From a virus, in the IMG/VR virus record IMGVR_UViG_3300047550_004903, positions 1-34,978 of that record: a stretch of 34,978 nucleotides of DNA. The stretch is one strand, 5' to 3'. The first letter of the stretch is position 1; each line of letters starts with the position of its first letter. The translations under genes and the position numbers were made by a program. Positions 1-34,978 of the stretch are shown piece by piece. Below the pieces are notes generated by a model. That model had not been told where the DNA came from. It saw nothing but the letters and a program-made list of their open reading frames with translations, and made no database searches.

Positions 1-3000
1 AATTAGGATTGTAATAAATTACATCTCCAATTTTTGAAGTAAAGTTTGCTTTATATAACTTAAACTTCATATCTTCATATTGTGAAGCTGTCCATATAGT
101 TCCATTCTGTGATTTAAACAGACTCCCACCAATATATTGCTTAGTTACAATTGTAGATTCAACATCGGGAAAATCCTGTGTATTTACTGTCACTTCTCCG
201 GTTTTTGCAATCCAAAGTTCATTATTATTTGTTGTTGGTGATAGCACTACAATTGCATACTCTGTATTTGGTTGCAAATATATTGGAGATGGAAACTTAA
301 CATTTGTCGCAATTGATGCATCATCAGACACTTCAATATCAGAAGGATCTAATATGGCCCTAGCATAATCTTGAACTAAGTCTGCAGTAGGTGTTCCTAA
401 TTCAACAGTACGAATTTCTACATAAACGTTTTCTGTTGAATCCTTCTTAGCAAAGAATAAATCCAACGAAGTTAAAAATGCCCCAGTTTCATCAACAGTA
501 AATGATTGGGCAAGGGGATCTTTGCCTCTTCTACGTCTTCTTGGTTGTGGGGGGCGAGGTCTTACTTGAACTATAGATTCTTCAGTAGTTACTACAACAC
601 CAGAAGCATTGTAAATTCCAATAGCATCACTTTGTGGGGAAGAAAATTCATCGTTATTTTGGCTAGCGGTTATTTTTAAAGTACTATCCCCTGTTGGTAT
701 TTTAAATGAAATAGGAACATCTCTATTTGTAAAATCAGGAATATAAAAACAACCTGATATTTGACCATTGATATCCGAAACCAATCTAATATTTGTAACT
801 ACTGCAGTTGCACCACTAGTCTCACCAATAATTTGCTGTCCAACCGATAAAAATCCTCCAAATTCTCCAAGTGATTCTTCGGATAAAGAAGAAGTATCAA
901 TATTTAATATCGTTGATGTTGCAGAATATGTTGATGATAAAATTTGAGAAGTATTATATGGACTTGATGTATATTTTTTTGTTGGATTGTTGTATGGTCC
1001 AAATTTATGATTTGGTTGAGCACATCTTCCTCTAAAAGTTAGACGACGACCTTTAGAACTTTGCCCAAAAATAGTTTCACCTACCTCAAAAATTCCAGAT
1101 GTCATTGAAATTTCAATTAGTTTTGGAACAACGAAGATAGAACTTGAATTGTTGATGAATGGATAATGTTGAGTTAAAGATCTTAAACCCCCTGCTCTGA
1201 ATTCTACATTTCTTTCTCTAGCATAAGATTCTTCTTGAACAGTTGTTTTTAAAGATTCGACGTAATCATATGGTTTTGTTCTTCTATTTGCCAGTACAGT
1301 CCTAGATCTTGATATATAAACATGCCTAACCCACTCATCTCTTGAAGGATTTAATACTATAGACCCTTTATACTCTATATAATTGAATGGATTTACATTT
1401 TCGGTTCTTGAAGCAAATGGTTGCTGTATCCATGTTTTTTCTGTATAATTTAATGTAATTAAATCCCCAGTCTTTCTGACATTTTTATCAAGTAAAACTA
1501 AATCATCAGAATAATCTGCAGTTTCTGGATTTATACTAGGATCTAATGCCAATTGAGGTTTAATTGACCATAAATGTGACATTGGTAAGAGATTTTTCTT
1601 TTCCGTATCAACAGAACACTGAACATCACTATTCGTTTTATCTAATAAATCATTATTTTTAAAATCATCTACAAAAAATCCAGATTTAAATCTAGATAAA
1701 CCGTCAGCATCTTGTATTTGTAAAGTTTTTGTATCTAACTCCAGTAACGAAAGTGATGTAATTTCTTCTAGGTTTTTAATTCTAGTTTCAATACCACCAA
1801 TATCCCTCATCGTATATCTTCTATTGTCAATTAGTTTAATTTTAACATTATTAATCTGAGAGTCATATAAGTATGCAGGTAACTCAATAGAAGCAATATC
1901 CATTGCTTCTTCAATATTAGTAGGTTCCTTCGGATTTAATGACGATACACCTTTTATCAGAGACAATTGCCCTAGTTTGTTCAAAACAACTTTATCAATT
2001 CTAGGCAAGTAAAAACTATATCCAATTGAGGAAGATTCTCCAGGAGTTATAACAACATTTGGAGTTATTGACGTTGAAGTTCCAAAAGTTTTATTTTCAT
2101 AATAAAATGGTGATGAAGTTGTAGATGTAAATTCAGAAACCCTTGGTCTAAAATCTATTATATCACTACAGCGTAATGTAGTTATTGAACTTCCATTTGA
2201 ATAATTCACTGATGGTATATCTTTGTTATACCTATCTGAACCATATGAATCGACTGTGTAAATGTCACCATTATCGTTGGATGGTATCTCATAAGCATCA
2301 AATATTACTAATAATTGTTTATTTGGTGCTGAAAATTGAGATTTTCTAACTATTTTAGAATAATCATAATATTCATTTTTTTGACCTTTATCCAGATCAT
2401 ATCTATTTGTGATATTTAAATAATTGCCAAAAACTATACTTTGTATAGATAAACTAATTGCAGACTCTTGAAAATCTACTATTTCCCCAGCAATAAATTT
2501 CTTATTGTTTAAATAAACAAATTCTATGCTATTTGAAAATCTAGTAACTATTTGTGCTATAGATCCTGATGTTTTACCAATTATTTTTTCACCAAGAACA
2601 GATTCTGTCGATAAGTTAATTCCAGATGGGAATACTAGAGAATCTAAAGTTGGTTGAGATGTATTTAAAGATTCATAAACACACAAAATATTTACAACAT
2701 CTGGAACATTAAGAGAAATTTCAGAATCTTCTACACGTAGTCCATAATATTGATTATAAGTCACTCCATTTGTTATTGTAGAAACACCAGAAACTGACTT
2801 GTTTATAATTATTTTTTTGCTACGAGAAAGATTCTTAGATTTACTTCTTACTAAAGTTTTATTTAATGTAACATTAGCAGTTATATTTGATTGACTTGGT
2901 AATAATCCTGAAAAGGTTACCTGAGATCCAGCATTATTTACATCCACTTGATCAGAAGTCAGAGGCTCTATAGTTCCATTACTATATGAAATTGAATATC

Positions 3001-5197
3001 TTTCTTCATCAAATGCTGTAAAATAAGTACTTGTGATTCCTGCGATTTCCGAGTTAGTTATTGTAAGATTTCCATTAGAATCTGTAGTTTTTCCTTTAAC
3101 TTGATATGATATAATTAAATTTGACCTACCTAAATCTACAGAAGAAACATTTGTATGTGCTAGTGGAGTATATAAAGAAGATTTTTCCTGATCCCTCAAT
3201 ATTGGATCAACAATGCTGAAGTTTGTTAAAATATTTGATGGTATTGCACCATCAGATACTGACGTGACAGTAGTTCCTTGCCCTATTGTCAATGTAGATC
3301 CATCAGAAGATACTGATACTACTCTATTGTAAGTAGGTACAGACTTGTCAGATCTTTGATATTTAATGATAGAATCACTTCTAATTCCAAGAAATGATTT
3401 TCCGGGACAAGTTGCAATTCCTGTTGATCCCAAATTAGTTATTGATATACTATCACCTATATTAAATCCTTGTTGTACTTTATTATAGAGAACTGTATCT
3501 GCTATAAAATCTGTTGGTATTAATCCAGATGATACCGATGTAGTATCTTGATATACTGATTTTATATCTTGACTATTATACTTTATTAATGATTTTATAT
3601 TTCTTGAATATAACTCTGCACCATTTATTAATATTTGCTCACCTTTAATAAATGATCCAGAAACTTGTGTCAATGTTATTGTTGAAGAACTTGCATCTGC
3701 AACAGTAAATCCAGAAGCTCCGGAGCTAACACCCTTAATATATGAAGATTTTGGACATTCGGATGAATTTAAACTTTCATTTAAAGTTAGAGAAGTATAT
3801 ATTTGAACATCAAATAAATACAAATCCCAAATTGAGGCGTTATCTGAGTAAGCCGCATCAGTTAAACTATGGGAATATACTCTTGCCTGTCCGATATTGG
3901 TTCCTGTCCCAGAAGTTGTTGAAGATGATCTTCTTTGATTGTAAAAATATACAATATTATTTGAAGTGCTAATGCCAACTAAAGGAGTTCCATATACATT
4001 ATTAACTTTAAGTAAATTTCCCATTTCAAATGGGACAAATGAAGACTCTGATGAGGTTTCTCTAGGTTTTTCAACATCTAAAATAGTGTTTTCGGAAATA
4101 TCAATATCATATCCATATACATATGCCTTTATTGGAGAAATATTTACGCACAATAAATCATCTGAAGGTGTATTTCCGTTGACAGTTTTTTGATCTAGGT
4201 TATAAATTCCATTATTAGAAATACCATCACTTAGTGAATTTTGAACACTAACATTTGTCGGTATAATTGTATAATTTCCAGACTCTTCATAAGTTCTCTT
4301 AGCAAAATAATCTCTTATTATAGAATATGATGATTTATCTTGAATCTTTTTGACTTCCCCATCAACTATTTTAATTATTTCAATAAAATTTTTATCATCA
4401 AAGTCATCTAATTCTTTTTTGGTTAATTCTGTAGAAATTCTAAACCTATCTGCACCTGGAGCAGAAAAATTAGAGAATCCGGATGCATTGTCATTTAAAC
4501 TTTTATCTTCATTCGATGTTACGATTTCTTCAAAGACAGTAAATCCTACTCTATAAGATGTTTTGTTTGAATAAGGATCTAATATAATCTCAGATTTTGA
4601 AACATTTACAAAAGAACCTCTTATAAAATAAACACCATCATTAACTCCAACTGAAGATCCAACAGCGGTTGAATTAATACTAATAGTAGTTGCTACAGTA
4701 TTATTTTGATTAATAGTAGTGTTTCCATAAACAATATTTTCATTTACAATTAAATTTTCACCATCAACAAATTGTGAATTATTAAAATCAGAACCGGAAC
4801 TTAAATACTTTACATATAAAGTAACATATTCAACTCCATTTTCCGGTGGAATATTATAATTAACAACCGTTGCTGTTGTGCCAGATACTGTTCCTGATAT
4901 TTTTTTATTTACTAATTCATTGACATATAAAGAAACTGGAATTCCCAAATGTTCCGAATTTATTTTTACCGAATAATATTCAGAATCATAAGTAATTGAT
5001 CCTGGAATTACAAGAGACCCATCTTTAAATATAGAACTTCCAAATGACTCTATTTGATTTTGTAATATAGATTGTAAAGTCGTTAATTCTCTAGATTGTA
5101 CAGGATATCCTGGTTTAAATAAAACTTTATAAAAATTTTTATTTACATCAAAGTCATCAAAATATGGACTTACATTTAGATTAGTTTTTTGGGCCAT
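1..5197 (-). CDS. DUF4815-type virion structural protein, C-terminus beyond window
   Basis: An open frame begins at the ATG at 5197 and runs uninterrupted off the left edge (about 1732 codons present). The N-terminus (MAQKTNLNVSPYFDDF, then FKPGYPVQSRELTTLQSIL) is the typical start of the DUF4815 family of cyanophage baseplate or tail proteins. Near residue 1545 there is a Pro/Arg-rich linker (PRPPQPRRRRRG), followed by a C-terminal beta-sandwich-like domain beginning PLAQSFTVDETGAF. It starts 3 bp after the gp8 stop and has no promoter of its own, so it is probably co-transcribed with gp8. By gene order it holds the gp9/gp10 position of T4, a peripheral baseplate part; that equivalence is inferred. 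Confidence 0.85.
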   Translation of the reverse strand, partial: MAQKTNLNVSPYFDDFDVNKNFYKVLFKPGYPVQSRELTTLQSILQNQIESFGSSIFKDGSLVIPGSITYDSEYYSVKINSEHLGIPVSLYVNELVNKKISGTVSGTTATVVNYNIPPENGVEYVTLYVKYLSSGSDFNNSQFVDGENLIVNENIVYGNTTINQNNTVATTISINSTAVGSSVGVNDGVYFIRGSFVNVSKSEIILDPYSNKTSYRVGFTVFEEIVTSNEDKSLNDNASGFSNFSAPGADRFRISTELTKKELDDFDDKNFIEIIKIVDGEVKKIQDKSSYSIIRDYFAKRTYEESGNYTIIPTNVSVQNSLSDGISNNGIYNLDQKTVNGNTPSDDLLCVNISPIKAYVYGYDIDISENTILDVEKPRETSSESSFVPFEMGNLLKVNNVYGTPLVGISTSNNIVYFYNQRRSSSTTSGTGTNIGQARVYSHSLTDAAYSDNASIWDLYLFDVQIYTSLTLNESLNSSECPKSSYIKGVSSGASGFTVADASSSTITLTQVSGSFIKGEQILINGAELYSRNIKSLIKYNSQDIKSVYQDTTSVSSGLIPTDFIADTVLYNKVQQGFNIGDSISITNLGSTGIATCPGKSFLGIRSDSIIKYQRSDKSVPTYNRVVSVSSDGSTLTIGQGTTVTSVSDGAIPSNILTNFSIVDPILRDQEKSSLYTPLAHTNVSSVDLGRSNLIISYQVKGKTTDSNGNLTITNSEIAGITSTYFTAFDEERYSISYSNGTIEPLTSDQVDVNNAGSQVTFSGLLPSQSNITANVTLNKTLVRSKSKNLSRSKKIIINKSVSGVSTITNGVTYNQYYGLRVEDSEISLNVPDVVNILCVYESLNTSQPTLDSLVFPSGINLSTESVLGEKIIGKTSGSIAQIVTRFSNSIEFVYLNNKKFIAGEIVDFQESAISLSIQSIVFGNYLNITNRYDLDKGQKNEYYDYSKIVRKSQFSAPNKQLLVIFDAYEIPSNDNGDIYTVDSYGSDRYNKDIPSVNYSNGSSITTLRCSDIIDFRPRVSEFTSTTSSPFYYENKTFGTSTSITPNVVITPGESSSIGYSFYLPRIDKVVLNKLGQLSLIKGVSSLNPKEPTNIEEAMDIASIELPAYLYDSQINNVKIKLIDNRRYTMRDIGGIETRIKNLEEITSLSLLELDTKTLQIQDADGLSRFKSGFFVDDFKNNDLLDKTNSDVQCSVDTEKKNLLPMSHLWSIKPQLALDPSINPETADYSDDLVLLDKNVRKTGDLITLNYTEKTWIQQPFASRTENVNPFNYIEYKGSIVLNPSRDEWVRHVYISRSRTVLANRRTKPYDYVESLKTTVQEESYARERNVEFRAGGLRSLTQHYPFINNSSSIFVVPKLIEISMTSGIFEVGETIFGQSSKGRRLTFRGRCAQPNHKFGPYNNPTKKYTSSPYNTSQILSSTYSATSTILNIDTSSLSEESLGEFGGFLSVGQQIIGETSGATAVVTNIRLVSDINGQISGCFYIPDFTNRDVPISFKIPTGDSTLKITASQNNDEFSSPQSDAIGIYNASGVVVTTEESIVQVRPRPPQPRRRRRGKDPLAQSFTVDETGAFLTSLDLFFAKKDSTENVYVEIRTVELGTPTADLVQDYARAILDPSDIEVSDDASIATNVKFPSPIYLQPNTEYAIVVLSPTTNNNELWIAKTGEVTVNTQDFPDVESTIVTKQYIGGSLFKSQNGTIWTASQYEDMKFKLYKANFTSKIGDVIYYNPN

Positions 5198-5200
5198 TTG

Positions 5201-6745
5201 TTAGAATTCCAGTATAATTTTAATGTCTTCTTTTTGTCTAGAATTTCTAGAAATCAATGCTCTGTTGTCCAAATAAATTATTTCACCAGACTTTTTATTT
5301 ATCTCTGGATCTGCTAATCCAGAATTAAAAATAACACCCAAATTAATTATTGCAGATCCAGTGTTAGTTGTTATTCCAGAAAAATTGAGATCTATAGATC
5401 CAGAAAATGTATTTGAAATTATTGGATTAGATGATGATTCAAAAGATAATGTCTTTGCTGATGTGGATAAACCTACATAATCTGTTTGAGATGATCCTAG
5501 ATTGAGATATAAGGACCTATCCTGATAGTACTTTAAAACACCGGTTTCTACATCATATGATGCAACATATCCATAAGCTATTCCAGATGAAACTTGTTGG
5601 CGAATTTTATCACCAATAGATAAAGTTCCAGCACTATTAACGTTGTTTATTTTTATTGAATATAGGGAAGAAAATTGTTCATCAGTAAAAATAGTATCTG
5701 ATGTCGCAAGTGATGGATTTTTTATTATTCCAACCTGCGAAAACTTTGTATCTATTGGAAAATCTTTTGTAGAATCATCGAATCTTGCATAAACAAGAAC
5801 TCTATCAGATCCTAATTCTGAGTAAATATCATATCCATGACCTTTTGATGGTGGAATAATCGGAATCAATTCGGCAAACTCTTGTGGTTGATTTAATACA
5901 CTGGTTCTCAAATCAACCATACCATAAGTATATCCTGTGCCACCAGAAGTAACAGTTGCACTAACTATAGTTCCGGCATCATTTACAGTTATTAAGGCTT
6001 TACCTCCTACACCGTCACCTAAAATATCGACCTCTCCAATATTAAAGTAACCTAAACCACCATTTTTAATATATATTTTTTTTAATTGATTTTGTATATT
6101 TTCACTATTTCCATTCTCCCTCACAGATTGTATTGAGGGGTCTGTTGATGTTTCCCAATCATTTGGGAGAACTATGTAATCTGTAGAATCAAATTTAATT
6201 ACATCTGATGGAGAAATAGTAAATAAATATTTCCAAATATACCCATCACCACTTTCTCCAGCAGGAGATGGTTCCAAATCAGTAAAAGTTGGTTCATCTT
6301 GAGATGCATTTCCGATTGGATTTTCCCCAGACGAACCATTATCAATACAAATATATACTCTATAATCTGAATTTATTACATAGTAGTTGGCATCATAAAG
6401 TCTTGATGAATTTGTTATTGGAGATGAATTAAATAAGCTGTAGTCATGCCTATACATTTCATATCTTACAGATTTAGTCCAATCTACTCTTCTTATTAAT
6501 CTTCTCACATTGTTTCCGATAATTTTTTTGCCAAAAATTATCGTATCTTTATAATGATTGAAATAACTAAAATTGTCCACAGGTTGTGGAACATTTTCAT
6601 TCCAATTATCTGTCCTCCCAAAACCTATCCCAGATGGATTTGGGAGACCCAAAAATAGGTAATAAGAATTATCTGCGTTTTGAACAGAATCAACAAAATT
6701 TTTAGAATTTAATATTCTAAAATTATCTGAGACAATTGCTGCCAT
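5201..6745 (-). CDS. 8: Baseplate wedge subunit gp8-like (514 aa)
   Basis: The N-terminus (FRILNSKNFVDSV, then YYLFLGLPNP) is characteristic of cyanomyovirus gp8-type wedge proteins. At 514 aa it is longer than T4 gp8 (334 aa), as usual in cyanophages. The middle holds beta-rich segments of the form GGLGYFNIGEVDILGDG and SGGTGYTYG, which also occur in the neighbouring giant protein. It lies between the giant gp7-position gene and the DUF4815 gene, matching T4 order 6-7-8. An exact late promoter box, TATAAATA, lies at 6764-6771, 18 bp before the ATG, so it heads its own late transcript. There is little Shine-Dalgarno character. Confidence 0.85.
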   Translation of the reverse strand: MAAIVSDNFRILNSKNFVDSVQNADNSYYLFLGLPNPSGIGFGRTDNWNENVPQPVDNFSYFNHYKDTIIFGKKIIGNNVRRLIRRVDWTKSVRYEMYRHDYSLFNSSPITNSSRLYDANYYVINSDYRVYICIDNGSSGENPIGNASQDEPTFTDLEPSPAGESGDGYIWKYLFTISPSDVIKFDSTDYIVLPNDWETSTDPSIQSVRENGNSENIQNQLKKIYIKNGGLGYFNIGEVDILGDGVGGKALITVNDAGTIVSATVTSGGTGYTYGMVDLRTSVLNQPQEFAELIPIIPPSKGHGYDIYSELGSDRVLVYARFDDSTKDFPIDTKFSQVGIIKNPSLATSDTIFTDEQFSSLYSIKINNVNSAGTLSIGDKIRQQVSSGIAYGYVASYDVETGVLKYYQDRSLYLNLGSSQTDYVGLSTSAKTLSFESSSNPIISNTFSGSIDLNFSGITTNTGSAIINLGVIFNSGLADPEINKKSGEIIYLDNRALISRNSRQKEDIKIILEF

Positions 6746-6763
6746 TTTAAAAAGTTTTTTTAC

Positions 6764-6771
6764 TATTTATA
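6764..6771 (-). promoter_or_regulatory. T4-type late promoter of gp8
   Basis: Exact TATAAATA on the minus strand, ending 18 bp before the gp8 ATG. It overlaps the stop codon (6767-6769) of the upstream giant gene. This is the consensus read by the phage late sigma factor (gp55) in T4-like phages. The expected start site is about 6757, giving a leader near 12 nt. Confidence 0.8.
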
Positions 6772-9700
6772 TCGGTATATTTGGTCTTAATGCTCCAAGA
6801 CCTTCAAATCCATATCCTCTTCTTTGCATTACTGGGAATGATGATAAACCTGAATTTATGGTAAAGGAACTAACTGCAATGCCTATGGGTGATAGTCTTT
6901 CAAAATTTGACAATCTCCCCCAAGAAAATCTCCCTAACGGATTTGTTATTGATCCAAATGTTGAAATTCCAATAACTGAAGAATCTGACTTCACATTGCA
7001 TATAATTTCCGCATTCGCAGCTAATTTTGTTATGGAGTGGATATAGTAAATATTATTTAAAAATTGAGTTCCAACACCAATAACTGCAGAATTATCAGAA
7101 TCTATAGAAGTAACTCCAGATCCAACCTTAGTATCATATATGTAAATTGGGTATCCAACTTCCAGACCATCAAAAGTCAATGCATCTGTGCTCCTTAAGT
7201 TAAATTTGAGAGCTAGTGGATTTGAAAGTGTTCCTGTTGTTGTTGTAATTCCAGTAACAATCCCAGAAAATCCTTCTACATTTGCAACATTTCTAATATT
7301 TTCATATCTAACTGCAGGAGATTCAACAATAACTTGAACTGGAATAGAAGGATCATATCCAAATCCTGGACTAGTTATAGTAATCGGAGTAGATACTGAT
7401 CCATTAGAAATGTTTGCTACTGCGGATGCAATTGATCCAATACCACTCATTATATTTGGTGGTGCTGATATTTTTACATCAATTGATCCGCCAGTATATC
7501 CGGATCCAGGATTAATGATGCTTATCGATTGAATTGTTCCACCAACAGAAACAACTGCAGATAATCCTGCCGAAACCGGATTACTATTTTCGACAATTAA
7601 AACATCAAAATCTATAATGTCTATTGGAGATTCATTTTCTTCATATAGGAAAAATCTAGAATCATCAACAAATACTTCACTATCAGAAACATTTACATTT
7701 TTAATAATTTTTGCAGTTGGATATACTCTAGACTCTAGAGAATTTCTTGACTTATATACAGGTTGTCCATTGATTATATAATCAGATTTTTGTTTTGTCC
7801 AACTTAAAATTTTATAATTTGGTTCATCAGTTTCTATTCCTGGACCAAAATATATATTTGTTTCAAATTCATCTGAAGTATTAATACCAACAATTGTTCT
7901 TGGATTTTGAGATACTGATCCATATATATTATCATTTTTTATAGCCTGAACTGTATCACCAACCTTGAGAGTTTCCACAACATTGACAATATTACTGTCA
8001 ACACCTCTAGTTCCTCTGTAGAAGAATATCGCTATATTATTTTCAGGTTTTGGTGGTTCCGTAAATGTAAATGATGATCCTCCAGAAAATTGGTAAGAAA
8101 CTCCCGGATCTTGAATTACACCATCAATGAATATTAATAGAACAGAATTTAAATCTAATATTGGATTATTCGTTTCAAAACTTAATGTATTTCCTTGATA
8201 AATCAAAGGAAATCTAACTCTCTCACCATCTTGTAAAAACTTTATTGTATCAATATAATCAAGTTCACCTAATTCTATTGCAGAAAAAGAATCTGTAAAT
8301 ATTTCTGTAACTGTAAGTGTAAAATCACTTATTGGATTTGCTAATCTCGCGTCAGTTACTAGACCAACTGGTTTAAAAACATCACCAATTTCAAAACCAT
8401 ATCCAGGTCTAGTGATTTTGAATGAATTTACTGAAAAATAAGTAGATCCAATTCCCGTGCTACCATAAGAGGGTCCTACCTCAACACTCATAAGCAATCC
8501 AGTTCCAGTTTCGGTAGTTATGCCTGTAGAAAGTCTTGAAACACCGATAACTGGTAAATTTTCATATGAGGGTTCTGGAAGTATTAATTGTGGATTAGTG
8601 TATCCACTTCCACCATTACTAATATTAAACGATAAAGTACCACCTAATCCAACAATTGCAGAAATTACTGCGCCAGTTCCGGTTGAATCTGTTATTGATA
8701 CAATTCCAATATTTTTATTATATCCAGATCCCCAATTACCAGTAGTTCCAATACCAATAGAGGTTATTGTGCCACCAGATACTGATGCAGTCACAGAAGC
8801 TCCTACAAGCGGTGCAAATCCTATTCCATCGGTCGATCCTAGAGAAACAATAATACCACCTCTTGGTAATTGATTTTGATTTACATCAGTTTCTGAGACT
8901 ATAATTTGCCCATTTGAAGAAGTTATTCCTGTAAATACAATTTTTGTTTTTCCAGATTCTTCAACAGTTTCATAATTATTTCCTGAATTATTTTCAGTAG
9001 ATGGAGTTTGGAAAATATCATTAATAAAAACTAAATTACTACCAGGTTGAACTCCAGTTGTATTAATTCCCTGAACAGTTAAGTTCATAGAAACACCAAT
9101 ACCTGTAAATTGATCAGAAATATCGTCATAAATCACGTTAGTAGTATAATCTTGCCTTAAAAATACCCTTCCATTAAAAGATGATGCTGGTCTTGGTAAA
9201 TTAGTTTCATTTTCATCAGATAAAGATCTTCCTTTTGGTGCATTAGTAAAATAAATTTTACTTCCTTTAATATTATATGCCCCCCTATAAACCCTAACAT
9301 TCGTAGAATCAGTGTGAGATGTGGCAGAAGATCCTATAAAACCTCTTTCAACTTCCACTAATTTAAATGTTCCTATTCCAGTTATAGGACCAAATCTACT
9401 TTGACCCAACCCAACATTTACAACATCAACATACTCATCATCAATTTTTAGAACATCAAAAAAGAAAACTGATGATATTCCACTTAAAGAAAATATAGTT
9501 GTATCTATTCCAACTTGACCACCATTATATTGCAATGTATGTGATATTGGCGTATATTTAATTGGATTTTGAACTACCCCATCCAAGGATAAAACGGTTT
9601 TTTCAAGTTTTTTATACATTTCAAATTTGTGAGCATTTCCAGATCCTAGTGAAGTGAAGGTTACACCTATCCCAGACCCAGTAGTTGAATAGTCATATCT

Positions 9701-12700
9701 TGTAGATATTCTAAATTTATCTTCATCAATCTTGATGGCATAAACTTCTTTTGGAAGAATAGTTGTTAAAACTCCAACAGAATTTAAAGTAGATCCTATT
9801 CCAAGTGGTAATGGAGAAATAGTGTTGAATGTAGATCCCTCAGTATAAATTAATCTTTCTCCAGTACTAAAGAAATGATTTTTTATTGTAAATATACCAG
9901 TTGATGGATCTAAAATTGAAGAATTTGTCGGATTAAAAGTTTTTTCAAATATGGAGAAATTTTTATGTTCTAAAGGAAAACTATTTTTGGAATATCTATC
10001 ACCATTAATAGCATTGAAGAATGCTATAGAAACAGACTCTCTTATTTTCCCATATTCTAGTTGATTTGGAGTATTTAATGAGTCATATTCTGAATAAAAT
10101 GCCTGATTAAAAGATTGCAATAAATATTGGCTAGAATTATATTCAGAATCTGGATAGAACACTAATTCAACATTAGTTCCATTCAATCTACCACCAAAAG
10201 TTCCTATACCAGATGAATTGTTTATTGACAAGAAGGGGTAATTTTTTGTATATACATCTTCACTATTATGAATAGTTAATACTTGATGAAGAGCACTTGT
10301 GTTTCCAATAGATACTTTAACTATAGTTTTAAATGCACTTATACTTGATAAATCTTCAGATACTATTGTTGTTGTTCCGGTAGAAACTGAGAAATTAGAA
10401 TCATACTTTACACTTTGTGTAGAGTCTTCTGGTTGATCATCAGATAAAAATATGTAAGTTCCTATTCCAGATGCTGTAGATCCAAAACCTACAACCTTAG
10501 ATCTTATCAATAGTTCACTATCTGTACTATTTTCATAAGTTAAAGTTAAAATTTGAGAATCTATATATGAAGAAAATGTTCCGATACTATTTGATGATAA
10601 TGATGTATTGTCTAGAGTATCAAAATAATATTCAGAAATATAAGAATCTGTACCATCAGTAGTTAAATAGATGTCTACAAAATTAGATTCACCACTAGGT
10701 TTTTGTATAATTTGAGTACTAACATAAACTGAAGATAACTGGTTAGTATCAAAACTAATAATTGATACAGTTGATCCTATTCCACTAGTAGCAGCAATTC
10801 CACTTAAATTCACCAATCCTATAGAATAAGTTCCAATACCAGACTCAACAGATGAAAAATTACTCTTTAAAATTTTCACATCAAGGTCTGTATCGAAAGG
10901 ATCATCTGGTATGATCTCCAATGCATTTTTATTATTAAAATCTATAAATCCATTTATATCTGATATTTTATTTTCTGTACTAAAAATATTCGCTTTTTCT
11001 AAAATATAGATATTGTCCAGATCATTTAATGTAGATATTTCAATTAGTTGAATATCTGAAGTTTTTGGATCTTTGATTTGGATAAGAAAATCAGAATAAT
11101 TATCCGTATAAGTAATAATCTTTTGTGTTTCTGCTGTATTTGCTACCCTATTATCGACATTTGAAAATAAATCTTGAATATTATCAATCTTTAATACGAC
11201 GTTTGAAATGCAATCAATATAATCTGTTAATTTTTTATTTTTTAATCTTAAAAATTTGGAATAATTTGATACAACATTGGTGTCTAATACTAAGTCAAAA
11301 TTATTAATAGTATCAACTCGATTTTCATCGATATAATCAATTGTAACACTATCATTTGTTAAAAATTCTTTTACACCTACTGTAGAAGATGAAGAAACTT
11401 GTGTATCTGCAAAATTCTTAAGACCTATGGGATGTAGTAATTGATTGACAGGACTAGATATTTCATCATACTGTTTAGAACTCTTAATTGAATAAGATAA
11501 ATTTTGATAATAATCACTATCTATTGTCACTTGATAATAATCATTTAGTTTTCCAACATCAGATTGCCACCCAAAATCTTTTTCAGTATATGAATCAATA
11601 TTTAATTGATTATTTTGTTTTAAAATAGATTTAATCTCTCCAATTACCCCTGAAATTTTTCCTTTAATTATATTACCAATTTCAAGATTATCGTATTTTT
11701 CATCAACATAAGCATTTTTGTCTCCAGATGAAGTAATTTGCAAATCCTTCTCAACAAAAAATTCACCTTCCTTCACTAGTACTTTTTCACCTATGGTAAA
11801 TTTGGAATTATTTTGGGTAACTTTAAATTTAGGATAATTTGAATAATCTACAATTAAACTATTAATAGATGGATTAATGCTAGGAGTGCCCCCATCCGAA
11901 GAAAAATTAGAAATTTTATATTCTATGACTGCTGGATTGGTGTTGAAATAATTATAAACCTCAAAAAATACATAACCATAATCAGATGAATTAAATCCAT
12001 CACCAGATTCACTAGTATTTTGAATGCCCTCAACAAATATTAAATCACCTGTAGAAAAAATTGGTGTTGGAAATCCTAAGACTGGAGTTTCTATGATACA
12101 TGTAACAATTCCACTTGATGAGTTATAACTTACCGAAGTGATAGGAATTCCATTAGTATTATTGATAGAAAATACCTCACTTTCAATCGGACTTAATCCA
12201 TATGGAGTTTCCAATATTTCAACACTACCTATAGATGAATTATTCAATATTGGTTTAAGTTGACCATAAGGATAAACTTCACGAGTTTCCGAATTTAAAA
12301 TAACTAGCGAAGGTTCGGATATATAATTTTTTCCTCCATCTAAAACTTCTATACTTTCAACTTTATCGGTGTTGATTAATTCTAATATCGTTGGAAAATA
12401 TGATTGGGGATTTAGAGTGTTATCAACAGAATAATCATACCCCTGATTAAAAACTTTAATGTCTGCAACTTTACCTATAGAAGACGATGATAATCTAATT
12501 GAAGCACCCTTTCCATTTTCTGATAGTATTTTTGAAAAAGTCGGTAGTTTTTTATAGTTAAAACCATTTGAAATTATATTTATTTTATTCACTCCACCAT
12601 TTTCTGTTTTTGAAGTTGTTGAATACTCAAGAATATCACACTCATCTGCACTATATCCCAAAATAATTGGATTTTCCAACAGAGTAAATGAAAATGTAGT

Positions 12701-15700
12701 AGATCCTATTCCAGTTACCGAATATCTTCCATTATATTTGGAATCAACAAAAGATAATTTTGAATAATTCACAACATCTACATCACTGAAAACAGAGACA
12801 CCATCTTTTTCTAAAGAATAAAATAATTCATCCGGAATTTGTGTTGAAAAATCTAATGTAAAACTAGCATCGGTGCTTAATCCAACCGTTCCAATACCAC
12901 TGGTAATAAATTCTTCGGAAGATTCAGTTGATTTAAATTCTTTATTAAAATTTTTATCATAATAAAGTTTAAATTCATATCCAAATAAAGATGTATCACT
13001 CAAATCAAATTTTAAAGAATTATTTTTTGTTATGTTAATCTGTGGATTAATGTTATATACAAATTGACTAGATCCTCCAGAACTAGCAATACTGACTAAG
13101 TTTGGTGGATTAAGATTTAAATCATATAAAGTTTCTGCAAAAGAAAATTTATTTGAATTTATTCTATAAATGTAGTATGATCCTGTCTGCAGACCAACCG
13201 GAATAGGTCCTAGTGCATTTTTATAATAAACTTTATCTCCGGTATTAAAATTATGATTTATTACTGTTATTTCATTAGTTGCAGTGTTTATACCAGACGA
13301 GCTAAATCCTATTGGATTTATTAAAATTTTCTGTATTGAGTCGTCATATATCACCTTTACTGAAGAGGATGTTCCAATTCCCACAGTAGTTTTTGGTTGA
13401 ACATTTAAATCTATGATATCATTTTCTTCCAAATTATGTTCAGTTTTTAAAGTTATTGATGCAGTTATTCTTTCAACTTTTCCAGTAACCTGAGTGTAAT
13501 TACTTTCAAAGTAGTATTCATATTCATCAGAACCATTATTAACAAAAAATAAACCATCAGAACTTGTAGTTAATTCTACATTAGTACATAGTCCAATATA
13601 ATTATTTGATTTTTTAATTATATAAACTCTTTCAGAATCTCCATTTGGAAGAGAAAATGATGCTCCATCTGAAGTTTTTTTAGCAAGTAATGATGAAGAT
13701 AGTGGTGGTTTTGAAAGAGTTACTTCCTGACCAGTTTTAAATGGGTGATTTGGTAAATATATTGATTGTGTGGGAACGGAAACATCTTTATCAACCTCAC
13801 CGACTGATGTTGGAACGATCCACGCTAATCCAGAAGTTGTTCCAATACCAACAGAATATTGTGGATTAAAATAAACTTTATCATTTATTTTTGATTCAAA
13901 ATAATCAGTTTTTACTTGTACTTTAAATTTATTCTTTACGAAAGATACTGGAGTAGATAAAGTATGTGCGATCCCTGTAAGAGTTCTTTTAACCCTTAAA
14001 ATTTTATTAGTATCAAAAATATTTAAGACCGTTAAATTTTCATTATCAATTTGTATCACATCATCGATAAAAAGAGTCGATGGAATGGATGACAAGTATA
14101 TATCGGTTACAATTCCTGTTCCCGATGGAATTGGTGCAAGTAGAATTGAACTATCACTTTCTACTTTACAAATTTTAGAACCACTTAGATTATTTACGAA
14201 TGTGGATAACCCAGATATTGTTACTATATCGTTATCAAATAGTTGATGGGATGTTGAAATGTATGCTGAAATTTCCCTTGTATTTGTCCAAGTAAATATG
14301 AAATCATCGTAGGTATCAACTTCAGTATCTATTCTATCTACTTCTTTTCCATAAATTTGAGATACCTTGGCACTAAATCCCCCTCCATTCGTATTACTAT
14401 TATCAATTTCTACAAAATCACCAACCTTATAATCACTCCCTCTAGTCTCAACTAAACATTTATCTATTGATCCGGATGAAACAGACTCTATTAATATTTT
14501 CTGATCTACAATTTCGTTAGATTCTACAATAAAATCATTATCTGCATATTTTTCATTTGATTTATATGGGAATGTATTTCTAATTAATTTTGAATTTTCA
14601 AAATCAAAATCTTGATCCAAATTAAAATTATCAATAATTACTGGAGATCTAAAATATTCTCCAATAAAATATGGATAGATTCCACTATTGTTTATTGTAT
14701 TTACAGTTGCAAAATACGCATAAGTCCCATTTGGAAACTCTGGAGTTTTACACCACCTGCCATTATAAATGTCCAAATCTCCAGAATTATTAAAAATATA
14801 ATCTTCTACAAAAGTTCCATAAGGAAATTCTGTGGTTGATGGTCTATTCTGAATATTATTTGTATTGAGTATATACCCAGATTCAATTACTTTTAGATCT
14901 GACGTTAAATCTTCAGGATCAGAATGCCCATATGGTCCATATATTGGATTTCCATCATACGCCCACCCTATAATTGGAGAATGAAAATCACCATTATCAT
15001 TAAATTCTTGAGAGAATAATGATGTATCGTATGATATACAACCATATTGAAGTTTATTTTTAGAATCCTGTAATACAAAATTTCCAAATCTAGATCTACT
15101 ATCAATTGATAAATCCCTTATTTTAATATCAAGTAATGCATTATATCCAGCTGGGATAACAGAAATAGAAGTTTTTGGTAATGTATAATTGACTCCGGAA
15201 GATAACACAATAACATCAACAATTTTGTTATCTACTATTACTGGTCTCAATTTACAACCAACACCGTCACCAACAACTAATAAATCTGGAGTACTATAAT
15301 ATTCAGTGCCCGATGATTCAACTTCTACTCGGACAATAGATCCATTAATTATAACGGGGCGTAATAAAGCATCTTTTCCGGTTTTTATAAAAATAAAAGG
15401 TTTTTTCTCAAAATTTATCAAAGATGATCCATATCCTACACCAGATTCATATAAATAAGCATCAACAATTTTTCCTCTAACTACTGGAGTGGCTACAATA
15501 TTCCCAGTAAAAGTACTTCCATAAGATACTAATATATTAACTTTAATTTCTGGATATTTAAAAACATTAAACCCAGATCCAGATGATTTAAAAGTGGCAA
15601 ATTTTTTACGATTATAATCAGTGGTATCTTTATTTGTTCCAGCGTTTGCTAGTCTAAAAGTGTCATTATCAATTTTTAAAATATAATATTGATTAGTTGT

Positions 15701-18658
15701 AGAAATACCTGATATTGGTGTTCCAGTTGAATAATATTCAATAAGGTCGCCATCATTAAAATTATGATTTGTAAATGTAACAGTACTATCAATAGTAGAA
15801 ATTCCAGTTGGACCAACAAATAATGTTCTATTTGTGTAATTAGAACCAGGATCTATTACTTTAACCGAATTTAATGTGTTGTTCGATACTGTTCCAAATT
15901 GATGTATCCCCGAAAGATATTGTGTAGTAAAACCTACTGTATTAATTCCGGAAACATAATCATTTAAAGTTTCATAAATTTGTATAGTTTTATTATTAAC
16001 AATACTTGCATAATATGAAGATCCATCTACTAAAGTTCTCTCCTGACTTAGATTGGATCCACCAAAAATACCTATGCCAATATCATTTCCTACAGAGTTA
16101 TAAATTATTTTCTCACCACTTTTAAAGTTATGATCAGTAAGAAAGGTTATCGTTTCATTTGTAATATCAATTCCACCACCTTCAAATATCTGCCTACCAT
16201 CAAAAGAAACACTTCTAAATCTTTTACTTAGAAATGGCTCTAATTTACATCCAGTTCCATTGCCACCTTCTACTGTAACAGATAAAACTTTTTCAATATC
16301 AAAATCCTGAGGATCTATCAAAACTTCCTTAACAGATCCACTAACAACCGGCTGAATTAGTGCAGTTACACCAGAACCTATGGATGGTGAAGATACTTGA
16401 ATTCTGGGTAAATTAATAACATCATAATTTTCTCCACTATTTAAAATTAAAACATTCTTCAGAGGTCCATAATAAATTTTATTTAAATAAGAATAATTTA
16501 AAATTTCAACCCCATTTTTTAACAAACCCAAAGATCTGTAATCTTTGGTTTTATTTCTTTCTCCAGAAGATAAATTTTTCTTTATTGGAAACTTTCTTAG
16601 TATTTTTTGAATTCCAATTTCTTTTGATCTTTGAATTCCTAATGTAAATGTATGAGGTCCATCAGATTCTAATAAAGGCAATAAATTTACAAAATTACTA
16701 GAACCAATGAAAGATTTTGATTCATATAATCTTATTCTATCGGTACTAGTTACTTCAACATAATATAATTCTCCTGAAGTTAATCCGGGAATATCATTGG
16801 AAGAATTGTAAATTATATAATCTCCAGTTTTGAACGGATTATTTACAATCTTAATTAATGAATAAAATCCAGTAGTTGCATTTTTTCCATCTAGATATTC
16901 TTCTGTAGCATATGGTATTGTTTTTTCAATGATATTTTCACTGATTGTGTATGATGGCAATCCATTTGCTGAAACATATAAATATTCATCATTTTCATTA
17001 TAAACATTTTGAATATTTGATAATACATTATCATTACCATATTCAATAGGAATTGTAGTACTTATTGCTTTATCTATTTTTCTACGAATATCAAAATATG
17101 TCGATCCAGAATTTGGATTAAAATTGATGAGATTTGATACTTCTACAGTATTTGTGGAAGTATTAATATTAACAATAAATGGTACATTGAGAGTAGAATG
17201 CGCTACAGTTTGAGTTCCTCTATATAGAATCTCAACATTATCCCCAACCTTGAGACTTGATTTGTCTATAGGACTTTTTAATTTAAATGATGATCCTAAT
17301 ATTGATTCTATTTGGTATCTTGAACTAGTATTATAAATCCAAGAATTTGCAAAAATTTGCTTAAATGAATCATTATTATTTGGAATAATTTCACCAACAC
17401 TTTTAACACCAAAGAAATCTCCAGAATTAAATCCATAAACTGGTTTATAAAAATCTAAACCAGAAATAACCCCGGTAATTCTCATCTCTACTTTTTTGTC
17501 GGTATCACCATTTTCATATCCATATGCAAATTGCTGCACTCTTATATCATCAGCACAATCAAGTTGTTCAACTATGTTAGTGCAATTTAAAAATTGATTT
17601 ACTGTCTTATCTCCATAAGAGATTATATTATTTCCAGACACTAGTAATCCAGTTTTTGGAAATCCTATTGTACTATCGACAGAAATTATAGATGAACCTA
17701 TAGATACATTTTCTAATACTCTTGTTTTGGGGTGAATAAAAAATTCACCGGTTATTAGATCTTGTGTGCCATATCCGACAAATAAAGATAATTCATAATA
17801 TATTTTTCCATTTCTATTAATTATTTTTACTTCTGAAACTGATGCTTGATTTTCTGGTGAGTCAGATCTCTGTATTGTTTGTCCAACCAGATTGAGTGGA
17901 TTACCAGATAAAGACTCTACAACTATTACCTTTCTACGAATAAATTCTGAAGAAGATGGTTTTATTAAGAATTTTTCTAAATCAATGACTGAAATTTCTT
18001 CGCCATATAAAACTCTAAAAAGAATCTTAAATGATTCTGGTGTCCCCTTTGCCTGATAAAATGATTTTGCTTCTTTTATAAAATTGCCAATATTAATCTC
18101 AGAAGAAAAATCTATATTTTCTAATCCAGGAGTATAAGTATATTTTATTTTTTTATAAAACTCTTTTAAAAATAAAGAGCTTAAATTTATTACTTTTGTT
18201 TGACTACTATGAGATTCTGCATTACTTTGAGAAAAAACTAGTTCTTCTGGATCATTAACTTTATGAAAATCAGTAATTCCACTGAAACCACGAATACATC
18301 CAGTAAAACTATTTGTTGTAATTCCAGTATATGTGATAATTTCATCGTCTATTTTTAATAGACCATATCTATTTGGATATCCTTTAGTACTATCAACGTA
18401 TATAACTTCATCATCTTCATCAATATTATAAGATAATGACGTATCTAATGAAACTATTTCTGGAATTAAGTTATCTAATCTAATATAATTGTCTAAATTA
18501 TCACTAATGTCAACTGGTCCGCCGGGAAATTCTAGCGATTTATAATATTGTTTAAAAAATTCTATAGAATTGGGATTTTGATCGACAATAAATTCTGGTA
18601 ATTGATTGTCGATGATATCTTGAATTTTTACTTTTCTATCAAAAATATTTCCTGACAT
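6767..18658 (-). CDS. Giant virion structural protein in gp7 position, YHYH-like domain (3963 aa)
   Basis: This one frame fills a third of the window. Its N-terminus (KVKIQDIIDNQLPEFIVDQN, then FFKQYYKSLEFPGGPVD) resembles the start of large cyanophage baseplate proteins placed between gp6 and gp8. Around residues 1215-1320 there is a YHYH-like domain: SPIIGWAYDGNPIYGPYG, then YNGRWCKTPEFPNGTYAYF, then YPYFIG. Much of the rest is built from short beta units of the form G-x-I-x-x-V-x-(V/I)-x-x-x-G-x-x-Y-x-x-P, and the tetrapeptide GIG(T/S/V) recurs at least sixteen times. T4 gp7 is about 1030 aa, so this is nearly four times longer. It starts 1 bp after the gp6 stop. Gp7 equivalence is inferred from position only. 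Confidence 0.85.
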   Translation of the reverse strand: MSGNIFDRKVKIQDIIDNQLPEFIVDQNPNSIEFFKQYYKSLEFPGGPVDISDNLDNYIRLDNLIPEIVSLDTSLSYNIDEDDEVIYVDSTKGYPNRYGLLKIDDEIITYTGITTNSFTGCIRGFSGITDFHKVNDPEELVFSQSNAESHSSQTKVINLSSLFLKEFYKKIKYTYTPGLENIDFSSEINIGNFIKEAKSFYQAKGTPESFKILFRVLYGEEISVIDLEKFLIKPSSSEFIRRKVIVVESLSGNPLNLVGQTIQRSDSPENQASVSEVKIINRNGKIYYELSLFVGYGTQDLITGEFFIHPKTRVLENVSIGSSIISVDSTIGFPKTGLLVSGNNIISYGDKTVNQFLNCTNIVEQLDCADDIRVQQFAYGYENGDTDKKVEMRITGVISGLDFYKPVYGFNSGDFFGVKSVGEIIPNNNDSFKQIFANSWIYNTSSRYQIESILGSSFKLKSPIDKSSLKVGDNVEILYRGTQTVAHSTLNVPFIVNINTSTNTVEVSNLINFNPNSGSTYFDIRRKIDKAISTTIPIEYGNDNVLSNIQNVYNENDEYLYVSANGLPSYTISENIIEKTIPYATEEYLDGKNATTGFYSLIKIVNNPFKTGDYIIYNSSNDIPGLTSGELYYVEVTSTDRIRLYESKSFIGSSNFVNLLPLLESDGPHTFTLGIQRSKEIGIQKILRKFPIKKNLSSGERNKTKDYRSLGLLKNGVEILNYSYLNKIYYGPLKNVLILNSGENYDVINLPRIQVSSPSIGSGVTALIQPVVSGSVKEVLIDPQDFDIEKVLSVTVEGGNGTGCKLEPFLSKRFRSVSFDGRQIFEGGGIDITNETITFLTDHNFKSGEKIIYNSVGNDIGIGIFGGSNLSQERTLVDGSSYYASIVNNKTIQIYETLNDYVSGINTVGFTTQYLSGIHQFGTVSNNTLNSVKVIDPGSNYTNRTLFVGPTGISTIDSTVTFTNHNFNDGDLIEYYSTGTPISGISTTNQYYILKIDNDTFRLANAGTNKDTTDYNRKKFATFKSSGSGFNVFKYPEIKVNILVSYGSTFTGNIVATPVVRGKIVDAYLYESGVGYGSSLINFEKKPFIFIKTGKDALLRPVIINGSIVRVEVESSGTEYYSTPDLLVVGDGVGCKLRPVIVDNKIVDVIVLSSGVNYTLPKTSISVIPAGYNALLDIKIRDLSIDSRSRFGNFVLQDSKNKLQYGCISYDTSLFSQEFNDNGDFHSPIIGWAYDGNPIYGPYGHSDPEDLTSDLKVIESGYILNTNNIQNRPSTTEFPYGTFVEDYIFNNSGDLDIYNGRWCKTPEFPNGTYAYFATVNTINNSGIYPYFIGEYFRSPVIIDNFNLDQDFDFENSKLIRNTFPYKSNEKYADNDFIVESNEIVDQKILIESVSSGSIDKCLVETRGSDYKVGDFVEIDNSNTNGGGFSAKVSQIYGKEVDRIDTEVDTYDDFIFTWTNTREISAYISTSHQLFDNDIVTISGLSTFVNNLSGSKICKVESDSSILLAPIPSGTGIVTDIYLSSIPSTLFIDDVIQIDNENLTVLNIFDTNKILRVKRTLTGIAHTLSTPVSFVKNKFKVQVKTDYFESKINDKVYFNPQYSVGIGTTSGLAWIVPTSVGEVDKDVSVPTQSIYLPNHPFKTGQEVTLSKPPLSSSLLAKKTSDGASFSLPNGDSERVYIIKKSNNYIGLCTNVELTTSSDGLFFVNNGSDEYEYYFESNYTQVTGKVERITASITLKTEHNLEENDIIDLNVQPKTTVGIGTSSSVKVIYDDSIQKILINPIGFSSSGINTATNEITVINHNFNTGDKVYYKNALGPIPVGLQTGSYYIYRINSNKFSFAETLYDLNLNPPNLVSIASSGGSSQFVYNINPQINITKNNSLKFDLSDTSLFGYEFKLYYDKNFNKEFKSTESSEEFITSGIGTVGLSTDASFTLDFSTQIPDELFYSLEKDGVSVFSDVDVVNYSKLSFVDSKYNGRYSVTGIGSTTFSFTLLENPIILGYSADECDILEYSTTSKTENGGVNKINIISNGFNYKKLPTFSKILSENGKGASIRLSSSSIGKVADIKVFNQGYDYSVDNTLNPQSYFPTILELINTDKVESIEVLDGGKNYISEPSLVILNSETREVYPYGQLKPILNNSSIGSVEILETPYGLSPIESEVFSINNTNGIPITSVSYNSSSGIVTCIIETPVLGFPTPIFSTGDLIFVEGIQNTSESGDGFNSSDYGYVFFEVYNYFNTNPAVIEYKISNFSSDGGTPSINPSINSLIVDYSNYPKFKVTQNNSKFTIGEKVLVKEGEFFVEKDLQITSSGDKNAYVDEKYDNLEIGNIIKGKISGVIGEIKSILKQNNQLNIDSYTEKDFGWQSDVGKLNDYYQVTIDSDYYQNLSYSIKSSKQYDEISSPVNQLLHPIGLKNFADTQVSSSSTVGVKEFLTNDSVTIDYIDENRVDTINNFDLVLDTNVVSNYSKFLRLKNKKLTDYIDCISNVVLKIDNIQDLFSNVDNRVANTAETQKIITYTDNYSDFLIQIKDPKTSDIQLIEISTLNDLDNIYILEKANIFSTENKISDINGFIDFNNKNALEIIPDDPFDTDLDVKILKSNFSSVESGIGTYSIGLVNLSGIAATSGIGSTVSIISFDTNQLSSVYVSTQIIQKPSGESNFVDIYLTTDGTDSYISEYYFDTLDNTSLSSNSIGTFSSYIDSQILTLTYENSTDSELLIRSKVVGFGSTASGIGTYIFLSDDQPEDSTQSVKYDSNFSVSTGTTTIVSEDLSSISAFKTIVKVSIGNTSALHQVLTIHNSEDVYTKNYPFLSINNSSGIGTFGGRLNGTNVELVFYPDSEYNSSQYLLQSFNQAFYSEYDSLNTPNQLEYGKIRESVSIAFFNAINGDRYSKNSFPLEHKNFSIFEKTFNPTNSSILDPSTGIFTIKNHFFSTGERLIYTEGSTFNTISPLPLGIGSTLNSVGVLTTILPKEVYAIKIDEDKFRISTRYDYSTTGSGIGVTFTSLGSGNAHKFEMYKKLEKTVLSLDGVVQNPIKYTPISHTLQYNGGQVGIDTTIFSLSGISSVFFFDVLKIDDEYVDVVNVGLGQSRFGPITGIGTFKLVEVERGFIGSSATSHTDSTNVRVYRGAYNIKGSKIYFTNAPKGRSLSDENETNLPRPASSFNGRVFLRQDYTTNVIYDDISDQFTGIGVSMNLTVQGINTTGVQPGSNLVFINDIFQTPSTENNSGNNYETVEESGKTKIVFTGITSSNGQIIVSETDVNQNQLPRGGIIVSLGSTDGIGFAPLVGASVTASVSGGTITSIGIGTTGNWGSGYNKNIGIVSITDSTGTGAVISAIVGLGGTLSFNISNGGSGYTNPQLILPEPSYENLPVIGVSRLSTGITTETGTGLLMSVEVGPSYGSTGIGSTYFSVNSFKITRPGYGFEIGDVFKPVGLVTDARLANPISDFTLTVTEIFTDSFSAIELGELDYIDTIKFLQDGERVRFPLIYQGNTLSFETNNPILDLNSVLLIFIDGVIQDPGVSYQFSGGSSFTFTEPPKPENNIAIFFYRGTRGVDSNIVNVVETLKVGDTVQAIKNDNIYGSVSQNPRTIVGINTSDEFETNIYFGPGIETDEPNYKILSWTKQKSDYIINGQPVYKSRNSLESRVYPTAKIIKNVNVSDSEVFVDDSRFFLYEENESPIDIIDFDVLIVENSNPVSAGLSAVVSVGGTIQSISIINPGSGYTGGSIDVKISAPPNIMSGIGSIASAVANISNGSVSTPITITSPGFGYDPSIPVQVIVESPAVRYENIRNVANVEGFSGIVTGITTTTGTLSNPLALKFNLRSTDALTFDGLEVGYPIYIYDTKVGSGVTSIDSDNSAVIGVGTQFLNNIYYIHSITKLAANAEIICNVKSDSSVIGISTFGSITNPLGRFSWGRLSNFERLSPIGIAVSSFTINSGLSSFPVMQRRGYGFEGLGALRPNIPI

Positions 18659-18659
18659 T

Positions 18660-20588
18660 TTATTCTCTTATTAGCGATCCATTTGAGTAACTTGAAACAT
18701 AATAATCTTTTATAAATGTTGATCCGGAAATATCATCACCGGAAGAAATCACATCTCTAAGCATATTTATCTTACTAGATTGAACAGAAAATGAAAGATA
18801 TAAATCTTTCAATCCAACAACATCATTAGATTCTGGATATGCTTGAATTTCTATAATATTATTTGACCTTGCTGTTGAGGTGATGTTTAATGAATTTAAA
18901 ATAATTTCACCTTTAACATAATCAACAGTTCCTGCAGATTTTATAACCACGGGATAATTTCTAGATCCTTCGGCAATTTTTACAATAGAAATTATACCTT
19001 TACCACTTCCATCCAGATTGCCATTTGAATCTTTATTTGGAACATCAGTTAAATAAACTAAATCAGAAACGCCAGATATTCTAAATCCAGTACTCTTAAT
19101 ATTGAATCCTTTAGAATCAATATGAAATTGATTTCCATAGCAAATTTCATATTGTGCAAATTGATTAATCAAAGCATTCAAATCTCTTCTGATAATAACT
19201 TTTGTTATATTGGAGGTTATAGATTGATCGACATTATCTATTATTTGTAGTAGTTTACTATACTTAAATCTTCCTCCAAATTTATTTAAATTGACAGATG
19301 ATGCATATGTGTTTAATGAATTAATAATATTGGTTCTTAAAGACTCTACCGTAGTTATTTGTGTGGAATTATAATATATCGACGTGTCAATCTCAACATA
19401 AAGAACCTTCAGATCTACAATTTCTTGAGATATTCCTGATAATGTATAATTTTTTAATTTAAGTAAAATGTTTCGTTTATCAAAATCAGAAACAATTGTT
19501 CCATTTTTTGGTTTAATACTAATAAGCACTTTTCCATATTGTGGAGGACTAAGTTCTTCTCCACCAACGACAGAAACTGACTCTGTATTTGGATAAATGT
19601 TTTGTATTATAGACTCGTAATCTCTTCCAGTTACTGCTCTATACTGTGAAGAATATAACCTGGGAGCAAAATATTTAATAGAATCAATTGGCTCAATATC
19701 GCCACCATTGGATGCTGGAATAACGGTGGATATTATAGTATTATTTGGATTTGTTATTGTCGCACCAGCAGAATTTAGCAGAGTTCCAGAAAAACTAAAG
19801 TTTGATGGACCATTACCTTCTTTACCATTGGATACAATATATCTTGCAGTAATTACGGACTCATTTTCTAATTTTTTTCCAAAAAATCCGTCACCGAAAA
19901 GTATTTCATACTTCTCATCTTTAATTTCCTGAAGAAGATATATTCTAGAATCCTTATTTAAGTTTAAAATATTATCAATTTTTTCATATTCAACACCTAG
20001 TCCAGTGTCTGATGGACCTTTAACATAAACACTTAAAGTGTCGGTGTCAATTGAATCATTGTCCAAAATAAATCTTTGATCTAATGAAGTATTAGCAGTA
20101 AATATTTTGTCTAATAAAGTACCTTCATATATTTCAAGTGGTTTTGCAATAGATCCAAAAACTGCCACACCATTTCTAACAGGAGTTGTTACATCTTGTG
20201 GTATTGAAAATGTATATGATGATGAATCATAATTCCCAAGACATATTACACCAGCCTTCAAGGTAAGTGTAGAGGTAGGTGCAGTAACATTTACCGTCAA
20301 TACAATTCCAGCTTTGGCAGATCTCTTAGGTCTTGGTACATAACCAATATTTCTGGCAAGAGAAACAACATTCTCTCTTACAGTCGCAGAGTCTAAAAAA
20401 GACTCATTTACAACCATATTAGAGTTAAATGCCGTAATGTATGTATTATACGCTAAAGTATCAATTAAAACTGAAAAGTTAGATCCTTCAAAATCAAAAT
20501 CCGTAAAATTGGAATTTGCTCTGAGGTAATCTTTAATTGATGTTTTTATCTGATCAAAATCTAGATTGGTAAACTTAGTGAAAGGCAT
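18660..20588 (-). CDS. 6: Baseplate wedge subunit gp6-like, baseplate-J family (642 aa)
   Basis: The length is close to T4 gp6 (660 aa). The N-terminus has the family signature DFDFEGSNFSVLIDTLAYNT followed by NESFLDSATVRENVVSLARN (roughly residues 32-81). The centre has YSSQYRAVTGRDYESIIQNI and GKVLISIKPKNG, the baseplate-J core. Gp6 forms the wedge dimers that ring the inner baseplate. It follows gp25 with a 1-bp gap and precedes the giant protein with a 1-bp gap, so the three are almost certainly on one late transcript starting at 21014-21021. Confidence 0.92.
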   Translation of the reverse strand: MPFTKFTNLDFDQIKTSIKDYLRANSNFTDFDFEGSNFSVLIDTLAYNTYITAFNSNMVVNESFLDSATVRENVVSLARNIGYVPRPKRSAKAGIVLTVNVTAPTSTLTLKAGVICLGNYDSSSYTFSIPQDVTTPVRNGVAVFGSIAKPLEIYEGTLLDKIFTANTSLDQRFILDNDSIDTDTLSVYVKGPSDTGLGVEYEKIDNILNLNKDSRIYLLQEIKDEKYEILFGDGFFGKKLENESVITARYIVSNGKEGNGPSNFSFSGTLLNSAGATITNPNNTIISTVIPASNGGDIEPIDSIKYFAPRLYSSQYRAVTGRDYESIIQNIYPNTESVSVVGGEELSPPQYGKVLISIKPKNGTIVSDFDKRNILLKLKNYTLSGISQEIVDLKVLYVEIDTSIYYNSTQITTVESLRTNIINSLNTYASSVNLNKFGGRFKYSKLLQIIDNVDQSITSNITKVIIRRDLNALINQFAQYEICYGNQFHIDSKGFNIKSTGFRISGVSDLVYLTDVPNKDSNGNLDGSGKGIISIVKIAEGSRNYPVVIKSAGTVDYVKGEIILNSLNITSTARSNNIIEIQAYPESNDVVGLKDLYLSFSVQSSKINMLRDVISSGDDISGSTFIKDYYVSSYSNGSLIRE

Positions 20589-20589
20589 T

Positions 20590-20991
20590 TTATCTAGTTG
20601 CCTCTAATATGAAGGAAAATTCTTGAGTCGGAAATTCTTGTCCGATGATGTCGAATATTACTAAAACATCAAATGCATTCTGATCATAAAGTGGATTAAC
20701 CTCAACCTTTAAATTATCAATTCTATTTTCAAAATTTTCAATTGTAATTTGTATTTCTCGTTGAATTACGGATGCAGTAGCAAAATCGACAAAATCAAAT
20801 AATGATCTTCTAACATTTGATCCTAAAATAGAATTGAAAAATCTTTCAGTTGGTATAGTCTCAACTAAATTTCTGACAGATCTACGAATTGCATTTTCAT
20901 TTTTCAAAACTTGCAAATCATTCGTTATCGGATGAGGAACAAATGATAATGTAATATCCTTAAATGCTCTAGATATTCTAGTAACTGCCAT
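20590..20991 (-). CDS. 25: Baseplate wedge subunit gp25-like (133 aa)
   Basis: At 133 aa it matches the length of T4 gp25 (132 aa). The family core is visible as NENAIRRSVRNLVETIPTER followed by FFNSILGSNVRRSLF (residues 31-65), then the C-terminal beta-strand part ending FSFILEATR. Gp25 is the small sheath-like protein of the wedge that starts sheath assembly and is shared with type VI secretion and other contractile systems. A late promoter (21014-21021) and a short perfect dyad (20996-21010) precede the ATG. Confidence 0.93.
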   Translation of the reverse strand: MAVTRISRAFKDITLSFVPHPITNDLQVLKNENAIRRSVRNLVETIPTERFFNSILGSNVRRSLFDFVDFATASVIQREIQITIENFENRIDNLKVEVNPLYDQNAFDVLVIFDIIGQEFPTQEFSFILEATR

Positions 20992-20995
20992 CGGA

Positions 20996-21010
20996 CAAGA
21001 ATATTTCTTG
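20996..21010. repeat. Perfect dyad in the gp25 leader
   Basis: CAAGAAATATTCTTG on the minus strand, 6-bp arms around a 3-bp centre, lying between the late promoter and the gp25 ATG. In RNA it could form a small 5-prime hairpin at the very start of the late transcript. A role in RNA stability is inference. Confidence 0.5.
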
Positions 21011-21013
21011 CAT

Positions 21014-21021
21014 TATTTATA
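21014..21021 (-). promoter_or_regulatory. T4-type late promoter of the gp25-gp6-giant unit
   Basis: Exact TATAAATA on the minus strand, 22 bp before the gp25 ATG. It is the only such box I noticed ahead of gp25, gp6 and the giant gene, which are spaced by single bases and so probably share this start. Confidence 0.8.
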
Positions 21022-21028
21022 TTGATCC

Positions 21029-21274
21029 TTACCAAGAAGAACCATATGTTGGTTCTGTACCGTAATTCCAATCATCATAATCATCATCATTACGAATTTT
21101 TTTATGCATACTTTCACTTAAGTTGTGCTTATTTTTGGGAATTTCATCGTGCATGATCTCTTGAATTACTTTTTTATTTTCTTGAATCGAAGAATAATCG
21201 GTAATTAATTTGTCAGTACCCCACATCTGATACATGTAGTCTGAATTTCGATCTGGATTTGGTTGAGTTGCCAT
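21029..21274 (-). CDS. Small conserved-type phage protein (81 aa), upstream of gp25
   Basis: The protein starts MATQPNPDRNSDYMYQMWGT and has a basic middle and an acidic, Tyr/Trp-rich end (DDDYDDWNYG). I recall this type of small protein beside gp25 in cyanomyoviruses, but I cannot give its function. An acidic-aromatic C-terminus is also a feature of sliding-clamp-binding late transcription factors such as gp33; that is a possibility, not a call. It ends 7 bp upstream of the late promoter that serves gp25. Confidence 0.7.
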   Translation of the reverse strand: MATQPNPDRNSDYMYQMWGTDKLITDYSSIQENKKVIQEIMHDEIPKNKHNLSESMHKKIRNDDDYDDWNYGTEPTYGSSW

Positions 21275-21319
21275 CTGTTTTACTTGAAAATAAAGAAAAC
21301 AGAACTTTTTACGGGGTTG

Positions 21320-21775
21320 CTATCCCGAATTTTTTTCTTCAATTAAATAAAAGTCATTTTCTAAAATTTTTTTTAAATAATTCTCATCCCACAGACTATA
21401 ATAATCTGTTTTTGAGAGAATTTTTCTCATTTTTAACAAAAATTCGGAATTTTGATATAAAATTAAGTTATATTTTCCATTATTTGTCTGAACTCCATTG
21501 ATAAAACTATCCTCATCCCTAAAATCATCGAAAAATTTATATTTTGGATATTTTTGATTCAGTTCAACAATTTTTTGATGAGCATAATTCAGGTCAATAT
21601 GATTCTCAATTATAAAAATAACGACACCAAACTCTTCATCTAGAGGTTTGATGTCGTTAATCGAACATTTTATTATTTTATAAGTATTTGCCTTTGCAAA
21701 CGGACAAATCGAATAACCGTTTAAATCTGGATGAGACTGTTGAATTCTTTGAATCCACTCGTCCAAATCCTTCAT
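21320..21775 (-). CDS. Uncharacterised phage protein with a CPFA motif (151 aa)
   Basis: I do not recognise a function. The motif GYSICPFAKANTYKII (residues 21-36) recalls the CPFA signature of DUF1415-type proteins; the rest is mixed alpha/beta with a charged, Lys-rich end. The frame could extend upstream to 21853, but that part overlaps the 48-aa gene in another frame. The ATG at 21775, 4 bp after that gene's stop, gives a sensible compact junction, so I chose it. The stop codon lies in a small GC-rich stem (CGGG...CCCG, about 21314-21329). Confidence 0.7.
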   Translation of the reverse strand: MKDLDEWIQRIQQSHPDLNGYSICPFAKANTYKIIKCSINDIKPLDEEFGVVIFIIENHIDLNYAHQKIVELNQKYPKYKFFDDFRDEDSFINGVQTNNGKYNLILYQNSEFLLKMRKILSKTDYYSLWDENYLKKILENDFYLIEEKNSG

Positions 21776-21779
21776 ATAG

Positions 21780-21926
21780 TTATTTACCCTGTCCTCTGTA
21801 CTTCTTTCGTGCCCCATTGCGAGATGAAGCGGCATACTTAGTACCACCACCATCTCCTTGACGAGATTTTTTAGGAGGACCAGGAATATAAGAGCTCTTG
21901 TTCAATCCAACTTTTGCTTTTGCCAT
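21780..21926 (-). CDS. Tiny basic conserved-type cyanophage protein (48 aa)
   Basis: The sequence starts MAKAKVGLNKSSYIPGPPKK and ends ARKKYRGQGK. It is short, Lys/Arg/Gly-rich and without predicted helices or membrane segments. I recall near-identical short proteins in T4-like cyanophages, though none with a known role; the composition would suit nucleic-acid binding. It begins 3 bp after the stop of the 58-aa gene upstream. An upstream AAAGGAGAT provides a clear ribosome binding site, which is rare in this window. Confidence 0.75.
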   Translation of the reverse strand: MAKAKVGLNKSSYIPGPPKKSRQGDGGGTKYAASSRNGARKKYRGQGK

Positions 21927-21929
21927 TTT

Positions 21930-22106
21930 TTAATCTCCTTTTATAATTTGTGTAGTTATTTCACTTGGATGTGGTGATCCATTTTGATAATATTCAACTG
22001 CCAGATCTTCAAGAATATCAAAATACTCAGTTTCCGTAAGATTTTGATATAGTACATTACCCTTATAAAGGATTGTGTACTTCTCACTGTGAATATCGTT
22101 AGTCAT
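21930..22106 (-). CDS. Tiny conserved-type protein (58 aa), paralogue of the 59-aa gene at 22917
   Basis: The sequence starts MTNDIHSEKYTILYKGNVLY and continues QNLTETEYFDILEDLAVEYY. The pattern K-Y-x-I-x-x-x-x-x-x-L-Y-x-x-L-T-x-x-E-(Y/F) is shared with the 59-aa protein on the other side of the glycosyltransferase gene. Function unknown. It starts 4 bp after the glycosyltransferase stop and ends with AAAGGAGAT, which doubles as the ribosome binding site of the next gene. Confidence 0.75.
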   Translation of the reverse strand: MTNDIHSEKYTILYKGNVLYQNLTETEYFDILEDLAVEYYQNGSPHPSEITTQIIKGD

Positions 22107-22110
22107 TCAA

Positions 22111-22869
22111 TTAAATGATTCTTGTTTTTTCGTGACCGACTCTAATACGAGGATCGCACCAGATTTCAAATCCTGCTTCCTTTGCATCCAAACAGAAACT
22201 CACATCCTCTCCACACATATCCTGAACTTCTCCTGATTCAAAAACTTGCATCTTTGGAGCAAACCAAGGATATTTCATTTCAGAATGCTCAAATACACCG
22301 TGCTTAATGAGAAGCCATCCAAATCCAGTATAGTCGACTGTAAATGGTTTTTTACGCTTACTCATGGTTTCAAGAGTTTCGTGATTCATGACGCCGCCAT
22401 TACCACGGAAATCATCCTCATCTAACCAGTGTGCAACAGAGGTTGTCATACCATCTTCCGTACAATACCAACCTGCCGCAATGTCCTTATCCATAAGAAC
22501 AAGTTGATAGAATTTTTCGGTATTGAATACAATATCCGAATCAATCCAAAGTTGATAATCGTAATTCAGTTTTCCATCCCATGGAATCTGATCTGGACCT
22601 CTAAGTACATTTGCTCCAAGACACTTGCAACGAGCAAAATTTACCATTGAAGAATAATCTTGGGAAATTTGAATGCTTGCACCAGACTGGACCAAATCAA
22701 AGCATAACTGAACAAAATTCTTAAGGTAGGTATATGATACTCCTCTACCAGGAAGACAAAAGACAATGCTTTTGCCTCTGATCATTTCTCTTGCCAAATT
22801 ATAATCCCATTCTTCAATTGAGGTAGAAGATGTGGGTGCCTTTGCTTTTACAGTAAATCCTTTTGCCAT
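22111..22869 (-). CDS. GT-A-like glycosyltransferase (252 aa)
   Basis: A Rossmann-like start (GKSIVFCLPGRGVSYTYLKN, from residue 32) is followed by WIDSDIVF with the Asp-x-Asp metal and nucleotide-sugar motif (D110, D112). Further on come GEDVSFCLDAKEAGFEIWCD (G220-E221-D222) and a late His (H246), the usual acceptor-side and metal-binding elements of GT2/GT-A enzymes. It would transfer a sugar from a nucleotide-sugar to an unknown acceptor, perhaps a virion protein or host component. It has its own sigma70 promoter and heads a run of tiny genes, so it is probably expressed early. Fold confidence is high; the substrate is unknown. Confidence 0.8.
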   Translation of the reverse strand: MAKGFTVKAKAPTSSTSIEEWDYNLAREMIRGKSIVFCLPGRGVSYTYLKNFVQLCFDLVQSGASIQISQDYSSMVNFARCKCLGANVLRGPDQIPWDGKLNYDYQLWIDSDIVFNTEKFYQLVLMDKDIAAGWYCTEDGMTTSVAHWLDEDDFRGNGGVMNHETLETMSKRKKPFTVDYTGFGWLLIKHGVFEHSEMKYPWFAPKMQVFESGEVQDMCGEDVSFCLDAKEAGFEIWCDPRIRVGHEKTRII

Positions 22870-22891
22870 AAGTTAATAATACTATTTCAAT

Positions 22892-22920
22892 ATCATACAA
22901 TATTATATAGTTCTTGTCAA
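22892..22920 (-). promoter_or_regulatory. Strong sigma70 promoter for the glycosyltransferase gene
   Basis: TTGACA (22915-22920), a 17-bp spacer and TATGAT (22892-22897) on the minus strand. The -35 overlaps the stop codon of the upstream 59-aa gene. The start site should lie near 22885, a leader of about 16 nt. Confidence 0.75.
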
Positions 22921-23096
22921 CCTGCCTTCCGTGAGAAAATCTCTTTATAATTCAAATCTTCCTTATTCGCATTGCCAAAAATACTTATAAAATTGTTCAG
23001 CATTTTCCAGGTTTTTTCAAACTCACTTTTAGTCAGGGAATGATACAAACATTTATTTTTTAAGTAAATATCATATCTTTTTTCATTCTTCATCAT
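22917..23096 (-). CDS. Tiny conserved-type protein (59 aa), paralogue of the 58-aa gene at 21930
   Basis: The sequence starts MMKNEKRYDIYLKNKCLYHS and continues LTKSEFEKTWKMLNNFIS. It shares the first-half pattern (aromatic-x-I-x-x-K-x-x-x-L-Y-x-x-L-T-x-x-E-F) with the gene at 21930. Translation can begin at either of two adjacent ATGs (23096, 23093). It overlaps the preceding gene by 14 bp, which implies coupled translation. Function unknown. Confidence 0.65.
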   Translation of the reverse strand: MMKNEKRYDIYLKNKCLYHSLTKSEFEKTWKMLNNFISIFGNANKEDLNYKEIFSRKAG

Positions 23097-23259
23097 ATTC
23101 TCTTAAAATAACTTCATTGGATTCGATTGCAAATTTAATCTGCGTATCCTCATACCAAGAAGCTTCATTCATAATCCATTCAGGAATTACTAAGTAGTAT
23201 TCCCCAGATATTGGGTCGACTCCTATAGATCTAATTTCATCACCGAATTTTTTTTTCAT
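23083..23259 (-). CDS. Small protein with AbrB/MazE-like look (58 aa)
   Basis: The sequence starts MKKKFGDEIRSIGVDPISGE; the second half reads YYLVIPEWIMNEASWYEDTQ followed by IKFAIESNEVILREYDEE. The order strand, IPxxI, acidic helix, (E/D)T, strand, N-x-V-I-L resembles swapped-hairpin AbrB/MazE DNA-binding proteins, but that is a resemblance only. It is preceded by a long A/T tract (about 23275-23320) and overlaps the next gene by 14 bp. Confidence 0.65.
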   Translation of the reverse strand: MKKKFGDEIRSIGVDPISGEYYLVIPEWIMNEASWYEDTQIKFAIESNEVILREYDEE

Positions 23260-23322
23260 CTCTGTTTTATGCGATCCTTTTTTTCTTTTTTTATATAGCG
23301 AAAATTTTTTTTTATATTCGTG

Positions 23323-23427
23323 TTATGTAAAGGTCGCTTGGGTAACACTTTGTAGGTTAGGGGAGGTTGGGTTTTTATAAACCGCGCCCGGCGACGTTAT
23401 AACAAACCCCCCACAATTAACTGCCAT
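23323..23427 (-). CDS. Possible tiny ORF (34 aa), doubtful
   Basis: ATG at 23427 to TAA at 23323, encoding MAVNCGGFVITSPGAVYKNP and 14 more residues. It starts 12 bp past the terminator-like stem at 23443-23460, and a short stretch ahead of it (TTATTCGTTCGTGA) resembles the conserved leader of the cassettes to the right. No ribosome binding site or family is recognisable. It may be chance; without it, 23260-23468 is a non-coding boundary between the AT-rich and GC-richer halves. Confidence 0.25.
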   Translation of the reverse strand: MAVNCGGFVITSPGAVYKNPTSPNLQSVTQATFT

Positions 23428-23438
23428 ATCACGAACGA

Positions 23439-23460
23439 ATAAGGGGGCAGAGATGCCCCC
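23439..23460 (-). terminator. Stem-loop terminator at the left end of the cassette array
   Basis: GGGGGCA-TCTC-TGCCCCC on the minus strand followed by TTATT, 8 bp after the stop of the 60-aa gene. The stem is strong but the U-tract is short. It marks the end of the leftward early transcripts. Confidence 0.55.
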
Positions 23461-23468
23461 GATAAGTG

Positions 23469-23651
23469 TCAATTACCCATCGCTTCTTTCAGAGCATAAT
23501 ATGCTGCCATCCAATGTTTCGCGTCAGCAACGTTGCCCTTTGTGCTCTCATCACATGCCAGGCAAAGTACAGCGGTGCTAATAGTGCTCCACTTACCATT
23601 TGGAAGTGTAACAGTGGTGAGAGTTTGAAAATTGTTGAGAGTAGCAGTCAT
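23469..23651 (-). CDS. Small hypothetical protein (60 aa)
   Basis: The sequence starts MTATLNNFQTLTTVTLPNGK and ends MAAYYALKEAMGN. It contains a C-x-x-C pair (Cys30, Cys33) in AVLCLACDE. Upstream in-frame ATGs exist (to 23774), but they would overlap the coding part of the 54-aa gene at 23689, so I used the ATG at 23651. It ends just before a strong stem (23443-23460). Function unknown. Confidence 0.65.
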   Translation of the reverse strand: MTATLNNFQTLTTVTLPNGKWSTISTAVLCLACDESTKGNVADAKHWMAAYYALKEAMGN

Positions 23652-23688
23652 CGGAGTTGTAGTAAAAAAGAGGAGGAAAAAGCGGTTC

Positions 23689-23853
23689 CTAATTAGCGAA
23701 AGTCTTAGAGTATTGACCAGCGATGATAGCAGCAGGAACGCCCCAGTGAACATAAGCGGAAGGGCGGGAACCATTCTTCAACTGATCTGCGCGGGAGATC
23801 CACTTAATCTGGCGGGTCTGCAGATCGGAGCACATAGCAAGCGGGAAGCGCAT
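23689..23853 (-). CDS. Small basic hypothetical protein (54 aa)
   Basis: The sequence starts MRFPLAMCSDLQTRQIKWIS and ends IIAGQYSKTFAN. The codons are GC-rich (CGC, CTG, TCC), unlike the structural genes. It lies 22 bp downstream of a cassette module whose -10 is TAGACT. Function unknown, but frame, module and spacing support a real gene. Confidence 0.7.
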   Translation of the reverse strand: MRFPLAMCSDLQTRQIKWISRADQLKNGSRPSAYVHWGVPAAIIAGQYSKTFAN

Positions 23854-23875
23854 CGGGTTTGTTTGAACTGATAGA

Positions 23876-23935
23876 AGTCTACTGGGTCAGGGGGCAGGAA
23901 GCGCCCCCTAGTGTGCCAGTTCAGCGATTGGCACC
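23876..23935 (-). promoter_or_regulatory. Cassette module 1 (dyad, GC stem, promoter)
   Basis: Dyad half-sites at 23929-23935 (GGTGCCA) and 23912-23918 (TGGCACA), 10 bp apart. GC stem 23890-23908. Weak -35 GCGCTT, 17 bp, -10 TAGACT (23876-23881). Drives the 54-aa gene at 23853. The preceding gene stops inside the dyad. Confidence 0.6.
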
Positions 23936-24085
23936 CGGCAGGTCGCCGCACTCTGCAGCGGTGCCGCCTTGACGGTGACAGTATTCAGTCGCCTCCGCTT
24001 CCTGCCAATCCCATACCGTAGCGGCGGCAGATTGTGCAAACTGGCAACCAACCCAGAGAGTCAGAAAAGCAGCAAGGATTTTCAT
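23921..24085 (-). CDS. Secreted or membrane-anchored small protein with signal peptide (54 aa)
   Basis: The N-terminus MKILAAFLTLWVGCQFAQSA is a classical signal peptide: a Lys, a hydrophobic core and a small-residue cleavage region ending SAAA near residue 22. The mature part (about 32 aa) is acidic with two Cys (AEATEYCHRQGGTAAECGD), which could form one disulphide in the periplasm. Cys14 sits after WVG, a poor lipobox, so lipidation is unlikely. A periplasmic peptide from an early phage gene could act at the host envelope; this is inference. It is the second gene of a cassette, 34 bp after the 53-aa gene. Confidence 0.7.
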   Translation of the reverse strand: MKILAAFLTLWVGCQFAQSAAATVWDWQEAEATEYCHRQGGTAAECGDLPGANR

Positions 24086-24119
24086 GGTGATGATAATGAA
24101 GTGTTCGGAGAAGTAAGAA

Positions 24120-24281
24120 TCAGCGACCGTTGGAATAGGAACCGAGGATGATACCGTTGAGGCGAACCTCAGCGTAACCAAACTCCTCAGAAAGGTCCAG
24201 ACAGAGATCCCATGCGCGACCCTCATCATGGGTCGATTCGCCTTCATAAGGGGCGGAGGGAACGTGAACTTCGTAGCGCAT
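24120..24281 (-). CDS. Small acidic hypothetical protein (53 aa)
   Basis: The sequence starts MRYEVHVPSAPYEGESTHDE and ends VRLNGIILGSYSNGR. It looks like a small alpha/beta fold (strand, helix WDLCLDLSEEF, two strands). First gene of a two-gene cassette whose second gene is the signal-peptide protein. GC-rich codon choice. Function unknown. Confidence 0.7.
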   Translation of the reverse strand: MRYEVHVPSAPYEGESTHDEGRAWDLCLDLSEEFGYAEVRLNGIILGSYSNGR

Positions 24282-24303
24282 CGGTGTCGTTTGAACTGAG
24301 ATC

Positions 24304-24363
24304 AGTATAGGGGGTTGGCGGGGGGCATCGCTGCCCCCATGTGCCAGAGGTCAGACCGTCACC
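24304..24363 (-). promoter_or_regulatory. Cassette module 2
   Basis: Half-sites GGTGACG (24357-24363) and TGGCACA (24340-24346), spacing 10 bp. Perfect stem GGGGGCA-GCGA-TGCCCCC (24321-24338). -35 CAGCGA, 18 bp, -10 TATACT (24304-24309). Serves the 53-aa gene at 24281; the 31-aa gene ends in the dyad. Confidence 0.65.
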
Positions 24364-24446
24364 CTCCAACCACAGCGGGGGCAGGAAGGATGCCCGCCAC
24401 AGGGGCAGGAAGCGGCAAGGGTCAGGGGATCATTGGAGCGGATCAT
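24351..24446 (-). CDS. Very small zinc-ribbon-like peptide (31 aa)
   Basis: Starts MIRSNDPLTLAASCPCGGHP and ends SCPRCGWRVTV. The Cys pattern C-x-C-G-G-H-x3-C-x2-C within thirteen residues could bind one zinc ion. It ends in Val-Thr-Val-stop, the same ending as several other cassette genes, because the final codons are written by the shared dyad. A promoter module stands 25 bp upstream. The length is marginal, but the position between two modules supports it. Confidence 0.6.
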   Translation of the reverse strand: MIRSNDPLTLAASCPCGGHPSCPRCGWRVTV

Positions 24447-24470
24447 TGAGCGTTCTTGTGAACTGAGAGT

Positions 24471-24529
24471 ATTGTAGAGGCAAAGGGGAGGGAGAAACCC
24501 TCCGCTGTGCCACTTAGTTGGTTGGCACA
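24471..24529 (-). promoter_or_regulatory. Cassette module 3
   Basis: Perfect dyad TGTGCCA (24523-24529) and TGGCACA (24506-24512), spacing 10 bp. Stem GGAGGG...CCCTCC (24487-24503). -35 GGTTTC (weak), 17 bp, -10 TACAAT (24471-24476). Serves the 31-aa gene. Confidence 0.6.
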
Positions 24530-24535
24530 GTCTGA

Positions 24536-24685
24536 TTAGAAGTCGATAGCATCGGCGCTAGGTTCTGCAGCATAGGAAGCGTCAAATTCAGAATCAACCC
24601 CAGAACTAATAGTTTCAAGAATTTGGAGAATTTCGCTACCGGTAGAACCTTGACGCAGGAGCGAAACAAGAACATCGCGGGACAT
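24536..24685 (-). CDS. Small conserved-type cyanophage protein (49 aa)
   Basis: The sequence starts MSRDVLVSLLRQGSTGSEIL followed by QILETISS, then an acidic tail. The helix-loop-helix core LLRQGSTGSEILQILE is a pattern I recall in many cyanophage small proteins of unknown function. The ATG at 24685 is preferred to 24736 because the family starts there. The module upstream (24742-24765) has a degraded dyad and no good -35. Confidence 0.7.
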   Translation of the reverse strand: MSRDVLVSLLRQGSTGSEILQILETISSGVDSEFDASYAAEPSADAIDF

Positions 24686-24741
24686 AATGCAGAAAAAAGA
24701 ATAGGGTTTGCTGGGTGTCTTTAGGGCGCATCCCATTCCCT

Positions 24742-24765
24742 TGTGTCAGTTAATCAGGCAGGGCA
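24742..24765 (-). promoter_or_regulatory. Degenerate cassette dyad
   Basis: TGACACA (24742-24748) with a poorly matching partner TGCCCTG (24759-24765) at the standard 10-bp spacing. The 64-aa gene stops inside it. A -10-like TATTCT lies at 24698-24703, off the usual distance, so promoter activity is doubtful. Confidence 0.35.
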
Positions 24766-24948
24766 GAGATTGGATTCCATGTTCACCGTCATGACTTTGC
24801 ATCGGGAGTAATCGTAACCCTCATTCTCCTCCAGATAGATGGAATAAGCATTAGCAGTGGAGAAGCAATCAAACAGCTTCAGGGAGTTGAAGTCTTCACG
24901 TTCATAATCCCAACCACCGATCACAGCGTAGACTTTAACCATTTGCAT
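24754..24948 (-). CDS. Small conserved-type cyanophage protein (64 aa)
   Basis: The sequence starts MQMVKVYAVIGGWDYEREDF followed by NSLKLFDCFSTANAYSIYLE. The beginning V-Y-x-V-x-x-x-x-(D)-Y-E and the aromatic helix (STANAYSIYLEE) match a common family of small phage proteins without known function. Start 24948 or 24942 (MVKVYAV); both follow module 4 closely. The stop lies in the degenerate dyad downstream. Confidence 0.75.
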   Translation of the reverse strand: MQMVKVYAVIGGWDYEREDFNSLKLFDCFSTANAYSIYLEENEGYDYSRCKVMTVNMESNLCPA

Positions 24949-24975
24949 TTGAGGCGTTTCGTTTGATCTGTACGT

Positions 24976-25035
24976 AGTATGGCAGCAAACGGGGACCATT
25001 ACAAGCCCCCTTGTGCCACCTTTTCAACTGGCACA
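24976..25035 (-). promoter_or_regulatory. Cassette module 4 (perfect dyad)
   Basis: Perfect dyad TGTGCCA (25029-25035), 10 bp, TGGCACA (25012-25018). -35 TTGTAA (24999-25004), 17 bp, -10 CATACT (24976-24981). GC stem GGGG/CCCC around the -35. The last codons of the ligase-like gene (Cys-Ala-Ser-stop) are written by this dyad. Confidence 0.75.
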
Positions 25036-25920
25036 CTGAAAGCGGCCGCTGTTGAAATTGTGATAGGAAAAGACCTCACGATTGACCAGTTTGAACATAC
25101 CAAACTGATTGGAGAGAACGTAACCCTCAGCATCGATTCTGTCGTGCCCGATGTAAGCGGCAGGACCATCATTGCGGCAGAGGTAGAGGCAATCCTCTTT
25201 GATCGACTTCACCAGTTTCCAGAATCGGATCAGGTTAGCATCACAATCAAATGCATCATCCTCAACATCACGACCCTCACGAATGCAGGCGTTAAGTTGT
25301 TGCTTCAGTTTGACCGCTTCCTTATCAGTTGCGAAGGTGACAGTTTGTGCCATTTGGCGGGCAAACTTTACCACTTCCTCAACATCAGCGAACGATTCCT
25401 GATTGTACAGGATCGATGCATTCGGTTTCACGAACTTCACCGTGTCGGTGTCATTCCAGATTGCACGATCAGGGTATGCTTGAGCATCGCGCAGATCACT
25501 CTCAGCATAATAGCAAGTGTGCGGAGCGATGATAATTTTCTGAGAAACTACCTCAGGGAACTGATACGTAATCAGGTTAGAAGTGTATTCGGTAGATCCA
25601 CCAAACCCGATGAAATCACCCTGATAGATGGTCTCAAATCGGGGCAGATAATCGAAGCAAGCATGAAGAATGTCTGCAACGTTGCCCTCATAGAAGAGAT
25701 CAATCTCTTCATGATTGTGGGCAATTCGGATTTTCTTCTTGTTAAAGACTGCCTTGGTTCCTACAAAGAACTCACCGTTGGCAGGATCAATTCCCCACAC
25801 GATTGCGGGTGCTCCGTCAATCTTAACGGACAGATTGCCAGGTTCAGCGAACCAATCCAGAACGGTAAGATCACCGTTCAGGATGCAGTCTTCGGGGTGT
25901 TCCAGGTGAGTGTTTTTCAT
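25024..25920 (-). CDS. Ligase-like covalent nucleotidyltransferase (298 aa)
   Basis: Motif I of the DNA/RNA ligase and capping-enzyme superfamily is clear: SVKIDGAPAIVWGID, with K33-x-D35-G36. Motif III may be QGDFIGFG (100-107), motif IV is E265-G266-Y-V (IDAEGYVL), and motif V a following K277. The opening THLEHPEDCIL and the block ANGEFFVGTKAVFNKKK are, from memory, typical of a phage family (DUF6267-like) annotated only as hypothetical or ligase-like. It lacks an added OB or DNA-binding domain, so it is a minimal enzyme. Predicted chemistry: lysyl-AMP formation and nucleic-acid end joining. Module 5's -10 lies 6 bp from the ATG, so the mRNA may be leaderless. Confidence 0.75.
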   Translation of the reverse strand: MKNTHLEHPEDCILNGDLTVLDWFAEPGNLSVKIDGAPAIVWGIDPANGEFFVGTKAVFNKKKIRIAHNHEEIDLFYEGNVADILHACFDYLPRFETIYQGDFIGFGGSTEYTSNLITYQFPEVVSQKIIIAPHTCYYAESDLRDAQAYPDRAIWNDTDTVKFVKPNASILYNQESFADVEEVVKFARQMAQTVTFATDKEAVKLKQQLNACIREGRDVEDDAFDCDANLIRFWKLVKSIKEDCLYLCRNDGPAAYIGHDRIDAEGYVLSNQFGMFKLVNREVFSYHNFNSGRFQCAS

Positions 25921-25926
25921 GCTTTT

Positions 25927-25985
25927 AGTATGGCACGGATTCGGGGGATCTGGGGGAACCGTGTGTCAGTTCCCCGAATGTCACA
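25927..25985 (-). promoter_or_regulatory. Cassette module 5, no -35, leaderless layout
   Basis: Dyad TGTGACA (25979-25985), 10 bp, TGACACA (25962-25968). Stem GGGGAAC...GTTCCCC (25953-25975). -10 CATACT (25927-25932) at the standard distance, but no recognisable -35. The expected start site coincides with the ATG at 25920. Confidence 0.55.
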
Positions 25986-25988
25986 AGG

Positions 25989-26312
25989 TCAGTTCAGGCG
26001 CATACCACTGAAGAACGGAATTGCACCGCCATTCGGTACAGTCACAAACCAATTGAAGTCCTTTTGAAATACACGCTCACCGTCAATTCCATGAACGGCA
26101 AGAATAGCATTCAGGCGGGATTTGGTCGTCTTGGTCTGATGATTGCCGTCGAACAGTTGAATCCAGCACGAACCAATCTTAGCGATCAGGTTACCATGCA
26201 GGAACACTTCTGCCACTTGAGCAGCACCATCCCAACACACTTGAGTGTTACCAGAGCACCAATTCTTAGCGTTGGTGATAGCATCGTTCATTTGGCGTTC
26301 GATGACACGCAT
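25989..26312 (-). CDS. Conserved-type phage protein, IERQMN family (107 aa)
   Basis: The sequence starts MRVIERQMNDAITNAKNWCS, continues with VFLHGNLIAKIG, then HQTKTTKSRLNAILAVHGID, and ends in FQKDFNWFVTVPNGG. This order (IERQMN, NW, LHGN-x-IA, T-x-TTKSRLNA, FQKDF-W) is, from memory, a widespread small family in cyanophages and other marine phages, function unknown. The ATG at 26312 is the family start; the in-frame extension to 26381 runs through the promoter module and is rejected. Confidence 0.85.
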   Translation of the reverse strand: MRVIERQMNDAITNAKNWCSGNTQVCWDGAAQVAEVFLHGNLIAKIGSCWIQLFDGNHQTKTTKSRLNAILAVHGIDGERVFQKDFNWFVTVPNGGAIPFFSGMRLN

Positions 26313-26337
26313 TTGCGAATTCCTCAGCAACAAACGT

Positions 26338-26397
26338 AGTATGGCAGCAAACGGGGGGCATCGCAACCCCCCTTGTGCCACCTATTCGACTGTCACA
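26338..26397 (-). promoter_or_regulatory. Cassette module 6 (best example)
   Basis: Dyad TGTGACA (26391-26397), 10 bp, TGGCACA (26374-26380). Stem GGGGGG-TTGCGATG-CCCCCC (26353-26372) with the -35 TTGCGA (26361-26366) in its loop. 17-bp spacer, -10 CATACT (26338-26343). The upstream gene ends Val-Thr-Val-Glu-stop inside the dyad. Confidence 0.75.
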
Positions 26398-26597
26398 CTC
26401 TCCACCAGTTCCTGAATGACATCCTCATCATACACATTGGCGATCTCATTTAGAACATCTTCCTCACCCATGTGATACATGTTCTCACAGATGGTATCAT
26501 ACACGAACTGCTCCAAACATTTCGTGTCCATGTCATCTACACATCGCTCAGCGTAGAGTTCAACGAGTTGGTTGAGTTGTTGGGTGGTGAGAGTCAT
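26382..26597 (-). CDS. Small acidic conserved-type cyanophage protein (71 aa)
   Basis: The sequence starts MTLTTQQLNQLVELYAERCV and continues DDMDTKCLEQFVYDTI, with an acidic helical end (EDVLNEIANVYDEDVIQELV). A wholly helical, acidic protein. I recall homologous small proteins (MTLT-x-x-QL-x-x-LVE) in T4-like cyanophages, no function assigned. It is the last gene of the run that begins at 28108. Its final codons and stop lie in module 6. Confidence 0.75.
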   Translation of the reverse strand: MTLTTQQLNQLVELYAERCVDDMDTKCLEQFVYDTICENMYHMGEEDVLNEIANVYDEDVIQELVESVTVE

Positions 26598-26601
26598 AAT
26601 T

Positions 26602-26862
26602 TCAGAAATTAAGTGATTTAATGTTGAGAAAAACCATCTGAAGAGGTTCACCGTTCACATGAAAGAACACATAGTTTTTGTGAACTTCAATGTCACCATC
26701 TACAGTGGAGAGATCAACATAATCCTGCCCATCATTGTCGGAAATGTAAGGATTGTCGTCCGTATCATACCCTACAAAGTATAGAGTATCATTCACAGAT
26801 ACTGCATAAGAATCAGAAAGCAGATCGTGAAATTGATTGAGAGTGATAGTAGTGTTGGTCAT
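26602..26862 (-). CDS. Small acidic hypothetical protein (86 aa)
   Basis: The sequence starts MTNTTITLNQFHDLLSDSYA and is followed by strand-rich segments (TLYFVGYDTDDNPYISDND, VHKNYVFFHVNGEPLQMVF). Strongly acidic. Gaps of only 4 bp to the next gene and 2 bp to the preceding one show it is inside an operon. Function unknown. Confidence 0.75.
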   Translation of the reverse strand: MTNTTITLNQFHDLLSDSYAVSVNDTLYFVGYDTDDNPYISDNDGQDYVDLSTVDGDIEVHKNYVFFHVNGEPLQMVFLNIKSLNF

Positions 26863-26864
26863 AA

Positions 26865-27053
26865 TCAGTTCAGCTTCTCAAAGTTACGGACAACAATGTC
26901 ACAGGCAATTCTTTGGACTTCATCCATTTGCCCCTCATCATCAAATTGTGTTGCTAGAAGACAAATCAAATCCTCTTGGATTTGTTCGCGGACAGAAAGA
27001 ATGTCAATCTTATTCGCCATGTCTTTGATCCATTGCTCTTTGGAGTTAGTCAT
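26865..27053 (-). CDS. Small acidic helical protein (62 aa)
   Basis: The sequence starts MTNSKEQWIKDMANKIDILS and ends CDIVVRNFEKLN. Predicted all-helical. It lies 2 bp before the 86-aa gene and 3 bp after the 89-aa gene. Function unknown. Confidence 0.7.
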   Translation of the reverse strand: MTNSKEQWIKDMANKIDILSVREQIQEDLICLLATQFDDEGQMDEVQRIACDIVVRNFEKLN

Positions 27054-27056
27054 GAT

Positions 27057-27326
27057 TCAGTTAGCGTAGAGGGGCAGTTTTTTACGAAGGCGGATTGCGT
27101 CGTCAATCATTTCACCAACCTGTTCATAAATGTAGGACGAACCGCCTACATCACAGAGAACATCTTGAGTGAAAAGTGTAGAGAAATAATCGTCCTGATT
27201 AGTCTCTTCGTTAAACTCAAACACATCATGTTGAGTGAATACGAACGCAGCACAACCTGCGTCCTCACCTTGACTCTCAATCATTTGGTTGATAGAGTCA
27301 CGAAGTTGTCCAAGAGTGCGGTACAT
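27057..27326 (-). CDS. Small conserved-type cyanophage protein (89 aa)
   Basis: The sequence starts MYRTLGQLRDSINQMIESQG, then EDAGCAAFVFTQHDVF, and later YIYEQVGEMIDDAIR. The TLGQL-x-x-x-I-x-x-x-IESQGEDA-x-CAA motif is one I recall from many cyanophages, function unknown. The ATG shares one base with the stop of the 52-aa gene (TGATG), implying coupled translation. Confidence 0.8.
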   Translation of the reverse strand: MYRTLGQLRDSINQMIESQGEDAGCAAFVFTQHDVFEFNEETNQDDYFSTLFTQDVLCDVGGSSYIYEQVGEMIDDAIRLRKKLPLYAN

Positions 27327-27484
27327 CAGTCGTCTCCGAAGTTGTTAGTGAGGAAGTCTTCAAGTTCAACGAGTTTGTTATCACTCAAAGAATGAACATA
27401 CTCTTTGAGAATGACATCTAGAAGTTCAGGACTTTCATAGCATTTGTCATACAAAAACTCAAAGAGTTCTGTTTTGTCAGTCAT
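27326..27484 (-). CDS. Small acidic helical protein (52 aa)
   Basis: The sequence starts MTDKTELFEFLYDKCYESPE and ends LEDFLTNNFGDD. It fills the gap between the 82-aa and 89-aa genes exactly: its ATG overlaps the upstream stop by 4 bp (ATGA), and its stop shares one base with the next ATG. Function unknown. Confidence 0.75.
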   Translation of the reverse strand: MTDKTELFEFLYDKCYESPELLDVILKEYVHSLSDNKLVELEDFLTNNFGDD

Positions 27485-27729
27485 TTGAGAACGTAACGAA
27501 AGTCGATGTTGTTAATGCACCAACCAGAAGAACAGGAAACTTCTTCTAGCAGTTCCTCTGTAACTTCATAATCATCGGCATCATCGGAAACCTCCAACTC
27601 AAACACCTGTCCGATGTATGCTTTGGGGAGCATTTCTTCAGTTTCCAGTTGATCTTTTTCTGTCCAATCGCTATCATCGAGAGAACAATCGAACGAAATG
27701 TCGGTGATCTGAACTGTACGAATCGCCAT
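27481..27729 (-). CDS. Conserved-type acidic cyanophage protein (82 aa)
   Basis: The sequence starts MAIRTVQITDISFDCSLDDS, and the conserved-looking end is CSSGWCINNIDFRYVLK. The pattern IRTV-x-ITDI...E-x-(T/S)-x-x-x-GWC-x-x-x-ID-x-R is, from memory, a frequent small cyanophage protein. ATG at 27729 shares one base with the upstream stop (TGATG); the GTG one codon earlier is less likely. A cassette dyad lies upstream inside the previous gene. Function unknown. Confidence 0.8.
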   Translation of the reverse strand: MAIRTVQITDISFDCSLDDSDWTEKDQLETEEMLPKAYIGQVFELEVSDDADDYEVTEELLEEVSCSSGWCINNIDFRYVLK

Positions 27730-27938
27730 CACGAATCTTGCGAACTTTCATAAGATACAACGGATTCATCACCAACGGGAGAATCCTGTGCCACTTTCAC
27801 AACTGGCACACGATAATTGTAAGGAGAATTGAAAAAACGACGGAAAGCAACAACAACGATGAGAAGCGTTGAAGTGACACCAACCAAACCAAGGAAGGTG
27901 ATAGCATCGCCAGAGAAAGTGTAGGTATCAGGGTTCAT
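27729..27938 (-). CDS. Small single-span membrane protein whose frame reads through a cassette dyad (69 aa)
   Basis: The sequence starts MNPDTYTFSGDAITFLGLVG; residues 12-31 form one transmembrane helix (LLIVVVAF at its end), then Arg-Arg. Residues 44-51 (VPVVKVAQ) are written by a perfect cassette dyad at 27787-27810, in the frame where other genes stop (Val-x-Val-x-stop). Here no stop is present and the protein gains about 18 residues. A start at 27989, sharing one base with the upstream stop, would add 17 residues (MILASVALRYHF) and is possible. Function unknown. Confidence 0.65.
   Translation of the reverse strand: MNPDTYTFSGDAITFLGLVGVTSTLLIVVVAFRRFFNSPYNYRVPVVKVAQDSPVGDESVVSYESSQDS
27787..27810 (-). 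promoter_or_regulatory. Cassette dyad inside a coding region
   Basis: Perfect TGTGCCA (27804-27810), 10 bp, TGGCACA (27787-27793), but located in codons 44-51 of the 69-aa membrane protein gene. A weak -10-like TTGTAT follows. If active it would serve the 82-aa gene at 27729. Confidence 0.5.
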
Positions 27939-27988
27939 AGTGGCAAGTCGGTGAAAGTGATAACGAAGGGCAACAGATGCGAGAATCA

Positions 27989-28108
27989 TCAATAATCGTA
28001 GTCGGCGGCAAGGTACTCATTCATGTTGAAATCCTCGTCATTCAGTTCAGGAATGTCAAAGATTTCACCAGGAGCATCTTGAATCTCACTCCAGAGTTCG
28101 TCAAACAT
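27989..28108 (-). CDS. Very small acidic conserved-type protein (39 aa)
   Basis: The sequence starts MFDELWSEIQDAPGEIFDIP, followed by ELNDEDFNMNEYLAADYDY. The P-G-(E/D)-(I/V)-FD-(I/V)-PELN-(D/N)-EDF core is one I recall from other cyanophages. First gene after module 7, heading the longest run of close-packed genes (28108 down to 26382). Function unknown. Confidence 0.75.
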   Translation of the reverse strand: MFDELWSEIQDAPGEIFDIPELNDEDFNMNEYLAADYDY

Positions 28109-28131
28109 GTGTGTCTCTCAGGTACGAATGT

Positions 28132-28191
28132 AATGTAGAACGGATCGGGGGGAATTTCAACCCCCCTTGTGCCAGTTTTCAGACTGTCACT
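28132..28191 (-). promoter_or_regulatory. Cassette module 7
   Basis: Half-sites AGTGACA (28185-28191) and TGGCACA (28168-28174), 10 bp apart. Stem GGGGGG-TTGAAATT-CCCCCC (28147-28166) with -35 TTGAAA (28155-28160) in the loop. 17 bp, -10 TACATT (28132-28137). Heads the operon starting at 28108. Confidence 0.7.
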
Positions 28192-28355
28192 TCCATCAGT
28201 TCAGATTCAATCTCATGTCCGAACCTACGGATGAACTCAGAATCAGATTGCCTCAGAACATTTGCCAGTTCGATTGCATCTTCACGGGATACTTGCGACA
28301 CCTGAAAAGTGTAGTGTCCAAATGCAGGATCTTGTTCAGTGTGAAAGCAGCACAT
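28179..28355 (-). CDS. Small hypothetical protein (58 aa)
   Basis: The sequence starts MCCFHTEQDPAFGHYTFQVS, then an amphipathic helix (SREDAIELANVLRQSDSEFI), and ends LMEVTV. The Val-Thr-Val-stop end is encoded by module 7. Its leader is long: module 8 lies about 130 bp upstream, with structured non-coding sequence between. Function unknown. Confidence 0.7.
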   Translation of the reverse strand: MCCFHTEQDPAFGHYTFQVSQVSREDAIELANVLRQSDSEFIRRFGHEIESELMEVTV

Positions 28356-28483
28356 TGGAGTACCTCAGGAACAAATGTAAATTGAGAGGGCACGGTAATT
28401 ACTTTTACCTCAACCGCATGTCCCCGCTTCTAGTTGTCGGGGTGGTTGGGAACCGCCTTTTGTTCTTCCCTCTCAACAAATGT
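28356..28483 (-). other. Structured non-coding leader or cassette relic
   Basis: No convincing ORF lies between module 8 and the 58-aa gene. The minus strand holds a stem CCCCG...CGGGG (about 28421-28441), a small hairpin GGTAA-AAGTAA-TTACC (28393-28408), and a second copy of the cassette leader (ACATTTGTTCCTGAG) right before the ATG at 28355. The doubled leader suggests a cassette whose gene was lost. Confidence 0.4.
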
Positions 28484-28543
28484 AGTATGGCAGGGATCTC
28501 ATGAGAACACAAGACCCCTTGTGCCAGTTTTCAGACCGTCCGC
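28484..28543 (-). promoter_or_regulatory. Cassette module 8
   Basis: Promoter-near half-site TGGCACA (28520-28526) intact; distal half degraded (GCGGACG). -35 TTGTGT (28507-28512), 17 bp, -10 CATACT (28484-28489), then leader ACATTTGTTGAG. The 103-aa gene ends Thr-Val-stop inside it. Confidence 0.65.
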
Positions 28544-28842
28544 AGGAAGTTATAAACGCTGCGGCAATCATCGTAGAAAGACTTCACGTTGGGCACGAAC
28601 ACATTCATCACCCAGGCATAGAAAGTCTTTGCCAGTTCGATTACACGAAGCACGAACAATTGCAGACGCTCGGTGCAATCATACTGCTGCCACTTATCAC
28701 GAATGACAGTAGCAACGGCAGCGATGAATGCACACACAGTTACAACAACGTCCATGAAGTTGTTGTAGTGTTTACGATAGTCAATCTCCTGCAGAGTTTC
28801 GATCAGAGCATCAGCAGGCGGGAAGGATTTGGTCAGTTCCAT
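28531..28842 (-). CDS. Membrane protein of conserved cyanophage type (103 aa)
   Basis: The sequence starts MELTKSFPPADALIETLQEI; residues 29-46 (FMDVVVTVCAFIAAVATV) form a transmembrane helix. A second, amphipathic helical part follows (LQLFVLRVIELAKTFYAWVM), then VPNVKSFYDDCRSVY. The layout short helix, membrane helix, KWQQ-x-x-CT and a KSFY end resembles a small-protein family I recall in cyanophages. The in-frame extension to 28917 crosses the leader of module 9, so the ATG at 28842 was chosen. Function unknown. Confidence 0.75.
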   Translation of the reverse strand: MELTKSFPPADALIETLQEIDYRKHYNNFMDVVVTVCAFIAAVATVIRDKWQQYDCTERLQLFVLRVIELAKTFYAWVMNVFVPNVKSFYDDCRSVYNFLRTV

Positions 28843-28899
28843 GATAGTGAAAAGAGCGAAAGAACGGTGTGGGAGATTGCGTTTCTCAACCACGAATGT

Positions 28900-28959
28900 A
28901 GTATGGCACGATATCACGGCATCCGCAACCAGGTCTGTGCCACTTGTTCAACTGTCACA
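28900..28959 (-). promoter_or_regulatory. Cassette module 9
   Basis: Dyad TGTGACA (28953-28959), 10 bp, TGGCACA (28936-28942). -35 TTGCGG (28923-28928), 17 bp, -10 CATACT (28900-28905), then ACATTCG. No gene ends here, so the dyad is kept even where there is no upstream gene to end. Confidence 0.7.
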
Positions 28960-28963
28960 AGAC

Positions 28964-29034
28964 TTTTTCAGGTTTTACGCTTTTTCAGTATTTCTGAAAA
29001 TTCAGAATTCCTGAAAATTTCAGTCAGGAACAAG
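28964..29034. repeat. Cluster of CTGAAAA / TTTTCAG inverted words
   Basis: The 70-bp stretch contains TTTTTCAG twice on the plus strand and CTGAAAATT twice, giving several alternative hairpins, for example TTTCTGAAAATTCAGAA. No ORF. It lies between module 9 and the plus-strand promoter at 29039. It could be a binding-site cluster or a structured RNA end. Confidence 0.5.
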
Positions 29035-29038
29035 GGGC

Positions 29039-29067
29039 TTGACAAGATCTCAAATATTCGCTAGAAT
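29039..29067 (+). promoter_or_regulatory. Plus-strand sigma70 promoter
   Basis: TTGACA (29039-29044), 17 bp, TAGAAT (29062-29067). It points rightwards, against all nearby genes, and has no protein gene downstream; the candidate small RNA 29074-29174 follows. Confidence 0.6.
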
Positions 29068-29073
29068 CGCTTT

Positions 29074-29174
29074 GCTAAGGATGAAGATGGGATTATAAGC
29101 TTTAAGACACAAAAATATGACTCCTAAGTGACAAGATTTAAACATAAGATCTTGTCAGGAATCGTCCTGTTTTT
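29074..29174 (+). ncRNA. Candidate plus-strand small RNA of about 100 nt
   Basis: Bounded by a consensus sigma70 promoter (29039-29067) and a terminator-like stem followed by five T (29156-29174). The 3-prime half has an 8-bp stem (GACAAGAT 29130-29137 with ATCTTGTC 29149-29156, loop 11 nt). The only internal reading frame is a five-codon ATG-to-TAA after an AAGG. It is antisense to the 3-prime half of the doubtful 37-codon minus ORF at 29138. No match to a known RNA family was recognised. Confidence 0.45.
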
Positions 29175-29251
29175 AAATTATTCTTACTCGTCACATGTAT
29201 ATTATGTCCTATTTTATTTGCCAGAGATAGGATTGAACTCTCGCTCATCAT
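29138..29251 (-). CDS. Possible small late gene (37 aa), doubtful
   Basis: An exact TATAAATA box (29260-29267) lies 8 bp before the ATG at 29251. The frame starts MMSESSILSLANKIGHNIHV and ends LKTGRFLTRSYV. There is no ribosome binding site and the transcript would be almost leaderless. The first 40 bp also resemble the T-arm and 3-prime acceptor strand of a tRNA, so the ORF may be chance over a tRNA relic. Function unknown. Confidence 0.25.
   Translation of the reverse strand: MMSESSILSLANKIGHNIHVTSKNNLKTGRFLTRSYV
29156..29174 (+). terminator. Terminator-like hairpin of the candidate small RNA
   Basis: CAGGA-ATCG-TCCTG followed by TTTTT on the plus strand. The stem is only 5 bp but has a tight loop and a proper T-run. 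It is directly preceded by the 8-bp stem at 29130-29156, sharing one C. Confidence 0.5.
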
Positions 29252-29259
29252 ATTGTTTT

Positions 29260-29267
29260 TATTTATA
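29260..29267 (-). promoter_or_regulatory. Exact T4-type late box in the early region
   Basis: TATAAATA on the minus strand, the same word as ahead of gp25 and gp8. It lies in a gene-poor stretch. The only downstream candidates are the 37-codon ORF at 29138 and, further on, the 103-aa gene. Confidence 0.5.
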
Positions 29268-29336
29268 ACAAAAGCACATTATAATGGTGTGGGAAGGGGT
29301 GAGTGGGGTGAAGCACATATTCTTGCACATAAACAT

Positions 29337-29367
29337 AAAAAAAAAGGCAGGGACACCACTCCCTGCC
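29337..29367 (-). terminator. Strong intrinsic terminator
   Basis: On the minus strand GGCAGGGA-GTGGTG-TCCCTGCC is followed by nine T: a textbook intrinsic terminator. It closes the leftward transcripts that carry the ArdA-like gene and separates them from the late box at 29260. Confidence 0.85.
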
Positions 29368-29371
29368 TTAT

Positions 29372-29422
29372 GTTACCCACTCTACCTTATATGATATGAT
29401 TATCTCGACGCGCAGGGTAACT
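29372..29422. repeat. GTTACCC / GGGTAAC inverted repeat
   Basis: Perfect 7-bp arms at 29372-29378 and 29416-29422, separated by 37 bp, just before the strong terminator in the leftward direction. It could pair in the 3-prime untranslated RNA of the ArdA transcript. No gene in 29368-29532. Confidence 0.4.
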
Positions 29423-29488
29423 TTACTGAATGCTGAGGCAAACCCGTTCCTCATATGATTATGTATATCTCGTTATGATGATAATAAT

Positions 29489-29518
29489 GAGATCATGTGA
29501 TATCTCGCACATGATCTC
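29489..29518 (-). repeat. Perfect 11-bp hairpin downstream of the ArdA-like gene
   Basis: GAGATCATGTG (29489-29499) and its exact reverse complement CACATGATCTC (29508-29518) around an 8-nt loop, 14 bp past the ArdA-like stop. On the minus strand it is followed by ATTATTAT, so it may act as a first terminator or as a 3-prime stabilising stem. Confidence 0.65.
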
Positions 29519-29532
29519 GTATGCGATCTCGT

Positions 29533-29949
29533 TCAGAAGTTACGATGGAACACGAACCCATCCACGAAATCAAAATCATATTGCAGATTTTTATCCCACG
29601 TTGCCTGCCAATCTACGACCACATAGAAAGGAATATCACCGTGAATTTCATGAGTGAATTCCTCAGCAAAATCTGCCTCAGAATCATACATGCCACGGTA
29701 GGCATCACCACAGTGCTCAACACAAGAGAGACCGTGATACTCTACGAATGCATCCACAACAACATAACCCAGATTCTCACCTTGCTCCACATACTCAACG
29801 TAATAGGAAACAAGATCCTCTTCGGAGTTTTGATCAACGAACTCCAGAATGTCATCCAGAGCATAGTTGTCCTCCAGCAGACCGTCGATGAATTCAACAG
29901 TCTCAGCAGCAAAGATTTCTTTGTAGTTAGCGGTGAAGGTCACGGACAT
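29533..29949 (-). CDS. ardA: ArdA-like antirestriction protein (138 aa)
   Basis: The C-terminal half has the ArdA signature: G-x-YDSEADFAEEFTHEI (residues 86-102), then VVDWQATWDKNL (111-122) and DFVDGFVFHRNF at the end. The protein is overwhelmingly acidic with only four Lys/Arg, as expected of a DNA mimic that occupies type I restriction-modification enzymes. At 138 aa it is somewhat shorter than typical ArdA (about 165 aa), with a reduced N-terminal domain. It is directly behind cassette module 10, so probably made early, when restriction must be blocked. Confidence 0.8.
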   Translation of the reverse strand: MSVTFTANYKEIFAAETVEFIDGLLEDNYALDDILEFVDQNSEEDLVSYYVEYVEQGENLGYVVVDAFVEYHGLSCVEHCGDAYRGMYDSEADFAEEFTHEIHGDIPFYVVVDWQATWDKNLQYDFDFVDGFVFHRNF

Positions 29950-29973
29950 GGTGGTTGTTTCAGGAACGAATGT

Positions 29974-30033
29974 AATGTAGCAGGGTTGTGGGGGTTTCGC
30001 AACCCCCTGTGTGCCAGTTTCTAAACCGTCACA
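29974..30033 (-). promoter_or_regulatory. Cassette module 10 (ardA promoter)
   Basis: Half-sites TGTGACG (30027-30033) and TGGCACA (30010-30016), 10 bp apart. Stem GGGGG-TTGCGAAA-CCCCC (29990-30007) with -35 TTGCGA (29997-30002). 17 bp, -10 TACATT (29974-29979), then leader ACATTCGTTCCTGA. The upstream gene ends Val-Thr-Val-stop in the dyad. Confidence 0.75.
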
Positions 30034-30233
30034 TAGAGTAGTTTATCAGGGGCACGGTAGATGTTATCACCGTACCAAACTTCTAGGCGAAGAGTGTGAC
30101 CGTAGAAGTGAGTCGGAATGCCATAACGAAGGAAACCATTCGTGGTTTTATAATGCGAAGTCAGGAATGCATTATTCATACCAACTTCATCGTAGGTTTT
30201 GTCTTCATTCTGGCGGGTGCAGATGATCTTCAT
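30021..30233 (-). CDS. Small conserved-type cyanophage protein (70 aa)
   Basis: The sequence starts MKIICTRQNEDKTYDEVGMN, then NAFLTSHYKTTNGFLRYGIP, and ends with VEVWYGDNIY-like strands. The pattern EDKTYDEVG...YKT-x-x-GF...EVWYGD-x-IY is one I recall from cyanophages, function unknown. The in-frame extension to 30293 crosses module 11 and is rejected. Confidence 0.75.
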   Translation of the reverse strand: MKIICTRQNEDKTYDEVGMNNAFLTSHYKTTNGFLRYGIPTHFYGHTLRLEVWYGDNIYRAPDKLLYVTV

Positions 30234-30260
30234 CGGGGTGAATTTGTTTGGTATGAATGT

Positions 30261-30320
30261 AATATAACAGGGTGGCAGCGGAACCGCAACCACCCCTGTG
30301 CCAGTTTCTAGAGTGTCACA
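30261..30320 (-). promoter_or_regulatory. Cassette module 11
   Basis: Dyad TGTGACA (30314-30320), 10 bp, TGGCACA (30297-30303). Stem GGTGG...CCACC (30271-30294). -35 TTGCGG (30284-30289), 17 bp, -10 TATATT (30261-30266). The 88-aa gene stops in the distal half-site. Confidence 0.75.
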
Positions 30321-30582
30321 CCATCACCAGTTCGGGTGACTTTTCAACCTTAAAGTTGCCCAGCGGACCATAAACAATCGAAATAGGATAGTCGCTGAAT
30401 TCCTGAATCACTTCCCACGTTTCATGGCGGACTCGGATGATCACGGCACCATCCATTTCAGGATCTTGAAGATGAGCATTATAGATTCCGCAAGCATAAC
30501 CAATTGTGCTGCAGAATGCGAATTGATTAAAGAACCCATGATCAGCATGACCGAAACCAATCACACGATAGGTGGTTTGCAT
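30316..30582 (-). CDS. Small hypothetical protein (88 aa)
   Basis: The sequence starts MQTTYRVIGFGHADHGFFNQ; the middle has FAFCSTIGYACGIYNAHLQD and then VIIRVRHETWEVIQEF. Mixed alpha/beta. One gene per module, ending Val-Met-Val-stop in module 11. Function unknown. Confidence 0.75.
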   Translation of the reverse strand: MQTTYRVIGFGHADHGFFNQFAFCSTIGYACGIYNAHLQDPEMDGAVIIRVRHETWEVIQEFSDYPISIVYGPLGNFKVEKSPELVMV

Positions 30583-30606
30583 GGTGGATTTCTCAGGAAC
30601 GAATGT

Positions 30607-30666
30607 AGATTATCAGGGATTGATCAGGAGCACAAGGGGTCTTGTGCCACTTAGGCAGGCGGCACA
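30607..30666 (-). promoter_or_regulatory. Cassette module 12
   Basis: Half-sites TGTGCCG (30660-30666) and TGGCACA (30643-30649), 10 bp apart. -35 TTGTGC (30630-30635), 17 bp, -10 TAATCT (30607-30612), then ACATTCGTTCCTGAG. The 75-aa gene stops in the spacer. Confidence 0.7.
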
Positions 30667-30878
30667 TCTGCCAGCAGCAGGCGGTGGCAACGTGCTGCCT
30701 CTTCTAGGATATCACGATCCGTGAAGGGGTCAAAGGATTCCCATTCCACGAACTTATAAGCACCCAGAGTAGTTTCATACGATCCATCTTCCAGCAGCGG
30801 AGCATACATCAGATCTTCATCACATTCGGGATCCAGAGTATAAGTGCAACCGTTCTTCTGAGAGATCATGAAAACCAT
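30651..30878 (-). CDS. Small acidic hypothetical protein (75 aa)
   Basis: The sequence starts MVFMISQKNGCTYTLDPECD and is followed by EDLMYAPLLEDGSYET and a helix (DRDILEEAARCHRLLLADVP). Strongly acidic. Its first 13 bp overlap the end of the 65-aa frame upstream. The ATG at 30878 follows the usual leader of the modules (CCGAGGAATTCAAATG). Function unknown. Confidence 0.75.
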   Translation of the reverse strand: MVFMISQKNGCTYTLDPECDEDLMYAPLLEDGSYETTLGAYKFVEWESFDPFTDRDILEEAARCHRLLLADVPPA

Positions 30879-31063
30879 TTGAATTCCTCGGGAACGAAAC
30901 CAATATAACCCCACCAGACCCTTCTACAATCGCCTCTGTGCCACTTGAAGAACTGGCACAGGGTCTTACCACGCTGGAGATTAATCTGGTATCTTATAGG
31001 GACAATCTGATGAGGGGAGAGGTATCCCTGCGGACGACAATACATCGTCACTGGTCCTGCCAT
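30866..31063 (-). CDS. Small basic protein whose end reads through a promoter module (65 aa)
   Basis: The sequence starts MAGPVTMYCRPQGYLSPHQI and continues VPIRYQINLQRGKTL. From residue 36 on (CQFFKWHRGDCRRVWWGYIG) the frame translates module 13 itself, dyad and promoter, and stops 13 bp inside the next gene. In most other cassettes the stop lies in the dyad; here it is missing. The tail is rich in Trp, Arg and Lys. It starts 19 bp after the terminator at 31082, with no good promoter of its own visible. Function unknown. Confidence 0.55.
   Translation of the reverse strand: MAGPVTMYCRPQGYLSPHQIVPIRYQINLQRGKTLCQFFKWHRGDCRRVWWGYIGFVPEEFKWFS
30902..30960 (-). promoter_or_regulatory. Cassette module 13 (rightmost)
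   Basis: Perfect dyad TGTGCCA (30954-30960), 10 bp, TGGCACA (30937-30943). -35 TTGTAG (30924-30929), 16 bp, -10 TATATT (30902-30907). Serves the 75-aa gene at 30878. Its whole length is also coding in the 65-aa frame. Confidence 0.65.
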
Positions 31064-31081
31064 AAAATATTATAAAGAATC

Positions 31082-31107
31082 AAAAAAAAGACAGTTCAGA
31101 AACTGTC
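31082..31107 (-). terminator. Intrinsic terminator after the 51-aa gene
   Basis: GACAGTT-TCTG-AACTGTC followed by eight T on the minus strand, 3 bp past the stop at 31111. Perfect 7-bp stem with a 4-nt loop. Confidence 0.85.
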
Positions 31108-31110
31108 ACA

Positions 31111-31266
31111 TCAATATGGGAATTCTTGCTCTTTAATGCTAGAATATACAGTCTCATCACCTTCAAGATCTAGTAGATCTTTCCAGTCGATATTCTCTAC
31201 ATCTAGATCATCATAACACTCGATGTCTAGTGTAACTTGTACTAGGCGTTTCTGTGCGATTGGCAT
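31111..31266 (-). CDS. Small acidic conserved-type cyanophage protein (51 aa)
   Basis: The sequence starts MPIAQKRLVQVTLDIECYDD, followed by LDVENIDWKDLLDLEGDETV. The order R-L-V-Q-V-(T/S)-L-D, then IDW-x-x-(L/V)-x-DL-x-GDE is a pattern I recall from several cyanophages. It has its own sigma70 promoter (31291-31319) and an intrinsic terminator, so it is a self-contained unit. Function unknown. Confidence 0.75.
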   Translation of the reverse strand: MPIAQKRLVQVTLDIECYDDLDVENIDWKDLLDLEGDETVYSSIKEQEFPY

Positions 31267-31290
31267 AGGAATCTCGTGTGTTGTTGTGAT

Positions 31291-31319
31291 ATTATATCAT
31301 GCGTAATGACGATATGCAA
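31291..31319 (-). promoter_or_regulatory. Sigma70 promoter of the 51-aa gene
   Basis: TTGCAT (31314-31319), 17 bp, consensus TATAAT (31291-31296). It overlaps the end of the Asp/Tyr-rich gene. No cassette dyad upstream. Confidence 0.7.
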
Positions 31320-31437
31320 GATCTTGATAATCCTGCCCATCTCGTGCATAATCCTCATCGAGATCATATGAATACTCGTCGAGGTCTTGTCCGTAATCGT
31401 TTGCGTATGTATAGTCGAGATCGTAGTCGTCGTACAT
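31297..31437 (-). CDS. Asp/Tyr-rich acidic peptide (46 aa)
   Basis: The sequence starts MYDDYDLDYTYANDYGQDLD and continues EYSYDLDEDYARDGQDYQDL. It contains 13 Asp, 2 Glu and 11 Tyr in 46 residues, but only two Arg and no Lys. Starts further upstream in frame (31464 and 31497) lie at or before the expected transcription start of the promoter 31469-31497, so I chose the ATG at 31437, though 31464 is possible for a leaderless message. It could be a DNA mimic like the nearby ArdA-like protein, or a metal or protein ligand; this is inference. Confidence 0.6.
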   Translation of the reverse strand: MYDDYDLDYTYANDYGQDLDEYSYDLDEDYARDGQDYQDLAYRHYA

Positions 31438-31468
31438 AAAACTCGTCGAGAACTTTGAATACATGTAT

Positions 31469-31497
31469 ATGATACCATGATCTCGTAACGATGTCAA
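31469..31497 (-). promoter_or_regulatory. Strong sigma70 promoter of the Asp/Tyr-rich gene
   Basis: TTGACA (31492-31497), 17 bp, TATCAT (31469-31474). The spacer contains the word ACGAGATCATG, related to the GATCTCG words scattered over 29.4-31.6 kb. Confidence 0.7.
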
Positions 31498-31628
31498 GTG
31501 ATATCATATGTTGATATATATGCGATCTCGTATCAAATGTTAAGAATTACTGATATAAGATCTTGTGATCGATCTCGACGAGTCTTATGAGTCTATGTGG
31601 GATCTCGCACCTGGCGCGGCGGCAATAC

Positions 31629-31657
31629 TTGACAATCTGCGCGTTTTATGTTATGCA
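31629..31657 (+). promoter_or_regulatory. Plus-strand promoter candidate ahead of the decamer array
   Basis: TTGACA (31629-31634), 17 bp, TATGCA (31652-31657, weak). A transcript would run through the repeats and DnaA boxes towards the endonuclease gene. Confidence 0.45.
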
Positions 31658-31670
31658 GGTTTAGGTCACA

Positions 31671-31789
31671 AGAACTAGAGGCATTTATAAGCATTTATAA
31701 GCATTTATAAGCATTTACAAGAACTAGAGGCATTTACAAGTATTCAGAAGCATTCAGAGGCATTTATAAGCATTTACAAGTATTTAAAG
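31671..31789. repeat. Tandem array of twelve ~10-bp units (iteron-like)
   Basis: Units in order: AGAACTAGAG, GCATTTATAA three times, GCATTTACAA, GAACTAGAG (9 bp), GCATTTACAA, GTATTCAGAA, GCATTCAGAG, GCATTTATAA, GCATTTACAA, GTATTTAAAG. The unit length is close to one helical turn. On the minus strand the commonest unit reads TATAAATG, one base from the late promoter word. The array runs directly into the first DnaA-type box. Confidence 0.8.
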
Positions 31790-31810
31790 TTTTCCACACA
31801 CTTTTCCACA
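31790..31810 (+). promoter_or_regulatory. Two DnaA-type boxes
   Basis: TTTTCCACA at 31790-31798 and again at 31802-31810, same direction, 12 bp start to start. This is the cyanobacterial form of the DnaA box (Synechococcus oriC); the E. coli form is TTATCCACA. Two in a row beside iterons is unlikely by chance, but binding is unproven. Confidence 0.6.
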
Positions 31811-31952
31811 GATTGTTACAATTCACTGACATATGTTTTTGCAAATATTTGATCAAAATGACTCAGAATTACACCCTCTATTCAATACATCATTATCTGT
31901 TATATTTTAAGCGTTGTCTATCATATATATGGAGAGTAGTGTATTATAAAAA

Positions 31953-32711
31953 ATGAGCAGAGGAATCATCTATCTCATCACCAACAAAGAAAATGGGTAC
32001 AAATATATCGGTCAAACAACTCAGGGAATGAACAAGAGGTGGAAACAGCACATTCAAGAAGCAATACGAATGAGTGATAAACCATTACATCGTGCCATGC
32101 GTAAATATGGTAATCACAACTTTATGATTAAAGAAATTGATGAATGTGATGAGAGTCTATTAAATGAAAGAGAAAAACATTGGATTAAAAAATACAATAC
32201 GTTTGAAAGTGCAGAAGGTTATAATACTACATCACCCGAAGATACAGTAGTATTCATTAAAGAAACAAAACCACCCGAAGGCACAGAAAAAGCAAAGGCA
32301 AAGATAGAACCCTGGGGTATTCTTACAGAACAAAACAGAGGTAATGGTAAGCACTGTGGTCTAAAAATAAGAGGAAAGAATCTAGAAACAGGTTTATGTA
32401 CTGACTATGAAAATGCCCGTATGGCAGCATTATCCATTACAGGTAATCCGAATAAGAATAGCAATATTCTACTTGCTGCACGGAATGGTGGTACTGCCTA
32501 TGGACACAAGTGGCAGATCTTAGAAGAAAAATCTAAAAAGAAATCGGTGTTCGGTGTTCATAAAAAAACAGGGTTGATTGGTCCCCGCCATGAATCAATT
32601 GTGAATGCTGTGCGTTCATTAAGTGAATCCGGTACTGGTACGGGAATCATTAAAAGCCTACGCAATCCCGGCAGGTTTAGTTGGAAAGGATATTACTGGT
32701 TTTATGGTTAG
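31953..32711 (+). CDS. GIY-YIG homing endonuclease with NUMOD-like repeats (252 aa)
   Basis: The N-terminal nuclease domain shows the GIY-YIG pattern in GIIYLITNKENGYKYIGQTT (residues 4-23), the catalytic Arg region (KRWKQH, R29 and H33) and the metal-binding Glu region NEREKHWI (E72/E74). After a charged linker there are two related DNA-binding segments of about 45 aa: 147-190 (YENARMAAL...YGHKWQIL) and 206-252 (HESIVNAVRS...WKGYYWFYG), like NUMOD helix repeats. It is the only plus-strand gene and is not inside an obvious intron. Its 3-prime end overlaps the end of the convergent membrane-protein gene by 54 bp. Confidence 0.88.
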   Translation: MSRGIIYLITNKENGYKYIGQTTQGMNKRWKQHIQEAIRMSDKPLHRAMRKYGNHNFMIKEIDECDESLLNEREKHWIKKYNTFESAEGYNTTSPEDTVVFIKETKPPEGTEKAKAKIEPWGILTEQNRGNGKHCGLKIRGKNLETGLCTDYENARMAALSITGNPNKNSNILLAARNGGTAYGHKWQILEEKSKKKSVFGVHKKTGLIGPRHESIVNAVRSLSESGTGTGIIKSLRNPGRFSWKGYYWFYG

Positions 32712-32900
32712 AGTATTATAAGCGCGATTACAGTCTCGGGTAGAGTCATCATTCCAGTGTCTAATTACACCAGCAATAATGAACAGATTTGTAATCAAAT
32801 AAGAAAGAAAAATAACAGTGCGAATAATGGCAATGTTATCTGACTCATGATTACATTTGGATCCTTTTTGTCCGAGTGCCTTTGCCCAGATTCTCCACAT
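32658..32900 (-). CDS. Small membrane protein with a tail in the antisense of the endonuclease (80 aa)
   Basis: The sequence starts MWRIWAKALGQKGSKCNHES, followed by a membrane helix at 27-46 (RTVIFLSYLITNLFIIAGVI). The (W/L)RIWAKALG-x-K start and single membrane span are a small cyanophage family as I recall it. Residues 64-80 are encoded opposite the last 54 bp of the endonuclease gene and look unrelated to a membrane protein end. The ATG at 32900 follows the stop of the zinc-ribbon gene by 2 bp; the in-frame ATG at 32921 lies inside that gene. Confidence 0.75.
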   Translation of the reverse strand: MWRIWAKALGQKGSKCNHESDNIAIIRTVIFLSYLITNLFIIAGVIRHWNDDSTRDCNRAYNTLTIKPVISFPTKPAGIA

Positions 32901-32902
32901 TT

Positions 32903-33328
32903 TCAATTTACAATTCTCCAAATTTTACCATCATATTTCCAGGTAATTGGTTTTCCACTTTCATTCTTCTTTTCAAAGATTTCATCAACACTGGGATTAG
33001 TTGGAAAATCAGAAGAAGTGGAAATTTGATTTATCTTCTTCTCTTCTATAATTGGTTCTGAATTAGATACTGTCCATTTTTGAAGCGGACAGGAATCGAT
33101 TGTAAATTTAATCTTTGCTTCTAGAAAACATCCACAGTGACGACATCGGAATTGTCTTGGATCATAGTATTCACAGGACTTACAGATTCTCCATCGTTCG
33201 GATTGAATTTCATCAGAGGCAAATGGAGAATCATTTGATATAATTGCGGAACGAACTACATTAAAACTAAAATTAGCAAGATTTGATGCCTGTTCTGGTA
33301 ATGATGGATATGACGATTCTTCTTTCAT
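32903..33328 (-). CDS. Zinc-ribbon protein (141 aa)
   Basis: The central block RICKSCEYYDPRQFRCRHCG plus CFLEAKIKF has Cys at 49, 52, 62, 65, 67 and 80: two CxxC knuckles that should bind one zinc, with two spare Cys. The C-terminal part (WKYDGKIWRIV) is basic and aromatic. I recall proteins of this shape in T4-like cyanophages, without a set function; nucleic-acid or protein binding is likely. It overlaps the 61-aa gene upstream by 4 bp. Confidence 0.75.
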   Translation of the reverse strand: MKEESSYPSLPEQASNLANFSFNVVRSAIISNDSPFASDEIQSERWRICKSCEYYDPRQFRCRHCGCFLEAKIKFTIDSCPLQKWTVSNSEPIIEEKKINQISTSSDFPTNPSVDEIFEKKNESGKPITWKYDGKIWRIVN

Positions 33329-33510
33329 TTTTCAGACTCTTTGTATAATCGTATTTGATTCCAATCAGTTCGATACACTACAATACAAACATCATTTAAT
33401 TTTCTCTTACCATTATGTATGCAAATGGTAAGATATGAGTCAGTAACAAATCGAATGGTTCCAATAAAGTGTTTGTACTGAACATGAAGTCCTTCACAGA
33501 CTGATATCAT
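33325..33510 (-). CDS. Small beta-rich conserved-type protein (61 aa)
   Basis: The sequence starts MISVCEGLHVQYKHFIGTIR, followed by strands FVTDSYLTICIHNG and DVCIVVYRTDWNQIRLYKES. It looks like a small SH3-like barrel. Linked by 4-bp ATGA overlaps to the genes on both sides. Function unknown. Confidence 0.75.
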   Translation of the reverse strand: MISVCEGLHVQYKHFIGTIRFVTDSYLTICIHNGKRKLNDVCIVVYRTDWNQIRLYKESEK

Positions 33511-33788
33511 AACATGGCAAGTTCAAGTGGTGTTCTGTGAATTAGCATGGCACTATAGTTGCGTGTATTTTCGATTCTTACTTTATCACCACACTTAGAT
33601 GAGTTGATAGGAGCATAATACTCTTTCTTTTTTGGTGAATAGAATCCCCAGATGGTTTTGGTTGGTTTGCCGTGATTATAGTCAAAATGACGATGGCACA
33701 GTAACCAAATGGCAATTAATCGATTATTAAACTTTTCGTACTCATAGGAGTAACCTTCTGGGGCAGTATGAGGAAAATCAACAATCAT
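33507..33788 (-). CDS. Small hypothetical protein (93 aa)
   Basis: The sequence starts MIVDFPHTAPEGYSYEYEKF, followed by NNRLIAIWLLCHRHFDYNHG and KTIWGFYSPKKKEYYAPINS. Tyr/His-rich and basic; the segment from residue 40 resembles a short strand pair ending APINS-x-KCGD. 4-bp overlaps with both neighbours. Function unknown. Confidence 0.75.
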   Translation of the reverse strand: MIVDFPHTAPEGYSYEYEKFNNRLIAIWLLCHRHFDYNHGKPTKTIWGFYSPKKKEYYAPINSSKCGDKVRIENTRNYSAMLIHRTPLELAML

Positions 33789-34015
33789 GTTGTAAATGCT
33801 TCAATAATGGCAGACTCAAACTCTTCGGCAAGAGGTAGTTTTTGTGCTTTTACAACTGCTGGCATAATCTTATCCTGATAGTTCTGATCGAATGCACGTT
33901 CTTCACAAAGAAGATTGAAACATTCAACATCATTTTCGGCAATGACATTAATCATTCCACCAGACTCGGAAGAAGGAAAAGGAACCCAATAATCAACAAT
34001 ATACAGATACTTCAT
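33785..34015 (-). CDS. Small acidic conserved-type protein (76 aa)
   Basis: The sequence starts MKYLYIVDYWVPFPSSESGG, followed by MINVIAENDVECFNLLCEER. A strand-turn-strand start with (S/P)SSE-x-GG, then an acidic helix and a short helical end. 4-bp overlap with the gene downstream and 13 bp from the gene upstream. Function unknown. Confidence 0.75.
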   Translation of the reverse strand: MKYLYIVDYWVPFPSSESGGMINVIAENDVECFNLLCEERAFDQNYQDKIMPAVVKAQKLPLAEEFESAIIEAFTT

Positions 34016-34028
34016 TTGCTTGTGTAAA

Positions 34029-34199
34029 TTACTTCTTAATTGTAGATGAATGTGTGAGATTTGTCAATTGTCTTTGAATTTCAACCTGAAGAGGAATGAG
34101 ATGTGAATATAAAAAAGATTGATACTCATTACCCTCCAGAAGAGAAGTAAGATTATCAATCTGCATAAGTGCAAAGATCAGTTTGGTTTTATCTTCCAT
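34029..34199 (-). CDS. Small helical protein (56 aa)
   Basis: The sequence starts MEDKTKLIFALMQIDNLTSL and ends RQLTNLTHSSTIKK. All-helical, possibly a coiled coil. The ATG at 34199 lies just after the upstream stop (34201); an earlier in-frame ATG at 34229 lies inside the upstream gene and was not used. Function unknown. Confidence 0.7.
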   Translation of the reverse strand: MEDKTKLIFALMQIDNLTSLLEGNEYQSFLYSHLIPLQVEIQRQLTNLTHSSTIKK

Positions 34200-34200
34200 A

Positions 34201-34404
34201 TTACATGAATTCGGCAAGATAATAATCAACCGTCACTTCCAGTTCTGCTGCCTTTTGTTCGATTTCATCATGAATTGCTTTCTTGGCATTCTTCTCATAT
34301 TCAAGATATGCCATCTTACCCTGATGGTAAAGTTCCTGTACCTCGGCATGTTTCATGAAATCGTCAAATGCTTTGATGAATTGTTGAATGTCAGAATCGT
34401 TCAT
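34201..34404 (-). CDS. Small charged helical protein (67 aa)
   Basis: The sequence starts MNDSDIQQFIKAFDDFMKHA, followed by a long charged helix (KMAYLEYEKNAKKAIHDEIE). The ATG at 34404 overlaps the stop of the membrane-peptide gene (ATGA), which fixes the start better than the in-frame ATG at 34449. Function unknown. Confidence 0.75.
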   Translation of the reverse strand: MNDSDIQQFIKAFDDFMKHAEVQELYHQGKMAYLEYEKNAKKAIHDEIEQKAAELEVTVDYYLAEFM

Positions 34405-34550
34405 TTGGAAAGATGGCAACGGGAATGAGAATTTGAAATTTCGGCACATTTGGTATCATATGCCCTGAACAGTTCCTGATCGCGTTTGATCAGAACCACA
34501 TTATACATCAGAATGCCGATAAATGCCAGGAAAATGTAGGAGGTTTTCAT
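34401..34550 (-). CDS. Small single-span membrane peptide (49 aa)
   Basis: The sequence starts MKTSYIFLAFIGILMYNVVL; residues 4-21 form a membrane helix or uncleaved signal anchor, followed by a charged tail with two Cys (C35, C45). It overlaps both neighbours by 4 bp, which is good evidence for a real gene despite its size. A GGAGG lies just inside the gene rather than before it. Function unknown. Confidence 0.75.
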   Translation of the reverse strand: MKTSYIFLAFIGILMYNVVLIKRDQELFRAYDTKCAEISNSHSRCHLSK

Positions 34551-34759
34551 TGATTCTCGGCAATCGAAAGTTGAGCAACACGCTTTTCACCAGGAAGTCC
34601 CTGCAGAAGATCATACATTCGCTGAAACTGAACTCCCATCTGCATATAATATGTGGCAAGACCCTTATCATGTGCATCAAACAGAGCATTCTCCTTTTCT
34701 TCCAGGAGAGAAATAATATCCAGAAGTTGCCCAGAGGTGAAGGTGATAGGTCGTTTCAT
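34547..34759 (-). CDS. Small helical protein (70 aa)
   Basis: The sequence starts MKRPITFTSGQLLDIISLLE and is helical throughout (EEKENALFDAHDKGLATYY). It is the first gene after a 33-bp gap containing TATAAT, and is linked to the next by a 4-bp overlap. It likely heads the operon 34759 to 32658. Function unknown. Confidence 0.75.
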   Translation of the reverse strand: MKRPITFTSGQLLDIISLLEEKENALFDAHDKGLATYYMQMGVQFQRMYDLLQGLPGEKRVAQLSIAENQ

Positions 34760-34784
34760 GGGGCATTCCCTTGTGTATGAAGGT

Positions 34785-34790
34785 ATTATA
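34785..34790 (-). promoter_or_regulatory. Possible -10 element of the right-hand operon
   Basis: TATAAT on the minus strand, 25 bp before the ATG at 34759, in the gap between two genes. No convincing -35 at the right distance (GACCTG at 17 bp). Confidence 0.4.
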
Positions 34791-34792
34791 CG

Positions 34793-34978
34793 TCAGAAGG
34801 ACGGCACCAGGTCGTACCGTAGTCCAGTTTTAGAAGTGTCCATTCGCTCCCAGAGGGTATAGAGTTTGTTATACAGTGCTGGCGCACTTCCATAGTCTCT
34901 GGCAATCATATTCTCTTCACTCAGTTCTAAACTTTGAAGTGCAGAGAGAAGAATACCAATCTCATGCACATTTAGATT
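34793..34978 (-). CDS. Conserved-type small phage protein, N-terminus beyond window
   Basis: The 61 residues present begin NLNVHEIGILLSALQSLELS and end TSKTGLRYDLVPSF. The frame is open to the right edge. The pattern HEI-x-x-(I/L)-LSALQSLEL...DYGS-x-PALY-x-KLY-x-x-WE matches small cyanophage proteins I remember, function unknown. Probably only one or a few residues, including Met, are missing. Confidence 0.75.
   Translation of the reverse strand, partial: NLNVHEIGILLSALQSLELSEENMIARDYGSAPALYNKLYTLWERMDTSKTGLRYDLVPSF

Follow-up and report, generated by a model that had tools for sequence, protein, structure and literature searches.

A phased 24-bp dyad before small-gene promoters of T4-like cyanophages, a putative activator site also present at the edge of the rRNA operon leader in some marine Synechococcus-like genomes

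The window (the whole stretch of DNA analysed, 34,978 nt or 35 kb) is part of the genome of a T4-like cyanophage. Between 23.9 and 31.0 kb it contains 14 dyads of 24 bp, of the type TGTGNCA-N10-TGGCACA (Table 1), while none would be expected by chance. All 14 had been listed in a preliminary description and were found again on the minus strand, with half-sites exactly 10 bp apart and with the promoter-near half reading TGGCACA in 13 copies and TGACACA in one. TGGCACA itself occurs 23 times in the window (2.4 expected; shuffle maximum 6), and a near-complete dyad was found at eight places (16 strand matches) as compared to none in 100 shuffles. A -10-like hexamer, previously reported for 13 copies, starts 28–30 bp past the dyad in every one of the 14. 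The statement that most copies also have a -35 is fair, as TTG lies exactly 7 bp past the dyad in nine of the 14; the -35 is nevertheless the weaker element. The distal half was described as variable, and it is indeed weak in four copies (28526, GCGGACG; 24346, GGTGACG; 28174, AGTGACA; 23918, GGTGCCA). A score combining dyad and -10 gave 15 matches over the window and none in the reversed control; because all 15 fall within 23.9–31.1 kb, the promoters placed outside the array (22892, 31291, and 31469) lack a scoring dyad, as had been proposed.

Table 1. Dyad modules and associated features in the window.
Feature	Position	Strand	-10	Start codon	Remarks
TGTGCCA-gttcttcaag-TGGCACA	30937..30960	-	TATATT 30907-30902	30878	
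TGTGCCG-cctgcctaag-TGGCACA	30643..30666	-	GATAAT 30614-30609	ATG 30582	contains stop of upstream ORF
TGTGACA-ctctagaaac-TGGCACA	30297..30320	-	TATATT 30266-30261	ATG 30233	TTG at +7; hairpin GGGTGG/CCACCC
TGTGACG-gtttagaaac-TGGCACA	30010..30033	-	TACATT 29979-29974	ATG 29949	hairpin GGGGGTT(gcga)AACCCCC
TGTGACA-gttgaacaag-TGGCACA	28936..28959	-	CATACT 28905-28900		
GCGGACG-gtctgaaaac-TGGCACA	28520..28543	-	CATACT 28489-28484		distal half poor
AGTGACA-gtctgaaaac-TGGCACA	28168..28191	-	TACATT 28137-28132	ATG 28108	hairpin GGGGGG(ttgaaatt)CCCCCC; gene family found again under modules in 23 loci
TGTGCCA-gttgtgaaag-TGGCACA	27787..27810	-	TATCTT 27757-27752	ATG 27729	
TGTGACA-gtcgaatagg-TGGCACA	26374..26397	-	CATACT 26343-26338	ATG 26312	hairpin GGGGGG(ttgcgatg)CCCCCC, TTG inside; 60-bp module 84-89% identical to marine ACG-2014f
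TGTGACA-ttcggggaac-TGACACA	25962..25985	-	CATACT 25932-25927	ATG 25920	
DUF6267 gene	25024-25920	-			under dyad 25962..25985; leader very short
TGTGCCA-gttgaaaagg-TGGCACA	25012..25035	-	CATACT 24981-24976	ATG 24948	
TGCCCTG-cctgattaac-TGACACA	24742..24765	-			degenerate 15th copy, possibly decayed; no clear -10 at usual place
TGTGCCA-accaactaag-TGGCACA	24506..24529	-	TACAAT 24476-24471	ATG 24446	hairpin GGAGGG(tttct)CCCTCC
GGTGACG-gtctgacctc-TGGCACA	24340..24363	-	TATACT 24309-24304	ATG 24281	hairpin GGGGGCA(gcga)TGCCCCC
GGTGCCA-atcgctgaac-TGGCACA	23912..23935	-	TAGACT 23881-23876	ATG 23853	hairpin AGGGGGC/GCCCCCT
phrog_661, 58-aa ORF	23083..23259	-			acidic, AbrB/MazE-fold-like; downstream edge of array

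The same layout was found in approximately 150 viral loci and more than 15 cyanophage genomes, where TTG lies exactly 7 bp past the dyad, a TATAAT-like -10 at 29 ± 1 bp and the start codon at 55–64 bp; these comparisons refined the dyad to TGTG(C/A)CA-STW-N4-WAS-TGGCACA, in which the inner bases (STW and WAS) are conserved as well. Of 441 dyad sides among IMG/VR sequences, 95 have TTG at exactly +7 (background 10.7) and 98 have TATAAT, allowing one mismatch, at +29 (background 4.1). A total of 809 modules precede 348 unrelated, mostly tiny, gene families, with the start codon 55–64 nt from the dyad in 507; the word "rigid", used of the module earlier, is thus right as regards dyad-to-start spacing. 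With 16–18 bp between the -35 and the TATAAT-like -10, and a start codon shortly downstream, a σ70-type layout is met. Whole genomes (Syn9, S-PM2, P-SSM2, P-SSM4, S-CRM01, S-SRM01, S-SKS1, and ACG-2014f) contain 9–41 dyad-plus-(-10) matches each, as compared to 0–3 in reversed controls, and reference-phage homologs of the IMG module genes carry the module in 53 of 170 cases (background 2–5%). Absence of the dyad from related phages had been set beforehand as a refuting test; the dyad is conserved. Modules are used by viruses of marine and freshwater cyanobacteria and lie mainly in the small-gene region adjoining gp25–gp6, at about 5 to 40 per T4-like cyanophage. A genome scan of S-SM2 found no dyad, with a different repeat present at the same genes, and S-TIM5 has a variant half-site in place of the module; searching S-SM2 and S-CREM1 de novo for alternative dyads preceding -10s yielded nothing above background. 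No earlier description of the motif was found in the literature on cyanophage promoter motifs and rrn promoters, a coverage that excludes the Syn9 transcription start site data (Doron et al. 2016) and the early/middle/late gene lists of P-HM2 and P-SSM2.

Divergence among three ACG-2014f isolates was 1.5% in the arms, 0% in the -10, and 0.7% at +1 to +12, as compared to 7.6% in the spacer and 11% in the central N4 (p = 9e-13); judged by this divergence, the arms and the -10 are constrained and the spacer is not. Equal phasing in hundreds of other loci, together with this purifying selection between isolates, indicates that the array is not a product of chance. In the same isolates, 14 of 23 cassette indel breakpoints fall within 40 bp of a module (3.4 expected), which is in line with the term "cassette" in the preliminary description, although breakpoints at gene borders generally would look alike. 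This clustering and the great diversity of the target genes could mean that the module serves chiefly in recombination, providing short repeated homology for gain, loss, or swap of small-gene cassettes with the promoter as a passenger. We consider this improbable, since homology needs neither a fixed 29-bp spacing across a diverged spacer nor arms and a -10 that are kept while N4 and spacer drift, since gene-border breakpoints are common anyway, and since no recombinase linked to the arrays was seen in a non-exhaustive search. Even less credible is an RNA role in which the dyad would form a hairpin where the upstream transcript ends (i.e., a terminator or processing site), although the arms are complementary and the stop codon of the upstream gene often lies inside the dyad. 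Dyad positions 8 and 17 each hold G or C, yet the two bases cannot pair in 122 of 184 G/C combinations (p = 1e-5), so that compensatory change keeping RNA pairing is not seen there; positions that are conserved yet tend not to pair argue for a protein–DNA site. The stem is also often broken by an A at arm position 5 opposite G, and a hairpin would leave the fixed distance to the next -10 unexplained. Of 345 modules, 58 (5.5 expected) have a second, GC-rich hairpin past the dyad and ahead of the -10, with a T run after it in 19 of the 58. Some modules thus do look like a terminator plus promoter, but the terminator-like part is this GC hairpin and not the dyad. The earlier proposal of a protein-binding site that controls the whole gene set is supported by the phasing, the non-pairing at positions 8 and 17, and the constraint on arms and -10, all of them sequence tests without binding data.

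Such a protein might be encoded by the phages themselves, in which the motif is concentrated while no host regulon was seen. A weak candidate is phrog_661, which would act as an activator or as a later-acting repressor that shuts the array off. At least 15 dyad-carrying cyanophages encode it, in most cases at the edge of the array (e.g., in the window and at Syn9 53843, P-SSM2 69258, P-SSM4 52126, ACG-2014f 59905, S-PM2 1955, and S-SRM01 93347); the family has no true member in the dyad-free S-SM2 and has one IMG/VR member above the Pfam MazE_antitoxin cut-off. However, the protein is very acidic, is undetectable in the dyad carriers S-CRM01 (11 dyads), S-SSM7 (13 dyads), and P-HM2 (7 dyads), and is found in S-CREM1 alongside only variant dyads; while it tracks the dyad well, failure in three phages means that the gene is not present whenever the dyad is, and it was rejected as a dyad-tracking regulator. 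The 54-aa HTH-like core protein phrog_1308 also fails to follow the dyad, being present in S-SM2 and absent from P-SSM4, and no HTH_3 (PF01381) member over the cut-off was found in cyanophages. Phyletic profiling, run with two negative genomes and with one, found no other family that tracked the dyad and returned Dam-type methyltransferases, oxygenases, and structural proteins but nothing convincing; this profiling is weak, with a single clean dyad-negative relative, and a phage-encoded binder may have been missed by a homology-based profile. Overall, a phage-encoded regulator seems unlikely, though it deserves to be kept in mind.

A host protein, by comparison, is an inference that we place just below an even chance. 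A pattern scan of 300 Cyanobiaceae genomes revealed no host regulon; strict dyads were present in 16 of the 300, which is chance level apart from rrn. In nine marine Synechococcus-like (Cyanobiaceae) genomes, a dyad is located at the upstream edge of the 16S rRNA operon leader, 430–456 bp before 16S in the eight genomes measured, and column identity rises from 0.50 upstream to 0.93 in the dyad and 0.84–0.92 downstream. The best -10 of the host rrn promoter (TACCTT, with TG upstream) lies 32 bp from the dyad, not 29. The rrn dyad was seen in one host clade only, with more diverged rrn leaders beyond the reach of sequence search; a Synechococcus lacustris match (L232) was rejected as a module because it forms a long perfect hairpin. 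Because nine hosts keep the dyad at this edge, the leading candidate for the binder, as yet unproven, is a host factor with a role at rrn; as some hosts have a closely similar site at the border of their rRNA control region, these data suggest that the viruses borrow a host growth switch. The boldest form of this reading, held only tentatively and somewhat more apt to be wrong than right, is that T4-like cyanophages carry, in dozens of promoters, copies of the host rRNA operon's upstream activator site, through which an unidentified picocyanobacterial growth-rate regulator would drive takeover genes. Any such activator would not be essential for cyanophage infection, as S-SM2 infects similar hosts yet has no dyad.

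To our knowledge, almost all cyanophage host-takeover genes are of unknown function, and we know of no account of their joint activation. The observed sequence, spacing, breadth, and selection of the module, with the dyad conserved at the rrn leader edge in nine hosts, make it reasonably probable that the dyad is a site for a dimeric activator near -54 of σ70-type promoters, the leading candidate for it being a host protein that also acts at rrn. In this model, a dimeric, sequence-specific activator would occupy about -65 to -42 (centre about -54) at promoters whose -10 is strong but whose -35 is weak or missing, and would assist the host σ70-type RNA polymerase in initiating at the small gene directly downstream. 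One activator could thereby switch on the whole host-takeover cassette array together, and if it is a host protein also acting at the host rRNA operon promoter, the favoured candidate under this model, phage takeover genes would be driven like host ribosome genes. Binding, activation, early timing, and the host origin of the binder are inferred, with no binding or transcription-start data at hand. The single promoter grammar allows candidate takeover genes to be listed straight from metagenome sequence (348 families here) and is usable for operon prediction, and the module provides a single bait for fishing out the regulator. If the regulator is a host protein at rRNA operons, phage development would be coupled to the growth rate of the host, hence to light and nutrients, and Synechococcus and Prochlorococcus would be shown to have an rRNA regulator; should the site indeed have been copied from rrn, the dyad would give access to an rRNA regulator, as yet unknown, of the most abundant photosynthetic cells. 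The other repeat in S-SM2 and the variant half-site in S-TIM5 make specificity and promoter turnover testable.

Among known systems, the Ogr/Delta-activated late promoters of phage P2 and its satellite P4 have a 24-bp hyphenated dyad near -55, a weak -35, and one small activator serving many promoters. The cyanophage module shares this geometry (a 24-bp dyad centred at about -55 before a weak -35), but its half-site is TGTGCCA rather than TGT(TGT), and it precedes dozens of single early-region genes rather than a few late operons. The system itself was rejected, as none of 16 records searched gave a hit above the threshold for the phage-encoded zinc-finger activator (Ogr_Delta, PF04606); the best, at E = 0.001, fell in a reading frame interrupted by stops. 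A CRP/FNR-type operator, TGTGA-N6-TCACA with its outer ends 16 bp apart, was rejected because the arms here are TGTG-N16-CACA, 24 bp overall. A σ54 -24/-12 promoter (TGGCAC-N5-TTGC, GG and GC about 12 bp apart) was also rejected; TTG sits exactly at +7 after TGGCACA, which places the elements about 15 bp apart, and a σ70-type -10 lies at +29. As far as we know, cyanobacteria have no σ54. T4 early and MotA-dependent middle promoters are numerous and use host RNA polymerase to express small host-takeover genes, as proposed for the many cyanophage modules, and those of the middle class have an activator box in place of the -35; the MotA box is, however, a single site at about -30, while the cyanophage dyad lies at -54. 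Start-associated sequences of cluster K mycobacteriophages are conserved intergenic units with promoters or start signals before many small genes, and we know of no fixed dyad-to-(-10) ruler comparable to ours in these or in the repeats of halovirus HF2. The HF2 class I repeats (PMC8707807) are likewise conserved intergenic units of this kind before many small genes; both sets resemble the cyanophage array in being repeated before small genes but belong to other host groups and differ in sequence.

In S-PM2d, gel shifts have shown a binding site for a host transcription factor, PhoB, in a cyanophage promoter (Rihtman et al. 2024, PMC10976474), a parallel to the host-factor reading proposed here. 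As far as the accessible text of PMC10976474 goes, the dyad module is not mentioned, and the Pho box differs from the dyad in sequence, occurs at few genes, and is tied to phosphate stress; a PhoB reading of the dyad was rejected on geometry or sequence. One unverified predicted Pho box in the same study (S-PM2d250, CCTATACT GAT CTCAGTTC; PMC10976474) resembles the -10/start region of a dyad module (window 24309).

All 14 minus-strand copies of the dyad (two 7-bp half-sites, or arms, separated by 10 bp, with TGGCACA as the promoter-proximal half) listed in the preliminary description were present in the window. TGGCACA was tenfold more common in the window than expected, and a near-complete dyad was found at eight places, versus none in shuffled sequences. 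A -10-like hexamer begins 28–30 bp past the dyad in all 14 copies, and a TTG is located exactly 7 bp past it in nine; with the -10 as reference, the dyad extends from approximately -65 to -42 and is centred near -54. Several upstream ORFs terminate within the dyad (e.g., V-T-V-stop from GTGACAGTCTGA).

The window represents the entire IMG/VR record (34,978 bases). At the DNA level it matches Synechococcus phages S-SRM01, DSL-LC02, and S-CREM1, which all belong to the Kyanoviridae. After the small-gene array, read along the minus strand, come a glycosyltransferase-like gene and then ORFs at the gp25 and gp6 positions; this order matches Syn9, S-PM2, and P-SSM2, where gp25-gp6 closes the small-gene region. 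Tandem CTTATAAATGC/CTTGTAAATGC/CCTCTGAATGC repeats (minus strand) are located just upstream of the array, and CGAGAT(C/A)-type words (ACGAGATCGCATACGAGATCATGTGCGAGATATC) are repeated between two modules at 29400–29540.

Coordinates of the array, neighbouring features, and variant promoter repeats
Feature	Record	Position	Strand	Remark
Small-gene array	window	31.0 to 23.9 kb	-	
phrog_661 ORF	window	23083-23259		array edge
Homing-endonuclease-like gene	window	31953-32711	+	adjoins the tandem repeats at 31680-31800
S-SM2 repeat (GGGGGTCGNNTAAAGNGTCYY, then ATAGTRTGAG-like)	NC_015279	42684, 47254, 49088, 51929, 54362, 55296, 56333, 57114		before early genes
S-TIM5 variant modules	NC_019516	163791, 165061, 165347, 168440, 170905		

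The module (the ~60-bp unit of dyad, -35, and -10) is a real and general cyanophage feature. The exact dyad presented at least 120 matches in IMG/VR, often with three to seven copies per contig, and the inner ten bases, which were left out of the search pattern, were conserved as S-T-W-N4-W-A-S. Counting both sides of each dyad (441 sides), TTG peaked at exactly +7 (95 versus 10.7) and TATAAT-like hexamers at +29 (98 versus 4.1). The -35 was only weakly conserved in modules chosen for a good -10, as expected for an activator-dependent promoter. With the 60-bp module as query, 77 phage records were matched, 76 of them cyanophages, with identity across the module reaching 89% in ACG-2014f, and 145 of 150 module-bearing IMG/VR loci contained homologs of T4-like cyanophage proteins. 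In whole-genome scans, hits numbered 41 for ACG-2014f, 31 for S-SRM01 (of which 220 kb was scanned), 23 for S-CRM01, 20 for S-PM2, 18 for P-SSM2, 14 for P-SSM4, 13 for S-SKS1, and 9 for Syn9, versus 0 to 3 in reversed-sequence controls; dyads are also present in P-HM2, P-RSM4, P-SSM7, S-SSM7, Syn19, and S-SM1. No published description of the module was found, but part of it may have been described already, as a study of Syn9 transcription start sites was not covered.

A total of 809 distinct modules precede genes of 348 homology clusters (243 singletons), with a median product of 77 residues; for 507 modules, the distance from dyad to start codon is 55–64 nt. Recurrent targets include several unknown early-region families, a helicase, DUF6267, an ATPase, and a metallopeptidase. 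IMG/VR module genes had 170 homologs in the eight reference phages; a module preceded 53 of these, compared to 2–5% of background ORFs, suggesting that gene and module travel together above chance, yet not always.

Comparison of modules defined in one ACG-2014f isolate with two other isolates showed divergence of 1.5% (12/795) in the arms, 0% (0/341) in the -10, and 0.7% in the first 12 bases past it. The corresponding values were 7.6% for the spacer, 11% for the N4 core, 4.0% for upstream sequence, and 2.3% for the gene downstream (arms versus N4 plus spacer, p = 9e-13). Choosing modules from a single isolate under-counts arm changes on its side; doubling arm divergence did not change the conclusion on arm constraint. 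The near-invariant 12 bases, which recur in modules generally as GTAATCAA, CAGTTCAAAC, or CATACCAAA, are possibly a start-site or translation signal. Between these isolates, breakpoints of cassette indels tend to fall at modules (14 of 23 within 40 bp, versus 3.4 expected, without a module-free gene-border control). The Pho box predicted for S-PM2d250 by Rihtman et al. 2024 (PMC10976474), CCTATACT GAT CTCAGTTC, corresponds to the -10 of a module together with its start region (window 24309–24291), and may thus be a promoter instead of a Pho box.

Pairing between positions 8 and 17 would be expected if the arms formed an RNA stem. Both positions are nearly always G or C, but of 184 such combinations 122 do not pair (p = 1e-5, related sequences not being independent); on this base-pairing evidence, the dyad would appear to be a DNA site rather than an RNA element. 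Another hairpin, rich in GC, separates dyad and -10 in 58 of 345 modules (5.5 expected), among them 7 of the 14 window copies; in some cases a T run follows it and it encloses the -35 TTG (e.g., AGACCC(ttgac)GGGTCTttttt in S-SKS1); part of the modules therefore look like an upstream-gene terminator fused to the next gene's promoter.

We consider it probable that the dyad is an activator site of a σ70-type promoter class. The module geometry resembles that of the P2/P4 Ogr/Delta system, but the test for proteins of that family failed, no Ogr_Delta protein exceeding the cut-off in the 16 records searched. HTH_3 proteins were also not found above the cut-off in cyanophages. Binding by a phage factor seems rather unlikely; the best phage-side candidate, phrog_661, a small acidic AbrB/MazE-fold-like protein encoded at the array edge, co-occurs with dyads in most phages and is missing from the dyad-bearing S-CRM01, S-SSM7, and P-HM2. 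Ahead of a phage factor we place a host factor acting on rrn, itself a tentative proposal. The strict dyad occurred in only 16 of 300 Cyanobiaceae genomes, and dyad plus -10 gave 38 scattered matches in 84,980 genomes (the viral collection being richer among the matches listed), giving no sign of a host regulon in either set. Four host matches, however, lie upstream of 16S rRNA (rRNA was confirmed by Rfam in loci of the set), and a DNA-level search, with more diverged rrn leaders beyond its reach, recovered this element from nine genomes. In eight of these (marine Synechococcus-like), the 16S start was readable and the dyad is 431–456 bp upstream of 16S. Neither the proximal TGGCACA nor the inner TAG varies, and conservation of the leader sets in abruptly at the dyad, its upstream edge (column identity averages 0.50 before the dyad, 0.93 within it, 0.84 across the spacer, and about 0.9 further down). 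The hexamer at +29 is TGCTAC; a better -10, TACCTT, is at +32. A second conserved host dyad, TGTGGCAGTTTGTTTTCTGGCACA, is present in three Cyanobiaceae genomes (L288, L289, and L294), with no known RNA family nearby.

In S-SM2 the dyad is absent, and early genes homologous to module genes carry another repeat, GGGGGTCG-NN-TAAAG-N-GTCYY (8 copies, none in the control), which we interpret as a replacement promoter repeat. In five S-TIM5 modules, TGGCACA is replaced by TGGCCCA or TGGCCCT, with the -10 at +30, a possible specificity variant; the count of this half-site by itself was not above control. S-CREM1 presents the variant halves TGGTCCA, TGGTCGT, and TGTCCAC. In a freshwater phage without T4-like cyanophage homologs (IMGVR_UViG_3300031784_003461, 280–2400), stacks of two to six dyads in steps of ~57–63 bp are located upstream of single minus-strand genes, one of which (386–706) encodes an HTH antitoxin-like protein.
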